A DNA stretch of 64,000 nt from Acidobacteria bacterium RIFCSPLOWO2_12_FULL_66_21 (GTDB taxonomy: Bacteria > Acidobacteriota > Vicinamibacteria > Vicinamibacterales > 2-12-FULL-66-21): the NCBI GenBank assembly GCA_001767455.1, contig MELC01000014.1, positions 1-64,000 on the forward strand. The letters run 5' to 3'. A program made the translations under genes and the position numbers. Of the stretch, positions 1-64,000 are shown in pieces. The notes beneath the pieces are model-generated. The model ran no database searches, had not been told where the DNA came from, and saw nothing but the letters and a program-made list of their open reading frames with translations. Position 1 is the first letter of the stretch; each line of letters begins with the position of its first letter.

Positions 1-79
1 GTCATGGACGGCAACACCGCCCCGTCATGGACGGCAACACCGCCCCGTCATGGACGGCAACACCGCCCCGTCATGGACG
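1..79. repeat. 23-bp tandem repeat at window edge
   Basis: Three perfect head-to-tail copies of a 23-bp unit (1-23, 24-46, 47-69) are followed by the first 10 bp of a fourth. The unit begins GTCATGGACGGCAACACC. The array touches the left edge, so its full size is unknown. It lies downstream of the pccB-like gene. I see no coding role. Confidence 0.9.
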
Positions 80-88
80 ACCTGTTGC

Positions 89-106
89 GCAGCCCTTTAG
101 GGCTGC
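89..106. repeat. GCAGCCC hairpin element, copy 1
   Basis: Perfect 7-bp stem GCAGCCC / GGGCTGC with a TTTA loop, 10 bp beyond the pccB-like stop codon on the minus strand. The same stem and flanks recur, inverted, at 28839-28856, so it belongs to a dispersed palindromic family. It could act as a terminator for the minus-strand operon, but no T-run follows it. Confidence 0.7.
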
Positions 107-115
107 CATGGGTCT

Positions 116-1657
<1,542 letters not shown>

Positions 1658-1666
1658 TCTTTACCG

Positions 1667-1800
1667 GGGGGCTTCGCCCCGCCGGACCCCCCACCTCCAC
1701 CCCAGCGCGCACACGACGCGCATGGCGCGCGCGAAACGTTTGTTCATGTCCAAGCCCTAGGAGTCTTGAAGCCGGTCCGCCTCCGCCAAGGCTTCGGCGG
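1667..1800. repeat. Two palindromic repeats between tal and pccB
   Basis: The gap holds a G-rich/C-rich palindrome around 1667-1692 (GGGGGGCTTCGCCCC type). It also holds a hairpin at 1777-1800 with CCGCC / GGCGG outer arms around a CTTCGG-type core. The second resembles the hairpin family found inside coding genes at 20553, 23121 and 29782. No gene is seen in the 150-bp gap. Confidence 0.6.
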
Positions 1801-1807
1801 GACGGGC

Positions 1808-2458
1808 CTACAGTTTAAAGCCCGCCTTTTCCCAGTCCTTCAGGAACTTCTCCAGCCCGATATCGGTCAGCGGGTGCTTGAACATCGCCTCGATGACGGC
1901 CGCCGGGCAGGTGCAGATGTCCGCGCCGAGGCGCGCGGCCTCGACGACGTGCATCGGATGCCGGACGGAGGCGACGAGCACTTCGGTGGCGAACTGGTAG
2001 TTCTCGTAGATGTCGACGATCTCTTCGATGAGATGCATGCCCGAGCCGGCGATGTCGTCGAGGCGGCCGATGAACGGGCTGACGTAGGTCGCGCCCACCT
2101 TGGCCGCGATGAGCGCCTGCACCGGCGAGAAGACGAGCGTCACGTTGACGTGCTTCCCTTCCGCCGACAGCGCCTTGCACGCCTTGACGCCTTCTTTCGT
2201 GAACGGCACCTTGACGACGATGTGCTCGTCAATCGACGAGAGATCGCGTCCTTGCGCGATCATCGCGGCGGCATCGGTGGCGACGACCTCGGCGCTGGTC
2301 GGCCCTTTCACGATCTGGCAGATCTTCTTCAGCAGCGCGCGGTAGTCGCCCCCCTCTTTGGCCAGCAGCGACGGGTTCGTCGTAATCCCGTCGATGATGC
2401 CGAGGGGAACGAGGGCTTCGATTTCCTTGAGGTTGCCCGAATCAATGAAGATCTTCAT
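1808..2458 (-). CDS. tal: Transaldolase (short TalC/MipB type)
   Basis: A 216-residue class I aldolase of the short transaldolase / fructose-6-phosphate aldolase family, which transfers dihydroxyacetone units in the non-oxidative pentose phosphate pathway. It starts MKIFIDSGNLKEIE, the classic family N-terminus, which fixes the start; the frame stays open upstream, but only as shadow. TTNPSLLAKEGGD (about 26-38) and the Schiff-base lysine in IVVKVPFT (about 80-87) are clear. ATYVSPFIGRLDD and the C-terminal GLEKFLKDWEK also fit. Length and motifs suit transaldolase better than the roughly 320-residue TalB type. It sits between the FAH-family gene and the carboxylase on the same strand. Confidence 0.93.
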   Translation of the reverse strand: MKIFIDSGNLKEIEALVPLGIIDGITTNPSLLAKEGGDYRALLKKICQIVKGPTSAEVVATDAAAMIAQGRDLSSIDEHIVVKVPFTKEGVKACKALSAEGKHVNVTLVFSPVQALIAAKVGATYVSPFIGRLDDIAGSGMHLIEEIVDIYENYQFATEVLVASVRHPMHVVEAARLGADICTCPAAVIEAMFKHPLTDIGLEKFLKDWEKAGFKL

Positions 2459-2487
2459 CGCATGTCCCGGATTGAGCGTTGGTGTAC

Positions 2488-3270
2488 CTACCGGCCGACT
2501 CGCACGGCCAGCCCCACGGGGTTGGTCAGCTCGCCGACCCCCTGCACTTTGATCGTCACGCGGTCGCCCACCGCGATCGGTCCGATCCCCGATGGCGTGC
2601 CGGTCGAGATGATGTCGCCCGGCAGGAGCGTCATGACGGACGAGACGAACGCGACCAGCTCGCGGATCGAAAAGATCAGCTCTTTCGTGGAGGACGACTG
2701 GCGCCGCTGGCCGTTGACCCAGCCTTCGACGACCAATCCATCTTTCGCTTCCCAGTCCAGGCCGGTCGCGATGCACGGACCGACCGGCGCGAAGGTATCG
2801 AAGCCCTTGGCGCGCGTGTACTGGATGTCCTTCGCCTGGAGCTCGCGCGCGGTCACGTCGTTCACGCACGTGATCCCGAACACGTACTTGTGCGCCTCTT
2901 CCTCCGATACGTACCTCGCCGGCCAGCCGATGACGACGCCCGCTTCCGCCTCGTGATCGACCCGGCCGACCCCGGGCGGAATCACGATCGGGTCGTCCGG
3001 GCCGATGACCGCCGTGGACGGTTTGATGAAGATCATCGGCTCTTTCGGCAGCGGCTTGTTCCGCTCGGCGGCGTGATCCTTGTAGTTCAACCCGATGGCC
3101 ACGATCTTCGACGGCAGCACGGGCGCCAGCACCTTGTAGCCGGACGCGGCGATCGGCGCGCCGGCGTCGTGGCGGCCGAAGATGTCGCCGTCGACGAGCC
3201 GCCACTCGCCGCTTTCTTCGACGGCGTACCGCGGCTGCCCGTTGTACTCGATCCGGTAATAGCGTTTCAT
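2488..3270 (-). CDS. Fumarylacetoacetate hydrolase family protein
   Basis: A 260-residue FAH-fold enzyme. Visible motifs are GLNYKDHAAE (about 52-61), FIKPSTAVIGPDDPI, the metal-ligand region DHEAEAGVVIG (about 96-106), GITCVNDVTARELQ and PGDIISTGTPSGIGP (about 216-230). Members hydrolyse or decarboxylate acylpyruvates and 2-hydroxyhepta-2,4-diene-1,7-dioates using a divalent metal. The exact substrate is not predictable from the sequence. The length matches YcgM/FAHD1-type acylpyruvases. The ATG overlaps the TGA of the upstream lipoprotein gene by 4 bp, so the two are probably translationally coupled. Confidence 0.9.
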   Translation of the reverse strand: MKRYYRIEYNGQPRYAVEESGEWRLVDGDIFGRHDAGAPIAASGYKVLAPVLPSKIVAIGLNYKDHAAERNKPLPKEPMIFIKPSTAVIGPDDPIVIPPGVGRVDHEAEAGVVIGWPARYVSEEEAHKYVFGITCVNDVTARELQAKDIQYTRAKGFDTFAPVGPCIATGLDWEAKDGLVVEGWVNGQRRQSSSTKELIFSIRELVAFVSSVMTLLPGDIISTGTPSGIGPIAVGDRVTIKVQGVGELTNPVGLAVRVGR

Positions 3271-4456
3271 CGTGCGGTCTCTTCGATGCGCGGCGACTGC
3301 GGGCCTGGATTCGATGCCTTGTCGACGGCCACCACGGCGTAGACGTACCGCACGCCTGGCTTCACCGTCTTGTCGACGAATTTGGTGTCCGCGAGGGGCG
3401 CGGTCATGAGCGGCAGCAGTTTGTCACCGGGCGCCTCGCCGCGCAAGACCACGTATCCCGCCAGATCGGGCTCGGCGTTCGCATCCCAGATCAGATCGAC
3501 TTCACCGGGCACCGTCACCGCGCCGAGGCCCTTCGGCGCCGCGGGAGGGAACGTGTCGTGCGGCGTGACGCACTGATCTGCGGACGGCTCGCTCTCGATC
3601 GGCACGGCGCCCGCCTTCGCCACCGCGCGGACCGAGAAGCATTGCTCCGTCTCGAACTCCGGGCCGGGGCGCTCGAACTTGGGCTCGGCCAGCGGCGCTT
3701 CGTTCAGCGGCTTCGCGGTCCCTTTCCGATACACGTTGAACGACAGCGTCCGTCCCGCCGCGTCCGGCGGCGGCTTCCATTCGACGCTCAACGCCGTTTC
3801 GTTGTAGCTGACCGCGACGCCGTCGGGAGGCGGAGGCACCGCGACGAGCAGCAGCGTCCCGCGCACCGAGGGAGGGCCCCGGCGTCCGCCGCGGGTGATG
3901 GCGCGCGTGACGTAGACGCGCTTCGGATCCGTGTCCTGCGGCGCCGGCGTCGGCGGCGCCGCGCCGGGGGCCGCGGTCGCCGGCACCGGCTGCGGCTCCA
4001 GCTTCGGCAGCACCGCGGGCGTGAGCTTCTCCGGGGTCAGCGTCTCCGAAAAGGTCGCGACCTCGCCCTGTGCGGGCCGCGTGTCCGGCACCGTCTCCTG
4101 CGCGGGCGCCGCCCCTTCGACCGGCAGCGGCTTCACCTGGACGGTGCCAACGAGGTACTTCTTCGTCATCAGCATCAGGTTGGACGGCACGTCGTCACCG
4201 GGAGCCGCCGTGACGGCGTAGATCTCCACGCGATCGATATCGATCCGCCCCGGGCCGTTCGGACTCGTCGAGGGGATCGTGAACCGCAGCCGCGCCTCGG
4301 ATCCTCGACGGACCAGCGACACGTCGGCGGGCGCGGCCGGCACCAGACGCAGCGGCGCGAGCGGCGGTCCTTTCTTGCCGCACCCGCCGGCGGCGATCCC
4401 GGCGCAGGCGAACGCCAGGGCGATAGAGGGCAGATGGAAGCGGAAGCGCGCGGCAG

Positions 4457-4460
<4 letters not shown>
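3267..4460 (-). CDS. Secreted lipoprotein with fibronectin type III-like domains
   Basis: A 397-residue protein with a signal peptide ending in a lipobox (about AAGGC). It is followed by [10 protein letters not shown], the signature seen at the N-terminus of LptM (YifL)-type lipoproteins. The middle (about 120-190) is Pro/Ala-rich. The C-terminal half holds two fibronectin III-like modules: one around 205-300 ([20 protein letters not shown]) and one around 305-395 ([12 protein letters not shown], then GYVVLRG). The start is GTG and overlaps the hslU stop as GTGA. Its job is unknown. The LptM-like head suggests an outer-membrane lipoprotein, while the Fn3 tail makes it much longer than LptM. 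Confidence 0.75.
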
Positions 4461-5839
<1,379 letters not shown>

Positions 5840-5850
5840 CCGCGGGTTCG

Positions 5851-6378
5851 TCAGAGCGTCTCGATCGTGATCGTCGAGTTGGTGTAGATGCAGATCGCCG
5901 CCGCGATCTCCATCGCCTGCGCGGCGATTTCACGCGCGTCGAGCTCGGTATGCCGCGCGAGCGCCTTCGCCGCCGCCAGCGCAAAGGCCCCGCCGGATCC
6001 GATCGCAATGATCCCGTCGTCGGGCTCGATCAGATCGCCGTTGCCCGAGAGCAGGTAGGTCTGCTTCGCGTCCATCACGATGAGCATCGCCTCCAGGCGC
6101 CGGAGCAGCCGATCGGTGCGCCAGTCCTTCGCGAGCTCCACGGCCGAGCGCTCGAGGTTCCCGCGATACTGTTCGAGCTTGGCCTCGAACCGCGAAAACA
6201 GCGCGAAGGAGTCGGCGGCCGAGCCCGCGAAGCCCGCCAGGATGCGGTCGTTGTACAGACGGCGTATCTTCTTCGCGGACTGCTTGACGACCGTGTCGCC
6301 GAAGGTGACCTGGCCGTCGCTGGCCATCACGGTCATGCCGCGCTGACGGACGGCCAGAACTGTCGTGGCGTGAAACAT
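5851..6378 (-). CDS. hslV: HslV, peptidase subunit of the HslUV protease
   Basis: A 175-residue N-terminal-nucleophile threonine peptidase of the proteasome fold. The sequence begins [14 protein letters not shown]; processing before the first Thr of ATTV would expose the catalytic threonine. The family motif GDGQVTFG appears as SDGQVTFG, followed by [18 protein letters not shown] (about 40-57). The C-terminal half has the [11 protein letters not shown] and NSTITIE features. The ATG at 6376-6378 is chosen because the longer open frame upstream is repeat-rich and noncoding in character. Confidence 0.97.
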
Positions 6379-6412
6379 CGGTTTTCGGAGTGTATCAAAA
6401 GAGCTTCGCTGC

Positions 6413-6500
6413 CGTGGCTCGGGGCTCGGGGCTCGCAGCCAGCCACGCGCGAAGGCGGGCGGCCACGCGTGAAGGCGGGCGGCCACGCGCGAAGGCGGGG
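6413..6500. repeat. Heptamer array and 20-bp direct repeats upstream of hslV
   Basis: GGCTCGG-type heptamers (about 6417-6436; nearly the same 22 bp recurs at 28813-28834) are followed by three 20-bp copies beginning (A/G)GCCACGCG at 6441-6460, 6461-6480 and 6481-6500. They lie in the 315-bp gap between divergent hslV and the PEGA gene. No ORF is credible in that gap. Confidence 0.8.
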
Positions 6501-6601
6501 CCTGTCCCCTCGGTGAGACTGGCTGCGGTGGGAAAAGGACAGATCCGGCGGCAAAAAAAGGCGTAAGATACAGAAAACCGGGGGAACTGAAGCTCGGCTT
6601 C

Positions 6602-6617
6602 TGGCAGTGCGATTGCT
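6602..6617 (+). promoter_or_regulatory. Sigma-54 (RpoN) -24/-12 promoter
   Basis: The sequence reads TGGCAG, five bases, TTGCT. The consensus is TGGCAC-N5-TTGCT, so 10 of 11 specified bases match at exact spacing. It is 77 bp upstream of the PEGA gene ATG, on the correct strand. Transcription would start near 6628. An NtrC-type activator is encoded at 25018-26436. The match is strong, but a single site can occur by chance. Confidence 0.6.
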
Positions 6618-6693
6618 TGGACAGACGGGGGAAGGGCCCCAAAAGGACTCGAATTACGGGTTGCGGGCCCGAGGTTTTCCGCAGGAGATGCTC

Positions 6694-7740
6694 ATGACTC
6701 GCCACAGATTGACCATCGCAGCGACGGCGGCCTTCGCGCTGACCCTCGCGCCCGTCTGGGCCCAGGAAAGGCAAGCCGGCCCTCCGCAGGCGGGTTCGCG
6801 GACGAGCAACGGCGATACCGTCGGTTCGGCCGCGCCACGCGGCGGTTCGAGCCCGTCTTCGTCGAATCCCTCCTCGTCCGGCTCGGCTGTGTCGCGGGGC
6901 GGCGATTCGAGCTCGCCCTCGTCGTCCGGCTCGGCCGGGTCGGCGGCGTCCTCGATGGGCGCGATGCCCGGCACCTGGTCGGCTCGGGCCGGCCGCCGCG
7001 CGCCTGAGCGGCCGATGGGCCCGATGAGCATGGATTTCGATCAGCGCCGGGGCGGCGGCAGCGCCACCGGACGAGCCGTTCCGCGCGGCGGCGGATCGTC
7101 GGGCGGCACGACGACGGTCGTCACGGGCGGCGGCGGGTCGCGGCCGTCAGGCGGCCACGAAGGGACCGCGGTGCCGCCGTACAGCCGTCCGCGCGACGGA
7201 CGCACGCCCACCGGCTCGGTCACCACGCGGACCAGCCCGCTCCCGGACAAGTGGCGCCCGGGCTACACCACCGTTTACGACCCGTACTACTACGGCTACT
7301 ACGACCCGTACTATTCCCGGTACGGCTACAGGGGCATGTATTCGCCGTACTGGATGCCCAGCTACGGTTTCGGCTTCGGCTACTTCGCGTATGACCCGTT
7401 CCTGTTCGGCAGCGGGCTCTACGATCCGTATGGCTACGGTGGCTACGGCGGCTACGGTTACAGCGGCTACAGCGGCGGCAGCGGCAGCTATCAGGTGCGG
7501 TACCGCGACGCGGGATCGCTCCGGCTGAAGGTGAAGCCGAGCGACGCGCAGGTCTACATCGACGGCTACTACGTGGGCGTGATCGACAGCTTCGACGGCA
7601 CGTTCCAGCGGCTGAGCATCGACGCGGGGGCGCACAAAGTCGAGCTCCGCGCCGAGGGGTACGAGACGGTGCAGTTCGAAGTGATGGTGCCGCCCGGAGA
7701 CACGATCGTCTACAAGGGTGAGATGAAGCGCATCCACTGA
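6694..7740 (+). CDS. Secreted Gly/Tyr-rich protein with C-terminal PEGA domain
   Basis: A 348-residue exported protein. The ATG at 6694 has GGAG six bases upstream and gives a clean signal peptide ([20 protein letters not shown], then VWAQ); an ATG at 6688 is the alternative. Residues about 25-180 are low-complexity Ser/Gly/Pro. Residues about 190-270 are very Tyr/Gly-rich, with [19 protein letters not shown] and runs of GYGGYGG. The end (about 272-348) is a PEGA module ([20 protein letters not shown]). PEGA modules occur on cell-surface and S-layer proteins, so an envelope-associated role is likely. The next gene starts 2 bp after the stop. Confidence 0.8.
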
Positions 7741-7742
7741 GG

Positions 7743-8144
7743 ATGCTGTCCGCGGTCGCGCTGATTTCGGGCCTCTACGATGTCATCGTAGGGGCCCTTT
7801 TATTGTGCGCCGCCGGCCGTTTCGCCGCGGCATTCGGCGTCGCGCCCGCCACGCCGCCCATCTTCTCGGACCTCAACGGGCTCTTCCTCGTCGTCATCGG
7901 CATCGGCTACTACTTCCCCTGGCGCGACCCGGATCGGTACCGCAGTTACATGTGGCTGATGGGGCCGGCGCTGAAAGGGGCCGGCGCGGCCGCGTTCCTG
8001 CTGGACTATCTGCTGCGCGGCTCGCCGCGCGGGTTCCTGCTCTTCTCGGCCAGCGACGGCCTGCTCGCAGCGCTCACGCTCTGGGCGCTGCTCGCAAGCA
8101 GCAGGCAGCCGGCTGCGGGCAGCAGGCAGCGTATCCCGAAGTAG
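7743..8144 (+). CDS. Small integral membrane protein, unknown function
   Basis: A 133-residue protein with four likely membrane helices: about 3-25 (LISGLYDVIVGALLLCAAG), 42-60, 72-90 and 98-115. I recognise no family. It begins 2 bp after the PEGA gene stop, so the two are cotranscribed. The hydrophilic tail SSRQPAAGSRQRIPK is encoded by the start of a GCAGGCA heptamer array, suggesting the original stop was lost into the repeat. Confidence 0.75.
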   Translation: MLSAVALISGLYDVIVGALLLCAAGRFAAAFGVAPATPPIFSDLNGLFLVVIGIGYYFPWRDPDRYRSYMWLMGPALKGAGAAAFLLDYLLRGSPRGFLLFSASDGLLAALTLWALLASSRQPAAGSRQRIPK

Positions 8145-8454
8145 CAGGCAGTAGGCAGCGTGTTCCGCTGTTCCGCTGTTCCGCTACCACGCTGAACCGC
8201 GCCGACGGCTTTGTGTCAGGAAGCGCAGTCGCGCGACCCGATCGTACCCGCGTTCAGAAAATTGTGATTACGAATGCGCCGTGATCCAAACCAATCGGCC
8301 GTGATCGTCTTCGTGCCCTTTGTGCGCTTCGTGGTCTTCGTGCGGAAAGATTGTGAACATGAATGCAGCGTGATCCGGACCACCCAGCCGGCCAGCACGC
8401 AGCCCGCAGCAGGCAGGCGCGTCTCGCTGCCAGCTGCATGCTGCCTGCCGCATG
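8097..8454. repeat. Facing repeat arrays between convergent genes
   Basis: This gap holds no gene. It contains GCAGGCA-type heptamers (8097-8160), three TTCCGCTG octamers (about 8162-8187) and a CTTCGTG-type array (about 8305-8345). Inverted GCAGGC/TGCCTGC heptamers follow at about 8400-8455. A 16-bp direct repeat GAATGC(GC/AG)CGTGATCC occurs at about 8271 and 8360. The heptamers on the two sides are reverse complements, so a transcript could fold into a long stem. It may serve as a bidirectional terminator. Confidence 0.65.
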
Positions 8455-9852
8455 CTACTGTCGTCGTGCGAAGAGGAAGTAGACGGGGATGCCGGTCGCG
8501 ATCACCGCGACGCCGACGAGGGCCATGGATCCGTTCCGGAGGATCTCGTTGACCACGATCACCGCGCTCGCGGCGACGAAGATCGCGGGCGCCCAGGGAT
8601 AGCCCCACGCGCGGAACGGACGCGGCGCGTCCGGCTCACGGCGCCGCAGCACGAAGACCGCGGACACCGCAATCGCGGCGAACAGCACCACGGCGAATCC
8701 GGTGTAGCTCACGAGCTGCGACAGCGTGCCGCAGAGGACGAGCACGCCGCTCCAGAGGCCCTGCGCGGCGATCGCGGACGCGGGCGTGCGGAATTGCGCG
8801 TGGACGGTGGCCGCGCGCGGCAGGAACATGCCGTCGCGCGCCATCGCGTAATACACGCGCGGCCCCGCCAGCACCATCGCGCTGACGCTGGCCGCGATGC
8901 TGATGATGGTGAACACCGCCAGCAGGTCGCCCGCCGCGAATCCGAAGAGGCGCTCCGCGACGGTGTCGACGAGCCGCCCGCCGGGCAGCGCCGCGATCTC
9001 GCCGACGGGCAGCGCGTAGAGATACAGCAGGTTCAGCGTCACGTAGATGATCACGACGGCCACCGTGCCCAGCCCCAGCGCGAGCGGGACGTTGCGCCCA
9101 GGATCGCGCACTTCCTCGGCGACGTACGCGGCGGCGTTCCAGCCCGAATAGCTGAACATCACGGGGACGAGCGCGAGCATGATGCCCGTCATCGGGAGCA
9201 CCGTGACGCCGTCCACGTGCGCGATATCGCCGCGGCCGAACGCGAACCCCAGCGCCACGAAGGTGACGAGCGCCGTGACCTTCACCGATGCGAGCACGTT
9301 CTGCAGGAAGCTGCCGGGACCGACCCCGCGCATGTGCACGAGCGACAGCGCGGCGATGGCGGCGAGCGCGACGACCGCCTTCGGCGACACGATCAGCGGC
9401 AGCAGCGGGATCGGAATCGTGAAGATTGGCGTGTCGCTGCCGGCCGCGGGAACGAACCGGCCGATGTAGTCGGCGAGCGCCACGGCGCCCGCCGCAATGG
9501 CGCCGGAGAACCCCGCGACAAACGACGTCCATCCCGTCAGGAACGCGGCGAGCGGCCCGTACGCGTCGCGGAGGTACACGTACTCGCCCCCCGCGCGCGG
9601 CCTGAGCGCCGCCAGCTCCGCGTAGGCCATCGCTCCCGCGAAGGCCAGCGCACCGCCGAGCAGCCACACGAAGAGGATCGCGCCCCCGCTCGGAAGCATG
9701 CCGGCGATCAGCACCGGAACGAAAAAGATGCCGCCGCCGATGACGTTGGAAATGACGATGGCTGCCGCGTCGAGCGGACCCAGCCGCCGTTCGAGTGACA
9801 GGGCCGGCGGTCGGGCATCGGCCGTCGAAGGGAGGGACATGTCGCGCGGCAC
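8455..9852 (-). CDS. APC-family amino acid permease
   Basis: A 465-residue, roughly 12-helix transporter of the amino acid-polyamine-organocation superfamily in the inner membrane. Helix 1 carries the broken-helix motif ISNVIGGGIFFVP (about 34-46). AMAYAELAALRPRAGGEYVYL (split around 75-95) is the typical APC TM2-3 loop, and FSYSGWNAAAYVAEEVRDP marks the TM6 region. The substrate is not identifiable. ATGs for MPRDM and, four codons later, MSLPS are both possible. It is the last gene of the minus-strand run headed by an ECF sigma factor. Confidence 0.9.
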   Translation of the reverse strand: MPRDMSLPSTADARPPALSLERRLGPLDAAAIVISNVIGGGIFFVPVLIAGMLPSGGAILFVWLLGGALAFAGAMAYAELAALRPRAGGEYVYLRDAYGPLAAFLTGWTSFVAGFSGAIAAGAVALADYIGRFVPAAGSDTPIFTIPIPLLPLIVSPKAVVALAAIAALSLVHMRGVGPGSFLQNVLASVKVTALVTFVALGFAFGRGDIAHVDGVTVLPMTGIMLALVPVMFSYSGWNAAAYVAEEVRDPGRNVPLALGLGTVAVVIIYVTLNLLYLYALPVGEIAALPGGRLVDTVAERLFGFAAGDLLAVFTIISIAASVSAMVLAGPRVYYAMARDGMFLPRAATVHAQFRTPASAIAAQGLWSGVLVLCGTLSQLVSYTGFAVVLFAAIAVSAVFVLRRREPDAPRPFRAWGYPWAPAIFVAASAVIVVNEILRNGSMALVGVAVIATGIPVYFLFARRQ

Positions 9853-9864
9853 GGCTGGCTGCGC

Positions 9865-10341
9865 TTATTGAGTGAGCAGCAGCCGCGGGATCTTGAGGCG
9901 GTGGAGCTCCACCCATTGCCCCGAGCCGTACTTCGCGAAGACCTGCACGTCCATGTCGACGAAGTGGGGGTTCTTGAGCATCTCCATGCGCGACTGCGGC
10001 GGCTCCCCGGTGTAGCCGAACTTCGATCGCACCGTCGTGGGGGCCGTCTTGTTGCCGTCGGTGAAGTCCACCTTCTGGATGTACACCTCGTCGTAGTGTT
10101 CCGTGTCCCCTTCGGCCCTGAACACGAGGTTGAGCGCGAGGGCGGGAATGTCCGGCACTGCCTTCTCCAGCCGGAAGGTGACGCTCGGCACCAGCTTGTT
10201 CTTGCCCTCGACCACCCCGGCGTCGAACCAGCCCGAGGAGACGTCCGTGACCTTCAGCGACTGCTTCAGGTCGATGTTCGGCGTGCAGGCGCCCGTCATC
10301 ACCCCGGCGGCCGCGACCAGCGCGAGTGTGCAGCGGTTCAT
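9865..10341 (-). CDS. Putative lipoprotein, unknown function
   Basis: A 158-residue protein with a lipoprotein-type signal (MNRCTLALVAAAGVMTGAC), then a soluble beta-rich body with no motif I recognise. The start at 10341 is chosen because it gives the signal sequence; the frame continues upstream only as shadow. It is preceded by a Pro-rich secreted protein and followed by the permease, all minus strand, so it is probably part of the ECF-sigma operon. Confidence 0.7.
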   Translation of the reverse strand: MNRCTLALVAAAGVMTGACTPNIDLKQSLKVTDVSSGWFDAGVVEGKNKLVPSVTFRLEKAVPDIPALALNLVFRAEGDTEHYDEVYIQKVDFTDGNKTAPTTVRSKFGYTGEPPQSRMEMLKNPHFVDMDVQVFAKYGSGQWVELHRLKIPRLLLTQ

Positions 10342-10355
10342 GGGCGGATTGTAGC

Positions 10356-11141
10356 TCAGAACTCGCGGTGCTCGACCTTCTTCCTGACCTCGTCCCGCGT
10401 GATGCGCCCGGCGAAGTAATCGCCCAGATCGCTCCCCTTGATCCGGAGCACCAGCGTCTGCGAGTCGCGGATTTCCCCCGGCACCGTCGAGGCCTCGCTG
10501 GCGCGCAGCGCCACCGAGAGCCACTCGCCCGGCTGCACGTTCATCGGCCGGCTGTATTCGAGCATCGCGTCGATGATCGACGTGATGACCGCCGCCGTGT
10601 ACTGCGTGTCCGGATCGTCCGCCACGACGACGCTCTCGGCGAGGCTGTTCGCGGTCCGCGGCATGGCGTTGGACTGCTGCGGCTCGAGCCGCTTCGCCAG
10701 ATCGCGCTCGCGCTGCATCTGCGCCATCGTCATCTCGACGCTCGGCTGCAGCCCCGGAATGTCCACGTCGAAGAACACGCCGTAGCCGTCGAGCATGAAG
10801 CCCCGCGCGCGCGCCTGGCCCATCGTCATGATGACGACCCCGGGGTTGACGGTGCGCACCTCGCGGCTGGCGCGCTCGGCGCCGATGACGACGGCTTTCG
10901 CGAGCACGCCCTCGAAGACGCCGATGTGATCGCGGCGCGCCGCGATGTCAGCCGGCGTCAGCGCGGGTGCCGGCACGCTCGCCGGCTGGACGGGCTGCGC
11001 GGGGGCGGGCGGCGGCTGAACGGGCGGCAGCTCCTGCACCGCCGGGGGCGCCGTCTGGGGAGGCGCCGTCGGAGGAGGCGCCGTCGGCGGCGGTACGGCC
11101 TGTGACACGGTGAGCACGAGCGCAAGCACGATGGGTGTCAT
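10356..11141 (-). CDS. Secreted proline-rich protein, unknown function
   Basis: A 261-residue protein with a short signal peptide (MTPIVLALVLTVSQA), then a Pro/Ala/Gln-rich linker (about 16-60, with PPPTAPP repeats). A folded domain at about 62-261 contains ARRDHIGVFEGVLAKAVV and GFMLDGYGVFFDVDIPGLQP. I do not recognise the family. Its place directly after the anti-sigma factor gene suggests it is a product or sensor of that stress regulon. Confidence 0.75.
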   Translation of the reverse strand: MTPIVLALVLTVSQAVPPPTAPPPTAPPQTAPPAVQELPPVQPPPAPAQPVQPASVPAPALTPADIAARRDHIGVFEGVLAKAVVIGAERASREVRTVNPGVVIMTMGQARARGFMLDGYGVFFDVDIPGLQPSVEMTMAQMQRERDLAKRLEPQQSNAMPRTANSLAESVVVADDPDTQYTAAVITSIIDAMLEYSRPMNVQPGEWLSVALRASEASTVPGEIRDSQTLVLRIKGSDLGDYFAGRITRDEVRKKVEHREF

Positions 11142-11160
11142 GACGATTGTTCCTCCGGCG

Positions 11161-11907
11161 TCACTTCGACGGCTGCTGCTGCGCGACGAGGCGCAGCGCG
11201 TTGAACATCCGGTTGTCCCGCAGGGCGTTCTCGCCCGAGGCGGCCTGCAGCCCCTGCTGCATCATCGCAAGATCGACCCGGCGCTGCCTGTCCACCTCGC
11301 GCGCGAGCGCGTTGATGCGCAGCACCAGCTCGCGCTGCTGCCGCGTCTCGCTCTGCGACAGGATGTTCCTCACGGTTCGCACGACCTCGGCATCCGACAT
11401 CCCCCGCGTCCCGGCGAGCTGGGTGGCGGGCGCCGTCCGGCTTGCGGTCGCTTCGAGATCCCGCAGGCGCCGATCGACCGCCGCGAGCTCCTGAGTGAAG
11501 TCCACGGGAGACGCCGCCGCCGCCGCGGCGTCTGGCGCCGCGGGCATGGCGGGGGAACCGCCGCGATTCCAGCCGGTGCGCACGACGAGGCCCTCGCTGC
11601 CATACCGCACTTCGATGTGGGCGAGCGCGGCGGCGGCGGCCAGCACGAGCACGGCGGCGGCCGCCAGGCCCCACGCCGGCGCCACCCACGGCCGCCGCGC
11701 GACGGTCACACCCGTGCGGACGATCTGAAAGCCAAGGTCGGACTCCGGAGGAGACCACGCGCGCATGCGGACGCGCGTGGATCTCAGCGCGTCGAGATCG
11801 GACCGGCACTCGGCGCAACCCGCCAGGTGCGTTTCGAACGCGCGGCGCCCGGCCTCGTCGGCCTCGTCGTAAAGATAGGTTACGAGCAGTTCTTTGCCTT
11901 CACACAT
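11161..11907 (-). CDS. Membrane-anchored zinc-finger anti-sigma factor
   Basis: A 248-residue protein. The N-terminus has the zinc-binding anti-sigma pattern THLAGCAECRSDLDAL (H-x3-C-x2-C, about residues 26-41). One transmembrane helix (about 80-100, GLAAAAVLVLAAAAALA) leads to an extracytoplasmic coiled-coil-prone C-terminus (DRRLRDLEATAS, QRELVLRINALAREVDRQRR). It would hold the adjacent sigma factor inactive until an envelope signal arrives. The ATG at 11907 (MCEGKELLV) is preferred to an upstream start. It overlaps the sigma gene by 8 bp. Confidence 0.85.
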   Translation of the reverse strand: MCEGKELLVTYLYDEADEAGRRAFETHLAGCAECRSDLDALRSTRVRMRAWSPPESDLGFQIVRTGVTVARRPWVAPAWGLAAAAVLVLAAAAALAHIEVRYGSEGLVVRTGWNRGGSPAMPAAPDAAAAAASPVDFTQELAAVDRRLRDLEATASRTAPATQLAGTRGMSDAEVVRTVRNILSQSETRQQRELVLRINALAREVDRQRRVDLAMMQQGLQAASGENALRDNRMFNALRLVAQQQPSK

Positions 11908-12511
11908 GGGTATTCTTCCGTGCGATGTCGCGCGGCTCGAAAATGCTTTCGACACCCGCGTCTTGCAGTTGTTTCCGCAGCACGCTCAGCCCCTGGTACA
12001 GGCGTGTCTTGACGGTGCTCAAGGGGCAATCCAGGAGATCGGCGATCTCCTGGAACGTGAGGCCGTGGTACTCCTTCATGATGATGGCCGTGCGCTGCTC
12101 GTCGGGCAGGAGCGACATGACCCTTCCCACCGCGCGCCCGAGCTGCCGGCGCGTGACGAGATCTTCGATCGACTCGGACGGCGTCGCCTCGCCCGCCAGC
12201 TCGATGATGTCGACCCCTTCGGGGGCCTGCATCACGGGCGCGCGGCGCTCGCGCCGGATCCAGTCGCGGCAGAGATTCAGGGTGATCCGATAGAGCCAGG
12301 ACGAGAACTTCGCCTGTCCCTTGAACCCGCTCAGCGCCCGGTAGGCGCGCAGAAACGTCTCCTGCGCGACGTCGCGGGCGTCTTCCTCCCGGCCGATGAC
12401 CCGGTAGGCAAGGGCATAGATCGGCCGCTCCCAGCGCAGGACGAGCTGGTTGAAGCTGTCGAGATCGCCCCCCCGCGAGCGGGCGACCAGCTCTTCGTCG
12501 GTCGACGTCAT
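11900..12511 (-). CDS. ECF-type RNA polymerase sigma factor
   Basis: A 203-residue group IV sigma factor. Region 2 (about 22-92) has YRVIGREEDARDVAQETFLR and FSSWLYRITLNLCRDWIRR. Region 4 (about 135-185) has LPDEQRTAIIMKEYHGLTFQ and an HTH ending STVKTRLYQGLSVLRKQL. It pairs with the anti-sigma factor encoded immediately downstream and heads a five-gene minus-strand run ending in a permease. No ECF-type autoregulatory promoter was obvious in the gap to the divergent histidine kinase gene. Confidence 0.92.
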   Translation of the reverse strand: MTSTDEELVARSRGGDLDSFNQLVLRWERPIYALAYRVIGREEDARDVAQETFLRAYRALSGFKGQAKFSSWLYRITLNLCRDWIRRERRAPVMQAPEGVDIIELAGEATPSESIEDLVTRRQLGRAVGRVMSLLPDEQRTAIIMKEYHGLTFQEIADLLDCPLSTVKTRLYQGLSVLRKQLQDAGVESIFEPRDIARKNTHV

Positions 12512-12612
12512 TCGGGCAATGTCACGTGATCCGTGGTCGAATCCGGTCCGGCCGGCCGCCCGCCGTCCACCAGATTAGACGCCGGGCGGGGTCCGTCAGT
12601 CGGAGCCTCCAG

Positions 12613-12640
12613 TTTACCTTTTGCCTGCAGGCTGTAGAAT
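12613..12640 (+). promoter_or_regulatory. Possible sigma-70 promoter for the histidine kinase
   Basis: TTTACC (12613-12618), a 16-bp spacer and TAGAAT (12635-12640). The -10 overlaps an ATG at 12639. If this promoter is real, translation must begin at the ATG at 12657 or later. Confidence 0.4.
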
Positions 12641-12656
12641 GCGGACGCCACCCCAG

Positions 12657-14648
12657 ATGAGCCCCAGGATCCCTTTCTCCACCTTGGCCCGAGCCGTCGC
12701 CGACGGGGCGCAGCCGGCCGAACTGCTGCTCGAGATGCACCGCGACGTCCTGGCGGCGCTCGGGGGCTCCGCCTCGGTCCTGCTGGAGCGGCTCGTGCCG
12801 TCCGGCCCCTACGTCGCCACGTCGGGACGGGGGTTCACTGATCTTGGAGGCGCCTGGCTGGAGGCCGCCGACGCGGAGCGCCTCGACCGGCTCGCCGCGA
12901 CAGGCCCGGCGCTCGCCACGCTTGACGGGCTCGCACCGCTGCAGCACCGGCTCGGTTCGTCCCAGGCGCTCGTCGTCCGCATCGCCGGGCCGGGCGCGCC
13001 CGGCTTCCTGGTCGTCGCCGCGCCCGCCGCGCCGGCGCCGGAAGCGCTCGCCCTCGCGGACCGGCTCGGCCTCGAGTTCGGGCTGGCGCTCGAACTGGCG
13101 CGGCTCGGCCGGGATGCCGCCTTCCACCGTCGCATCCAGGAAGTGCTCCTGGTTTTCTCGCGCGGGGTGTCGGGCACCCTGAGCCTGGACGGGGCGCTGC
13201 GCTCGCTCGCGCAGGACGTCAACACGCTGTTCGCCACCGCCCGCACGTCCGTGTGGCTCCACGATCGCCGCGCGCACAAGCTGATGCGCCACGCGGTCTC
13301 CGACGGCGACGAGGAGGCCCGCACGATTGCGACCGATTCGCCGGAGCCCGCCGCGCGCGGGATGCGCCTCGATCGCGCCGAGTTCATCGAGGCGGGCGGC
13401 GGGCGCGTGCTCATCGCCCCGCTTCGCGGCTGGCGGCGCGCGCTCGGCACGCTCGTCGTCGAGGGGCTTCCACCCGACGCCGACGAAGCGCACCTGCGGG
13501 AGGCGGCGTACGAGATCGGACGGCAACTGTCGGTCGCCATCGAGAACGTCCACCTCCTCGCGGAGGTCATGCAGCAGCGGCGGCTGCTCGAAGACATCTT
13601 CAACTCGCTCACCGATCTCGTCGTCGTCGTGGACAACCAGTTGCGCGTCGTGCAGATGAACCACGCGTTCGCCACACGGGCGAGCAGCCGCGCACCGGCC
13701 GAGCTGAATCAATCGCTGGAGGCGCTGGTCGGGCCGGAGATCGCCGGCTGGGTGGCGGAAGAGGAGGCGGCGGCGCAGGAACCCGGCGGCGCCGCGCGAT
13801 CGCGGCAGTTCGAGGACGACCGGCTCGGCGGCACGTTCACCGTCACCGTGACGCCGCTCATCAATCAGGACGGCGACCCGGTGGGACGCGTGGCCGTCGC
13901 CAGGGACATCACCCGGCAGATGCGGCTCGAGGCCGAGCGTGAAGGCCTGCGCCAGCAGCTCGCGCAATCGGAGAGGCTGGCCTCGCTCGGACAGTTCGTC
14001 GCCGGCATCGCGCACGAGATCAACAATCCGCTGCAGGGGGTCCTCGGACATGTCGAGCTGCTGATCGACGGCGCGGAAGTGGCGCGGCCCGTGCGCGCGA
14101 CGCTGCGCCAGATCTACCAGGAAGGCGACCGGGCCGCGAAGATCGTCCGCGACCTGCTGGTGTTCACCGGGTCGCGGCAGATGGGCAGAGAGAAGGTCCG
14201 GGTCGACCGGATCGTCGCGCGCAGCCTGGCGAGCCGCCGCGCGGCGCGCGCGCGCGCGCACGTCGAGGTCACGCGTGAGATCGACGCGGAGGCGCCGCAG
14301 GTGCTCGGCGACCCGCTGCGGCTGCAGCAGGCGTTCGTCAACGTCCTCGTCAACGCCGAGCACGCGACGGCGGAACAGGATGGCCCCCGCCGGATCGCGG
14401 TGAGCGTCGGGAGATCGGCGGAAGGGATGGTACGCGTCGCGATCCGCGACAACGGCCCCGGCATTGCCGCCGAGGTGCTGCCGCGGATTTTCGATCCGTT
14501 CTTCACCACGAAGGACGTCGGCCGCGGCACCGGGCTCGGCCTGACGATCACGTACGGGATCATCCAGGAACATCACGGCACGATTTCGGCCGCGAACGCG
14601 CCCGGCGGAGGCGCGCAGTTCACGATTGACTTGCCGGCGGCGGAGTAG
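12657..14648 (+). CDS. Soluble GAF/PAS hybrid-sensor histidine kinase
   Basis: A 663-residue kinase with no membrane helix. From the chosen ATG it has GAF-like regions at about 10-150 and 165-300, a PAS domain at about 310-420 and the HisKA H-box GIAHEINNPLQGVLGH (about 450-465, phospho-accepting His near 453). The HATPase domain (about 540-663) shows VNVLVNAEHAT (N box), IRDNGPGI (G1), FFTTKDVGRGTGLGL (F/G2) and GGGAQFTIDLP. Starts at 12621 (TTG) and 12639 are possible; 12657 is favoured by the candidate promoter. It should phosphorylate the receiver protein encoded 89 bp downstream. It senses a cytoplasmic signal of unknown nature. Confidence 0.88.
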   Translation: MSPRIPFSTLARAVADGAQPAELLLEMHRDVLAALGGSASVLLERLVPSGPYVATSGRGFTDLGGAWLEAADAERLDRLAATGPALATLDGLAPLQHRLGSSQALVVRIAGPGAPGFLVVAAPAAPAPEALALADRLGLEFGLALELARLGRDAAFHRRIQEVLLVFSRGVSGTLSLDGALRSLAQDVNTLFATARTSVWLHDRRAHKLMRHAVSDGDEEARTIATDSPEPAARGMRLDRAEFIEAGGGRVLIAPLRGWRRALGTLVVEGLPPDADEAHLREAAYEIGRQLSVAIENVHLLAEVMQQRRLLEDIFNSLTDLVVVVDNQLRVVQMNHAFATRASSRAPAELNQSLEALVGPEIAGWVAEEEAAAQEPGGAARSRQFEDDRLGGTFTVTVTPLINQDGDPVGRVAVARDITRQMRLEAEREGLRQQLAQSERLASLGQFVAGIAHEINNPLQGVLGHVELLIDGAEVARPVRATLRQIYQEGDRAAKIVRDLLVFTGSRQMGREKVRVDRIVARSLASRRAARARAHVEVTREIDAEAPQVLGDPLRLQQAFVNVLVNAEHATAEQDGPRRIAVSVGRSAEGMVRVAIRDNGPGIAAEVLPRIFDPFFTTKDVGRGTGLGLTITYGIIQEHHGTISAANAPGGGAQFTIDLPAAE

Positions 14649-14649
14649 T

Positions 14650-14671
14650 TGGGAGCTGGGAGCTGGGAGTT
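14650..14671. repeat. GGGAGCT heptamer array
   Basis: Three tandem heptamers GGGAG(C/T)T directly after the kinase stop. The same family occurs at about 49500-49535. Confidence 0.8.
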
Positions 14672-14713
14672 TGCGCGGGAGCGAACCCAAAGGGGTCGCG
14701 ACCTTACCTCAAA

Positions 14714-14731
14714 GTCTGATAGAGTCATGTC
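14714..14731 (+). promoter_or_regulatory. Shared regulatory motif, site 1 (GTCNNATAGAGTCANNTC)
   Basis: GTCTGATAGAGTCATGTC, starting 24 bp upstream of the HTH/receiver gene ATG. It matches 14 of 18 bases with the site at 21360-21377 in front of the fourth subunit, and its first 12 positions match the site at 15448 in front of the subunit operon. This suggests autoregulation by one of the excisionase-type HTH proteins, or recognition by a common factor. Confidence 0.55.
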
Positions 14732-14737
14732 CATCGA

Positions 14738-15319
14738 ATGGACGAGAGCTTCCTGACCACGGGAGAGGTACTCGAGTACCTTCAAGTCAACCTGCGGACT
14801 GTCTACCGGCTGATCAAGGCCGGGCGGATTCCCGCGGTGCGGGTCGGGCGTCAATGGCGCTTCCGCAAACTCGACATCGACGCGTGGCTCGAGACGCAGC
14901 GCCCGCGTGGCATCCGCGCCGCCGTGGCGCAGCCGGCGCGCGCCGCCGCCGCGACCGGCCGGCCGCGCGTGCTCGTGGTGGACGACGAGGCGACCATCCG
15001 CGATCTCCTGGCGAAGACGCTCGCGCTCGCGGAGTACGACGTCGATCTCGCGCCGGACGGGCGCACGGCGCTCGACCGCCTGCGGATCATCCCGTATGAC
15101 CTGCTCATCACGGATCTGAAGATGCCGGGCGTCGACGGGCTCGCGGTCATTCGCGAAGCGCGACGGCTCAAGGCGGACATTCCGGTCATCATCATCACGG
15201 GCTACTCGACCGAGGCGAGCGCGATCGAAGCCGTGAACCTCGGGGTCTCGGGCTATCTCACCAAGCCCTTCCGTGTGCCGCGAGTCCTGGCAGCCGCAGC
15301 GAAGGCTCTCGGCGAGTAG
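14738..15319 (+). CDS. Response regulator with N-terminal excisionase-type HTH
   Basis: A 193-residue protein with an unusual domain order. Residues 1-53 are an AlpA/excisionase (HTH_17, MerR-like) DNA-binding domain: FLTTGEVLEYLQVNLRTVYR and IPAVRVGRQWRFRKLDIDAW. Residues about 76-190 are a CheY-like receiver with acidic pair VVDDE (80-84), phospho-acceptor Asp126 in LLITDLKMPG, IITGYS and the conserved Lys in LTKPFR. It lies 89 bp after the kinase gene and is its probable partner. The HTH is closely similar to the 70-residue protein at 15502, so both may bind the same site. Most response regulators carry the receiver first. Confidence 0.88.
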   Translation: MDESFLTTGEVLEYLQVNLRTVYRLIKAGRIPAVRVGRQWRFRKLDIDAWLETQRPRGIRAAVAQPARAAAATGRPRVLVVDDEATIRDLLAKTLALAEYDVDLAPDGRTALDRLRIIPYDLLITDLKMPGVDGLAVIREARRLKADIPVIIITGYSTEASAIEAVNLGVSGYLTKPFRVPRVLAAAAKALGE

Positions 15320-15405
15320 CTGCACGGATCTGCACACAATTTCACGCTTTTTCTCACAATCCCATCGATCCTCAAAAATTCACGAGCTTCAGGCTCAAAA
15401 AGGGC

Positions 15406-15434
15406 TTGACGTCCGCGGTTGGCAGAGCTATATT
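15406..15434 (+). promoter_or_regulatory. Sigma-70 promoter of the small-HTH / subunit operon
   Basis: TTGACG (15406-15411), a 17-bp spacer and TATATT (15429-15434): five of six matches at each box and ideal spacing. Predicted start is near 15441, leaving a leader of about 60 nt that contains the inverted repeats at 15448-15508. Confidence 0.75.
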
Positions 15435-15447
15435 CTGCGGTGTTAAT

Positions 15448-15508
15448 GTCATATAGAGTTCCTTAAGAGACTTTATATGACTGACATGAACGGCACTTTA
15501 TATGTCAC
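15448..15508. promoter_or_regulatory. Shared regulatory motif, site 2, in a palindromic operator
   Basis: GTCATATAGAGT (15448-15459) faces ACTTTATATGAC (15470-15481): 12-bp arms with one mismatch and a 10-bp centre holding CTTAAG. A third half-site, ACTTTATATGTCAC, lies at 15495-15508 and overlaps the ATG of the HTH gene at 15502. The arms carry the GTCNNATAGAGT core also present at 14714 and 21366-21377. Position just after the promoter suits repression or autoregulation; an RNA hairpin in the leader is the alternative. Confidence 0.6.
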
Positions 15509-15714
15509 TTTACGACTCAGGCGCGGCGACTCAGCGGGCGATAGCGTTTTTGACCACCGAGGAAGTGCTGGGCTATTTGCGGGTGACTCCTCGGACGATT
15601 TACCGGCTGATCAGGAGCGGCGAGCTGCCCGCCGTCCGCATCGGCCGGCAGTGGCGGTTCCGGCGCACCGACCTCGACAACTGGCTCGACCGGCAGCGGG
15701 CGGTCACTCTCTAA
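15502..15714 (+). CDS. Small excisionase-family (HTH_17) DNA-binding protein
   Basis: A 70-residue stand-alone HTH of the AlpA/excisionase type: FLTTEEVLGYLRVTPRTIYR and LPAVRIGRQWRFRRTDLDNW. It is closely similar to the N-terminal domain of the HTH/receiver protein at 14738. The ATG at 15502 is chosen because the HTH starts soon after. The open frame from 15477 is a different frame and a shadow. It heads the operon for the secreted subunits and lies behind a strong promoter and palindromic sites. No integrase or phage gene is nearby, so a regulator of the fibre genes is a better guess than an excisionase. Confidence 0.85.
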   Translation: MSLYDSGAATQRAIAFLTTEEVLGYLRVTPRTIYRLIRSGELPAVRIGRQWRFRRTDLDNWLDRQRAVTL

Positions 15715-15734
15715 GGCGTTCACAAGGGCTCCCA

Positions 15735-15755
15735 CCGCCGGCGGCACGCCGGCGG
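15735..15755 (+). promoter_or_regulatory. Hairpin upstream of the first subunit gene
   Basis: Perfect 9-bp stem CCGCCGGCG / CGCCGGCGG with a GCA loop, in the 114-bp gap between the HTH gene and the first subunit gene. No T-run follows it, so it is not a classical terminator. It may stabilise or partition the mRNA. Confidence 0.55.
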
Positions 15756-15828
15756 GTATCAGGACGTCAGCTTCGTGCCCACTTCCCCGCCACAGGCGCG
15801 GGAAGGTAATCACTCTGGAGCGGTAGTC

Positions 15829-16329
15829 ATGAGGAAAACAGTTTGGAGCGGCATCGTCGCGGCGGCGGCAGTTTTGTGCTTCTCGGCTCCGGTGTTCGCG
15901 CAGGCGGTGGCGAACGGATCGATCGGCGTCACCGTCACGGTGTCCGCCAAGGCCAAGCTGACGCTCGGCGCGGCGTCAGTCACCTTCGCTGACGCGGACC
16001 CCGAAACCGTGCCGTCACTCTCGTCGGGGGCCATCACGATCGACGTGAAGGCGCGCACCACCACGAACGGCGCGGTCACCTTGACGGTGCTCGCGGGCGG
16101 AGACCTCACGTCCGGAAGCGACACGATCGCGATCACGAACCTGACGTGGTCCGTCGCCGGCAGCGGCTTCGTGGCCGGCGCCAACGACAAGACCACGGCA
16201 CAGACGGTCGGCTCCTGGACCGGATCCGGCACGCCCTCGGGCACGCACACGCTGGCGCTGCCCAACAACTGGACCTACGCCACCGGTTCGTACGTCGCGA
16301 CGCTGAATTACACCCTGACGGCCCCATAG
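15829..16329 (+). CDS. Secreted pilin-like subunit 1
   Basis: A 166-residue exported protein. The ATG at 15829 has GGAG eight bases upstream and begins a clear signal peptide (MRKTVWSGIVAAAAVLC, cut after VFAQA). The mature part is all-beta in character. It shares with the next two genes and the one at 20814 a set of marks: VTFADADPETVPS, an AQTVGSWTGSG block and a C-terminus NNWTYATGSYVATLNYTLTAP-like (last strand LNYTLTAP). The alternating hydrophobic C-terminal strand resembles subunits of chaperone-usher fibres. The downstream hairpin suggests this first subunit is made in excess and is the major one. Confidence 0.75.
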   Translation: MRKTVWSGIVAAAAVLCFSAPVFAQAVANGSIGVTVTVSAKAKLTLGAASVTFADADPETVPSLSSGAITIDVKARTTTNGAVTLTVLAGGDLTSGSDTIAITNLTWSVAGSGFVAGANDKTTAQTVGSWTGSGTPSGTHTLALPNNWTYATGSYVATLNYTLTAP

Positions 16330-16342
16330 CCGATAAGTAGAG

Positions 16343-16412
16343 ATGCCGCCCGGGCCACGGACCGGGGTCAGACCACGTCTGGCCCCGGTCCGCCCCCAGG
16401 ATGGCGGCATTT
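16343..16412 (+). terminator. Large hairpin between subunits 1 and 2 (attenuator)
   Basis: Outer arms ATGCCGCC (16343-16350) / GGCGGCAT (16403-16410) enclose a 15-bp stem, 16359-16373 against 16377-16391 (GGACCGGGGTCAGAC / GTCTGGCCCCGGTCC, one mismatch), with a CAC loop. A short TTT follows. It would stop or slow most transcripts after the first subunit gene and let some through to subunits 2 and 3, the chaperone and the outer-membrane gene. The core resembles a dispersed GGGGTCAGAC-type palindrome. Confidence 0.6.
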
Positions 16413-16416
16413 CTAC

Positions 16417-16899
16417 ATGCGGCACCTCTTCGCCCTGCTCGTCGTCGCCCTCTGGCCGGCCCTGGCCGAGGCGCAGACCGACAGCGCCACGCTGAACGCG
16501 GCGTTCACCGGCCTCGCGCGCCTGTCGTTTTCCGCCAACTCCATCACGTTCGTCGACGCCGACCCTGACTTCGTTCCGCAGGTCTCCAGCTCGCCGGCCA
16601 CGATCACGATCAGCACGAAAGCGCGGGCGTCGAGCGGCGGGACGGTGACGCTGTCGGTGCAGGCGAGCGATGATCTCCGGTCGGGCGTGGCCACGATTCC
16701 CGCAAGCCACGTCACCTGGACGGTCAGCGGCGCCGGTTTCCTCGGCGGGACGCTGAGCGCCACGGCCGCGCAGACCGTCGCGACGTGGACCGGTTCCGGC
16801 GTGCGCTCCGGCACGCAGTCGTTCTACTTTCGCAACCTGTGGACGCATCCCACCGGCACCTACACGCTGACGATGCTGTACACGTTGAGCGCCGCATGA
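16417..16899 (+). CDS. Secreted pilin-like subunit 2
   Basis: A 160-residue exported protein with signal peptide MRHLFALLVVALWPALAEAQ. It shares ITFVDADPDFVPQVSS, VTWTVSGAGF, AQTVATWTGSG and a C-terminal strand TYTLTMLYTLSAA with subunits 1 and 3. It follows the hairpin at 16343-16412, so it is likely expressed at lower level than subunit 1. Its stop overlaps the start of subunit 3 (ATGA). Function as a minor fibre subunit is inferred from context. Confidence 0.75.
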   Translation: MRHLFALLVVALWPALAEAQTDSATLNAAFTGLARLSFSANSITFVDADPDFVPQVSSSPATITISTKARASSGGTVTLSVQASDDLRSGVATIPASHVTWTVSGAGFLGGTLSATAAQTVATWTGSGVRSGTQSFYFRNLWTHPTGTYTLTMLYTLSAA

Positions 16900-17363
16900 C
16901 GACGAGCCGCCTCCCGATCGTCGCGGTGCTCGCGGCGGCGGCGGCGCTGGGCCAGGCGTCCCCCGCGCGCGCGCAACGCCTCGAGCTGACGCTGTCGCCG
17001 CGCGTGGTGACCTTCACGTCGAGCGACCCCGACACGGTGCCGATTGTCGCCGCCGCGCCCATCCAGGTGACGTACCGCGTGCGCCAGAACAACGGACCCT
17101 GGACGCTGTCGGTGCTTGCCGCCGGCGACCTAATTTCCGGGGCCTCAACGGTCGATATCTTTAACGTCACCTGGACGGCGACGCCGGCACCTCCATTTCA
17201 GAACGGGACGCTCAGCAAGACCGTGGCGCAGACGTTGGCGTCTGGCAGCGGCAACGTCAATCCGACGGCGACCGGTTCGGTGACATTCCGAGTGGCAAAT
17301 TCATGGACCTACGACGCCGGCACGTACACGCAAACCGTCATCTTCACGTTGAGCGCGCCCTGA
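16896..17363 (+). CDS. Secreted pilin-like subunit 3
   Basis: A 155-residue exported protein. The ATG at 16896 overlaps the preceding TGA, giving signal peptide MTTSRLPIVAVLAAAAALG (then QASPARAQ). The mature chain carries the family marks VVTFTSSDPDTVPIV, AQTLASGSG, NSWTYDAGTYTQ and last strand VIFTLSAP. The WTGSG motif of its paralogues is replaced by ASGSG. An upstream open frame from 16785 is shadow. It is followed immediately by the chaperone gene. Confidence 0.75.
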   Translation: MTTSRLPIVAVLAAAAALGQASPARAQRLELTLSPRVVTFTSSDPDTVPIVAAAPIQVTYRVRQNNGPWTLSVLAAGDLISGASTVDIFNVTWTATPAPPFQNGTLSKTVAQTLASGSGNVNPTATGSVTFRVANSWTYDAGTYTQTVIFTLSAP

Positions 17364-18172
17364 TCGCGGCGCTGGCCGCGACGGCGCTGTACGCCAGTCC
17401 CGCGGCCGCGCAGCTCTCGGTCGAGGTCTCGCCGCTGCGGCTCGAGCTGCAGGCAGGCCCCGGCAGCACGACCACGCAGGCGATCACCGTCACGAACGCG
17501 GGCAAGGAACCCATCCGCGTGCGCGCGACGCTCAGCGACTGGGATCTGTCGAGGGACGGCGCGCCGCAGTTCGAGAGCGCGGTGGTGGACGGGCCGTTTT
17601 CCGCGACGCGCTGGGTGCGTGTCGCCCCGCCGGAGCAGGTGATCGAGCCGGGCAAGGAAGCGACGGTCCGCTTCAGCCTGGCGGTCCCGCAACAGGTGAC
17701 GCCCGGCGGCTACCGGACGGGCGTGCTGTTCGAGTTCGGGCCGGCCACGGGCGATCCCGCCGCGCTCGCGCGGTCGGTCATGTTCAAGAGCCGCATTGCG
17801 TCGCTCATCTACGTCAACATCGGCCAGCCGCCCATGTCCGGCGAGCTGGCGGACCTGCGGCAGCGCACCCTCGGCCCGCAGACGCAGATCGTGGCCACGC
17901 TCAAGAACACCAGCCGGCGCACGGTGCGCACGAAGGGCACCCTCATCGTGTACGACGCGACCGGCAAGGTCGTGCGCGAGGTGCCCGTGCCGGACGTGCC
18001 GCTGCTGCCCGAGAGCGAGCGCGACGTCGCCATCGTCGTGCTCGACGCCGCCAGCACCAACGCCAAGGCGATCGCGCTCCCGCCCGGCGACTACCGCGTC
18101 GAAGCGAAGATCGACATGGGGCTTGCGGCCGTCATCGTCGGCGAGACCACGCTGAAAGTCCCGAAGCAATAA
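17303..18172 (+). CDS. PapD-like periplasmic chaperone
   Basis: Up to 289 residues; signal peptide core LIAALAATALYASPAAAQ then two Ig-like domains. Domain 1 (LSVEVSPLRLELQAGPG, QAITVTNAGKEPIRVRATLS, PGKEATVRFSLAVPQQV, GGYRTGVLFEF) looks like a pilus-assembly chaperone G1-strand domain. Domain 2 includes GPQTQIVATLKNTSRRTVR. The only in-frame ATG is 17303, inside the previous gene. A CTG at 17360 overlapping the previous TGA (CTGA) would give a short signal peptide and is an alternative start. It would hold subunits in the periplasm and deliver them to the outer-membrane protein encoded next. Confidence 0.75.
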   Translation: MDLRRRHVHANRHLHVERALIAALAATALYASPAAAQLSVEVSPLRLELQAGPGSTTTQAITVTNAGKEPIRVRATLSDWDLSRDGAPQFESAVVDGPFSATRWVRVAPPEQVIEPGKEATVRFSLAVPQQVTPGGYRTGVLFEFGPATGDPAALARSVMFKSRIASLIYVNIGQPPMSGELADLRQRTLGPQTQIVATLKNTSRRTVRTKGTLIVYDATGKVVREVPVPDVPLLPESERDVAIVVLDAASTNAKAIALPPGDYRVEAKIDMGLAAVIVGETTLKVPKQ

Positions 18173-18175
18173 GCC

Positions 18176-20827
18176 ATGCGCCAGATCCTCATGCTCTCCA
18201 TGGGACTGGCGGCGGGACTTGTGACCCTTCCGGCCGCACCGCTCGAAGCCCAACAGGGATCCGTGCAGGTGTCGGGAGCCGTGCAGGGAGTGACCGGCGA
18301 CCCCCAGCGCACCGGCGGGCAGAACCGGTTCGACCCCGACTTTGGGATCGCGTGGCTCCAGCCCGGATCGAAGTTCGGCATCTTCCAGATGGACGTGCGC
18401 GGCACGCGCCGCCAGGATCGCGCGCACTTCGGCAAGACCTACTTCGCGTTCCGCGACATCAAGCAGGGCACGATCAAGTGGACCATCGAAGGCGGGGACG
18501 CGTACTTCAGCCCGCCGCTTGGGGACTACAAGTTCTCCAACCTGTCGGCGCCCACCATCACGTTCAACGGCGCCGCCGTCTCCGCCCGGACGGCCCGTAG
18601 CAGCCTCACGGTGCTCGGCGGGTCCACGACGGCCTGGCGGAACATCTTCGGCGCCGATCCCGAGGCGCTCGGGCAGTCGATCGGCGTCGCGCGGGCGTCG
18701 CATCGCCCCACCGCCCGTCTCGAGCTGACGGCGCGCGCCTCGCGCATCCGCACGAAGAACCTGAAGGAGTTCAGGTACACGATTGCGGCCAGCGACCAGG
18801 CGGGAGGCAGCGTGCGATGGTGGATCGTGCCGTCGCTGCAGATCGTCGCCGACGCCAGCGCCGTCTCCTATCGTCGCGCCGGCAGTGCCGTCCGCGAGCG
18901 CGATGAGTCGATGATGTTCGGGGCGAGCTGGCTGCACTCCCGCGGGTGGCTGCAGGTCAATGCCGTGCGGTTCTCGCCGGGAGAATTCGCCGCGCTCAAC
19001 TACCCGCTCCAGGATCGCGAAGGGGTGTTCGCGGCCGGGGACTACTCGGTCTGGTCTCGGGTGCGCGTCTTCGCCGGATGGGAGGCGTTCCGGACCAACC
19101 TGGACCCGGGCGCGTCGGCGGCGGCGGCCACGCCCGTGCCCCGAAGCGAGGGAACCCGGCAGTTCGGCGGCGTGCGCATCCAGATCCTGCAGCGTTCGAT
19201 GATCACGTTCCATGCCGAGCAGGGCGACCGGCAGTCGCGTCCCGTACGACTCGGCTTCGGGCTGGCGACCGACAGCGACACCGGGTCGTGGGCGGCGGAA
19301 TGGCAGTCGGCGGTGGGCCGTATGAATGCCTTCGCCCGGTACTCCGTGCGCGAGAACGTGGACCGCGCGGGAGGCCCCGGCACCTACACGCAGCACGACG
19401 GATCGACGCAGCTGTTTCTCCGGCTCGGGACGTGGACCCAGATCTTCGGCACCGCCATCGTCACGCGCAACGAGCTCGCGGCATCAGGGGGCAGCACCTA
19501 CTGGCAGGCGGGCGGGGGCGCGCAGGTGCGCGTCGGGCGCGACCTGTATCTGCGCACGGAAGGGACCGCCGCCCGCAGCATCGACCTGCTCACGCAGAGC
19601 TTCGTGCCGCGCGAGTCGATGAGCGCGGGGCTCAACGGGCAGCTCACGCGCTGGACGTCGGTGTCGTTCAACGTGAACGTGGATCGCGCGCCGATGCCGT
19701 CGCTGGCCGGCAGCCCGTGGATGACGCGGTCGATGCTTCGCGTCGTGCGCACGCTGCCGACCGGATCCTCCTACACGCCGAATGGAAACGGTAACGGCAT
19801 CGACCCCAGCCGCGGTACGGGCATCGTGTCGGGCTTCGTGTTCGCCGACTGGAACGCGAACGGCGTGGCCGACGCCGGCGAGAACCCGATCGAGGGCATC
19901 CCGCTGCGCGCCGGCACGACCGCGGTGGCCACGACCGGACGCGATGGACAGTTCACGTTCAAGAGCGTGCCCGCCGGGCTGCGTCAGATCGGACTCGACA
20001 CGTCCGCGCTCCCGGTGGACTTCGATCCGCCCGCGGTCGCGTCGATCCAGGTCGAGCTGTCGCGCGGCGACACGCGCAAGGTGGCGTTCGGCTTGATTCC
20101 CCTCGGCACGATCGAGGGCAGAGTCATCCGCGACGTCAACAAGAACGGAAAGGCCGATCCGGCGGACGAGCCTCTCGACGGCGCCATCCTGATACTGGAC
20201 GGCGGGATGCGATCCGAACAGGCGCGGAAAGGCCGGTATCGCTTCGACGCGGTGAGGAGCGGCGCCCACACGTTGAAGCTGCTGATCGAGTCGCTGCCCG
20301 AGGGCGCGGCCATCACGGGCGCCGCGGAGGTGCCGGCGCCGCTGACGCGCGACCGCCTGTCGCTGGATATTGCGTTTCTCGTCGCCGTCGAGAAGCGGCC
20401 GGAGATTCGCAAGGTGTTTCCACCCAAGGGGGGCGGGGCGTCCGCGGCACCCGCGGGCCGCCAGCAGAAGACACCGCCCGCGGCCGCAGGCCGCCAGCCC
20501 TCCGCGACCAGGCCCCAGGCCCCTGCCGTCCCGCTTGTCCCGGCGCCTGCCTCGCCGAAGCTGCGAAGCAGCGAAGGCGGGGCGAAGCCGGTCTACCTCT
20601 TTGCCGTACAGGTCGCTGCGCTCCTGAATCGCGACAGCGCCGCGGCGCTCGTGCGCGAACTCAAAGCCGCCGGGCTTCCGGTCTACTTGCTCGAGTCGCC
20701 CGATGCCCCCGATTCACTGGTTCGCGTGCGCGTGGGACCGTTCAAGTCGCGCACGGCGGCCGAGCGCGCGGCACGACGCCTCGAGCGGCAGCGCGGCGGC
20801 AAATTGTGGGTGATTAAGGAACGCTGA
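18176..20827 (+). CDS. Usher-like outer-membrane protein with SPOR domain
   Basis: An 883-residue exported protein starting 3 bp after the chaperone gene. Signal peptide MRQILMLSMGLAAGLVTLP. Residues about 28-530 are rich in short amphipathic beta strands, fitting a beta-barrel. Two SdrD_B/Ig-like carrier modules follow: VFADWNANGVADAGENPIEG (about 555-620) and GRVIRDVNKNGKADPADEPL (about 643-725). The Pro/Ala linker at about 765-805 contains an inserted palindromic element. The end (about 805-883) is a SPOR domain (LFAVQVAALLNRDSAAALV, VRVRVGPFKSRTAAERAARR), which binds glycan strands of peptidoglycan. I infer a fibre exporter. The barrel is not a recognisable FimD family member by eye, so this is function by position. 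Confidence 0.65.
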   Translation: MRQILMLSMGLAAGLVTLPAAPLEAQQGSVQVSGAVQGVTGDPQRTGGQNRFDPDFGIAWLQPGSKFGIFQMDVRGTRRQDRAHFGKTYFAFRDIKQGTIKWTIEGGDAYFSPPLGDYKFSNLSAPTITFNGAAVSARTARSSLTVLGGSTTAWRNIFGADPEALGQSIGVARASHRPTARLELTARASRIRTKNLKEFRYTIAASDQAGGSVRWWIVPSLQIVADASAVSYRRAGSAVRERDESMMFGASWLHSRGWLQVNAVRFSPGEFAALNYPLQDREGVFAAGDYSVWSRVRVFAGWEAFRTNLDPGASAAAATPVPRSEGTRQFGGVRIQILQRSMITFHAEQGDRQSRPVRLGFGLATDSDTGSWAAEWQSAVGRMNAFARYSVRENVDRAGGPGTYTQHDGSTQLFLRLGTWTQIFGTAIVTRNELAASGGSTYWQAGGGAQVRVGRDLYLRTEGTAARSIDLLTQSFVPRESMSAGLNGQLTRWTSVSFNVNVDRAPMPSLAGSPWMTRSMLRVVRTLPTGSSYTPNGNGNGIDPSRGTGIVSGFVFADWNANGVADAGENPIEGIPLRAGTTAVATTGRDGQFTFKSVPAGLRQIGLDTSALPVDFDPPAVASIQVELSRGDTRKVAFGLIPLGTIEGRVIRDVNKNGKADPADEPLDGAILILDGGMRSEQARKGRYRFDAVRSGAHTLKLLIESLPEGAAITGAAEVPAPLTRDRLSLDIAFLVAVEKRPEIRKVFPPKGGGASAAPAGRQQKTPPAAAGRQPSATRPQAPAVPLVPAPASPKLRSSEGGAKPVYLFAVQVAALLNRDSAAALVRELKAAGLPVYLLESPDAPDSLVRVRVGPFKSRTAAERAARRLERQRGGKLWVIKER
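20553..20580. repeat. In-frame palindromic element, copy 1
   Basis: A 28-bp hairpin, CGCC-GAA-GCTGC-GAA-GCAGC-GAA-GGCG plus G, lies inside the usher-like gene and is read as SPKLRSSEGG. The same 28 bp recurs at 23121-23148, and a variant inverted at 29782-29809, always read in the same frame. Confidence 0.85.
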
Positions 20828-21293
20828 GGACGAACCGCACCGGCAGCGTGTAGCTGCCCGCGGCGGTCGCATGGAGCGCGAAGACGAGCCGGCCGGTCCG
20901 CATGCCGCTTCCCGACCAGCGGCCGGCAACCGACGGACGCGACACGTCGATCGCACCCGCGAGCGTGCCCGCTCCCTCGCCGGAGAAACTCAGCGCGGCG
21001 TCGACGTCGGCCGCTCCGCCCGGCCCTTCGATGCCGCGCAGCGGCTCCACGGACAACACCACGTCGGCGCCCGAAGGCGTGCGGGCCGCGGCTGAGAAGT
21101 CCACCACGGCCGTGCCGGCCTGCGCAGGGTCCGCAACGTCGAACCGCAACAGCTCCGTCGAGACCTTCAGCGACGTGCGGGTGCTGAACTGCGCCGTCAC
21201 GACGACGGTGCTGTTGGCCGTGTCGGAGGCGTGAGCGGTGCGCGGCAGGCCCAACACCGCAACGAGACAAAGGACGCTGGCCAGGAGTCGCAT
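20814..21293 (-). CDS. Secreted pilin-like subunit 4 (convergent)
   Basis: A 159-residue exported protein on the opposite strand, overlapping the end of the usher-like gene by 14 bp. The ATG at 21293 gives signal peptide MRLLASVLCLVAVLGLP (then RTAHAS). It shares the subunit family plan: LLRFDVADPAQAG in place of TF-DADPD-VP, VAGRWSGSGMRTG, and final strand YTLPVRFVLSVP. It is the most diverged of the four and could be a tip or adaptor subunit. The GTCNNATAGAGT motif lies upstream, linking it to the forward operon. Confidence 0.7.
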   Translation of the reverse strand: MRLLASVLCLVAVLGLPRTAHASDTANSTVVVTAQFSTRTSLKVSTELLRFDVADPAQAGTAVVDFSAAARTPSGADVVLSVEPLRGIEGPGGAADVDAALSFSGEGAGTLAGAIDVSRPSVAGRWSGSGMRTGRLVFALHATAAGSYTLPVRFVLSVP

Positions 21294-21359
21294 GGGGATG
21301 CCTGCATGCGATCCTAGGCGCGCGGCGCCGCTGCGCCAATGCATTGAGAGACAAAATCT

Positions 21360-21377
21360 GATGTGACTCTATGTGAC
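21360..21377 (-). promoter_or_regulatory. Shared regulatory motif, site 3
   Basis: Read on the minus strand: GTCACATAGAGTCACATC, ending 66 bp upstream of the subunit 4 ATG. It matches 14 of 18 positions with site 1 at 14714-14731 and has the same GTCNNATAGAGT core as site 2. It also contains two ATGTGAC half-sites 10 bp apart on the plus strand. Confidence 0.55.
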
Positions 21378-21475
21378 AATAGTGAGTAGGGTGGTGCGAA
21401 AGGCGACCGCGCCAGCGCGTTTGGACACCCCGGCGTGATAACATTTTTTCGTTTCGCCCCCCATCAAACTCCGGG

Positions 21476-23473
21476 ATGATTCAACTTTCCAGCCTGAGCA
21501 AGTCGTTCGGCGACCGCGTGCTTCTGGACGCGGTGAGCTGGCAGATAGACGATCGCGAGCGCGTCGGCCTGACGGGGCCCAACGGCGCCGGCAAGACGAC
21601 GCTGCTCAAGATGCTCGCCGGCCTCGACGAGCCGGACGCGGGCCTCATCGTCAAGCCGTCCGGACTGACGGTCGGCTACCTGCCCCAGGACGGCCTGACG
21701 CACGGCGGCCGCACGCTCGCCGGAGAGGCCGGGCTCGCCTTCAAGCCCCTGCTCGACATGCGCGACGAGATCCGCGCGATCGAAGAGCGCCTGGGCGATG
21801 AGACGGTCCCCGAGTCGGAGCACGCGGCGATGCTCTCGCGGTACGCCGACCTCCAGGAGAGCTTCCGCCGCCTCGAGGGCTACAGCATCGACCTCAAGAT
21901 CACGACCGTGCTGCGCGGCCTCGGCTTCGTCCCCGAGGACTTCGACCAACCCAGCGAGACCTTCTCGGGCGGCTGGCAGATGCGCATCGCGCTCGCCAGG
22001 CTGCTGCTGACGCGGCCGGGCCTCCTGCTGCTCGACGAGCCGACGAACCATCTCGATCTGGAGGCGCGCAACTGGCTCGAGGAATACCTCGCCGCCTATC
22101 CGCACGCCGTCATCCTCGTCTCGCACGACCGCTACTTCCTCGACGCCGTCGTGACGCGCATCACCGAGATCGGGCTGCGCACGCTGACCGACTACGCCGG
22201 CAACTACAGCGACTACCTGCGCGAGCGCGAGGCGCGGATGGAGCGGCTGCGCCAGCAGAAGCGCGATCAGGACGACGAGATCGCGCGGATGGAAGCCTTC
22301 ATCAACCGGTTCCGGTACCAGGCGACCAAGGCGGCGCAGGTGCAGAGCCGGATCAAGATGCTCGACAAGATCATGCCGATCGAGATCCCGCCCGAGCGCA
22401 AGCGCGTGCACTTCTCGTTTCCCCCGTGCGCGAAGAGCGGCCGCACGGTGCTCGATCTGAAGGGCGTGCGCAAGGCGTACGGCGCCCGCGTCGTGTTCGA
22501 CCGCGCGAACGTGCACATCGAGCGCGGGGATCGCATCGCCCTCATCGGCCCGAACGGCACCGGCAAGTCGACGCTGATGCGCATGCTCTCCGGCGTCGAG
22601 CCGCCCGACTCGGGCACGCGGACCGAGGGGCACCAGGTCGTGATGCAGTACTTCGCGCAGGACGAGGCGACGCGCCTCGACCCGACGCGGACCGTCTACC
22701 AGATCCTCGCGGGCGATGCGCCCATGCACATGGTCCCGCACATCCGCAACATCCTCGGCGGCTTCCTGTTTTCAGGCGACGACGTGGACAAGCCGGTTCG
22801 CGTGCTGTCGGGCGGAGAGCGGACGCGGCTGGCTGTCGCGCGCATGCTGCTGCGGCCGTCGAACGCGCTGCTCCTCGACGAGCCCACGAATCACCTGGAC
22901 CTCGACTCCAAGGACGTGCTCCTCGACGCGCTCGAGGACTTCGGCGGCACGCTCGTCTTCGTGTCGCACGACCGCTACTTCGTCGACAAGCTCGCGACGA
23001 AAGTGATCGAGATCGGCAACGGCGACGCGCTGCTCTATCCGGGCAACTACGAGGAGTTCCTGTGGAGCAGGAAACAGCAGCAGTCGGCTGCCCCGTCCCT
23101 TGCGACGGCCGCAGCCGTCCCGCCGAAGCTGCGAAGCAGCGAAGGCGGACGCACAGTCGCAGCTCGCGACCATGCCGGCGGAAAAGACAAACCCCCCAAG
23201 GAGAGCGTGCCCTACGCGGTGCGCCAGCAGCAGCAGGCCGAGGCGCGGAAGCTGAAGAAGGCCGCCGACGCCAGGCAGAAGCGCCTCGGCGACCTCGAGA
23301 CGCGCATCGCCGAGCGCGAGCAGGCCATCCGCGACATTGAAGCCACGATGTCGGCGCCCGGTTTCTACGCGGACCGGGACGCGGCCAAGCCCATCATCGA
23401 CCGGCATCAGACGCTCATGTGGGAAGTGGGCGACCTGATGCACCAGTGGGAAGCCCTGCAGACAGATTCGTAA
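21476..23473 (+). CDS. ABC-F family ATPase
   Basis: A 665-residue protein with two ABC domains and no membrane segment, the ABC-F layout of translation factors such as EttA, Uup and YheS. Domain 1: Walker A GPNGAGKTT (about 39-47), signature FSGGWQMR, Walker B LLLLDEPTNHLD. Domain 2: Walker A GPNGTGKS, signature LSGGERTR, LLLDEPTNHLD. The inter-domain linker (about 245-310) is charged (RQQKRDQDDEIARMEAFINR). The C-terminus (about 590-665) is a Uup-like coiled coil (EARKLKKAADARQKRLGDLE). A palindromic element is read in frame as PKLRSSEGG at about 550-558, between domain 2 and the coiled coil. It probably acts on ribosomes; the sub-family is not assigned. Confidence 0.92.
   Translation: MIQLSSLSKSFGDRVLLDAVSWQIDDRERVGLTGPNGAGKTTLLKMLAGLDEPDAGLIVKPSGLTVGYLPQDGLTHGGRTLAGEAGLAFKPLLDMRDEIRAIEERLGDETVPESEHAAMLSRYADLQESFRRLEGYSIDLKITTVLRGLGFVPEDFDQPSETFSGGWQMRIALARLLLTRPGLLLLDEPTNHLDLEARNWLEEYLAAYPHAVILVSHDRYFLDAVVTRITEIGLRTLTDYAGNYSDYLREREARMERLRQQKRDQDDEIARMEAFINRFRYQATKAAQVQSRIKMLDKIMPIEIPPERKRVHFSFPPCAKSGRTVLDLKGVRKAYGARVVFDRANVHIERGDRIALIGPNGTGKSTLMRMLSGVEPPDSGTRTEGHQVVMQYFAQDEATRLDPTRTVYQILAGDAPMHMVPHIRNILGGFLFSGDDVDKPVRVLSGGERTRLAVARMLLRPSNALLLDEPTNHLDLDSKDVLLDALEDFGGTLVFVSHDRYFVDKLATKVIEIGNGDALLYPGNYEEFLWSRKQQQSAAPSLATAAAVPPKLRSSEGGRTVAARDHAGGKDKPPKESVPYAVRQQQQAEARKLKKAADARQKRLGDLETRIAEREQAIRDIEATMSAPGFYADRDAAKPIIDRHQTLMWEVGDLMHQWEALQTDS
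23121..23148. repeat. In-frame palindromic element, copy 2
   Basis: Identical over 28 bp to the element at 20553-20580 and read in the same frame (PPKLRSSEGG), inside the ABC-F gene linker ahead of its coiled coil. Confidence 0.85.
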
Positions 23474-23682
23474 TCCGCCAACAGAGTTGTAATGACCTCA
23501 GCAGGCAGCTTTCCCGCTCGTTCCCTGAAATCCTAAAGAAACTGCCGCCACCGCCGTGGGCGGTCAGGGCACACCCTTTGCCTTTTCAGCCTCGGCCGAG
23601 GTCCGTCGAGTCGGCCAGATCCCAGGGTCAGCCGTCACCAGGGCAGCAGGCAGTCAGCCGTAAATTGCAGAAGGAAAAGCGC

Positions 23683-23711
23683 TTGGCTGGACACGGCGAC
23701 GCGATTACAAT
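23683..23711 (+). promoter_or_regulatory. Possible sigma-70 promoter for the NtrB-like kinase
   Basis: TTGGCT (23683-23688), a 17-bp spacer and TACAAT (23706-23711). Start predicted near 23718, 37 bp before the chosen ATG. The rest of the 281-bp gap (23474-23682) holds a CCGCC/GGCGG palindrome and GCAGGCA-like repeats but no gene. Confidence 0.5.
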
Positions 23712-23754
23712 ATTGGTGTCCGATCCGCGCCTGAGGGCGGCGGCCGACATCACC

Positions 23755-24960
23755 ATGCCAATTCAAAAACAGCAGACGGGCGCCCGCCGCTCCGCACGCG
23801 TGGGCTCGCCGGCCCCGGCGAAGCCGCGGCCCGGGCACGGCCGCACGCCGCGGGCGGACGTCGCCGCCGAAGGGTTCTACCGCGATCTGGTCTGGAACCT
23901 CCGCAACGGCGTGGTCGCCGTCACGCGCGACGGGCGGATCGCCGTGATGAACGAGGTCGCCTACCGGATTCTGGGCCTGCCCCCGAAAGCGTCGGATATC
24001 GGCCAGCCCTTCACCCATGTGCTGAAGGACCAGCCCGACGTGCTGCGCATCGTCGCGGGGGCCTTCGAGCTGTCGCACCTGCCGAACCGCGCCGAGCTGC
24101 GGCTCAAAAGCACGGGCAAGGTGATTGGCTACACGCTGTCGCAGGTGCGTGACGCGCGCGGCCGCATCACCGGGGCGACGCTCTTCTTCAAGGACCTGAC
24201 GCGCGTCGAGCAGCTCGAGGAGCGCGAGCGGCTGCGCGACCGGCTGGCCGCGCTCGGCGAGATGGCGGCGGCCATCGCGCACGAGGTCAAGAACCCGCTG
24301 GCCGGGATCGAGGTGATGGCGGGGATCCTGAAGCGTCAGCTTCCGGAGTCCGAGGACGCGCAGGCGATCCTCCGCGACATCATCAAGGAAGCCAAGATGG
24401 CCAACGCCATCGTCCTCGAGGTGCTGGACTTCGTGCGGCCGATCCGGCTGCAGGTCGAGCGCATCGCGCTCGCCGATGTCGTCCGCGACGCGATCTCGAT
24501 GGCGGAGAGCCACGTGCCGCGGGGCAACACCGAGGTCGCCCTTTCGCTGCCCGAGGGGCTCGCGCCGATCCAGGGGGATCCGCACCAGCTCCGGCAGCTC
24601 TTCACGAACCTGCTGACCAACGCGTTCGAGGCGCTTGGCGGCATGGGACGCATTTCGATTTCCGCCGCGGAGCTGGCCCCGGAAGAGGAGGCAGCGACCG
24701 CCGGCGACGCGCACGCGGCGGTCCCGATGGTCCAGGTCGAGGTGAACGACGACGGGCCCGGGGTGCCGGCCGACGTGATGGACCGGATCTTCAGCCCGTT
24801 CTTCACGACCAAGCCGCAGGGGTCGGGGCTCGGGCTCGCGATCGTGCGGAAGATCGTGGACGCGCACGACGGGCGGATCGACGTGAGCGCGCGGGAGCAG
24901 CGCGGGACGCGTTTTCGCGTCACGCTGCCGGTCAGCGGCACGCATCAGTTGTTTCGGTAG
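23755..24960 (+). CDS. NtrB-like PAS histidine kinase
   Basis: A 401-residue soluble kinase. After a basic, low-complexity N-terminus, a PAS domain spans about 42-150 (NGVVAVTRDGRIAVMNEVAY). HisKA has the H-box AAAIAHEVKNPLAGI (about 177-191). The HATPase domain has FTNLLTNAFEA, VNDDGPGVP, FFTTKPQGSGLGLAIV and GTRFRVTLP. The ATG at 23755 is preferred because the open frame upstream (to 23419) overlaps the ABC-F gene and shows no conserved sequence. It lies 57 bp before the NtrC-type gene and is its cognate kinase. Confidence 0.9.
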   Translation: MPIQKQQTGARRSARVGSPAPAKPRPGHGRTPRADVAAEGFYRDLVWNLRNGVVAVTRDGRIAVMNEVAYRILGLPPKASDIGQPFTHVLKDQPDVLRIVAGAFELSHLPNRAELRLKSTGKVIGYTLSQVRDARGRITGATLFFKDLTRVEQLEERERLRDRLAALGEMAAAIAHEVKNPLAGIEVMAGILKRQLPESEDAQAILRDIIKEAKMANAIVLEVLDFVRPIRLQVERIALADVVRDAISMAESHVPRGNTEVALSLPEGLAPIQGDPHQLRQLFTNLLTNAFEALGGMGRISISAAELAPEEEAATAGDAHAAVPMVQVEVNDDGPGVPADVMDRIFSPFFTTKPQGSGLGLAIVRKIVDAHDGRIDVSAREQRGTRFRVTLPVSGTHQLFR

Positions 24961-24980
24961 GCTCCAACGGGTTTCGTGGG

Positions 24981-24998
24981 CCCGACCATGAGGTCGGG
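24981..24998. promoter_or_regulatory. Hairpin before the NtrC-type gene
   Basis: CCCGACC / GGTCGGG with an ATGA loop, between the kinase stop and the ribosome-binding GAAAGGG at 25004-25010. It could influence relative expression of kinase and regulator. Confidence 0.45.
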
Positions 24999-25017
24999 CG
25001 TGAGAAAGGGCAATGTA

Positions 25018-26436
25018 ATGGGGCGGATTCTCGTAGCCGACGATCATGATTCCCTGCGCCGCGGCATCGTGCGCGCGCTCTCCGACGCGCACCACGACGT
25101 CGACGAGGCGGCCAACGGCAACGTCGCCATCGAGAAACTGCACGAGGGGCAGTACGACGTCGTCCTGAGCGACTTGAAGATGGGCGGCAGCGACGGGATG
25201 GACGTCCTGCGCACGGCCAAGTCGCTGCAGCCGGCGACGGCCGTCATCCTGATGACCGCGTTCGGGTCGATCCACACGGCGGTCGAGGCGATGAAGATCG
25301 GCGCCTTCGACTACGTGCAGAAGCCCTTCGAGATCGAGGAGATGGAGCTGAAGATCGCGAAGGCGATCGAGCACCGGCGGCTGCGCCATGAAATCGAGTA
25401 CCTGCGGCACACGCAGCGGGACATCTACGACTTCGACCGCATCGTCGGCGCGAGCGGCGCGCTGCAGTCGGTGCTCGCGGTCGTGAAGAAGGTGGCCAAG
25501 AGCAACACGACCTGCCTCATCCGCGGCGAGACGGGTACGGGCAAGGAGCTCATCGCGGGCGCCATCCATCACAACTCGCTGCGCTCGGGGCGCAACTTCG
25601 TGAAGGTGAACTGCGCGGCGCTCCAGGAGAACCTCCTCGAATCGGAGCTGTTCGGCCACGAAAAGGGGGCGTTCACCGGCGCGGACAAGCAGCGCGTGGG
25701 CCGCTTCGAGCAGGCGGACGGCGGCACGCTGTTCCTGGATGAGATCGGCGACATGAGCGCGAACACGCAGGCGAAGATCCTGCGCGTCCTCCAGGAGCAC
25801 GAGTTCGAGCGGCTGGGGGGCACGCGGACCTTGCGCGTGGACGTGCGGCTCATCACGGCCACCAACCGGAACCTCCAGCAGATGGTGGTCGCCGGCCAGT
25901 TCCGCGAAGATCTGTACTACCGCCTGAACGTCGTGTCGATCGACATGCCGCCCCTGCGCGAGCGCAAGGAAGACATCCAGCAGCTCGCGACGTTCTTCCT
26001 GCGCCGGTTCGCCGGCGAGCTGAAGAAGCGCGTGGACGGGCTCGGCGGCGACGCGCAGAAGCTGCTCATGCGCTACAACTGGCCGGGGAACATCCGGGAG
26101 CTGGAGAACGCCATCGAGCGCGCGGTGCTGCTCACCGAAGGGCCGCAGATCACGAGCGTCGACCTCGCGCTCGGGGAGCTGGGCGCGTCCCAGCCGTCAG
26201 GCGAGGCGAACCCGGTCGTGAAGATCCCGCCCACCGGCATCGCGCTCGAGGAGATCGAGCGGCAGGCGATCGTCGAGGCGCTCAAGATGTCGAACTGGGT
26301 GCAGAAGGACGCCGCGGAGCTGCTCGCGATCTCCCCGCGCGTCATGAACTACAAGATCAAGACGCTCGGCATCGATTACACGGGACGGGGACGCAGACAG
26401 CAGCAGCCGCAGTCGATGGTAGAGACGCTGGCCTGA
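25018..26436 (+). CDS. NtrC-family sigma-54-dependent response regulator
   Basis: A 472-residue regulator. Receiver at 1-118 with DD8-9, phospho-acceptor Asp52 (LSDLKMGG) and the Lys of VQKPFE. The AAA+ domain at about 135-375 has Walker A GETGTGKE, the sigma-54 contact loop GAFTGA, Walker B GTLFLDEIGD and FREDLYYRLNV. A Fis-type HTH is at about 425-465. All sigma-54 contact motifs are canonical, so it should activate RpoN promoters; a candidate lies at 6602. The ATG at 25018 has GAAAGGG seven bases upstream. Confidence 0.95.
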   Translation: MGRILVADDHDSLRRGIVRALSDAHHDVDEAANGNVAIEKLHEGQYDVVLSDLKMGGSDGMDVLRTAKSLQPATAVILMTAFGSIHTAVEAMKIGAFDYVQKPFEIEEMELKIAKAIEHRRLRHEIEYLRHTQRDIYDFDRIVGASGALQSVLAVVKKVAKSNTTCLIRGETGTGKELIAGAIHHNSLRSGRNFVKVNCAALQENLLESELFGHEKGAFTGADKQRVGRFEQADGGTLFLDEIGDMSANTQAKILRVLQEHEFERLGGTRTLRVDVRLITATNRNLQQMVVAGQFREDLYYRLNVVSIDMPPLRERKEDIQQLATFFLRRFAGELKKRVDGLGGDAQKLLMRYNWPGNIRELENAIERAVLLTEGPQITSVDLALGELGASQPSGEANPVVKIPPTGIALEEIERQAIVEALKMSNWVQKDAAELLAISPRVMNYKIKTLGIDYTGRGRRQQQPQSMVETLA

Positions 26437-26497
26437 CACTCGTCATGGCCAAGTGCCAGATTGGCCCGCGGCAGCGTCAATCACCGAACCGGGTGGG

Positions 26498-26526
26498 TTG
26501 ACACCAATAAACTAGTCTAATAGACT
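26498..26526 (+). promoter_or_regulatory. Sigma-70 promoter of the toxin-antitoxin pair
   Basis: TTGACA (26498-26503), a 17-bp spacer and TAGACT (26521-26526). The start site would fall at about 26533, so the antitoxin ATG at 26535 would be nearly leaderless. Confidence 0.65.
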
Positions 26527-26530
26527 AGTT
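26510..26530. promoter_or_regulatory. Perfect palindromic operator of the toxin-antitoxin pair
   Basis: AACTAGTCT-AAT-AGACTAGTT: two perfect 9-bp arms about a 3-bp centre, covering the -10 box and ending 4 bp before the antitoxin ATG. Type II antitoxins usually repress their own operon at such sites. Confidence 0.75.
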
Positions 26531-26534
26531 CGTA

Positions 26535-26765
26535 ATGAAACCTCAAGCAATCGGCGCATTCGAGGCTAAGACACGGCTGTCCGAGCTCCTCGAGCAGGTC
26601 GATCGCGGGCAGGTCTACGTGATTACCAAACGGGGGCGGCCGGTGGCGGAGTTGCGCCCCGTCGGCGATCAGGTCGGCTTGCGGTTCGGCGGGGATGCCG
26701 GCCGCATCACCATCGGCGATGACTTTGACGCGCCCGTCCCGGATCTCCAGGAGTACACGCAGTGA
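26535..26765 (+). CDS. Phd/YefM-type antitoxin
   Basis: A 76-residue antitoxin. The N-terminal 45 residues fit the Phd/YefM DNA-binding fold (AIGAFEAKTRLSELLEQVDR, then VYVITKRGRPVAELRP). The C-terminal tail (about 50-76, acidic with FDAPVPDLQEYTQ) would wrap the toxin. It starts four bases after a perfect palindrome and its stop overlaps the toxin ATG by 4 bp, the usual arrangement. Confidence 0.88.
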   Translation: MKPQAIGAFEAKTRLSELLEQVDRGQVYVITKRGRPVAELRPVGDQVGLRFGGDAGRITIGDDFDAPVPDLQEYTQ

Positions 26766-27145
26766 AGCTCCTGGTGGATACCCATGCCTTTCTCTGGTTC
26801 ATGGCCGGCGACGAACGACTGAGCCGGGGGGCGCGGCGCGCGGTCGAAAGGGCAAGCGGCGACTGGTGCCTGAGCGCGGCGAGCATCTGGGAGATGTCCA
26901 TCAAGGCAAGCCTGGGGCGCCTCGCCCTTCCCGCGCCCGCGGAGGCGTACATCGCTGAGAAGGTGCGCCAGGGGCTGCGCGTCCTGGCCATCGAGTGGCC
27001 GCACGCGGCGGCCGTCGAGCGCCTGCCGTTCCATCACCACGATCCGTTCGACCGGCTGATCGTCGCGCAGGCACAAGCGGAACGCCTGGCGGTGGTCACC
27101 AGGGATGCGGTGTTCAGCGAGTACGGCATCAAGGTGGTCTGGTAA
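26762..27145 (+). CDS. PIN-domain toxin (VapC-like)
   Basis: A 127-residue PIN-domain ribonuclease. It begins MKLLVDTHAFLWF, with the first acidic metal ligand at Asp6. AASIWEMSIKASLGRL supplies the central Glu. HHHDPFDRLIVAQAQAERL carries the third acidic residue, and the end is LAVVTRDAVFSEYGIKVVW. The sequence pattern is that of the PIN group paired with Phd-type antitoxins. It should cut RNA when released from the antitoxin. Confidence 0.9.
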   Translation: MKLLVDTHAFLWFMAGDERLSRGARRAVERASGDWCLSAASIWEMSIKASLGRLALPAPAEAYIAEKVRQGLRVLAIEWPHAAAVERLPFHHHDPFDRLIVAQAQAERLAVVTRDAVFSEYGIKVVW

Positions 27146-27149
27146 CGCA

Positions 27150-27206
27150 CTGCCGATTGCAGATTGCCGATTGGCGATCGACGGATTGCCGAGTGCCGAT
27201 TGGCTA
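27150..27206. repeat. CCGATTG-type repeats after the toxin gene
   Basis: Degenerate tandem units of GCCGATTG / GGCGATCG / GCCGAGTG type, placed between the toxin gene and the AraC-like remnant. Confidence 0.65.
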
Positions 27207-27359
27207 GCCCTTTCCATAGCCGAGACCCAACGGTCGTTTGAGTTTGCCGTCGAACTGAGCCGGCTGGGTTCTGGCATTGGGCGCACGAGATCGCGCGGCA
27301 GCAGCCGGGCCGCGACCCCTCAGACATCTGCCACGCTCTACGCCGTCTCGAGCTGACCC

Positions 27360-27741
27360 GTGCCGAGCGCTTGCGGTGGCGACCTGGCATCGGGTGTGCG
27401 GGACTGGCTCGACACGCACCCGGGGGAGCGCATCGCACTGCCGAGCCTCGCACGGTTGTTCAAGACCAACACGTCGCGGGTCGTCCGATGCTTCAAGAGG
27501 ACCTACGGTTTGACTCCGGCCCGCTGTCAGCGGCAGCGCGCGGCGGCGGCGATCGTGGCCGCGCTCGCCGCCGGCCACGGAGTGAAGGTGACTGGCAGCA
27601 CGGGTGGGCCGCGGAGAAGTGACGGTCCGCCGGCTCTGCCACCTGGCGGCCGGACGCGCCCCGCGGGAGTTATGGCGCCGCGAAACCAGCGATGCCGCAG
27701 GTGCGCAGATGCAGCGCGATACGCTCCTGCCCTCGGCGTGA
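27360..27741 (+). pseudogene. AraC-like HTH remnant, frameshifted
   Basis: One frame encodes VRDWLDTHPGERIALPSLAR and VVRCFKRTYGLTPARCQRQR, an AraC-type HTH half. The frame then turns into low-quality sequence near 27590. From about 27628 another frame reads RRLCHLAAGRAPRELWRRE to a TGA at 27739-27741, which resembles the end of a second AraC HTH. The two parts are in different frames, and no N-terminal domain is seen. A broken regulator next to a toxin-antitoxin pair and an array suggests a decayed island. The region to 27786 is otherwise repeat-like (TTCTGCGTTCTAC). Confidence 0.45.
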
Positions 27742-27786
27742 AGGCATTCTGCGTTCTACATTCCAGGTCCTGCGTTTCTTCGCGTC

Positions 27787-28812
27787 TCACGCCTTCGGAT
27801 GCGCCTTGCGGTAAGCGTCCATCAGTTGCGTAGCGTTGACATGCGTGTAGCGCTGCGTGGTGCTGAGACGCGCGTGGCCGAGCAACTCCTGGATCGCGCG
27901 CAGGTCCGCGCCGCGCTCGAGTAAATGCGTGGCGAAGGAATGCCGCAGCGCGTGCGGGCTGATCCCGAACCGCGTGCTGCACGCCGCGACGTACTTCCGC
28001 ACCAGCCGATCGATGCTGCGCGTCGATAGCCGTTTCCCCTGGTAGTTCAGAAACAGCGGCTGCGCCTGTCGCTTTCGGCTGCCGCTCCCGCCCTTCGAGC
28101 CACGAGCCACGAGCCACGAGCCACGACGATCGAGCTGCGAGCTGCGGCCCTTCGACGGACTCAGGGTCGTCCCGAGCTTCGTCGAGGGACGAACTGCGAG
28201 CTGCGACAACTCTTGCCAGTCTTTGAGCCACGACTGGACCGCCCCTTCCGTGGTGTGGTTGAACGGGACGATGCGCTCCTTGCGCCCCTTGCCGAGCACG
28301 CGGACGACGCGGCTGGAGAGATTGAGGTCGTCGACGTCGAGGCCGGCCAGCTCGCTCAAGCGCAGGCCGGAGGCGTAGAACAGCTCGAGGATCGCGCGGT
28401 CGCGGCGGCCGAGCGGCGTGGACACGTCCGGCATTTCCAGCAGCCGCGACATCTCCGCCTCACCCAGGTGCGCCGGCAGCCGCACTTCGCGCTTCGGTGT
28501 GCCGACGAGCGCGGCCGGATCCCCTTCGATAATCCCTTCACGCCGCAGGTACCGGCCGAACGAGCGGATCGCGGCGAGCTTGCGCGCCGCAGAGGACCGC
28601 GAGTTGCCGCGCTTGTGGAGATCGCCCAGGAACGCCCGGATGTGCAGGTGATCGAAGTCCGACGGCAGGAGATCGGACCGCCGCTTGCCCAGATGCGCGG
28701 CCAGAAAGGTCAGAAGCTGCGAGAGGTCGCTGTCGTACGCGCGCACCGTATGCGCTGATGCGTTCTCGTTCAGCTCCAGGTGCTTCAGGAATGCGGCGAG
28801 ATGTTCTCTCAT
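27787..28812 (-). CDS. xerC: Tyrosine recombinase XerC with repeat-derived insert
   Basis: A 341-residue site-specific recombinase that resolves chromosome dimers; typical members have about 300. The N-terminal core-binding domain is at about 1-90. The catalytic domain has Arg in ASGLRLSELAGL, Lys in GKGRKERIVP, HALRHSFATH, LLGHARLSTT and nucleophile Tyr in QRYTHV. Residues about 203-246 (LAVRPSTKLGTTLSPSKG, then RRGSWLVARGSKGG) have no counterpart in XerC and are encoded by dispersed repeats: four GAGCCAC heptamers (28097-28124) and a CCCTTCGACGG palindrome (28149-28190). The insert falls between the beta hairpin and the HxxR helix and keeps the frame. Confidence 0.9.
   Translation of the reverse strand: MREHLAAFLKHLELNENASAHTVRAYDSDLSQLLTFLAAHLGKRRSDLLPSDFDHLHIRAFLGDLHKRGNSRSSAARKLAAIRSFGRYLRREGIIEGDPAALVGTPKREVRLPAHLGEAEMSRLLEMPDVSTPLGRRDRAILELFYASGLRLSELAGLDVDDLNLSSRVVRVLGKGRKERIVPFNHTTEGAVQSWLKDWQELSQLAVRPSTKLGTTLSPSKGRSSQLDRRGSWLVARGSKGGSGSRKRQAQPLFLNYQGKRLSTRSIDRLVRKYVAACSTRFGISPHALRHSFATHLLERGADLRAIQELLGHARLSTTQRYTHVNATQLMDAYRKAHPKA
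28097..28190. repeat. Repeat insertion inside xerC
   Basis: Four perfect GAGCCAC heptamers (28097-28124), then GAGCTGC-type units, then CCCTTCGACGGACTCAGGG (28149-28167) followed by CGTCCC and an inverted CGTCGAGGG arm. The CCCTTCGACGG(A/G)CTCAGGG core occurs inverted in topA. Confidence 0.8.
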
Positions 28813-28871
28813 CCGTGGCTCGGGGCTCGGGGCTCGGGGCAGCCCTAAAGGGCTGCGCTACCGGGAGACTT
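28813..28871. repeat. GGCTCGG heptamers and GCAGCCC hairpin, copy 2
   Basis: The heptamer block (28813-28836) shares about 22 bp with 6413-6436. Next comes the hairpin GCAGCCC-TAAA-GGGCTGC at 28839-28856, the inverse of the one at 89-106. It fills the gap between xerC and trmFO. Confidence 0.75.
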
Positions 28872-28897
28872 CTACGTTCTACGTTCTACGTTCTGCA
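28870..28897. repeat. TTCTACG heptamer array overlapping the trmFO stop
   Basis: Three perfect TTCTACG heptamers plus a partial fourth. The inverse supplies the last codons and stop of trmFO. The same heptamer appears at the right edge of the window (63961-63986). Confidence 0.8.
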
Positions 28898-30404
28898 TTT
28901 CACGGACGCCGCATCTGTCGCGCGTCCACACGTCAAGGTCCGCCAGGGCGCGCTCGGACAGGGCGACGTTGCGGTCCGCCTTCTTCCGCTTGGGCGCCCC
29001 AGACGTCGCGAGGGAGCGGCGCGGGGCGCAGGGGTCCCCGCGAGCGACCGAGCCGGGGTCCGGGGCAGAGCCCCGGTTGAATTCGAGCGGCGGCATGATC
29101 CCGAACGTGATGTTGGTCGGCTGGTAGTTGCGCGGCTCGGCGTGCGACACGTAGTAGGCGAGCGCGCCGATGGCGGTGGTCCGCGGCGGGACGCGCGGCT
29201 CCTCGCCGAGCACGAGCGCGGCGGCGTTGCGCCCCGCGATCAGCCCTGACGCCGCCGACTCCACGTACCCTTCGACGCCCGAGATCTGTCCCGCGAACAA
29301 CAGATCGTCGCGGCCGCGCACCTGCCACGTCTCGCGCAGCACGGTCGGGCCGTTGATGTAGGTGTTGCGGTGGATCATCCCGAAGCGCACGAACTCCGCC
29401 TGCTCCAGGCCGGGAATGAGCTTCAGGACCCGCGCCTGCTCGCCCCACTTCATCTGCGTCTGGAACCCGACGAGGCTGAAATGATCCCCCGCCAGGTCGT
29501 CCTGCCGGAGCTGCGCGACGGCATATGCCTCACGGCCGGTCCGCGGGTCCACGAGGCCCACCGGCTTCATCGGGCCGAACCGCAGCGTATCCACCCCGCG
29601 CGACGCCATCACCTCGATGGGCAGGCACCCTTCAAAGAACTTCGCATCGTCGAACTCGTGCAGCGGCGCGCGCTCGGCCGCGAGGAGCGCCTCGTAGAAG
29701 CGCGCGTACTCGTCGCGACTGAAGGGACAGTTGAGGTAGTCACCCTCGGCATCGGCGGTGACGCAGCCGGCGTCAGCGCGTCCGCCTTCGCCGCTTCGCG
29801 GCTTCGGCGAGACGAGCGTCGCGACCGAGGCGTCGCTCGAACGGAAGCTCCGCCCCCATCGCGACGCCCGGAAGACCTTCGTCATGTCGATGGAGTCGGC
29901 GAGGACGATGGGGCTGATGGCGTCGTAGAAGTACAGATGCGCGCCGCCGACGAGCGCGGCGATGTCGGCTGAGAGCGACTCGGAGGTCAGCGGGCCGGTG
30001 GCGACGATGACGGGCCCATCGAGCCCCAGCGGCACGCGGGGCACTTCCTCGCGCACGAGCGCGATCTTCGGATGGGACGAGATCGCCCGCGTCACTTCCT
30101 CGGAGAACTTCTCGCGATCGACGGCCAGCGCCGCGCCGGCCGGCACCCGCGCCGCGTCCGCCGCGCGCATGATCAGCGAGCCGAGCCGCCGCATCTCCTC
30201 TTTCAGAAGACCGACGGCGTTGTCGAGCTTGTCGCCGCGGAAGGAGTTGCTGCAGACCAGCTCCGCGAGCCTGTCGGTCTTGTGCACCGCGGTCGGACGG
30301 ATCGGCCGCATCTCGTGGAGCGTGACAGGAACGTCACGCGCGGCGGCCTGCCACGCAGCTTCGCTGCCTGCCAAGCCCGCGCCGATGATGGTGACACGAC
30401 GCAT
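28872..30404 (-). CDS. trmFO: TrmFO, folate/FAD-dependent tRNA (uracil-54) methyltransferase
   Basis: Makes 5-methyluridine-54 in tRNA using methylenetetrahydrofolate and FAD. The ATG at 30404 begins with the FAD-binding [15 protein letters not shown]; a longer frame upstream is repeat sequence. Further marks are [30 protein letters not shown] and [14 protein letters not shown]. The 510 residues exceed the usual 440-450. Two extra stretches explain this: [14 protein letters not shown] (about 195-208, palindromic element at 29782) and a C-terminal [16 protein letters not shown] block (about 438-460). The final residues QNVERRT and the TAG stop are encoded by a TTCTACG heptamer array. Activity may survive because the inserts sit in loops or the tail. 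Confidence 0.92.
29782..29809. repeat. In-frame palindromic element, copy 3 (inverted)
   Basis: Variant of the 28-bp hairpin of 20553 and 23121 with compensating changes (GCCGC / GCGGC inner stem), inserted in trmFO and read as [10 protein letters not shown], the same frame as the other two copies. Confidence 0.8.
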
Positions 30405-30407
30405 CTG

Positions 30408-30528
30408 GTGAGTTCGTGACTTGGTGACTTGGTGAATTGGTGAATTGGTGAATTGTGTCCCGGCTGGTTCGAAGCACCCCGATGACAATTCACCAATTCA
30501 CCAACTCACCGACTCACCAACTACGCTG
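30408..30528. repeat. Facing GGTGAATT arrays between topA and trmFO
   Basis: GTGACTTG/GGTGAATT octamers (about 30408-30457) face TTCACCAA/CTCACCAA units (about 30485-30522) across some 27 bp. A transcript would fold into a long imperfect stem. The same family is at 45295-45388. Confidence 0.8.
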
Positions 30529-32971
30529 GCGCCAGCTCTTCGCTCCGCAGATACGAGCATTCCTCGTTATTGCAGATCAACTGGCGCCCATGGCGCTTGG
30601 TGATCTTCTCGACGAGGAACGGCGCACCGCACTCGGGGCACTTCTCGGCCACCGGCCGGTTCCACAGCACGAAGTCGCAGTCGGGATAGTTGGCGCAGCC
30701 GTAGAACACCTTCCCGCGGCGCGACTTGCGCTCGACGACGTCGCCGGCGTCCTTCGGACAGACGATGCCGGTGGACTTCTGCTTGACGTACTTGCACGTG
30801 GGATAGCTGCTGCAGGCCGTGAACTCGCCGAACCGCCCCTGCTTCACGACGAGGTTCGACCCGCACTTCGGGCACGTCTCGTCCAGAATCTGATCCGGCT
30901 TCGCGGCCGTGGCTCCCTGCTTCGTCGTGATGATCTTGCGCGTCGTCTTGCACTCGGGATAGCCGGTGCACGCGAGGAACTGGCCGAACCGGCCGCGCTT
31001 GACCGCCATCGGCTTGCCGCAGTTCTCGCACGCCTCCTCGATCCCCTCGCCTTCCGCGCCCGGCTCGGCCGTCTCGAGCTCGCGCGTGTTCTCGCACTCG
31101 GGATAGCCGCTGCACGCGAGGAACAGTCCGAACTTGCCCGCCTTGATCACCATGGGCCGGCCGCACTTGTCGCAGGCGACCCCCGGGTCCGGCTCGACGC
31201 CTTCCTTGAAGTTCGGCATGTCCTTCTCGGCGCGCTTCAGGTCCTTCGTGAACTTCCTGTAGAAGCTGCTGAGCGTGGACTTGTAGTTCTCGTGCCCTTC
31301 CTCGATCTTGTCGAGATCCTCCTCGAGGTTGCGCGTGTACTCGACGTCGAGGATGTCGTCGAAGGCGGGGCTCAGGAGCCGGTCGACGAGAATCCGCCCG
31401 AGCGCCGTCGGCTTGAACCGCCCCTCGATCTTGTTCACGTACTCGCGCGTCTGGATGACGCCGATGATCGAGGCGTAGGTGCTCGGACGGCCGATGCCGT
31501 TCTCCTCGAGCGCCTTCACGAGCGTCGCCTCCGTGTAGCGCGGCGGCGGCTGCGTGAACTTCTGCTCCGGCTTGAGCTCCTTCAGCTCGAGCCGCTGCCC
31601 CTCGGTGAGCACCGGCAGCACGTTCGCGCCATCCTCGTCGTCGGGCGACGCGGCGTCGGGTCCGGGGCCCGCCGCGCGCTCCTCCACGGTCTCCTTGTTG
31701 TAGACGGCCAGCCAGCCCGCGAACTTCGGCACGGATCCCTTCACGCGGAAGATGTAGCCCTGCCCTGAGCCCGTCGAAGGGCCGGCGACCGCGATATCGA
31801 TCGTCGTCTCGTCGAATGTGGCCGGCGGCATCTGCGAGGCGATGAACCGGTTCCAGATCAACTTGTAGAGGTAGGACTGATCCGCCGTGAGCTGCGCGCG
31901 CACCGACGAGGGGTCGTACTGCATCGAGGTCGGGCGGATGGCTTCGTGCGCGTCCTGCGCGTCGGCCTTGGCGCGATAGACGTTCGGCTTGTCGGGGACG
32001 TACTCCGGCCCGTACGTGCGCCCGATGAACTCCCGCGCCTCGTCGAGGGCCTGCTCCGACACGCGCGTCGAGTCCGTGCGCATGTAGGTGATCAGACCGA
32101 CCGCCCCTTCGCCGGGCAGCTCGATGCCCTCATACAACTGCTGCGCGATCATCATCGTCTTCTTGACCGGGAAGCGCGACGCCTGCTGCAGCTTGCTGGT
32201 GATGAACGGCGGGACGGCCCCCTTCTTCCGCTCCTTCGTGATGACGGAGTCGACAATCCACTCGCCCGTCGTCACCGCGGCGACAATCGCGTCCGCCTCC
32301 TCCTTGTTCGCGACCTTGATGTTCGAGCCGTCGCGCTTCACGAGCTTCGCGTCGAACTCGGGCGGGATGGGACCGGCCAGCCGCGCGATCATGTTCCAGT
32401 ACTCTTCCGGAACGAACTGCTCGATCTCGCGCTCGCGGTCGCACACCTGCTTCAGCGCGACCGATTGCACCCGGCCGGCCGACAGCCCGCGGCGCACCTT
32501 GTCCCACAGCAGCGGGCTGATCTTGTAGCCCACGAGCCGATCGAGCACGCGCCGCGCCTGCTGCGCGTCGACCATCTGCGTGTTGATCTTCGTCGGGTGT
32601 TCGAGCGCCGCGAGCACGCCTTTCTTGGTGATCTCGTTGAACATCAGCCGGCGGATCTTCTTCTTGTTGGCCGCGCCCAGCTCTTCGGCCAGATGCCAGC
32701 CGATGGCCTCGCCCTCGCGATCCGGGTCGGTCGCGATGAAGATCTCGTCGGCCCCTTTGGCGGCGTCCTTGATCTCCTTGATGACCTTCCTGCGGCTCGC
32801 AATCACCTCGTAGGTGGGCTCGAACCCATCGTCCACATCGACCGCCAGCTTGCTTTTGGGCAGATCGCGGACGTGGCCCATCGAGGCGATGACTTTGTAG
32901 TTGCGGCCGAGATATTTATTGATGGTTTTCGCCTTTGCGGGCGATTCCACCACGACCAGTGCCTTTGCCAT
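30521..32971 (-). CDS. topA: DNA topoisomerase I
   Basis: An 816-residue type IA topoisomerase relaxing negative supercoils. The Toprim domain opens with ALVVVESPAKAKTINKYLG, and TDPDREGEAIGWHL holds the acidic triad. The active-site Tyr is in GLITYMRTDSTRVS (about 300). The C-terminal third has four or five topoisomerase zinc ribbons (CDKCGRPM to CSGYPEC, CENCGKPM to CTGYPEC, CPKCGSNL to CSSYPTC, CPKDAGD to CANYPDC, CPECGAPF). A nine-residue PSTGSGQGY insert (about 396-404) is encoded by a dispersed palindrome at 31759-31783. The gene lies between dprA and trmFO. Confidence 0.97.
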   Translation of the reverse strand: MAKALVVVESPAKAKTINKYLGRNYKVIASMGHVRDLPKSKLAVDVDDGFEPTYEVIASRRKVIKEIKDAAKGADEIFIATDPDREGEAIGWHLAEELGAANKKKIRRLMFNEITKKGVLAALEHPTKINTQMVDAQQARRVLDRLVGYKISPLLWDKVRRGLSAGRVQSVALKQVCDREREIEQFVPEEYWNMIARLAGPIPPEFDAKLVKRDGSNIKVANKEEADAIVAAVTTGEWIVDSVITKERKKGAVPPFITSKLQQASRFPVKKTMMIAQQLYEGIELPGEGAVGLITYMRTDSTRVSEQALDEAREFIGRTYGPEYVPDKPNVYRAKADAQDAHEAIRPTSMQYDPSSVRAQLTADQSYLYKLIWNRFIASQMPPATFDETTIDIAVAGPSTGSGQGYIFRVKGSVPKFAGWLAVYNKETVEERAAGPGPDAASPDDEDGANVLPVLTEGQRLELKELKPEQKFTQPPPRYTEATLVKALEENGIGRPSTYASIIGVIQTREYVNKIEGRFKPTALGRILVDRLLSPAFDDILDVEYTRNLEEDLDKIEEGHENYKSTLSSFYRKFTKDLKRAEKDMPNFKEGVEPDPGVACDKCGRPMVIKAGKFGLFLACSGYPECENTRELETAEPGAEGEGIEEACENCGKPMAVKRGRFGQFLACTGYPECKTTRKIITTKQGATAAKPDQILDETCPKCGSNLVVKQGRFGEFTACSSYPTCKYVKQKSTGIVCPKDAGDVVERKSRRGKVFYGCANYPDCDFVLWNRPVAEKCPECGAPFLVEKITKRHGRQLICNNEECSYLRSEELAPA
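31759..31783. repeat. Palindromic element inside topA
   Basis: CCTGCCCTGAGCCCGTCGAA followed by GGGCC. The inverse carries CCCTTCGACGGGCTCAGGG, the same core as in xerC (28149-28167). It is read in frame as PSTGSGQG. Confidence 0.75.
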
Positions 32972-32980
32972 ACCTGAAAC

Positions 32981-34042
32981 CTACGTTACCACGCGCCGGA
33001 ACCGGCCACCGGCGGCCGAGAGGACCTGCCCGCGCAGTTCCAGCTCCATCAACCGGGGCAGTAATCTCGAAGGGGCGATGCCGGTCGCCTCGACGAGCTC
33101 GTCCAGGCCGTACGTCTCGCCGGCATCGAGTTTTTCCAACAAAGGGTCTGAATCCAACAGCTTAGCGTCTGATTGCACGGTCCTTGCCGCGCCGGGCCAT
33201 CCCAGCTCCTCAAGAATATCGTCCGCAGTCTCCACGACCTTTGCCCCATCCTTCAAAAGGGCGTGCGATCCGCGATTCCGCCCCGACAGGACGCTCCCGG
33301 GCACCGCCATCACGTCCCGCCCCTGTTCCATGGCGCAACGGGCCGTTATCAGCGAACCGCTCTTCTCCGACGCCTCGACGATCACGACGCCGAGCGAGAG
33401 GCCGCTGATAATGCGGTTGCGCAGCGGGAAGTGATCGGGAAGCGGCGGCGCTCCGGGGCCGAGCTCGCTGACGAGCACGCCACGGCGCGCAATGGTCGCG
33501 GCCAGTTCCTCGTGCTCGGGCGGATATATGGTGTCCAGCCCCGAGCCGAGCACGGCTGCCGTCAGGCCGCGCGCATCCAGGCAGCCTCGATGGGCGGCCG
33601 AGTCCACGCCGCGCGCCAGACCGCTTGCGACGACGATGCCACGATCGGCCAGCTCGCTCCCGAGCCTTTCGCCGACGTCGAGCGCGTAGCTCGTTGCCGC
33701 CCGCGACCCGACAACCGCCACGGCCGGCCGCGCGAGGACGGCCGGATCGCCGCGCGTCCACAGAACCGGCGGCGGATCGACGATGCAGCTCAGGAGAAAC
33801 GGGTAGCGGACGTCGAACCAGGGTATCGGCTCCATGCCGGCGGCCGGCGCGGCCCGAAGCGCCGCGTCCGCCGCGAAGCGCGCGGCGTCCGCCATCGCCG
33901 CGCGGCCGGCGGGATCGATGCCGGACGCGTCGAGCACCCCGTCGATCGCATCCGGTGAATCGCGGAGGTCCTTGAAGATCGCGGCGGCCCTGCCGCGCGA
34001 GACGGCGAGCATCGAGACGCTGACGGCGGTGTGAAGGTCCAT
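32981..34042 (-). CDS. dprA: DprA (Smf), DNA-processing protein
   Basis: Loads RecA on incoming single-stranded DNA during natural transformation. 353 residues from the ATG at 34042 (MDLHTAVSVSML). An N-terminal SAM-like helical region is followed by the Rossmann-like DNA-binding fold: VVGSRAATSYALDVGERL, VVASGLARGVDSAAHRG, VLGSGLDTIYPPEHEEL, FPLRNRIISGLS and EKSGSLITARCAMEQGRDV. A winged-helix domain (GLDELVEATGIAPSRLLPRL) ends the protein. It heads the dprA-topA-trmFO-xerC run. comF at 39496 is a second transformation-associated gene nearby. Confidence 0.95.
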   Translation of the reverse strand: MDLHTAVSVSMLAVSRGRAAAIFKDLRDSPDAIDGVLDASGIDPAGRAAMADAARFAADAALRAAPAAGMEPIPWFDVRYPFLLSCIVDPPPVLWTRGDPAVLARPAVAVVGSRAATSYALDVGERLGSELADRGIVVASGLARGVDSAAHRGCLDARGLTAAVLGSGLDTIYPPEHEELAATIARRGVLVSELGPGAPPLPDHFPLRNRIISGLSLGVVIVEASEKSGSLITARCAMEQGRDVMAVPGSVLSGRNRGSHALLKDGAKVVETADDILEELGWPGAARTVQSDAKLLDSDPLLEKLDAGETYGLDELVEATGIAPSRLLPRLMELELRGQVLSAAGGRFRRVVT

Positions 34043-34162
34043 GACGGTCCTTTCGAGCCCTTCGACACACGAGGGCAGGCACCGCAGACAGCGAGCCGGA
34101 GAAGCGAAAAGGGGCGGCGCCGCCGGCTGCGAGCAGCCCTGCGGCCCGACCCCTCTGTCCTC

Positions 34163-34192
34163 ATTATAGGGTGTCGCTGTCTTCAAGCGCAA
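34163..34192 (-). promoter_or_regulatory. Promoter of the dprA-topA-trmFO-xerC run
   Basis: On the minus strand: TTGCGC (34192-34187), an 18-bp spacer and a perfect TATAAT (34168-34163). The start would be near 34156, about 115 nt before dprA. The 337-bp gap (34043-34379) contains no gene. Confidence 0.6.
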
Positions 34193-34337
34193 CGCGCCAG
34201 TCTTACCTGACTCGTCGCCGCCTTACGGATTCCGCCGGGATCCCCCCTGAAAGCGGCCACATTCGACGTCGAGCTGTTGGTACACCCATTGCTGAGATAT
34301 CGGCCGTGGCTGCAGCCCGGATGGTCCGGGAAACCGC

Positions 34338-34366
34338 TTGCGACCGGTCGAAGTCGTGGCTATAGT
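34338..34366 (+). promoter_or_regulatory. Promoter of the TPR-protein gene
   Basis: TTGCGA (34338-34343), a 17-bp spacer and TATAGT (34361-34366). Start near 34373, only about 7 nt before the ATG at 34380, which implies a very short leader. Confidence 0.6.
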
Positions 34367-34379
34367 GGACGAAACGCTC

Positions 34380-34733
34380 ATGCTTTTCAGAGCTCTCGTC
34401 GCGGCGGCGATGCTGACGGTTCTCTCCTCGCCCGCCTACGCGGACGCGCGGTCGTCGGCCCGCCAGCAAACCGATTTCGGCATCAAGGTCGCGCAGAACG
34501 GCCTCTGGAAAGAGGCCACCTACTGGTGGGAAAAGGCGGTTAAACTCGACCCGACCTACGCGGCCGCCTGGAACAACCTCGGCATCGGCTACGAGCAGCA
34601 AGGGCGCTTCGGCGACGCGCGACAGGCGTACGAAAAGGCGATCGCCCTGGATCCGAAGAACGCCCTGATCCGGGAGAACTACGATCAGTTCAAAGAAATC
34701 AATGAACGCTCGAAGCGCCGCACCGATCGTTAG
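34380..34733 (+). CDS. Exported TPR-repeat protein
   Basis: A 117-residue protein with signal peptide MLFRALVAAAMLTVLSSPAYA and then about two tetratricopeptide repeats (NGLWKEATYWWEKAVKLDPT, AWNNLGIGYEQQGRFGDARQ, AYEKAIALDPKNA). It should scaffold protein contacts in the periplasm. The upstream TTG-started frame is rejected because it overlaps the promoter. It overlaps the next lipoprotein gene by 32 bp. Confidence 0.85.
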   Translation: MLFRALVAAAMLTVLSSPAYADARSSARQQTDFGIKVAQNGLWKEATYWWEKAVKLDPTYAAAWNNLGIGYEQQGRFGDARQAYEKAIALDPKNALIRENYDQFKEINERSKRRTDR

Positions 34734-35574
34734 CCTCGCCCTGCTCGCCGCGCTGGCGGCATGCACCAACTTCTACGAAGTGGCCATCGAAACGCCCATC
34801 TCGCCGAAGATGGACGTGTCCGCCTTCAACCGCGTGCTCGTCGCCGGCTTCATCGCCGGGGGAACCGACGATGTCGACGCGAACCTGGAGACGGTGCGGC
34901 TGCTGAGGAGCCAGTTGCGCAGCAAGTCGTCGATGCGCGTGATCGAAGCCGAGGTGCTTCCGCTCGCCGAGATTGCCGCCGAACAGTCGAAGACGCCGTC
35001 GAACGCGGGCGACATCGCCGCGGTGCCGCAGTTGGGCGCGGCGGATCCGCCGCTTCCGCAGGGCCAGCCACAGGCGCCGCCGCAGCAGGCGCAGCCGCAG
35101 CTCGCGGTGCCGCAACAGCCGGCACCCGAGCACGAGAACAAGATCCGCACGCAGAAGGACCTCGAGAAGTTCCAGGGCATCTTCTCGGACGTCGCCTTCT
35201 GGAAGAAGATCGGCGAGGAGTACCAGAACCCGCTGATCGTCACGGGCACCGTCCTCTTCGTGCCTCACCAGGTGAATGGATTCGTCACGCGCAATCAGGA
35301 GGTCTACGACAACCTCGGGCGCCGCAGCGTCGTACCGGTCCGCGCCTACATGGAGCGCAAGGGGTTCATCCTGTCGCCGACCTTCATCTTCATCGACGGC
35401 CGCACGGGTGAGACGCTCTACAAGGAGCAGGTGTCCCAGGACGTGCTCTACAATTCGCAGCAGAACACGCCCGCCCTCTCGTCCTATTTCGAGCTGATGG
35501 ACCAGCTCATCCCGAGCTTCCTCGGCACGCTGAGCACCCAGAAGATCCGGGGCACCCGCGTCCTGCTCAGGTAA
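34702..35574 (+). CDS. Lipoprotein of unknown function
   Basis: A 290-residue protein with lipoprotein signal (LALLAALAAC, Cys near 21). The first 90 residues resemble a Rossmann-like exported domain (MDVSAFNRVLVAGFIAGG). A Pro/Gln linker (about 105-145) is followed by a conserved-looking C-terminal half (YQNPLIVTGTVLFVPHQVNG, SPTFIFIDGRTGETLYKEQV). I do not recognise a named family. It is coupled to the TPR protein gene by overlap, so the two probably work together in the envelope. Confidence 0.75.
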   Translation: MNARSAAPIVSLALLAALAACTNFYEVAIETPISPKMDVSAFNRVLVAGFIAGGTDDVDANLETVRLLRSQLRSKSSMRVIEAEVLPLAEIAAEQSKTPSNAGDIAAVPQLGAADPPLPQGQPQAPPQQAQPQLAVPQQPAPEHENKIRTQKDLEKFQGIFSDVAFWKKIGEEYQNPLIVTGTVLFVPHQVNGFVTRNQEVYDNLGRRSVVPVRAYMERKGFILSPTFIFIDGRTGETLYKEQVSQDVLYNSQQNTPALSSYFELMDQLIPSFLGTLSTQKIRGTRVLLR

Positions 35575-35707
35575 CCCGCCTTCGCGCCTTCACGAGGTCG
35601 CTACGTCGAGGCAGGCCTTGCCTGGGCGGCGACGGTCGTGTTACTCTTACTCCTTTGCGTAGAGTGGGAAAGGCCCGCTCTGACGGGGCTCGCGGAGGGT
35701 GGGAAAC

Positions 35708-36022
35708 GTGTTCGCAATCATTCAGACCGGCGGGCGTCAGGTGAAGGTGGGCCCCGGCTCAGTCGTGACGGTCGACCGTCTGGCGGCCGAGGTGGGCAAC
35801 GAGGTCACCTTCGACCAGGTGCTGTTCGTTGAAAAGGACGGCGGCGAGATGCTCGCGGGCGCGCCGTTCGTGGCCGACGCCAAGGTGATCGGGATCGTCA
35901 ACGGCGAATCGCGCGGCCCGAAGATCCGCGTATTCAAGAAGAAGCGCCGCAAGGGGATCCGCCGGACGAAGGGTCACCGCAGCACGTACACGGTCGTCCG
36001 CGTCACGGACATCATCGGATAA
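35708..36022 (+). CDS. rplU: Ribosomal protein bL21
   Basis: A 104-residue large-subunit protein. Start is GTG at 35708 with AGGG about nine bases upstream, giving [17 protein letters not shown]; an in-frame GTG at 35699 is less likely. The C-terminus [20 protein letters not shown] is the typical rRNA-binding end. rplU-rpmA-obgE is the usual bacterial order. Confidence 0.97.
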
Positions 36023-36036
36023 TTGCAGGTTCAGTA

Positions 36037-36294
36037 ATGGCTCATAAAAAAGGTCAGGGCAGCTCCCGCAACGGGCGCGACAGCAACGCCCAGCGCCTGG
36101 GCGTCAAGCGCCACGACGGCAACATCGTCACGGGCGGGTCGATCCTCGTGCGGCAGCGCGGGCGGCGTTTCCGCCCCGGACTGAACGTCGGCCTCGGCAA
36201 GGACGACACGCTCTTTGCGAAGGTGGACGGCAAGGTGAAGTTCTCGGACCACGGGGCGCGCGGCCGCGTCATCAGCATTCTGCCGCTGGAATAG
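36037..36294 (+). CDS. rpmA: Ribosomal protein bL27
   Basis: 85 residues, starting [20 protein letters not shown] and containing [20 protein letters not shown]. The N-terminal tail reaches the peptidyl transferase centre. No cleavable N-terminal extension of the Firmicutes type is present. Confidence 0.97.
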
Positions 36295-36296
36295 CG

Positions 36297-38132
<1,836 letters not shown>

Positions 38133-38146
<14 letters not shown>

Positions 38147-38543
38147 AACACGACGCACGTCTGGTGGAAAGAAACGGCTCACGGGCGAGGTCGGCAAGGC
38201 CGTCCGCGCGGCGCTCGACAAGAAGGCGTCGGACGTCGTCGTGCTCGACCTGCGCGGCACGCCGGCCTTCACGGACTTCTTCGTGCTGTGCTCGGGACAC
38301 ACGCCGCGGCAGGTGAAGGCCATCGCCGACGCCGTCGAGGAGTCGCTGCGCGCGGCCAGGGTGCGGCCGGCGCACATCGAGGGGCACGACCGCGCCGAAT
38401 GGATCCTGATGGACTTCTTCTCGTTCGTCGTTCACGTGTTCACGCCGCAGACGCGCGCGTTCTATTCGCTCGAGCGCCTGTGGGGAGACGCCGAGCGGAT
38501 CGAGGTCAGCGACGAACCGGCCGCCGGCGCGGTCCGTCCGTGA
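38133..38543 (+). CDS. rsfS: Ribosomal silencing factor RsfS
   Basis: A 136-residue protein that binds uL14 and blocks subunit joining in poor growth. Marks: KKASDVVVLDLRGTPAFTDF, VLCSGHTPRQVKAIADAVEE, GHDRAEWILMDFFSFVVHVF and FYSLERLWGDA. The ATG at 38133 lies inside the nadD end (14-bp overlap). The stop overlaps the next gene as GTGA. Confidence 0.95.
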
Positions 38544-39529
38544 CCGCGCGGCGCGCCGCCGGCCGCGCTCCGCGCCGGACCCGCGACCGTGCCGTGGGGC
38601 TGCTCGGGCGCAGCCCCGCCATGCGCGAGCTCGTCGACCAGGTGCGGCGGTTCGCGGAAGCCGACGCCAACGTCCTCATCACCGGCGAGACGGGATCCGG
38701 CAAGGACCTCGTGGCGCTGGCGCTGCACGCGTCCGGTCCGCGCCGCTCCCGCCCCTTCGTCAAGGTTGATTGCCCCAGCCTCCCTCACAATCTGATCGAG
38801 TCCGAGCTGTTCGGCCACGAGCGTGGCGCGTTCACGGACGCGTCGGTCGCGAAACCCGGGAAGTTCGAGCTCGCGGGCAAGGGCACCATCTACCTGGACG
38901 GCGTCGCCGAACTGCCGATCGACGGGCAGGCCAAACTGCTGCGGCTCGTGGAAGAGAAGCAGGCCGAGCGGCTCGGCGGCACCGCGTCGTATCCCCTCCA
39001 GGCGCGCGTCATCGCGTCGGCGGACGCGGACCTGGAGTCCGCAGTCCGCAACGGACTGTTCCGCGGCGATCTGTATCACCGCCTCCGCGTGCTGCCCCTG
39101 CGCGTCCCGCCGCTCAGAGAGCGGCGCCAGGACATTGCGCTGCTGGCGCGGGCGTTCCTGCGCGAGGCCGCCCGCCGCCACGGCCGCGGCCGCCTGCGGC
39201 TCGATGCCGGCGCGGTGTCGGCCCTCGAGCGCCACGCGTGGCCCGGCAACGTGCGCGAGCTCAAACATGTCATGGAGCGGGCCGTGCTGTCGCTCGATCC
39301 GTCGCGCGACGAGGTCGGCGCCGAGGATCTGCCGCTCGATCTGTTCGACGAGCTGTCCGCGTTGTACGACGCCGACGCGTCGGGGCGCCCGACGCTCGAC
39401 GAGCTGGAGCGCCGGTACGTCGAGCTGGTGCTGCGCGAGACGAAAGACCGTCAGGAAGAGGCGGCGAGGATTCTCGGCATCAGCCGGAAGGCGTTATGGG
39501 AAAAGCGCCGGCGGTACGGGCTGCGCTGA
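38540..39529 (+). CDS. Degenerate sigma-54-type AAA+ regulator without receiver
   Basis: A 329-residue protein from a GTG start coupled to rsfS. It has a central AAA+ domain and a Fis-type HTH (DRQEEAARILGISRKALWEK), no receiver or sensor domain. Walker A GETGSGKD is intact. The sigma-54 contact loop is GAFTDA rather than GAFTGA, Walker B reads IYLDGVAEL where the family has LFLDEI, and FRGDLYHRL replaces FREDLYYRL. The lost Walker B glutamate and altered loop argue against normal ATP hydrolysis and sigma-54 remodelling. It may act as a plain DNA-binding regulator. Confidence 0.85.
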   Translation: MTARRAAGRAPRRTRDRAVGLLGRSPAMRELVDQVRRFAEADANVLITGETGSGKDLVALALHASGPRRSRPFVKVDCPSLPHNLIESELFGHERGAFTDASVAKPGKFELAGKGTIYLDGVAELPIDGQAKLLRLVEEKQAERLGGTASYPLQARVIASADADLESAVRNGLFRGDLYHRLRVLPLRVPPLRERRQDIALLARAFLREAARRHGRGRLRLDAGAVSALERHAWPGNVRELKHVMERAVLSLDPSRDEVGAEDLPLDLFDELSALYDADASGRPTLDELERRYVELVLRETKDRQEEAARILGISRKALWEKRRRYGLR

Positions 39530-40251
39530 CGAGGATCGCGGACGCGGCGCTGGCGGTGCTGCTCGCGCCGGCCTGCGCCTGCTGCGCCGGGCCGCTCGAC
39601 GAACCCACCGCAGGCCCGGTCTGCCGCGGCTGCTGGTCGTCGATCGTTCCCATCACCCCGCCCGTCTGCGACACGTGCGGCGACCCGCTGCCGTCGTGGC
39701 GCGTCATCTCGGTCGAGCGATCGCGATGCCCGCGCTGCCGCCGCCGGCGAGGCGCCGTCACGCGCAGCCGGGCGATCGGCGCGTACGACGGCGCGCTGCG
39801 CGACATCGTTCATGCGCTGAAGTACGACGGGCGGCGACAGCTCGCACAGAGGCTGGGCGCGCGCCTCGCGGCGAGCGCGGCGGACCTGATCGCCGGAGCG
39901 GACGTCGCGGTCCCCGTTCCTCTCCACCCTGCGCGCCGCCGCGCGCGCGGGTACAACCAGGCCGCGGACATCGCGCGCTCGCTCGGTCTGCCCGTCCTGC
40001 CGGCGCTCAGGCGCATCCGCGCGACGAGGTCCCAGACAGACCTGCCGGCCTCGCGGCGCCACGCAAACGTGCGCGGCGCGTTTGCCCTGGCCGGGCGCGT
40101 CGAGGTCACGGGCCTGACGATGGTCCTGGTGGACGATGTGAGCACGACGGGGGCGACGATCGAGGCGTGCGCGCGTGTGCTGCTCGCGGCAGGGGCGCGC
40201 GAGGTGCGGGCGGTCACCGCGGCGCGAGTCGTGTCGCGGCCGCGGCGATGA
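39496..40251 (+). CDS. comF: ComF-family phosphoribosyltransferase-like protein
   Basis: A 251-residue protein with the double zinc finger CACCAGPLD, CRGCW, CDTCGDPL, CPRCRRRR (about 20-80), then a PRTase fold with VPVPLHPARRRARGYNQA and the PRPP loop VLVDDVSTTGATI (about 208-220). It helps DNA uptake in naturally competent bacteria. The ATG at 39496 overlaps the previous gene by 34 bp. It is convergent with tmk, overlapping by 38 bp. Confidence 0.9.
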   Translation: MGKAPAVRAALTRIADAALAVLLAPACACCAGPLDEPTAGPVCRGCWSSIVPITPPVCDTCGDPLPSWRVISVERSRCPRCRRRRGAVTRSRAIGAYDGALRDIVHALKYDGRRQLAQRLGARLAASAADLIAGADVAVPVPLHPARRRARGYNQAADIARSLGLPVLPALRRIRATRSQTDLPASRRHANVRGAFALAGRVEVTGLTMVLVDDVSTTGATIEACARVLLAAGAREVRAVTAARVVSRPRR

Positions 40252-40831
40252 CGCCGGCCGAGACGGCGCCTTTCGGCCGCTCGCCGTCCAGCCGCGTCCA
40301 CGACGCCTGGCCGGCCTGGCGATGGTAGCTCATGCGGACGCGCGAGAGCAGCGCCAGGTCGCGCTCGTAGCGATCGCGGCCCGAGGCTTTCCGCTCCACC
40401 GCGGTCTCGGGGGCGATGTCGAGGAGGATCGTGAGGTCCGGCTGCGGCAGGAACCGCTGGATGTCGGTCAGCCAGGCGGGGTCCAGGCCCTGCGCCTCGC
40501 CGTAGGCCACGCTCGACGCGAGATACCGATCGCACAGGAGCACGGTGCCCGCATCGAGCGCCCGTTCGATGCCGCCGCGCTTCTCGTACCGGTTCGCCAC
40601 ATACAGCAGCTGCATGACGTCGGCCGCGTACTCGCGCTCGCCGTCGAGTGCCTTGCGGATCTCGGTCCCGATCGGCGTGTCGTAATCGGGAAAGGACAGC
40701 AGCTCGCACGCGCGCCCCTCGGACGCCACGTACTCGCGCAGCAGCTCGGCCTGCGTCTGCTTCCCGCTCTGGTCGAGGCCTTCAAAGGCAATCAAGAGGC
40801 CGCTACGTTTCGAGCGCAAGAATGTCCTCAA
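40214..40831 (-). CDS. tmk: Thymidylate kinase
   Basis: A 205-residue dTMP kinase. The P-loop is FEGLDQSGKQTQAELL (about 15-30), in which DQSGKQT varies the usual D-GSGKST. The DR(Y/F) motif is CDRYLASSVAYGEAQGLDP, and the LID region is ERKASGRDRYE. It overlaps the lysA 3' end by 29 bp, so translation of the two is coupled. Confidence 0.92.
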   Translation of the reverse strand: MRTFLRSKRSGLLIAFEGLDQSGKQTQAELLREYVASEGRACELLSFPDYDTPIGTEIRKALDGEREYAADVMQLLYVANRYEKRGGIERALDAGTVLLCDRYLASSVAYGEAQGLDPAWLTDIQRFLPQPDLTILLDIAPETAVERKASGRDRYERDLALLSRVRMSYHRQAGQASWTRLDGERPKGAVSAGVIAAAATRLAPR

Positions 40832-42041
40832 TCGTCTGGCGCCTTCGGATCCTCGTCCATCGCGTGCCGTCGACCAGCACCTCGGGCGCCAGCGTCCGGC
40901 GGTTGTAGTTCGAGGCCATGACCGCGGCGTAGGCCCCGGTGTCCATCACCGCCATCAGGTCGCCGGGCGCCGGGCGGTTCAGGCGGCGGTCCTTGCCGAG
41001 CGTGTCGCTGCTCTCGCAGAGCGGTCCCACGATGTCGCACGTGATTTCGGGCGCGGTGGCGGCGAGGACGGGCTCGATGCGATGGAAGGCGCCGTACAGC
41101 ATCGGCCGGATCAGCTCGGTCATCCCGGCGTCGAGCACGACGAAGGTGATGCCGGGCTGTTCCTTGACGTCGACGACGGTGGAGAGCAGCGCGCCGGCGG
41201 GCGCGATGATGTTGCGGCCCGGCTCGAGGACGAGCGTGAGCCCCGAGTCTTTCACCGCCGGCAGCAGCGCCGCGGCGTAGTCGGCGGCGTCCGGCACCGG
41301 AGAGCCGTCGTACGAGATGCCGAGGCCTCCCCCCAGATCGACGTGGTCGATCGAGACGGCGTCGCCGCGGAGCTCGCGCGCGAGCGCGACAATCGCCTCG
41401 GCCGCGCGGCGGAGCGGCGCGAGATCGGTGATCTGCGATCCCACGTGGATGTGCAGCCCGGCGATCTCGATTCCCTCCAGGCGGGAGGCGCGACGGCAGA
41501 TGTCGCGAACGGCGCCAATCGCCATGCCGAACTTGTTGGTCTTCAGCCCGGTGGAAATGTGCGGATGCGTTCCCGCCTCGATGTCAGGGTTCACCCGAAG
41601 CGCGACGCGCGCCCGGGTGTCGCGCGCGCGGGCCAGCGCGCTGATCCGCTCGAGCTCCCCTTCGGATTCCGCGTTGATCGTCCTGACGCCGAGCTCGATG
41701 GCTTGCGCGAGCTCCGCCTGCGTCTTGCCGACGCCGGTGAAGACGATCTCGGGCGGAATGAAGCCCGCGCGAAGCGCCACGTCGATTTCGCCGCCGGAGT
41801 TCGCGTCGGCCTGCGCGCCGAGCGAGCGCAGGAGCCGCGCGACGGCGAGCGTCGAGTTCGCCTTGAGCGCGTAGTGCAGCGCGTGCGGGTGGCTGGCGAA
41901 GGCGTCGTCGATCGCACGGAAGCGATTCCTGATGGTGGCGGCGCTGTAGACGTAGACAGGCGTGCCTTCGGCGGCGGCAATATCGGCCAGCCTCACGCCC
42001 TCGCAGGCCAGCGCGCCGTTGATCCTGGTGAAGTCGGACAC
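40803..42041 (-). CDS. lysA: Diaminopimelate decarboxylase
   Basis: Last step of lysine synthesis. 412 residues from a GTG start at 42041 (MSDFTRINGALACEG); the open frame continues to 42329 but that part lies in a repeat palindrome. PLP lysine in YALKANSTLAVARLLRS (about 60), HIHVGSQITD, DLGGGLGISY, EPGRNIIAPAG and the active-site Cys in GPLCESSDTLG are all present. No lysine riboswitch was seen upstream. Confidence 0.95.
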   Translation of the reverse strand: MSDFTRINGALACEGVRLADIAAAEGTPVYVYSAATIRNRFRAIDDAFASHPHALHYALKANSTLAVARLLRSLGAQADANSGGEIDVALRAGFIPPEIVFTGVGKTQAELAQAIELGVRTINAESEGELERISALARARDTRARVALRVNPDIEAGTHPHISTGLKTNKFGMAIGAVRDICRRASRLEGIEIAGLHIHVGSQITDLAPLRRAAEAIVALARELRGDAVSIDHVDLGGGLGISYDGSPVPDAADYAAALLPAVKDSGLTLVLEPGRNIIAPAGALLSTVVDVKEQPGITFVVLDAGMTELIRPMLYGAFHRIEPVLAATAPEITCDIVGPLCESSDTLGKDRRLNRPAPGDLMAVMDTGAYAAVMASNYNRRTLAPEVLVDGTRWTRIRRRQTIEDILALET

Positions 42042-42111
42042 GTATCGCGATTTTATCCCATCGGCGATACGGATCCGCGCAACTCCACACGCCCGATGGA
42101 CGGGCCACGAT

Positions 42112-42406
42112 CTTTCACACGAAGACCACGAAGACACGAAGTTCACGAAGACTGCAAGACCTGACGAGATCCGAGGTCCCTGTGTGCCGTCGGGCGCCGG
42201 CCTCGGGTGGCTCGAGGCCGGCGTTGCAGGACCGCGGGAACCGGCACATGCAAACAGCCGCAGATCAGGTGCTGCTTGCATGTGTCGGTTTCCGCGGTCC
42301 TTGCCGCGCTGCGCGCGGCCCGACGGCACGCAGTGGGTGATCGTCGCGCCGCCACTTCTGTCTTTCTTTCTGTCTTCGTGTCCTTCGTGCCCTTCGTGAG
42401 CTTCGT
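42112..42406. repeat. Large nested palindrome flanked by CTTCGTG arrays
   Basis: Outer arms are CACGAAG units (about 42116-42155) and inverted CTTCGTG units (about 42372-42406). Inside, GTGCCGTCGGGC (about 42183) pairs with GCCCGACGGCAC. Further inside, GGACCGCGGGAACCGGCACA and GCAAACAGC (42229-42256) pair with an inverted copy (42270-42300), with only a few mismatches. Together they form a hairpin-prone element of roughly 295 bp between divergent lysA and the sigma factor gene. It holds no credible ORF. Confidence 0.8.
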
Positions 42407-42432
42407 GCGCCTATACCGTCAGTACGTCTCAG

Positions 42433-42480
42433 CGTGACAGCGTGACAGCGTGACAGCGTGGCAGCGTGGCAGCGTGGCAG
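42433..42480. repeat. CGTGACAG octamer array
   Basis: Six tandem octamers CGTG(A/G)CAG: three with A, then three with G. It lies 25 bp before the sigma factor promoter. Confidence 0.85.
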
Positions 42481-42504
42481 CGGAACAGCTCTAATCGCAG
42501 GGCT

Positions 42505-42532
42505 TTGCACCTTGCACCCCGTTTGGTATCAT
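42505..42532 (+). promoter_or_regulatory. Promoter of the sigma factor / STAS operon
   Basis: TTGCAC (42505-42510), a 16-bp spacer and TATCAT (42527-42532). The -10 overlaps an ATG at 42531, which rules that ATG out and favours the start at 42576. Confidence 0.55.
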
Positions 42533-42575
42533 GCCTGCCAAGTCTCCCCAGAGCGACCGTACACGACACTTACGC

Positions 42576-43211
42576 ATGTCCGTTGATTCCTCCGCCGTCC
42601 AGCCGGCCACGCCCGACGCGCTCATCGAGCGGTGTCTCACCGGCGATCAGACGGCGTGGGATGCGATCGTCCGCCAGCACTGGCGGAAGGTCTTCAACGT
42701 GGCGTACAAGTTCGTGGGGCGGCACGACGAGGCCGAGGACCTGGCGCAGGACATCTTCCTGAAGATCTTCAAGGCCCTCGACACGTTCGATCGGCGGGCG
42801 AACTTCCAGACGTGGATCATCAGCATCAGCCGCAACCTGTGCATCGACCACTACCGCAGCGTGCGCAAGGAGCGGCAGACGATCGCGCGTGAGGTGGACA
42901 CGACCGCCCTGCAGCCGGCGTCGAGAGAGCGGACGCCGTACGCGCTCGCGGAGCACCAGGACCTGCGGGTGATGCTGCGCGTGGCGCTCGAGAAGCTGCC
43001 GCTGACCCTGCGGACGGCGGTGGTGCTGCGCGACCTGCAGGAGCTGTCGTACCAGGAGATCGCCGACCGGCTCGGATTGCCGGAAGGGACGGTGAAGTCG
43101 CGGATCAATCGCGGCCGCATCGAGCTGGCCCGCCAGCTCAAACGGATTCAGGACAAACAGCCGGGGCGGCGCGCCCGCGTGCGGCCCCGGCGGCCCGGAG
43201 TGATCGAATGA
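42576..43211 (+). CDS. ECF-like RNA polymerase sigma factor
   Basis: A 211-residue sigma-70 family protein. Region 2 has YKFVGRHDEAEDLAQDIFLK and TWIISISRNLCIDHYRSVRK; region 4 has LRTAVVLRDLQELSYQEIAD and PEGTVKSRINRGRIELARQL. The basic C-terminus (GRRARVRPRRPG) is short. No transmembrane anti-sigma factor follows; instead a STAS protein is coupled by a 4-bp overlap. Confidence 0.9.
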   Translation: MSVDSSAVQPATPDALIERCLTGDQTAWDAIVRQHWRKVFNVAYKFVGRHDEAEDLAQDIFLKIFKALDTFDRRANFQTWIISISRNLCIDHYRSVRKERQTIAREVDTTALQPASRERTPYALAEHQDLRVMLRVALEKLPLTLRTAVVLRDLQELSYQEIADRLGLPEGTVKSRINRGRIELARQLKRIQDKQPGRRARVRPRRPGVIE

Positions 43212-43549
43212 ACCTCACGACCGAACACGCGAACGGCGTCGCCGTCATCAGGGTGGGCGAATCCCGGCTGATGTATCCGCTGCTGTCGGAGTTCTCCACG
43301 GCCGTCACCGACCTGCTCGCCGCCGGGGAGCGCAAGGTCGTCGTCGACCTCTCGTCCGTGGCCTATGTCGACAGCGCCACGATCGGCTGCCTGATGGATC
43401 TCTATCGCCAGGCCGCGGCCGCCGGCGGCGCGCTGAAGCTCGCCGGCGTCCAGAAACGCGTGGAAACGATGCTCACGATGACGGGTGCGCAGAACTTCAT
43501 CGAGGTGCACCCCGACGAACCTTCCGCCGTCAAAAGCTTCGGAGCGTAG
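43208..43549 (+). CDS. STAS-domain anti-sigma factor antagonist
   Basis: A 113-residue single STAS domain of the SpoIIAA/RsbV type. VVVDLSSVAYVDSATIGCLM carries the phosphorylatable Ser region (about 45-64), and GGALKLAGVQKRVETMLTMT follows. Such proteins bind a partner-switching kinase. No such kinase is in the window, so its partner is elsewhere or is unusual. Confidence 0.88.
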   Translation: MNLTTEHANGVAVIRVGESRLMYPLLSEFSTAVTDLLAAGERKVVVDLSSVAYVDSATIGCLMDLYRQAAAAGGALKLAGVQKRVETMLTMTGAQNFIEVHPDEPSAVKSFGA

Positions 43550-43551
43550 CG

Positions 43552-43818
43552 ATGCGCACGATCACCCTGACCAACGGCGCGAAACTGGCCCTCGACGGCG
43601 ACCTGCTCGCCGTCCTCGAGTCGCTCTACTTCGAGGTGACCGCCAAGCGCGAGCTCGAGCGCACCTTCGAAGACATGGTCCGCGAGATCCAGCACGTCAT
43701 CGACCAGATGACCGACGACGAGCGGCGCCAGTACTTGTCCGAGAGCCTCTTCCTCAACGTGGTCTCGTACGAGAACGAACGGCTCGGGGCGTACATGAAG
43801 AAGCTCACGAAGAAGTAG
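43552..43818 (+). CDS. Small conserved-looking protein, unknown function
   Basis: 88 residues, starting 2 bp after the STAS gene. It begins MRTITLTNGAKLALDGDLLA and continues with charged helices (FEDMVREIQHVIDQMTDDER). No family recognised. Tight spacing suggests it shares the sigma/STAS operon. Confidence 0.7.
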   Translation: MRTITLTNGAKLALDGDLLAVLESLYFEVTAKRELERTFEDMVREIQHVIDQMTDDERRQYLSESLFLNVVSYENERLGAYMKKLTKK

Positions 43819-43819
43819 T

Positions 43820-43928
43820 CAACTCCAAAGGCCAAAGTCCAAATTCCAAAGGCACTTCAAACTCCAAACTTCGAATTTGAAATTTGGAGTGGCTTTGGAG
43901 TTTGGAGTTTGGAGTTTGGAATTATCGC
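43820..43928. repeat. Facing TTTGGAG heptamer arrays
   Basis: CTCCAAA/TCCAAAG units (43821-43870) face TTTGGAG heptamers (three tandem copies around 43896-43916) about a central TTCGAATTTGAAA. This fills the gap before the radical SAM gene. Confidence 0.8.
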
Positions 43929-43932
43929 TGAC

Positions 43933-45294
43933 ATGTCCCTCAACTATTTGGCCACCCGCTTTACCTGTTCCTGGCCGTGGAGCACGATGGTGCTGCTCTG
44001 CGACGGCCGGATGGTGTGCGGGTGTGCGGATCCGTATGCCAAACGGGTGCTCGGCGACGTGCGCGCGGAACGGGTGTCCGCGATCTGGACCGGCGCGCGC
44101 GCGGCCGGCCTCCGGCAGGACCTGAACGGCGGCGGATCGAAGTTCTGCGGCGACTGCCCGCTGAAGCTGCCGCTCAGGAAGGACGAGGCGCCGCCCCGGC
44201 GGTCGCTCGACGTCCCGGCGCTCCCCTCGCGGCTGTACGTCGAGTGCACGGCGGCCTGCAACATCTCCTGCGCGCAGGCGTGCTGCGCGCCGGAAACGGG
44301 CATCACACGCACGCGCCAGGCCGGCATGCTGGATTTCGATCTGTTCCAGCGTGTCGTCGACGAGGCCGGCCCCGCGCTCGGGCGCGTCGACTTCTTCAAC
44401 TACGGCGAGACGTTCCTCCACAAGCGCGCCGTCGAGATGTGCGAGTACATCAAGAGCCGCTTTCCTCACATCTACCTGTACACCAGCACGAACGGCCTCG
44501 CCCTGACCGAGCCGCAGGTCCGGCGGCTCGTCGCGTCCGGGATCGACGAAGTGACGTTCTCGATCGACGGCGCGACGCCCGAGAGCTACGTCAAGTACCG
44601 TCAGCGTGGAGATTTCTCCAAGGCCATCGCCACGCTCACGGCCGCCGCGGACGAAAAGCGCCGCGCGGGACGCGACGTGCCGTTCATCAACTGGCGCTAC
44701 ATCCTGTTCGCGCACAACGACAGCGACGAGGAGATGGCCCGTGCGCGCAGGATGGCGGAGGACATCGGCGTCGATCGTCTGTGCTGGGAGCTGACGGATC
44801 ACCCGGAGGAGATGTACTCGCGGCGGTTCGTGCCGGACACGCCGGACCTCGCGGCGATCGAACACGAGGTGTGGGACGCCAACAATCTCGGCAATGCCAT
44901 CCCCGGCGCAACGCCGCGCGCGGAGATTTCCGTGGACCGGGTCCTGCCGATCCTGCCCATCATCGCGCGCCGCGGGCGGCAGACGACAATCGCCACGGTG
45001 GTCCGGAACGCGTCGACGCGCCCCTTTCCCGCGCAGGCGAGCTACGGCCGGCGGCTGGTCCGGCTCGGCGCCCAGCTCTGCGCCGCCGACGGAACCGTCA
45101 TCAACCGCGACTACGAGCGCGCCTGGCTGCCCGAAGCCCTCCAACCGGGCGCATCGGCGCAGGTGCCCATCACGCTCACCGCTCCCGCCACGCCGGGACG
45201 CTACGCCTTGAAGTTCGATCTCGTCAGCGAAGGGATCGACTGGTTCGAGGCGTGCGGGTCACCGACGACGGTGAAAGCGCTGGTCGTGATCTGA
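43933..45294 (+). CDS. Radical SAM protein with N-terminal SPASM-like domain
   Basis: A 453-residue protein from ATG 43933 (MSLNYLATRFTC). Residues about 12-75 look like a SPASM cluster domain (CSWPW, LLCDGRMVCGCADPY, AIWTGARAAGLR, FCGDCPLKL), which normally follows the catalytic core. The core (about 90-310) has VECTAACNISCAQACC, whose cysteines are spaced CX3CX3C rather than CX3CX2C, then FFNYGETFLHK, YTSTNGLAL and VTFSIDGATPESY. The C-terminus (about 330-453) is an Ig-like domain (ATVVRNASTRPFPAQASYGR, LPEALQPGASAQVPITL). The substrate is unknown. Confidence 0.85.
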   Translation: MSLNYLATRFTCSWPWSTMVLLCDGRMVCGCADPYAKRVLGDVRAERVSAIWTGARAAGLRQDLNGGGSKFCGDCPLKLPLRKDEAPPRRSLDVPALPSRLYVECTAACNISCAQACCAPETGITRTRQAGMLDFDLFQRVVDEAGPALGRVDFFNYGETFLHKRAVEMCEYIKSRFPHIYLYTSTNGLALTEPQVRRLVASGIDEVTFSIDGATPESYVKYRQRGDFSKAIATLTAAADEKRRAGRDVPFINWRYILFAHNDSDEEMARARRMAEDIGVDRLCWELTDHPEEMYSRRFVPDTPDLAAIEHEVWDANNLGNAIPGATPRAEISVDRVLPILPIIARRGRQTTIATVVRNASTRPFPAQASYGRRLVRLGAQLCAADGTVINRDYERAWLPEALQPGASAQVPITLTAPATPGRYALKFDLVSEGIDWFEACGSPTTVKALVVI

Positions 45295-45387
45295 GAAATT
45301 GGTGAATTGGTGAATTGGTGAATTGGTGAATTAGCTGGTTGGCGAATCGGTGGAATTCACCAATCCGCCAACCCACGAATTCACCAG
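45295..45387. repeat. Facing GGTGAATT arrays between convergent genes
   Basis: Four tandem GGTGAATT octamers (about 45300-45333) face inverted AATTCACCA units (about 45353-45386) between the radical SAM and lpxC stops. A bidirectional terminator function is plausible. Confidence 0.8.
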
Positions 45388-46305
45388 CTAGTTGGCGAGC
45401 CGTGCGGCGCTTGTCGCGGGAACCGCGACCGGGACGCCCGCCACCGGCACGTCGACGGGCGCCTCGACGAGCCGCCACGCATCCGCCTCTTCGAGGATTT
45501 TCGCGGCAAACGCGGTATGCAGCGCGTGGCCGCCGCGATGCGCGACGAGGTGCCCGATCACCGGATGACCGACGAGCGTCAGGTCGCCGATGACGTCGAG
45601 GATCTTGTGGCGCACGAACTCGTCCTCGAACCGGAGCGTGTTCAGGACGCCGGTCTCGCCCAGCACGATCGCGTTGTCGAGCGATCCGCCCAGCGCCAGG
45701 CCGCGCCGGCGCAGCATCTCCACTTCCTTGAGGAACCCGAACGTCCGCGCGGGGGCAATCTCCTCGACAAAGCTCTCTTCGGTCACGCGCATCGTCCGCG
45801 ACTGGTGCCGGAGCAGGGGATGATCGAAGCTGATGCTGTAGGTCACCTTGAAGTGATCCGAGGGATACAGCGCAATCCGCTTGTCACCCTGGGTGAGCGC
45901 GATCGGACGGAGCACCTTCAGATACCGGCGCGCCACCGGCAGGCGTTTCACGCCCGCTTCGTTGACGATCAGGTAGACGAAGGGCGCCGCGCTGCCGTCC
46001 ATGATCGGCACTTCGGGAGAATTGAGCTCCACGATGACGTTGTCGATGCCGAGCGCGGTGAGCGCGGCGAGCAGGTGCTCGACGGTCTCGACCGACACGG
46101 CTTCGCGCGTCAGGCCGGTCTGATACTGGATGCCGCCCAGATGTGTAACGGTGGCACGAATTTCGAGTCCGCCAAGATCGGATCGCTGGAACCGAATCCC
46201 GAAGTCCGCGGGGGCCGGCTTGAGCGACAACGTGACCTTGTTTCCGGAATGAAGACCGATTCCGGAGCAGGATACAGGTCGACGAAGGGTGCGCTGCGCG
46301 TTCAT
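45388..46305 (-). CDS. lpxC: UDP-3-O-acyl-N-acetylglucosamine deacetylase
   Basis: Committed step of lipid A synthesis, which shows this is a Gram-negative cell. 305 residues with the first Zn ligand His in SVETVEHLLAAL (about 78), VPIMDGSAAPFV, RTFGFLKEVEML and the second Zn motif HKILDVIGDL (His/Asp near 236-240), then GHLVAHRGGHALH. The last 20 residues (VPVAGVPVAVPA) are a low-complexity tail. Confidence 0.97.
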   Translation of the reverse strand: MNAQRTLRRPVSCSGIGLHSGNKVTLSLKPAPADFGIRFQRSDLGGLEIRATVTHLGGIQYQTGLTREAVSVETVEHLLAALTALGIDNVIVELNSPEVPIMDGSAAPFVYLIVNEAGVKRLPVARRYLKVLRPIALTQGDKRIALYPSDHFKVTYSISFDHPLLRHQSRTMRVTEESFVEEIAPARTFGFLKEVEMLRRRGLALGGSLDNAIVLGETGVLNTLRFEDEFVRHKILDVIGDLTLVGHPVIGHLVAHRGGHALHTAFAAKILEEADAWRLVEAPVDVPVAGVPVAVPATSAARLAN

Positions 46306-46455
46306 GACCTCTTTATCGAAAGTGGGCGAGCCAACCCCAGCTCAGCAAAGCGCCTGCCACCTTCTCCCCGACAGGAAGCATAACACCTAAATCACTGAAT
46401 TCACTGAGGCTTGCCGCTCGAGGTCACATGCAGGAGGGGTTCTCAAAACGAAGCC

Positions 46456-46477
46456 GCTGTGGTCGTCCGACCACAGC
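46456..46477. terminator. Hairpin between uvrA end and lpxC
   Basis: A perfect 10-bp stem GCTGTGGTCG / CGACCACAGC with a 2-bp centre. On the minus strand GTTTTG follows after 6 bases, so it is a reasonable terminator for uvrA. Confidence 0.5.
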
Positions 46478-46526
46478 CGCAACCAATGCAAGTGTGGCTA
46501 TGATACCACAGTGACTTTTCCCCTTC

Positions 46527-49382
<2,856 letters not shown>

Positions 49383-49479
49383 AGCTACAGCAGCAAAATA
49401 CCCGGGAAGCCCAAACGAGGATTTTACCACGCGGGCGGGCACAAACACATGAGGTGCCCGCGGATCGACTCCCAACGCC

Positions 49480-49537
49480 CAACCTCCAACTCCCAATCTC
49501 CAGTTTGGGAATTGGGAATTGGGAGTTGGGAGTTGAC
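49480..49537. repeat. Facing GGGAGTT/GGGAATT heptamer arrays
   Basis: CCAACTCCCAATC units (49480-49503) face GGGAATT, GGGAATT, GGGAGTT, GGGAGTT heptamers (49507-49534). They form an inverted pair in the gap between uvrA and the permease stop. Confidence 0.8.
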
Positions 49538-49550
49538 AGTCCGATCTGCG

Positions 49551-51026
49551 TTAGCGGCGGAGGCGGCTGTGCGTCATGCCGTAGACGAAGTACAGGACCA
49601 GGCCGATGCCGAGCCACACGAGGAAGCGCTCCCAGGCCTGGTACGGCAGCCCGACCATGATGAAGAGGCACGCCGCCGTGCCCAGGAGCGCCACCGGCCA
49701 GATCAGCGGGACCCGGAAGGGACGCGGCCGCTCGGGTTCCTTCACGCGCAGCACCAGGACGCCCGTGCACACGAGCGCAAACGCGAACAGCGTCCCGATG
49801 TTCGTCAGATCGTACGTCTCCGCGGCATCGCCGACGAGCGACGCCACCGCCACCACGATCCCGGTGACGAGCGTCGTCGCATACGGGATGCGGCGCGTCG
49901 GGTGGAGCTTCGCGGCCCACTGCGGGAGCAGACCGTCGCGCGCCATCGCGAAGAAGATGCGCGGCTGCCCGTACTGGAAGACCAGCAGCACCGCGGACAT
50001 CGAGACGACGGCCCCCAGGGCGACGATCCAGCCAACCGCGTTGAATCCGGCAAGCTGCAGTGCCTTGGCGAGCGGATCCGCGACCGCGAGCTCCGTGTAA
50101 GGCACCATGCCGGTCAGCACGAAGCCGACGATGACGTATATCGCCGTGCAGATGGCGAGACCGCCAAGAATCCCGATTGGCAGGTTTCTTTGAGGGTCTC
50201 TCGTCTCTTCGGCAGCCGTGGAGATCGCGTCGAACCCGATGTACGCGAAAAACACAATCGCCGCGCCCTGGTGGATGCCGCTGAAGCCGTTCGGTGCGAA
50301 CGGATGGAAGTTTGCCGCATGCAGGTGCGTGGCGCCGACGAAGACGAACAGCGCCAGCGCCGCGAGCTTGATGGCCACCATGATGTTGTTCGCGGTGGAG
50401 CTTTCCTTCGCGCCGCGCAGCAGCAGCCACGTGATGACCATCACGATCCCGAAGGCGGGGATGTTCACCAGGATTGGGATGCCGGCGATGCGCGGCGCAC
50501 TGTCGAGCAGACCGTGAACCGCGGGATCGGAGCTGAGAAGCGCCGTCCGGTACCCGGTGCTGATCCACGCGGGGAGGTTCAAGCCGAAGCCCGCGAGCAG
50601 CGTTCGGAAGTAGTCGCCCCAGGAGATCGCGACCGCGACGTTGCCGACGGCGTACTCGAGAATGAGGTCCCAGCCGATGATCCAGGCCACCAGCTCGCCG
50701 AGCGTCGCGTAGGAGTACGCGTAGGCGCTCCCCGCCTGCGGGATCATGGCCGCGAGCTCGGCGTAGCAGAGCGCCGCCAGGGCGCACGCGCCGCCAAGGA
50801 GCAGGAACGAAAACACCAGAGCCGGCCCCGCGCCGAGGCGGACGACATGTCCCGCGGCATCGGTCTGTCCCGCGGCCGCCGTTCCAATCGCGCCAAAGAT
50901 GCCGGCGCCGATGACCGCGCCGATCGCGAGCATGATGAGGTCGCCCGCCCCCATCACGCGCTTCAGGGAGTGCTCGCTGTCGGGCAGCAGTTCGGCAATC
51001 GGCTTCCGTCGAAAAAGTTGGTTCAT
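49551..51026 (-). CDS. APC-family cationic amino acid transporter
   Basis: A 491-residue, 12-plus-helix permease of the cationic amino acid transporter group. It begins MNQLFRRKPIAELLPDSEH, typical of this group, then LAIGAVIGAGIFGAIGTAA (TM1), YAELAAMIPQAGSAYAYSYA, FFAYIGFDAISTAAEETRDP and PYQAWERFLVWLGIGLVLYF. ATG 51026 is chosen over an upstream frame. It is not a close copy of the permease at 8455. Confidence 0.9.
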   Translation of the reverse strand: MNQLFRRKPIAELLPDSEHSLKRVMGAGDLIMLAIGAVIGAGIFGAIGTAAAGQTDAAGHVVRLGAGPALVFSFLLLGGACALAALCYAELAAMIPQAGSAYAYSYATLGELVAWIIGWDLILEYAVGNVAVAISWGDYFRTLLAGFGLNLPAWISTGYRTALLSSDPAVHGLLDSAPRIAGIPILVNIPAFGIVMVITWLLLRGAKESSTANNIMVAIKLAALALFVFVGATHLHAANFHPFAPNGFSGIHQGAAIVFFAYIGFDAISTAAEETRDPQRNLPIGILGGLAICTAIYVIVGFVLTGMVPYTELAVADPLAKALQLAGFNAVGWIVALGAVVSMSAVLLVFQYGQPRIFFAMARDGLLPQWAAKLHPTRRIPYATTLVTGIVVAVASLVGDAAETYDLTNIGTLFAFALVCTGVLVLRVKEPERPRPFRVPLIWPVALLGTAACLFIMVGLPYQAWERFLVWLGIGLVLYFVYGMTHSRLRR

Positions 51027-51075
51027 GGTCGGGCGCTGAAAGAACGGTGAAGCGTACCCGCGGCCGCCGGTGGAA

Positions 51076-52101
51076 TCAAGCACTTCCCGCGGGCAGCAGT
51101 CCCTGCACGTCGACCGCCACCTTGTAGACCGTGTCGCTCGAGGCGAGGACGAGTCCGCCGCGCGGATCGAACGCGAGACCGATCAGGCCGCCTTCCGACA
51201 CCACCGCTTCCGGCTCGTGCGGCCGGTCCGGGCTGACGCGGTAGACGCCGCCGCTTCCCGCGAGGCTGTCGACGACGTACAGATTGCCCTGACGGTCGAA
51301 CGCCAGGCCCTGCGGGCGGCCGAACCCGTCGCAGAAAATCTCGACGGCCCCGGCCGGCGAGATGCGGTACACCGGATCGCGCGCGCCCAGCGTCGGCGCC
51401 GTCACGTACAGCCGGCCATCGGGCCCGAACGCGAGGTGAAATGCCGCCACGCTCGGCGGCAGGTGCGCGAACGCCGTGGCGTGTCCGCCTTCCACCCGCA
51501 GGACCGTTCCCGATCGATCGCCGACGTACAGCGCGCCATCCGGCCCGAACGCGATCCCGCAGGCGACCCCGAGACCCGTGGCGATGGTCGTGACCGTGCC
51601 GTCTTCCTCGACGCGGTGGACCGCGCCGTCGAACCGGCTGGACACGTGGAGACGCCCTTCGCTGTCGAAGGCGAGAGACGTCGGGTTCGCCAGGTCCGCC
51701 ACGAACGGTTCGCGGGAGCCGTCGCGCCGGACGATGTAGATCGCAACCGGCGCCTGCTGGCCGCGGGAGCCGCTGAAGGTGACATAGAGATTGCCGTGAA
51801 TGTCGAAGGCGGGGTTGTCGACCTGATGGAGGCCGGTGGCGAGCGGTGCGCCGACCTCGACGTACACCGTTTCGCCCGGCACTTCATCGATGCGCACCGG
51901 CGTGTGGCCGCCTTCGAGTCCCGCGGGCACCAGCGCCGTCAGCGCCGTGGCCGACGCGGTCGTCAGCCGCGCGGCGGCGCCTCCGATGAGGACGTGTGGC
52001 AGTCCCGGATCGACGACGAACCCCGAGCCGGAGATCGTCACACGCCCGCCCTCAACGGCCCACAGCGGCCGTACCCCGGAGATGTGCATGGGCGAGGGCA
52101 T
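51076..52101 (-). CDS. IPT/TIG plus NHL-type beta-propeller protein
   Basis: 341 residues. Residues about 6-75 form an IPT/TIG Ig-like domain (VRPLWAVEGGRVTISGSGF, RLTTASATALTALVPAG). Residues about 90-335 contain five or six NHL/SMP-30-like blades (NPAFDIHGNLYVTFSG, SLAFDSEGRLHVSSRFDGAV, IAFGPDGALYVGDRSGTVL, LAFGPDGRLYVTAP). No signal peptide is visible, so it may be cytoplasmic. Function unknown; the propeller may be catalytic or a binding platform. Confidence 0.8.
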   Translation of the reverse strand: MPSPMHISGVRPLWAVEGGRVTISGSGFVVDPGLPHVLIGGAAARLTTASATALTALVPAGLEGGHTPVRIDEVPGETVYVEVGAPLATGLHQVDNPAFDIHGNLYVTFSGSRGQQAPVAIYIVRRDGSREPFVADLANPTSLAFDSEGRLHVSSRFDGAVHRVEEDGTVTTIATGLGVACGIAFGPDGALYVGDRSGTVLRVEGGHATAFAHLPPSVAAFHLAFGPDGRLYVTAPTLGARDPVYRISPAGAVEIFCDGFGRPQGLAFDRQGNLYVVDSLAGSGGVYRVSPDRPHEPEAVVSEGGLIGLAFDPRGGLVLASSDTVYKVAVDVQGLLPAGSA

Positions 52102-52106
52102 GGAAC

Positions 52107-52643
52107 CTAGCTGTCGTCGAGTTCCATGTTCCAGTAGAAGTAGTCGCGCCAGCTGTCGGGAGCGTTCTTGAGGCCCACCGTAATGCGGATCGCGGGTGCC
52201 TTGTCCGGACGCCTGGGGACGCGGACGAGGTGCATGCCGGCTTCAGCCGGCGTCCGCCCGCCCTTCCTGCGGTTGCACGACACGCAGCAGGTGACGATGT
52301 TCTCCCAGTCCTTCCGGCCTCCCTGCGCGACCGGCACGACGTGGTCGAACGTCAGGTCGGAGGTCGAGAACACCTCGCCGCAGTACTGACAGGAATGGTC
52401 GTCCCGCGCGTAGATGTTCGCCCGCGAGAAAGGCACGTAGTCGATCCTGCGCTTGATTTTGATGTAGCGCAGGAGGCGAATGACCGAGGGGAGTTTGAAG
52501 CTGAACGACACCGAACGGACCTCTCTGTGGTCGTACACAGAGATGACCTCGACCTTCCCCTGGCACCACAGCGTCATCGCTTTTTGCCAATGGACGACCT
52601 TGAGCGGCTCGTACGTCGCGTTGAGCAGGAGCGTTTGCTCCAT
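52107..52643 (-). CDS. HNH endonuclease
   Basis: 178 residues. The N-terminus has LLLNATYEPLKVVHWQKAMT, typical of a widespread chromosomal HNH group. The zinc-HNH core follows: CQYCGEVFSTSDLTFDHVVP (with the catalytic DH), GGRKDWENIVTCCVSCNRRKGG cut around the second Cys pair (about 85-130). Its cellular role is not known. It starts upstream of the NHL-type gene, which begins 5 bp after its stop. Confidence 0.88.
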   Translation of the reverse strand: MEQTLLLNATYEPLKVVHWQKAMTLWCQGKVEVISVYDHREVRSVSFSFKLPSVIRLLRYIKIKRRIDYVPFSRANIYARDDHSCQYCGEVFSTSDLTFDHVVPVAQGGRKDWENIVTCCVSCNRRKGGRTPAEAGMHLVRVPRRPDKAPAIRITVGLKNAPDSWRDYFYWNMELDDS

Positions 52644-52749
52644 AGAAGACTCGAGTCATTGTGCCCGATGGGCCTGCGGGCTGTCAAGACGGTGACGCGC
52701 GTAACAGGATTGTTTGCAGCGGCTTAGGGCGAATCGGCAGCCGACCCAG

Positions 52750-52801
52750 AAGGGGGACAGCCACACTTCCCGCTACAGGAAGTCTGGCAGTCCCCTTTTT
52801 T
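52750..52801. repeat. GGGGGACAG-type hairpin with T-run
   Basis: A 21-nt left arm beginning AAGGGGGACAGCC (52750-52770) pairs with a right arm GGAAGTCTGGCAGTCCCCTT (52778-52797), followed by six T. It looks like an intrinsic terminator on the plus strand but lies between two divergent genes, so it is more likely a mobile palindromic repeat or insulates against read-through. Confidence 0.65.
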
Positions 52802-52845
52802 CTGCTGGAGGGGGGTGCCGGCTCGGCCGATAAAATGGGACGCCC

Positions 52846-53355
52846 ATGGCCCGCGCTCTCGTCATCCTCTTCGCGTTGGGAACCGCCGCGTGCGTGTCGT
52901 CGGGCGCCGTCCCGCGCCCGTTTCCGTCTCCCGGCACGCCGGCCGCTTCACCGGGCGCGGCACCGGCGGCCCGGCCGGCCGCGAGCCGCGACGGGTACTC
53001 GATCGCGGGCACGGCGCTGTCGTTCCGCGGCGCGCCGTACCGCAACGGCGGAGCCGACCCCGCGGGGTTCGATTGCAGCGGGTTCGTTCACTACGTTCTC
53101 GCGCGGCACGGGATCGCGGTCGGACGGACCGTGAGCGAGCAGTATCGCGCCGGGCACTCCGTCGAGGCCGCGCGGCTGGAGCCGGGAGATCTTGTCTTCT
53201 TCAATACGAGCGGGACGGGACCGTCACATGTGGGCGTCGCCATCGGCGGAGACGAATTCGTGCACGCGCCGAGCTCGACGGGTGAAGTGCGTGTCGAACG
53301 CCTCGGGTCGAGCTATTGGGCCGGACGGTTCGTCGGCGCCCGCAGCTTCAAGTGA
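52846..53355 (+). CDS. NlpC/P60-family cell-wall lipoprotein peptidase
   Basis: 169 residues. The lipoprotein signal MARALVILFALGTAAC is followed by a Pro/Ala linker. The NlpC/P60 domain (about 48-169) has catalytic Cys in GFDCSGFVHYVL (near 77), first His in GPSHVGVAIG and second His in FVHAPSS. It probably cleaves peptidoglycan stem peptides at the outer membrane. The only plus-strand gene between 45388 and 64000. Confidence 0.9.
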   Translation: MARALVILFALGTAACVSSGAVPRPFPSPGTPAASPGAAPAARPAASRDGYSIAGTALSFRGAPYRNGGADPAGFDCSGFVHYVLARHGIAVGRTVSEQYRAGHSVEAARLEPGDLVFFNTSGTGPSHVGVAIGGDEFVHAPSSTGEVRVERLGSSYWAGRFVGARSFK

Positions 53356-53358
53356 GCG

Positions 53359-54171
53359 TCACGCCGCGCAGTACCGCCCCTTGCGCGTGAGCCGCCGGGT
53401 ACTGCTGTCGGTGAACTGCCGGATGTGCAGGTCGTCTTCGGTGTAGCGCACCGGCTGCGTGAGCGGCTTGAGGCGCTCGACCTTCACCGCCGCGTCCGGC
53501 ATCGGCATGTCCACCGCCTGCATGTAGCGCTGCGGGAACGACGGGAAGTTGCTGAACGTCGTGGAGACGACGCCGCCCTCCTTCGCGTTGAGCGTGTCGA
53601 AGTCGTGCTTCAGGAAGTCGTACAGCGCCGGACTGGGGTTCGACGCCAGGTAGCGCGTCACCATTTCCGCGACATCCTCGTAGAACATCGGGCCGTGCGA
53701 GCGAGGGGAGTTGGTGCCGTCGGCGCGCGCGACGCGCCGGATGCCGCTCTCGTCGGGATCGATGTGATACAGCTCGTGCACGATCGTGTCGAGCTTCGCC
53801 AGCCACGGCGCCGCGCCGGGATACAGAGCGCTCTTGCGGGACCGCTCCAGCGACTGATCGCAGAATCGCGGCAGCACGAACGAGATGAGGTATTTGACGC
53901 GCGTGAGGCCGACGCGCACCTCCGGAGACTTCGTGATGAACCACTCCGAGCGCCGCGTCAGCTCGCCCGTCGCGCGATCGCGCCAGTAGTAGTACCCCGG
54001 CTCGCTCTCGGGAATGGTCATGCAGTGACACGTGGCGAAGGCCCCTTCCGCTTCGGTCCGTCCGAACCGCGCGAAGACGAGCACTTCCTTCAGATCGATG
54101 AAGGACAGGCGCGGTGTCCGCTCGACGATGTCCTGCATCAGGAGCGCGATGCGCTCGGTGTAATTGATCAT
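53359..54171 (-). CDS. Putative zinc metallopeptidase (HELYH)
   Basis: 270 residues from ATG 54171 (MINYTERIALLMQDI). The central LDTIVHELYHIDPDESG holds a HExxH zinc motif (about 130-150), and FYEDVAEMVTRYLASNP lies about 45 residues later and may offer the third ligand. SEWFITKSPEVRVGLTRVKY and LPRFCDQSLERSRK precede it. I do not recognise the family. A longer upstream frame is rejected because a strong promoter lies within it. Confidence 0.75.
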   Translation of the reverse strand: MINYTERIALLMQDIVERTPRLSFIDLKEVLVFARFGRTEAEGAFATCHCMTIPESEPGYYYWRDRATGELTRRSEWFITKSPEVRVGLTRVKYLISFVLPRFCDQSLERSRKSALYPGAAPWLAKLDTIVHELYHIDPDESGIRRVARADGTNSPRSHGPMFYEDVAEMVTRYLASNPSPALYDFLKHDFDTLNAKEGGVVSTTFSNFPSFPQRYMQAVDMPMPDAAVKVERLKPLTQPVRYTEDDLHIRQFTDSSTRRLTRKGRYCAA

Positions 54172-54261
54172 GCCGACACACGCCGGCCGGGCAAGCGACC
54201 GCCCGGCGGACGTCCTTGTCGCTTCAGGGGGAGCTGTCTTTGATGCTGAAACGTTGCGCCG

Positions 54262-54291
54262 ACTATAAAGACTGTGAGGATCGCCTGTCAA
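54262..54291 (-). promoter_or_regulatory. Sigma-70 promoter of the HELYH gene
   Basis: On the minus strand: TTGACA (54291-54286, perfect), an 18-bp spacer and TATAGT (54267-54262). Start near 54255, giving an 84-nt leader to the ATG at 54171. Confidence 0.7.
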
Positions 54292-54331
54292 GGTGAACAG
54301 AACATCTTTTAACTGCTGAGATGCCAGCGGC

Positions 54332-55195
54332 TTACGGATTTCCGGCACCACCCCCGCGGCCCTTCGGATCGGGTGGCTTTGGAGGGGGAATGACCTCCCC
54401 GGGAAGGGTGGTCGGCGGGCCCGGCGCGGGCAGGTCGGGCAGGGGCTGAACGGCCGGGATGGGATCGGTCGGTGCCGCCTGCATGAGTGGGGCGGCGATC
54501 ACGGGCGGCGGCGTCTTCGCGCCCATGCGGCGCATGATCATCGCTTCGCGGCGCCGCAGGTACGCGGACGGACGGCCCGGGTTGAGCACGTGCGGGTTGG
54601 CGATCGCGGCCGCGAGCAGCGCCGATTCCTGTCCGTCCAGGTCGGCCGCGGATTTGCGAAAGTAGGTTCTCGCCGCCGCTTCCACTCCGTAGATCCCGTC
54701 GCCCCACTCGATCACATTCAGATAGAGCTCGAGAATCCGCTGCTTCGACAGCTCCGCCTCGAGCCGGCGCGCGATCAGGAACTCCCGGATCTTGCGGATC
54801 GGATTCTTCGACGGCGACAGGTACAGGTTCTTGGCGAGCTGCTGCGTGATGGTGCTGCCCCCGCGCGCCAGCTGCATGCGCTCCCAGTTGATCTCCATCG
54901 ACTCCCTCATCTGCTCGAAGTCGATGCCCTCGTGCTGCCAGAACGCGCTGTCTTCCGTGACGAGGACGGCGCGTTTGAGGTTCTGGGAAATCCGCGCGTA
55001 GCCGATCCAACGCTGATCGCGGCGCGGCACTTCGCCTTTCGCGTGGGCCTGTCTCGCGCGCAGCTCCATGAAGGCGGTCGTGGGCGGATTGATCGTGCGC
55101 AGGCCGCGCACGTCGGGCAGCGTCAGGTAGACGTACGCGGCACAGCCGAACCCGATCCCGAACAGGGCAAGGATTGCCCTGCCGAATTTGCGCAT
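54332..55195 (-). CDS. mtgA: Monofunctional peptidoglycan glycosyltransferase
   Basis: 287 residues. One N-terminal membrane helix (ILALFGIGFGCAAYVYLTLP) is followed by a GT51 domain: catalytic Glu in VTEDSAFWQHEGID (about 83-96), GGSTITQQLAKNLYLSPSKN and second Glu region RRLEAELSKQRILELYLN. The C-terminal 60 residues are Pro-rich (PPPKPPDPKGRGGG). It polymerises lipid II without a transpeptidase domain. ATG 55195 gives the membrane anchor. A TATAAT box lies at 55202-55207 on the minus strand. Confidence 0.93.
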   Translation of the reverse strand: MRKFGRAILALFGIGFGCAAYVYLTLPDVRGLRTINPPTTAFMELRARQAHAKGEVPRRDQRWIGYARISQNLKRAVLVTEDSAFWQHEGIDFEQMRESMEINWERMQLARGGSTITQQLAKNLYLSPSKNPIRKIREFLIARRLEAELSKQRILELYLNVIEWGDGIYGVEAAARTYFRKSAADLDGQESALLAAAIANPHVLNPGRPSAYLRRREAMIMRRMGAKTPPPVIAAPLMQAAPTDPIPAVQPLPDLPAPGPPTTLPGEVIPPPKPPDPKGRGGGAGNP

Positions 55196-55247
55196 ACCTA
55201 CATTATAGGGGCGCGAGCAACGAGGAACGAGCAACGAGCAACGACTA

Positions 55248-56726
55248 TTACCCCGCCACGACTATCTTGATGCGTTCACCAGGCCGCGGAGGCTGCGACG
55301 GGGCATGGTTGTTCATGATCGCGAGCGTGGACGGCTTCACGCCGCCGCCCGTCCGCTCGGCGATCGACGGCCAGGTGTCGCCGCCGCGCACGGTGTAGAG
55401 GTCCACCCGATTCGGATGGATACCGGCCGCTTCCTCGCGGCTGAGGCCGCGGAACGATCCGATGCTCGACGTGAACTGTCGCTGCACGCCCGAAAAGTCG
55501 TTCGGCGGCGCGATGCCGGCAAACATGTACACGTTCCGCTCGTGCACCACGTGCGCCGCCATCACGACGACGTTGCCAAGCCCCTGAAGGGTGCCCTGGT
55601 AGGTGCCGACGTAGGCGTCCATGCCGTTGATCCGGGTCGGTTCGCCGTTGAGCTGCCGGAACCCGGCGTCCCCCATCGTCCCGCGCGCGATCTGTTCGAC
55701 CGATCCGCTGGGTGACTGCACGAGCTGAAGCAGCATGTAATCGTCGCGCTCCGGCGCTTTCGCGACGACCTGCGCCGCTGAATTCTGGATCTCCCAACCC
55801 TGCGGGAAGCTCAACGCGAGACGAAGGTCCGGGTGCAGGAACTGGCTGCCGCGCACGATGCCGTCGCTCGGGCTGTCGCCGTAGACGATCCCGTCCACGT
55901 GCCGCTCGAAGCCGGTGCGGTCCGTGCGCTCCGCGGCGCCGGACGTGCCGACCTCCGTGCGCTCCGCCTCCTGAATCGCCGCCTGCACCTTCTGGACGCG
56001 ATCGGCCGGCGCCGGATGGGTCGAGAGCCAGTTCGGCACGCCGCGGCGGCTGCCGCTCGCTTCGTCCAGCCGCTCGAGCGTGGTCAGCATGCCGGCGACC
56101 CCATGCGGATCCCATCCGCCGCGCGCCGCGTACTTCACGCCGAGCGTGTCGGCCTGCAGCTCGTCGTCGCGCCCGTATTTCAGGAAGAGCACGCCGAGCG
56201 CCTGCTCCGCGGCCTCTTGCAGCGGCCGCGTTTCGGGAACGAAGATGCCGAGCAGCGTCAGCCCGACCCCGGCGGTCGTGGCCTTCGTGTACTGCTGCGC
56301 GGAATGGCGCGCGCTGACATGGCCGATCTCGTGGCCGAGCACGCCGGCAAGCTGCGCTTCGTCGTTCAGGAACGGCAGGATGCCGCGCGTGACGTAGATG
56401 TAGCCGCCTGGCAGCGCAAAGGCGTTCACCGCGGGCTCGTCGATCACCGTGAAGTGCCAGGGCAGGTTCGGGCGCTCGGACGCGCGCGCGAGCCGCATCC
56501 CGACGGTCTCGACGTAGCGCTGAAGCCCGGGATCGTTGTAGACCCCCATTTCACGGCGCACCTGCGCGTCCATCTCCTGGCCGACTGCAATCTCCTGCCC
56601 CTCGCTCATCAGCGAGAGCTCTTTCTTGCCGGTCGCGGGGTTCGTCGCGCACGAGGTCACGACCGTTGCGGCGACGAGCGGCAGGACGAACGCGATCAGT
56701 CTGTGCCTTGGAGTACGGACGAGCAT
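55248..56726 (-). CDS. M48-family metallopeptidase lipoprotein with LysM-like end
   Basis: 492 residues. The ATG at 56726 has GGAGG eight bases upstream. Lipoprotein signal (VAATVVTSC), then M48 (BepA-like) peptidase: VIDEPAVNAFALPGGYIYVT, zinc site LGHEIGHVSARHS and DELQADTLGVKYAARGG with the third ligand Glu. A second soluble domain (about 290-430) follows. The end (about 440-492, DLYTVRGGDTWPSIAERTGG, PRPGERIKIVVAG) is LysM-like. A role in outer-membrane or peptidoglycan quality control is likely. Confidence 0.9.
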   Translation of the reverse strand: MLVRTPRHRLIAFVLPLVAATVVTSCATNPATGKKELSLMSEGQEIAVGQEMDAQVRREMGVYNDPGLQRYVETVGMRLARASERPNLPWHFTVIDEPAVNAFALPGGYIYVTRGILPFLNDEAQLAGVLGHEIGHVSARHSAQQYTKATTAGVGLTLLGIFVPETRPLQEAAEQALGVLFLKYGRDDELQADTLGVKYAARGGWDPHGVAGMLTTLERLDEASGSRRGVPNWLSTHPAPADRVQKVQAAIQEAERTEVGTSGAAERTDRTGFERHVDGIVYGDSPSDGIVRGSQFLHPDLRLALSFPQGWEIQNSAAQVVAKAPERDDYMLLQLVQSPSGSVEQIARGTMGDAGFRQLNGEPTRINGMDAYVGTYQGTLQGLGNVVVMAAHVVHERNVYMFAGIAPPNDFSGVQRQFTSSIGSFRGLSREEAAGIHPNRVDLYTVRGGDTWPSIAERTGGGVKPSTLAIMNNHAPSQPPRPGERIKIVVAG

Positions 56727-56807
56727 CACCGGAACCTCCTCGCTGCCTGCGAGCGGCAGCTGAAAAGAGCGGTGCAAGGTGTACGCCCGCGCAGACGCCC
56801 GACGGGC

Positions 56808-57893
56808 CTACGAATGGAGGATGTCGTCGAGCGCGGCGAGGAACAGCAGCACGTTGGACGAGGTGGACCCCGAGCCCATCAGTCCGACGCGCCAGATCTG
56901 GCCGGCAAGCGGGCCCAGGCCCGCGCCCACTTCAATGCCGAACTCATCCAGGAGCCGCCGGCGCACGAGCGGTTCCTGCACGCCGACGGGAACGCGAACC
57001 GCGTTGAGCGTCCAGAGTCGCTCTCCCGCCGGCGGCAGCAGCGACAAGCCGAGCTTCCCGAGGCCAGCCAGGAGCGCCAGGTGATGGCGGCGATGCCGCT
57101 CCCACCGCGCCTGGAGCCCTTCCTCCTGGACGACTTGCAGCGCTTCCGAGAGGGCATAGACGAGCGGCGCCGCGATCGTATGATGGTACTTCCGATCGAC
57201 CCAGTAGTCGCGCAGCAGGCCGAGGTCGAAATAAAAGCTTCTGCACGTCACCCGGCGCTCGAGCGCGCGCGCCGAAAAGGAAATCGGCGCCATGCCCGAT
57301 GGGGCGCCAAGCCCCTTCTGGCTGCAGCTGTAGCACACGTCGACGCCCCACCGTCCGACGTCGAGCGGAACGCCGCCGAGCGTCGTGACGGCATCCACGA
57401 CCGTCAGCGCGCCGTGCTGCCGGGCGGCGGCCGCTATCTGCTCCACCGGATTGACGACACCGGTCGACGTCTCGCCGTGCACGACCGCGACGATATCCGC
57501 GCCGTTTGCGGCCAGCGCGTCGGCCACCCGCTGCGGATCGCACGCCTTGCCCCACTCGCCGTCGACGCGCGACACGGACGCGCCATAGCGCTCGAACATC
57601 TGCGCCAGGCGATCGCCGAAATAGCCGGTCACGACCACGAGCGCGCGGCGGCCCGGCTCGGTGACGTTGGCCACCGCGGTCTCCATGCCCGACGTGCCGG
57701 TCCCTGACACCGCGAAGCTGAACGAACCGTCCGCGGCGCCGAAGACCGAACCGAGACGCTGCCGCAGATCGTCGAGGATCGCCATCATGGCGGGATCGAG
57801 ATGGCTCAGCACCGGCGCGGCCATCGCCTGCATCACGCGTCCGGAGATCGGGCTCGGCCCCGGGCCGAGCAGCAGCCGTTCGGGTACGTTCAT
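56808..57893 (-). CDS. Alanine-glyoxylate / serine-pyruvate type aminotransferase
   Basis: 361-residue class V aminotransferase. LLLGPGPSPISGRVMQAM (N-terminus), FAVSGTGTSGMETAV (cofactor phosphate), VHGETSTGVVNPVEQI, VDAVTTLGG (Asp for the pyridine N) and the PLP lysine in YSCSQKGLGAPSGMAP (about 196). It probably transfers an amino group to glyoxylate. The ATG at 57893 overlaps the upstream DapA-family gene by 4 bp, which suggests the two enzymes work in one pathway. Confidence 0.9.
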   Translation of the reverse strand: MNVPERLLLGPGPSPISGRVMQAMAAPVLSHLDPAMMAILDDLRQRLGSVFGAADGSFSFAVSGTGTSGMETAVANVTEPGRRALVVVTGYFGDRLAQMFERYGASVSRVDGEWGKACDPQRVADALAANGADIVAVVHGETSTGVVNPVEQIAAAARQHGALTVVDAVTTLGGVPLDVGRWGVDVCYSCSQKGLGAPSGMAPISFSARALERRVTCRSFYFDLGLLRDYWVDRKYHHTIAAPLVYALSEALQVVQEEGLQARWERHRRHHLALLAGLGKLGLSLLPPAGERLWTLNAVRVPVGVQEPLVRRRLLDEFGIEVGAGLGPLAGQIWRVGLMGSGSTSSNVLLFLAALDDILHS

Positions 57894-58777
57894 ACCGCCT
57901 CCCGCAGATGCGCGAGCTCCGCGCGAATCTGATCGACCGCTTCCGGCGGCGCCGGCGTGAGCGGCATCCGAGGCGGGCCGCCTCTGTATCCGGCAAGGTC
58001 CATCGCGGCCTTCAGGCCCGGAACGCCGTGCGCCGTCGTGACCAGACGCGCCAGCGGCGTCAGCCGCTTCTGCAATTCGCGGGCTTCGTCGTACCGTCCC
58101 GCCCTCACCGCGTCGTAGATGCGCACGCACAGCTCGGGGGCGACGCCCGCGACCGCGAGAATCGCGCCGAGCGCGCCGAGCGCGAGCGCCGGGAACAGGG
58201 TCGGCGCCGATCCCGCGATGACGGCAAAGGAGGCGCGCGGCGTGGCGTCGAGAAACGCCGAGACCTGCGCCATGTCGCTGCCGCTCTCCTTGATGCCCGC
58301 GATGTTGGGATGCTCCGCCAGCCGCGCGACGGCGTCCGCGGTGATGTTCACCCCGGTCACCGCGGTGAAGTTGTAGAGCAGGACCGGCACCGGCGACGCG
58401 TCGGCCACCGCCGTGTAGTGCCGCACGAACGCGTCCGGCGTCATCCGCCCCTTGAAGAAGGACGGCGTCCTCACGAGCGCGGCGTCCGCGCCGAGCGACG
58501 CCGCCCGCCTGGTCGCGTCGATCGTGGCGGGCGTCCCCTCGCGTCCCGTTCCCGCGATCAGCGTCTTGTCGCGCGGGACCCCCTCGCGCGCGGCCGCAAT
58601 CACGCGGTCCGATTCCTCTTCGCTGAGAAACGGCGCCTCGCCATTGGAGCCGAGCGCGACGACGCCGCCGGTTCCCGCGTGAATCCAGCGTTCGACGTTG
58701 AACACGATTGACGGGGCATCGACCTTCCCGTCGCGGAACGGGGTGGCCATCGGTGGGAAGACGGCTGCGAGGTTCAT
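57890..58777 (-). CDS. DapA-family lyase/aldolase
   Basis: 295-residue class I aldolase of the dihydrodipicolinate synthase family. It begins MNLAAVFPPMATPFRDGKVD, has GGVVALGSNGEAPFLSEEE (the GT(T/S)GE loop is GSNGE), the Tyr in VLLYNFTAVTGVNI (family YN-P) and Schiff-base Lys in AGIKESGSDM. The GSNGE and YNFTAVTG forms differ from true DapA and fit 4-hydroxy-2-oxoglutarate aldolase-like members. Coupled to an alanine-glyoxylate aminotransferase, it may split hydroxyoxoglutarate to pyruvate plus glyoxylate. Confidence 0.85.
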   Translation of the reverse strand: MNLAAVFPPMATPFRDGKVDAPSIVFNVERWIHAGTGGVVALGSNGEAPFLSEEESDRVIAAAREGVPRDKTLIAGTGREGTPATIDATRRAASLGADAALVRTPSFFKGRMTPDAFVRHYTAVADASPVPVLLYNFTAVTGVNITADAVARLAEHPNIAGIKESGSDMAQVSAFLDATPRASFAVIAGSAPTLFPALALGALGAILAVAGVAPELCVRIYDAVRAGRYDEARELQKRLTPLARLVTTAHGVPGLKAAMDLAGYRGGPPRMPLTPAPPEAVDQIRAELAHLREAV

Positions 58778-58886
58778 CAATCGCGCAGCGTACCGGCCGC
58801 CTGCGGAGGTTGTCAAGGCGCGCGGCCGTACAAAGAAGTGCCGGAAGCGGCTCGCACCGCTTCCGGCACCGGGGGAGGAACGTGAC

Positions 58887-59516
58887 TCAGTGAATCCGTG
58901 GACCCCACACCGACTTCGCCCGGCGCCAATCCTCGTCGAGGATCGTCCACAAGGTCTGGTCGAGGTATTCGCCATTGCGCAGGAACGATTTCCTCAAGAT
59001 CCCCTCCTGCAGCGCGCCCACCTTGCGGAGCGCACCGTTGCCGCGGCCGTTGGCGACCGCTGCCCTTGCCTCGAGCCGGTGCGTGCCGACGACGTCGAAC
59101 GCGAAGTCGATGGTCATCTTCGCTCCGTCCATGAACACGCCCGTCCCCCAGAACGCCGAACCGATGGCAAAGCCCCATTCGGCCGTCGCGAAGCCCGGCT
59201 CGAGCTGCCGGACCTGGAAGATCCCGATCGCGGTATCCATCCCCTGCGGCACCACGCCGAAGCAGATGTAATTGCCTGCCCTGCGCTCGCGGTGCGTCCA
59301 CGCGATGAACCGCTCGAACCCGTCGACCGTGGTCGGCGGCGGCGAGATGAATCGCGCCACCTCCTCGGTCGCCAGCATGGCCAGCAGCGACGGCGCGTCC
59401 GAGAGCCGCAGCTCACGCAACGTGACGAGCGTGCCGGACAACGCCGGAAGGGCCTGTCGCCAATCGGATTCGATGGCGACCGAGTGCGCTGCTGTGATGA
59501 CTGCCTGGACGTCCAT
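58887..59516 (-). CDS. GNAT-family N-acetyltransferase (RimJ/RimL-like)
   Basis: 209 residues of the GNAT_3/RimJ type: LVTLRELRLSDAPSLLAMLA, FGVVPQGMDTAIGIFQV, AEWGFAIGSAFWGTGVF (acetyl-CoA loop region) and VVGTHRLEARAAVANGRGNG followed by LRKVGALQEG. ATG 59516 with GAGG upstream is used; ATG 59543 (MPFREAEVA) is also possible. Substrate unknown. It follows the subtilase gene by about 35 bp. Confidence 0.88.
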   Translation of the reverse strand: MDVQAVITAAHSVAIESDWRQALPALSGTLVTLRELRLSDAPSLLAMLATEEVARFISPPPTTVDGFERFIAWTHRERRAGNYICFGVVPQGMDTAIGIFQVRQLEPGFATAEWGFAIGSAFWGTGVFMDGAKMTIDFAFDVVGTHRLEARAAVANGRGNGALRKVGALQEGILRKSFLRNGEYLDQTLWTILDEDWRRAKSVWGPRIH

Positions 59517-59551
59517 GGCAACCTCAGCTTCGCGGAAAGGCATCTTCTCCA

Positions 59552-61699
59552 CTAGAAGCCTCCGCCGCCGCCCAGGGTCAGGGTCACAGAGGTCGTCGTC
59601 AGGAACTCGGTCATCAGCACGGGCTCGAACAGCACATCCCAGGCGGTATCCTCGAAGACCAGCGGGTCGTCGTAGAACGTGCCCCACACGATGTTGTCGC
59701 CGTCGTCGTCGGTGCCCCAGACGATGTTGTCGCAGTCCGGGGTGCCGTCGCAGCCGTCGGCCGTGCCCCACACGATGTTGTCCTGCTCCTCACCGTCGAT
59801 GCCCCACCCGATGTTGTCGTCGTCGTCGGCGGTGCCCCACACGATGTTGTCGCAGTCGGTGCCTTCGCAGTCGTCGGCGGTGCCCCAGACGATGTTGTCA
59901 GGGTCGTTCGGATCGCCGACGCCGGTGCCCCAGACGATGTTGTCGCAGTCGGCGCCCTCGCAGTCCGTGCCCCACACGATGTTGTCGTCGTCGTTCTCGC
60001 CGGTGCCCCAGACGATGTTGTCGTCCGTCACCTCGTCGAACGTGCCCCAGACGATGTTGTCGGGATCGGTCGGGTCGTCGCTGGCGGTGCCCCACACGAT
60101 GTTGTCGTCCAGATCCTCGGTGCCCCAGACGATGTTGTCGCAGTCAACCGTCTCGCACTCCGTGCCCCAGACGATGTTGTCGCAGTCGGTGCCGTCGCAC
60201 TCCTCGCCGGCGCCCCAGACGACGTTCGTGTGCCACGCGGTGCCGTTCGGCTTGATCACGCCGCCGCTGATCCGGTGGTTCCCCCAGATGATCTTCCTGC
60301 CCCACCGGGTGGACGTCGGGTAGATCTCGCCGGGCTGCGCGGTCGCGAAGAACCGTGCCAGGTCGACGGCCCCCTTCGCGTTCAGGAAGCCGGCCCCTTC
60401 GGTGAGCGCGTTGTAGCCCGGGTACACCTGCGCGGTGTACTGCAGCAGCGCTTTCACGAGGTTGGGCGTGAGGTTCGGGTTGGCCTCAATCATCAACGCG
60501 ACCGTGCCGCTGACGACCGGGGCCGACATGCTCGTGCCCGTCAGGCTCAGATACGGCTTGTAGCCCACGTCGTAGAGCCCGTCGATGAGGCTCGTCGGAC
60601 GTGTGATGTACAACAGGCTGTTCGGATTGCTCAGCGACACGGTGCCCGTGCCCGGCGCGACGAGGTCCGGCTTGGCCTGATAGTCGAGCCGCGTCGGCCC
60701 GCGCGAGCTGTAGGTGGTCATCACATCGTCGTAGCGATAGACGGTGCCCATCGTGCTCGACGCGCCGACGGTAATCACCCACGGTGCGTTGCCGGGCGCC
60801 GTGATGCCGCCGTAGACCGGCTGCCCGAGCGCGTTCTTGCCGCGGTTGCCCGCCGCCGTGACGACGACAATGCCCGCGTCGACCGCGCGCTTCGCGGCCA
60901 GCGTCAGCGGGTCGGTCTGATAGGACTCGGTGATCGACGCGCCGACCGACAGGTTGATGACGCGGATGTTGTAGGTGGCCTGGTTGGCGACGGCGTAGTC
61001 GAGCGCGGCGATCACGTTGCTGATCACGCCGGCGCCGGTGCCGTCGAGGACCTTGAGGCTGACGATCTGAGCCGCCGGCGCAATGCCGGCATTGACGCCG
61101 GCGGAATCGAGGCCGTTGCCGGCGATGATGCCGCTGACGTGCGTGCCGTGGCCGAAGTCGTCGTACGGGCTCGTCTGGCCGTTGACGAAGTCCACGAAGC
61201 TCGAGACGCGCTGCCCGCCCGTCGACCAGCTCATCAGGTCGTCGTGCCAGGCGGTCACGCCGGAGTCGATCACCGCGACGCCAACACCCGCTCCGTTGTA
61301 GCCGTACAGCGCACGGACGTAGCGCGCGCCGACCGTGGCGGACGTACGGTAATTCGCGCCGCGGGTCGGGCGGTCCCAGTGAACGCTGGCGACGCCCGGC
61401 AGATCCGCGATCTTACGAAGCTGGCCGTTCGGCACCTCAGCGACCTGGCCGTTGATCAAGCTGATGCGACGGCCAAGCTTGCCGCCGGTCTTCTTGACGC
61501 CGGCCGAGACGTCGGCTCCGGGAGCCATCACGATGATGACCCGCGAACTACCGGTCTGCCCGGCACGTGCGTTCAGCTTGCCATCGAGTTTCGCGTGCTT
61601 CCCTGGCCCGCCGGCTGCCGATGCGGGCGCCGCACCAGCCAGGGCACACACCAAGGTGGCCGCTATCCCAACTCGTAACAGAAAACGCCATCCAGTCAC
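59552..61699 (-). CDS. Secreted subtilisin-like protease with DNIVWGT repeats
   Basis: 715 residues, GTG start. Signal peptide (FLLRVGIAATLVCALAGAAP), an inhibitor-I9-like propeptide (about 50-108), then an S8 domain with Asp145 (VAVIDSG), His184 (DFGHGTHVSG), Asn in TAAGNRG and Ser in LTGTSMSAPVVSG (about 390). From about residue 505 to 675 there are 13 copies of DNIVWGT (one variant DNIGWGI) spaced by 5-10 acidic residues, some with paired Cys (ECDGTDC). They are preceded by related KIIWGNH and NVVWGAG. The acidic repeats may bind calcium or anchor the enzyme; this is inference. Confidence 0.93.
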   Translation of the reverse strand: MTGWRFLLRVGIAATLVCALAGAAPASAAGGPGKHAKLDGKLNARAGQTGSSRVIIVMAPGADVSAGVKKTGGKLGRRISLINGQVAEVPNGQLRKIADLPGVASVHWDRPTRGANYRTSATVGARYVRALYGYNGAGVGVAVIDSGVTAWHDDLMSWSTGGQRVSSFVDFVNGQTSPYDDFGHGTHVSGIIAGNGLDSAGVNAGIAPAAQIVSLKVLDGTGAGVISNVIAALDYAVANQATYNIRVINLSVGASITESYQTDPLTLAAKRAVDAGIVVVTAAGNRGKNALGQPVYGGITAPGNAPWVITVGASSTMGTVYRYDDVMTTYSSRGPTRLDYQAKPDLVAPGTGTVSLSNPNSLLYITRPTSLIDGLYDVGYKPYLSLTGTSMSAPVVSGTVALMIEANPNLTPNLVKALLQYTAQVYPGYNALTEGAGFLNAKGAVDLARFFATAQPGEIYPTSTRWGRKIIWGNHRISGGVIKPNGTAWHTNVVWGAGEECDGTDCDNIVWGTECETVDCDNIVWGTEDLDDNIVWGTASDDPTDPDNIVWGTFDEVTDDNIVWGTGENDDDNIVWGTDCEGADCDNIVWGTGVGDPNDPDNIVWGTADDCEGTDCDNIVWGTADDDDNIGWGIDGEEQDNIVWGTADGCDGTPDCDNIVWGTDDDGDNIVWGTFYDDPLVFEDTAWDVLFEPVLMTEFLTTTSVTLTLGGGGGF
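59680..60186. repeat. DNA repeats encoding the DNIVWGT array
   Basis: Thirteen copies of a roughly 20-bp unit (GTGCCCCA(G/C)ACGATGTTGTC) at intervals of 36-48 bp, all multiples of three, so the reading frame is kept. Copy-number variation between strains would be expected. Confidence 0.9.
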
Positions 61700-62006
61700 T
61701 GTTCAGCCTTTCGGTAAGGGACGATTAGATCGTTTCCGACGTCCACGGCAGAGCAATGGGGGGGCCAATGTGGTTGGGGTCTAAAGATCCTCTGTAAATC
61801 GCTGACCTTACAGCAGTTGACAGGTTCGGTCGAATTGGGCTCAGCGGGCGGAAAATGCCATGTTTGCTCCGTTTCGGAACACCTCCACACGCAACTCTGT
61901 GATCGGGTCGAAAACACTCAGCAAAAGGCAGGGTTTGGGGTGTGCTGGAACGGGACAATCGAGCGCCAAAAGCCGGCGTTTGGCGCAGGTGATAAATCGT
62001 TTTCTA
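61700..62006. other. 307-bp gap with hairpin, no gene seen
   Basis: Between the subtilase start and the permease stop. It holds a hairpin at 61963-61986 (GCGCCAAA / TTTGGCGC arms), possibly the end of the permease transcript. The remainder, about 260 nt upstream of the subtilase, is less GC-rich than the genes and could hold its promoter or a leader. No known riboswitch class was recognised and no ORF is credible. Confidence 0.5.
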
Positions 62007-63014
62007 TCAGTTATTTACGGGGGCTGCCTGAACAGTGCGTTCCAGAGTGGGACGTCCACCCGCTGTGAGGTGCAGGGCAAGCACGGAGATGACGATCGCG
62101 GCGGCGGGGGCAAGCAGCCACGGCGCATCGACAAGTGAGCTGATGCGGCCCGCCTCCTGAAGCATGGCCCCCCAGCTGGGCGTCGGCTCGGGAAAGCCGA
62201 GTCCCACGTACGACAGCGTCGCTTCGGCAAGGATGAAGGACGGCAGAAGCAACGTGGCCTGGACCGCCAGGAGGCCCTTCGCCGCGGGGAGCACATGACG
62301 GAGCAGAATCCGCCACGGTCCCGCCCCGAGGGCGCGCGCGGCTTCGGCGTACTCCATCCGGCGCTCCACGGCGACGACCGCGCGGACCCCTCGCGCCGGG
62401 TACGGCCAGCCGGCCAGGCCCATGACCGCCGCCAGCGTCCAGAACACCTCCGAGGTACTGAGGACCAGCGGCATCACCGCGCGCAGCGCAAGCACCACGT
62501 AGATCGCCGGCAGCACGATTACGAAGTCGGCAACATTCATGGCGAGCGCATCGATGGTCCCGCCCCTGAACCCGGCGGCGGCGCCGACCAGCGCGCCGAC
62601 GACCAGCGCGCACAGCGTCGCGAGCACGGAGACGCCGAGCGACAGCCGGCTGCCGCGAACGAGCCGCGAAAACACGTCGCGGCCGAGCGAGTCGGCGCCG
62701 AGCAGCAGCAGCGGGCCGGTACCCTCGTCGGCGGATACGAGCGTCCCGCCGCGTCCCCATCGCAGCGTCACGCGCGTGGCGCGATCTTCGTCGTAGCGCC
62801 GCTCGAGGCGAGTGACCAGGCGAATCGGGTAGACGAATGGAAGGTGCCACGCGCCGGCGTCGTCGATGACGTGCGGCCGCATTGGCGGAGCCGACGCGAA
62901 GTCGCCGAACTGGCGGCCGGGGTCGTACGGCGCGACGAGCGGCGCGGCCACGGCGACGAGCGCAACCAGGCCGAGCAGGGCCACGCCGAGCGCGGGCAGC
63001 GGCCGGCGCGTCAC
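62007..63014 (-). CDS. Oligopeptide-type ABC transporter permease (DppC/OppC-like)
   Basis: 335 residues from a GTG at 63014, overlapping the upstream permease stop by 4 bp. N-terminal helix (LPALGVALLGLVALVAVAAP), a long periplasmic region (about 30-105) ending LLGADSLGRDVFSRLVRGSR, the OppC signature, then five helices. The coupling motif EYAEAARALGAGPWRILLRH (EAA loop) meets the ATPase. SYVGLGFPEPTPSWGAML is characteristic. Substrate-binding and ATPase genes are not in the window. Confidence 0.92.
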   Translation of the reverse strand: MTRRPLPALGVALLGLVALVAVAAPLVAPYDPGRQFGDFASAPPMRPHVIDDAGAWHLPFVYPIRLVTRLERRYDEDRATRVTLRWGRGGTLVSADEGTGPLLLLGADSLGRDVFSRLVRGSRLSLGVSVLATLCALVVGALVGAAAGFRGGTIDALAMNVADFVIVLPAIYVVLALRAVMPLVLSTSEVFWTLAAVMGLAGWPYPARGVRAVVAVERRMEYAEAARALGAGPWRILLRHVLPAAKGLLAVQATLLLPSFILAEATLSYVGLGFPEPTPSWGAMLQEAGRISSLVDAPWLLAPAAAIVISVLALHLTAGGRPTLERTVQAAPVNN

Positions 63015-63907
63015 AGCAGCGGCTCCTCGATGCGTGGATCCACCGCCGCGAGGGCGACGTCGCTGATGAGGATCCCGACGGCGAGCAGCGCCGCGCCCGT
63101 CGCGGCGCACCCGGCGACGAGAAACAGGTCGCGCGCCGTCAGCGCGTCGAACATCAACACGCCGAGTCCCGGCCAGGACATCACCTGTTCGACGATGAAC
63201 GATCCGCTGAGCACGCTGCCGACGAGGATGCCGTAAATCGCCAGGACCGGCTTGAGCGACAGGCGCAGCGCGTGCCTCCAGACGACGCGGCGAGCGGGCA
63301 CGCCGCGAGCAAGCGCGGCGACGATGCACGGCTCGGCCAGCGCGTCAGCCATGGCGCGTGATTCCAGCCGTTCGATGGACGCGGCGACGGGCAGCGCCAG
63401 CGCGATCGAGGGCAGCAGGAGGTACCGCAGGGTGAGCGCGCCGCGCTCCAGCAGGCCCGCGTCCGGCGCGGGCACGCCAAGGCCTCCCGCCGGCAGCCAG
63501 CCCGTGCGCGCCGCGACGAGCAGGAGCCCCAGCGACAGCACGAGCGAGGGGATCGACAGGAAGACGATCGACGCGCCGCCCGCGGCCGACGCAAGGGCGC
63601 TCCGGCGGCTGCCCGTCAGGACACCGAGCGGCAACCCGATGAGCGTCGCGAGCAGCATCGCCGTCGCGCCAAGCAGCGCCGTGTTCGGCGCGTTCTCGCG
63701 AATGAGGGACGAGACGGGGCGGCGGAACCGGAGCGACTCCCCGAAATCGAACCGCACGGTGCGGACGAGCCAGGCGCCGTACTGCTCAAGCAGGGGCCGA
63801 TCGAGACCGAGCCGGTGCCGCTCGGCGGCCACGATCGCGGGATCGGCGCCGATGCCTTCGCCCGTCCCCGGCGCGAGCCGCACGAGCACGAGCGACGACG
63901 ACGACAC
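63011..63907 (-). CDS. Oligopeptide-type ABC transporter permease (DppB/OppB-like), 5' end unresolved
   Basis: At least 298 residues. VLVRLAPGTGEG, HRLGLDRPLLEQYGAWLVR and FDFGESLRFRRPVSSLI are the DppB N-terminal marks, the EAA loop is IVAALARGVPARRVVWRHAL, and the end is VDPRIEEPLL. The GTG at 63907 is the only standard start seen, but it would cut the first membrane helix. The same frame upstream encodes LLRRALSALLLILL, then a TTCTACG heptamer array, and stays open to the window edge. The true start is therefore non-canonical or lies beyond 64000. Confidence 0.85.
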   Translation of the reverse strand: MSSSSLVLVRLAPGTGEGIGADPAIVAAERHRLGLDRPLLEQYGAWLVRTVRFDFGESLRFRRPVSSLIRENAPNTALLGATAMLLATLIGLPLGVLTGSRRSALASAAGGASIVFLSIPSLVLSLGLLLVAARTGWLPAGGLGVPAPDAGLLERGALTLRYLLLPSIALALPVAASIERLESRAMADALAEPCIVAALARGVPARRVVWRHALRLSLKPVLAIYGILVGSVLSGSFIVEQVMSWPGLGVLMFDALTARDLFLVAGCAATGAALLAVGILISDVALAAVDPRIEEPLL

Positions 63908-63960
63908 GAGGAGAATCAGGAGGAGCGCCGACAGAGCCCGGCGAAGGAGAAACGGGAAAA

Positions 63961-63986
63961 CGTAGAACGTAGAAGGTAGAACGTGG
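63961..63986. repeat. TTCTACG heptamer array at right edge
   Basis: Inverted copies of the TTCTACG heptamer seen at 28870-28897, here in frame with the start of the DppB-like permease. Confidence 0.7.
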
Positions 63987-64000
63987 AAGGCGTCGCCGCG

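Follow-up and report, generated by a model that had tools for sequence, protein, structure and literature searches.

The canonical core motif of the radical SAM superfamily is CX3CX2C, and this spacing is described as usual, not universal, in radical SAM enzymes (e.g., PMC9012708). The same paper describes the SPASM/twitch domain as a C-terminal extension of the radical SAM core, and BtrN as an enzyme with a CX3CX2C core motif (C16, C20, C23) and a four-cysteine auxiliary cluster that performs a two-electron oxidation. Both BtrN and BlsE act on sugar-like compounds (PMC9012708). For SkfB, the twitch layout is given as a hairpin and a helix, with ligands that follow strand 2 and the helix, and a C-terminal twitch strand beta1' packs beside core strand beta1 (PMC6231123). 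Another paper writes the NifB motif both as CX3CX3C and as CX3CX2C.

The protein described here is encoded in a window of 64,000 nt, i.e., the whole stretch of DNA that was analyzed, from Acidobacteria bacterium RIFCSPLOWO2_12_FULL_66_21 (contig MELC01000014.1). It belongs to the radical SAM superfamily by profile, but its core motif is spaced differently from the usual one and its SPASM/twitch domain is not C-terminal (Table 1). The open reading frame of 453 codons and a stop was confirmed as first annotated, as was its position next to the sigma/STAS/88-residue genes with a gap of 114 bp. A possible start codon (M, V or L) is found at the start in all compared homologue rows but L057 and L060. 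Relatives occur at 61 loci with identities of 44-81%, and dN/dS values of about 0.16 and 0.20 against two relatives indicate purifying selection; the gene is therefore not a chance reading frame. An origin from phages or plasmids was rejected, as a phage collection gave no match to the radical SAM protein (rSAM), no relative was present among 44 viral-contig candidates, and the plasmid matches (13 records) were all partial with less than 34% identity.

Table 1. Positions in the window of the rSAM gene, its domains and its upstream neighbors.
Feature	Position	Strand	Basis
Sigma-70 family (ECF-like) sigma factor	42531..43211	+	Pfam; synteny
STAS-domain protein	43208..43549	+	Pfam; synteny
o88, 88-aa protein, upstream neighbor	43552..43818	+	Synteny; profile counts
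SPASM-first radical SAM protein (rSAM), 453 aa	43933..45294	+	ORF; Pfam; relatives at 61 loci
N-terminal SPASM/twitch domain, aa 12-76	43966..44160	+	Pfam; cysteine conservation; predicted model
Radical SAM core, aa 104-244 (Pfam span)	44242..44664	+	Pfam
Core cluster motif C109-N-I-S-C113-A-Q-A-C-C118 (CX3CX4C)	44257..44286	+	Bases; conservation
C-terminal FW/NBR1-type Ig-like domain, aa 326-453	44908..45291	+	Structural matches; Pfam under cut-off

The cysteines of the core form the string C105-TAA-C109-NIS-C113-AQA-C117-C118, and their conservation was compared among 98 distinct homologues, the window protein included. This sample consists of frames of >=300 aa which span model position <=15 to >=300, and places L103 and L128 outside it. 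C109 is kept in 97, C113 in 98 and C118 in 94 of the 98 rows, and the complete triad is found in 93 of 98 (93 of the 94 having C118). C105 is kept in 64 rows, while position 117 is a cysteine in 69. In 65 of the 94 rows with C118, C117 accompanies it as a tandem cysteine, while in four rows the cysteine at 117 is itself the third of the triad and closes a shorter loop. Two of these loops have two residues (CX3CX2C; L090, the same gene as L100, and L230) and two have three (CX3CX3C; L091 and L092, the same genes as L101 and L102). All 30 rows below 55% identity have Pro instead of C105, and at position 117 they have Val in 23 cases, Cys in six (the four short-loop rows included) and Ala in one. 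Since C105 and C117 are variable while C109, C113 and C118 are conserved, the family motif is, judged from these sequences, CX3CX4C, with a loop two residues longer than usual. The initial annotation had instead proposed a CX3CX3C core, but this would use either C105 (C105-C109-C113) or C117 (C109-C113-C117), which are replaced in 34/98 and 29/94 homologues, respectively. Its observation that the core does not have the CX3CX2C spacing stands, and sets the protein apart in its own genome: among 36 PF04055 matches including this gene, 30 others were examined and all 30 have CX3CX2C. The GE motif position 159 is Glu in 89 and Asp in nine of the 98 rows, and other core residues are also kept.

The sole change of C109 is found in genus g4, where one rSAM copy (L053/L085) has a Tyr at this position and another has an in-frame stop (L083, of which L061 is probably a second record). 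As both changes occur in the two g4 genomes, they suggest that the rSAM is decaying there. L061 was excluded from A1 because of its in-frame stop and retained as a broken fragment in the 59-row count, before which three contig-end fragments were removed.

The initial annotation also placed the auxiliary domain before the core, and the profiles agree. SPASM (E = 3.4e-7, 30.9 vs. a cut-off of 21.5 bits) and Radical_SAM (PF04055; E = 2.9e-10, 41 vs. 29.5 bits) are both over their Pfam cut-offs, and both were detected in 27/27 aligned members. The SPASM domain is found N-terminal of the core and not as the C-terminal extension typical of SPASM/twitch enzymes. In this domain C12, C29 and C72 are kept in 98/98 rows, C75 in 97/98 (one gap), C31 in 96/98 and C23 in 90/98, and C12, C29, C72 and C75 are the likely candidate ligands of an auxiliary cluster. 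The predicted model has strands at 18-22 and 26-28 and a helix at 55-65, followed by C72-x2-C75, and this order fits the twitch layout described for the SkfB structure. Since beta1' of SkfB lies beside core strand beta1, at the N-terminus of the core, an N-terminal twitch domain could fill the same spot.

The AlphaFold model, built from a 27-row alignment, has a mean pLDDT of 85.2 and a pTM of 0.82, and its core is a radical SAM barrel fold (VIA-align; LIAS Z 12.6, SuiB 11.8, BlsE 11.7). The top core match is human lipoyl synthase (rmsd 4.1, 233 aligned), which is within a near-tied group, and the PDB match lists are led by common radical SAM and Ig-like folds without picking out any single function. 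Residues 108-112 and 114-127 of the cluster loop have pLDDT values below 50, and the model can therefore not place the cluster ligands. For the tail, Pfam N_BRCA1_IG (PF16158) at 357-433 is under its cut-off (22.1 vs. 28 bits) and found at E <= 0.01 in 9/27 aligned members. The predicted tail aligns to the ILRUN FW domain over 106/108 residues (VIA-align; Z 10.3, rmsd 2.9), and Foldseek matches it to NBR1 (4ole, E = 1.8e-7). Glycoside hydrolases are listed by Foldseek with similar E-values, but with rmsd values of 14-18 over long alignments. According to the model, the tail is Ig-like and closest to FW domains. This agrees with the Ig-like module of the initial annotation, whereas its suggestion of an envelope-type element is not supported, given the likeness to FW domains and the lack of any signal peptide seen by eye. 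The window copy of the tail was the only one found in a search of its own genome.

The SPASM-first order is wider than the CX3CX4C family, with CX3CX2C relatives in Acidobacteriota and one alphaproteobacterial plasmid gene with CX3CX2C, SPASM-first by eye. SPASM-first relatives have CX3CX2C in L100, L103, L128 and L230-L233 and CX3CX3C in L101 and L102, and they differ from the window protein in their shorter cluster loop and, except for L230, in having no FW-type tail (by eye). Their order was assigned by Pfam for L230, L100 and L103, with L101 just under the cut-off, by likeness to L101 for L102, and by eye for L128 and L231-L233. L231 (1100-4204) is a SPASM-first radical SAM protein (SPASM by eye) fused to a class-III aminotransferase. 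Other relatives of the phylum (L234-L244 and L002) share a related core and SPASM-like domain, but have CX3CX2C and a C-terminal SPASM (order by eye and script).

The tree of these proteins was built from the core without loop residues in 50 rows, with L103 (branch 2.81) left out and the root not fixed. The rows outside the family are matches from one phylum plus two plasmid records, several branches of the tree are long, and the incomplete row L125 was given no domain order. In this tree, all 13 SPASM-last rows are separated from the window protein by the same branch (96/91), and the rows with CX3CX4C, 29 in number, group together (95/92), with two changes in loop length and one in domain order. 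When L103 is included, the CX3CX4C rows are not one group and CX3CX4C needs two changes. In one scenario, SPASM moved to the front of the core and the loop then grew from two to four residues, with a separate three-residue branch, which would have produced a class of CX3CX4C enzymes. Such enzymes might have an altered SAM geometry and perhaps generate another radical from SAM or carry out a novel reaction with surface glycans, under sigma-STAS control in one order. We consider this course of events improbable. The wider clade, with loops of two, three and four residues, is a natural series for the loop tolerance of SAM cleavage and for any effect of domain order on the auxiliary cluster.

The upstream protein o88 is predicted to be mostly helical and matched no Pfam family at E <= 0.01 and no PDB fold at E <= 0.001; its own genome has only the window copy. 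It is conserved along its whole length without a variable core, and some rows have one cysteine, none of them conserved. Counting only rSAM matches of about 1e-104 or better, which leaves aside weaker and tail-only ones, rSAM is found in 82/162 and o88 in 137/162 genomes of the host's order. Nearly all rSAM genomes (81/82) have o88 somewhere, and in 70/82 it is upstream on the same strand, within 117 bp in 67/70, within 202 bp in 69/70 and at 2074 bp in one. A Fisher test of this association takes no account of how the genomes are related and carries no weight here. At the 61 rSAM loci, o88 and STAS are upstream in 49, and the sigma factor as well in 46 of these; among the 12 others, one has merely 17 bp of upstream sequence. 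In addition, 56 genomes of the order have o88 without rSAM, and all 18 such loci examined have lysA (by eye), sigma factor, STAS, o88 and LpxC in the same order. The sigma-STAS-o88 unit persists without rSAM, which is its optional last member. In two of the 56 genomes (G409:C92 and G413:C60), a tail-only match lies directly downstream of o88, and this possible remnant suggests that the rSAM was lost rather than never present. The neighborhood of LpxC was rejected as a functional clue, as lpxC adjoins the unit in 18/18 loci without rSAM and in 28/61 with it. In the class of G083, rSAM is found in 26/142 genomes and o88 in 0/142 at E <= 1e-5, an empty search that is weak evidence.

Two repeat structures flank the rSAM gene. 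The gap after o88 (43821-43923) has an A+T-rich near-palindrome with 48-nt arms, 81% complementary, with TTTGGAG-type repeats, a pattern with five matches in the window compared to zero expected. Between rSAM and lpxC (45297-45386) there is a tandem array of the 8-mer GTGAATTG with an inverted partner.

We think that the protein may work like a SPASM/twitch enzyme. By analogy, it could be an active cytoplasmic radical SAM enzyme with a permuted twitch domain, a CX3CX4C core cluster and one auxiliary cluster, which oxidizes a sugar-like substrate. We give this reading a probability of about 0.3, as the sequence matches behind the analogy have E-values between 1e-6 and 1e-5 and the gene context is scattered. 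C109, C113 and C118 would bind the SAM-cleaving [4Fe-4S] cluster, and residue 117 (C, V or I) would stand where CX3CX-phi-C has its aromatic residue before the third cysteine. A twitch-type domain on the N-terminal rather than the C-terminal side of the core would hold one auxiliary [4Fe-4S] cluster by C12, C29, C72 and C75, as in BtrN. This cluster would take the electron left after hydrogen abstraction, and the proposed outcome is a net two-electron oxidation. The substrate would most likely be a sugar, nucleotide-sugar or glycan intermediate, and the FW-type tail may assist the reaction. The sigma-STAS-o88 unit probably sets when the rSAM is made.

A sugar substrate is weakly supported by the nearest PDB sequences, BtrN (1e-6) and BlsE (1.2e-5), both matched through the core, and by glycan genes at two loci. 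At L068 (L130 is the same locus) a GT4-type glycosyltransferase and a sugar transferase are beside rSAM, and at L098 a polysaccharide deacetylase overlaps it by one base. LPS-heptose-type genes (by eye) adjoin rSAM at L099. However, the BtrN match to the SPASM part alone is not significant (i-Evalue 23 and 22), BlsE is named a decarboxylase and not an oxidase, and most relatives examined have no glycan neighbor. The gene contexts vary within the class of G083, where one genus has Roadblock/GTPase genes beside rSAM; at L096 (1523-3933) and L133 (6317-8724) the relative lies directly behind Roadblock/LC7 and small-GTPase genes. Other outlying loci share no neighbor, and no substrate gene is common to all contexts examined. 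Lipoyl synthase at the top of the fold list also speaks against sugar oxidation, as do the best listed NCBIfam models, which are metalloenzyme maturases.

These models, W_rSAM_matur (TIGR04317; 2.7e-24) and rSAM_Geo_metal (1.1e-19), would fit a role in the maturation of a metallo-cofactor or metalloenzyme, as known from the maturases of tungsten oxidoreductases. Yet they cover the core only, score 85.9 of 380 and 70.9 of 400 bits, and none of the seven neighboring genes tested (two labeled by eye) is an oxidoreductase. We consider maturation improbable. Another alternative that we consider improbable is that rSAM acts on proteins or peptides, o88 being the substrate or its carrier, as for SPASM peptide maturases. 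While the close upstream position of o88 would agree with this, its presence in 56 genomes without rSAM and its even conservation, with neither a conserved cysteine nor a variable core, weaken the case for a RiPP-like substrate, and the 26 rSAM genomes in the class of G083 point the same way as far as an empty search allows. A third alternative, improbable as well, is that SAM is no longer cleaved and that the altered cluster, fully ligated and with the tandem cysteines C117-C118, lets the sigma-STAS module sense redox state or iron. The non-canonical loop, the frequent tandem cysteines and the linkage to regulators speak for such a sensor. Against it, the module is kept without rSAM, the more distant rows have Pro at 105 and mostly Val at 117, and position 159 stays Glu or Asp with other core residues kept. 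A SAM-cleaving sugar-type oxidase is our preferred reading.

Compared with known families, none of the 25 listed NCBIfam models (of 34 matches) reaches its cut-off, and even the strongest, W_rSAM_matur, is far under it. In open-licence PMC, we found no radical SAM text with CX3CX4C or C-X3-C-X4-C, no CxxxCxxxxC among the matches listed, no text with 'N-terminal SPASM', none on an ECF sigma factor and STAS domain in Acidobacteri-, and no description of a SPASM-first layout with CX3CX4C. The new subfamily suggested by the initial annotation is in line with the lack of a named NCBIfam model at cut-off among the matches listed, but the SPASM-first order is not unique to it. Searches based on CX3CX2C or on a C-terminal SPASM would misread this family. 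The protein resembles BtrN in its radical SAM core and in one twitch domain, for which four candidate cysteine ligands are predicted from sequence, and differs from it in the reversed domain order, the CX3CX4C motif and the extra FW-type tail.
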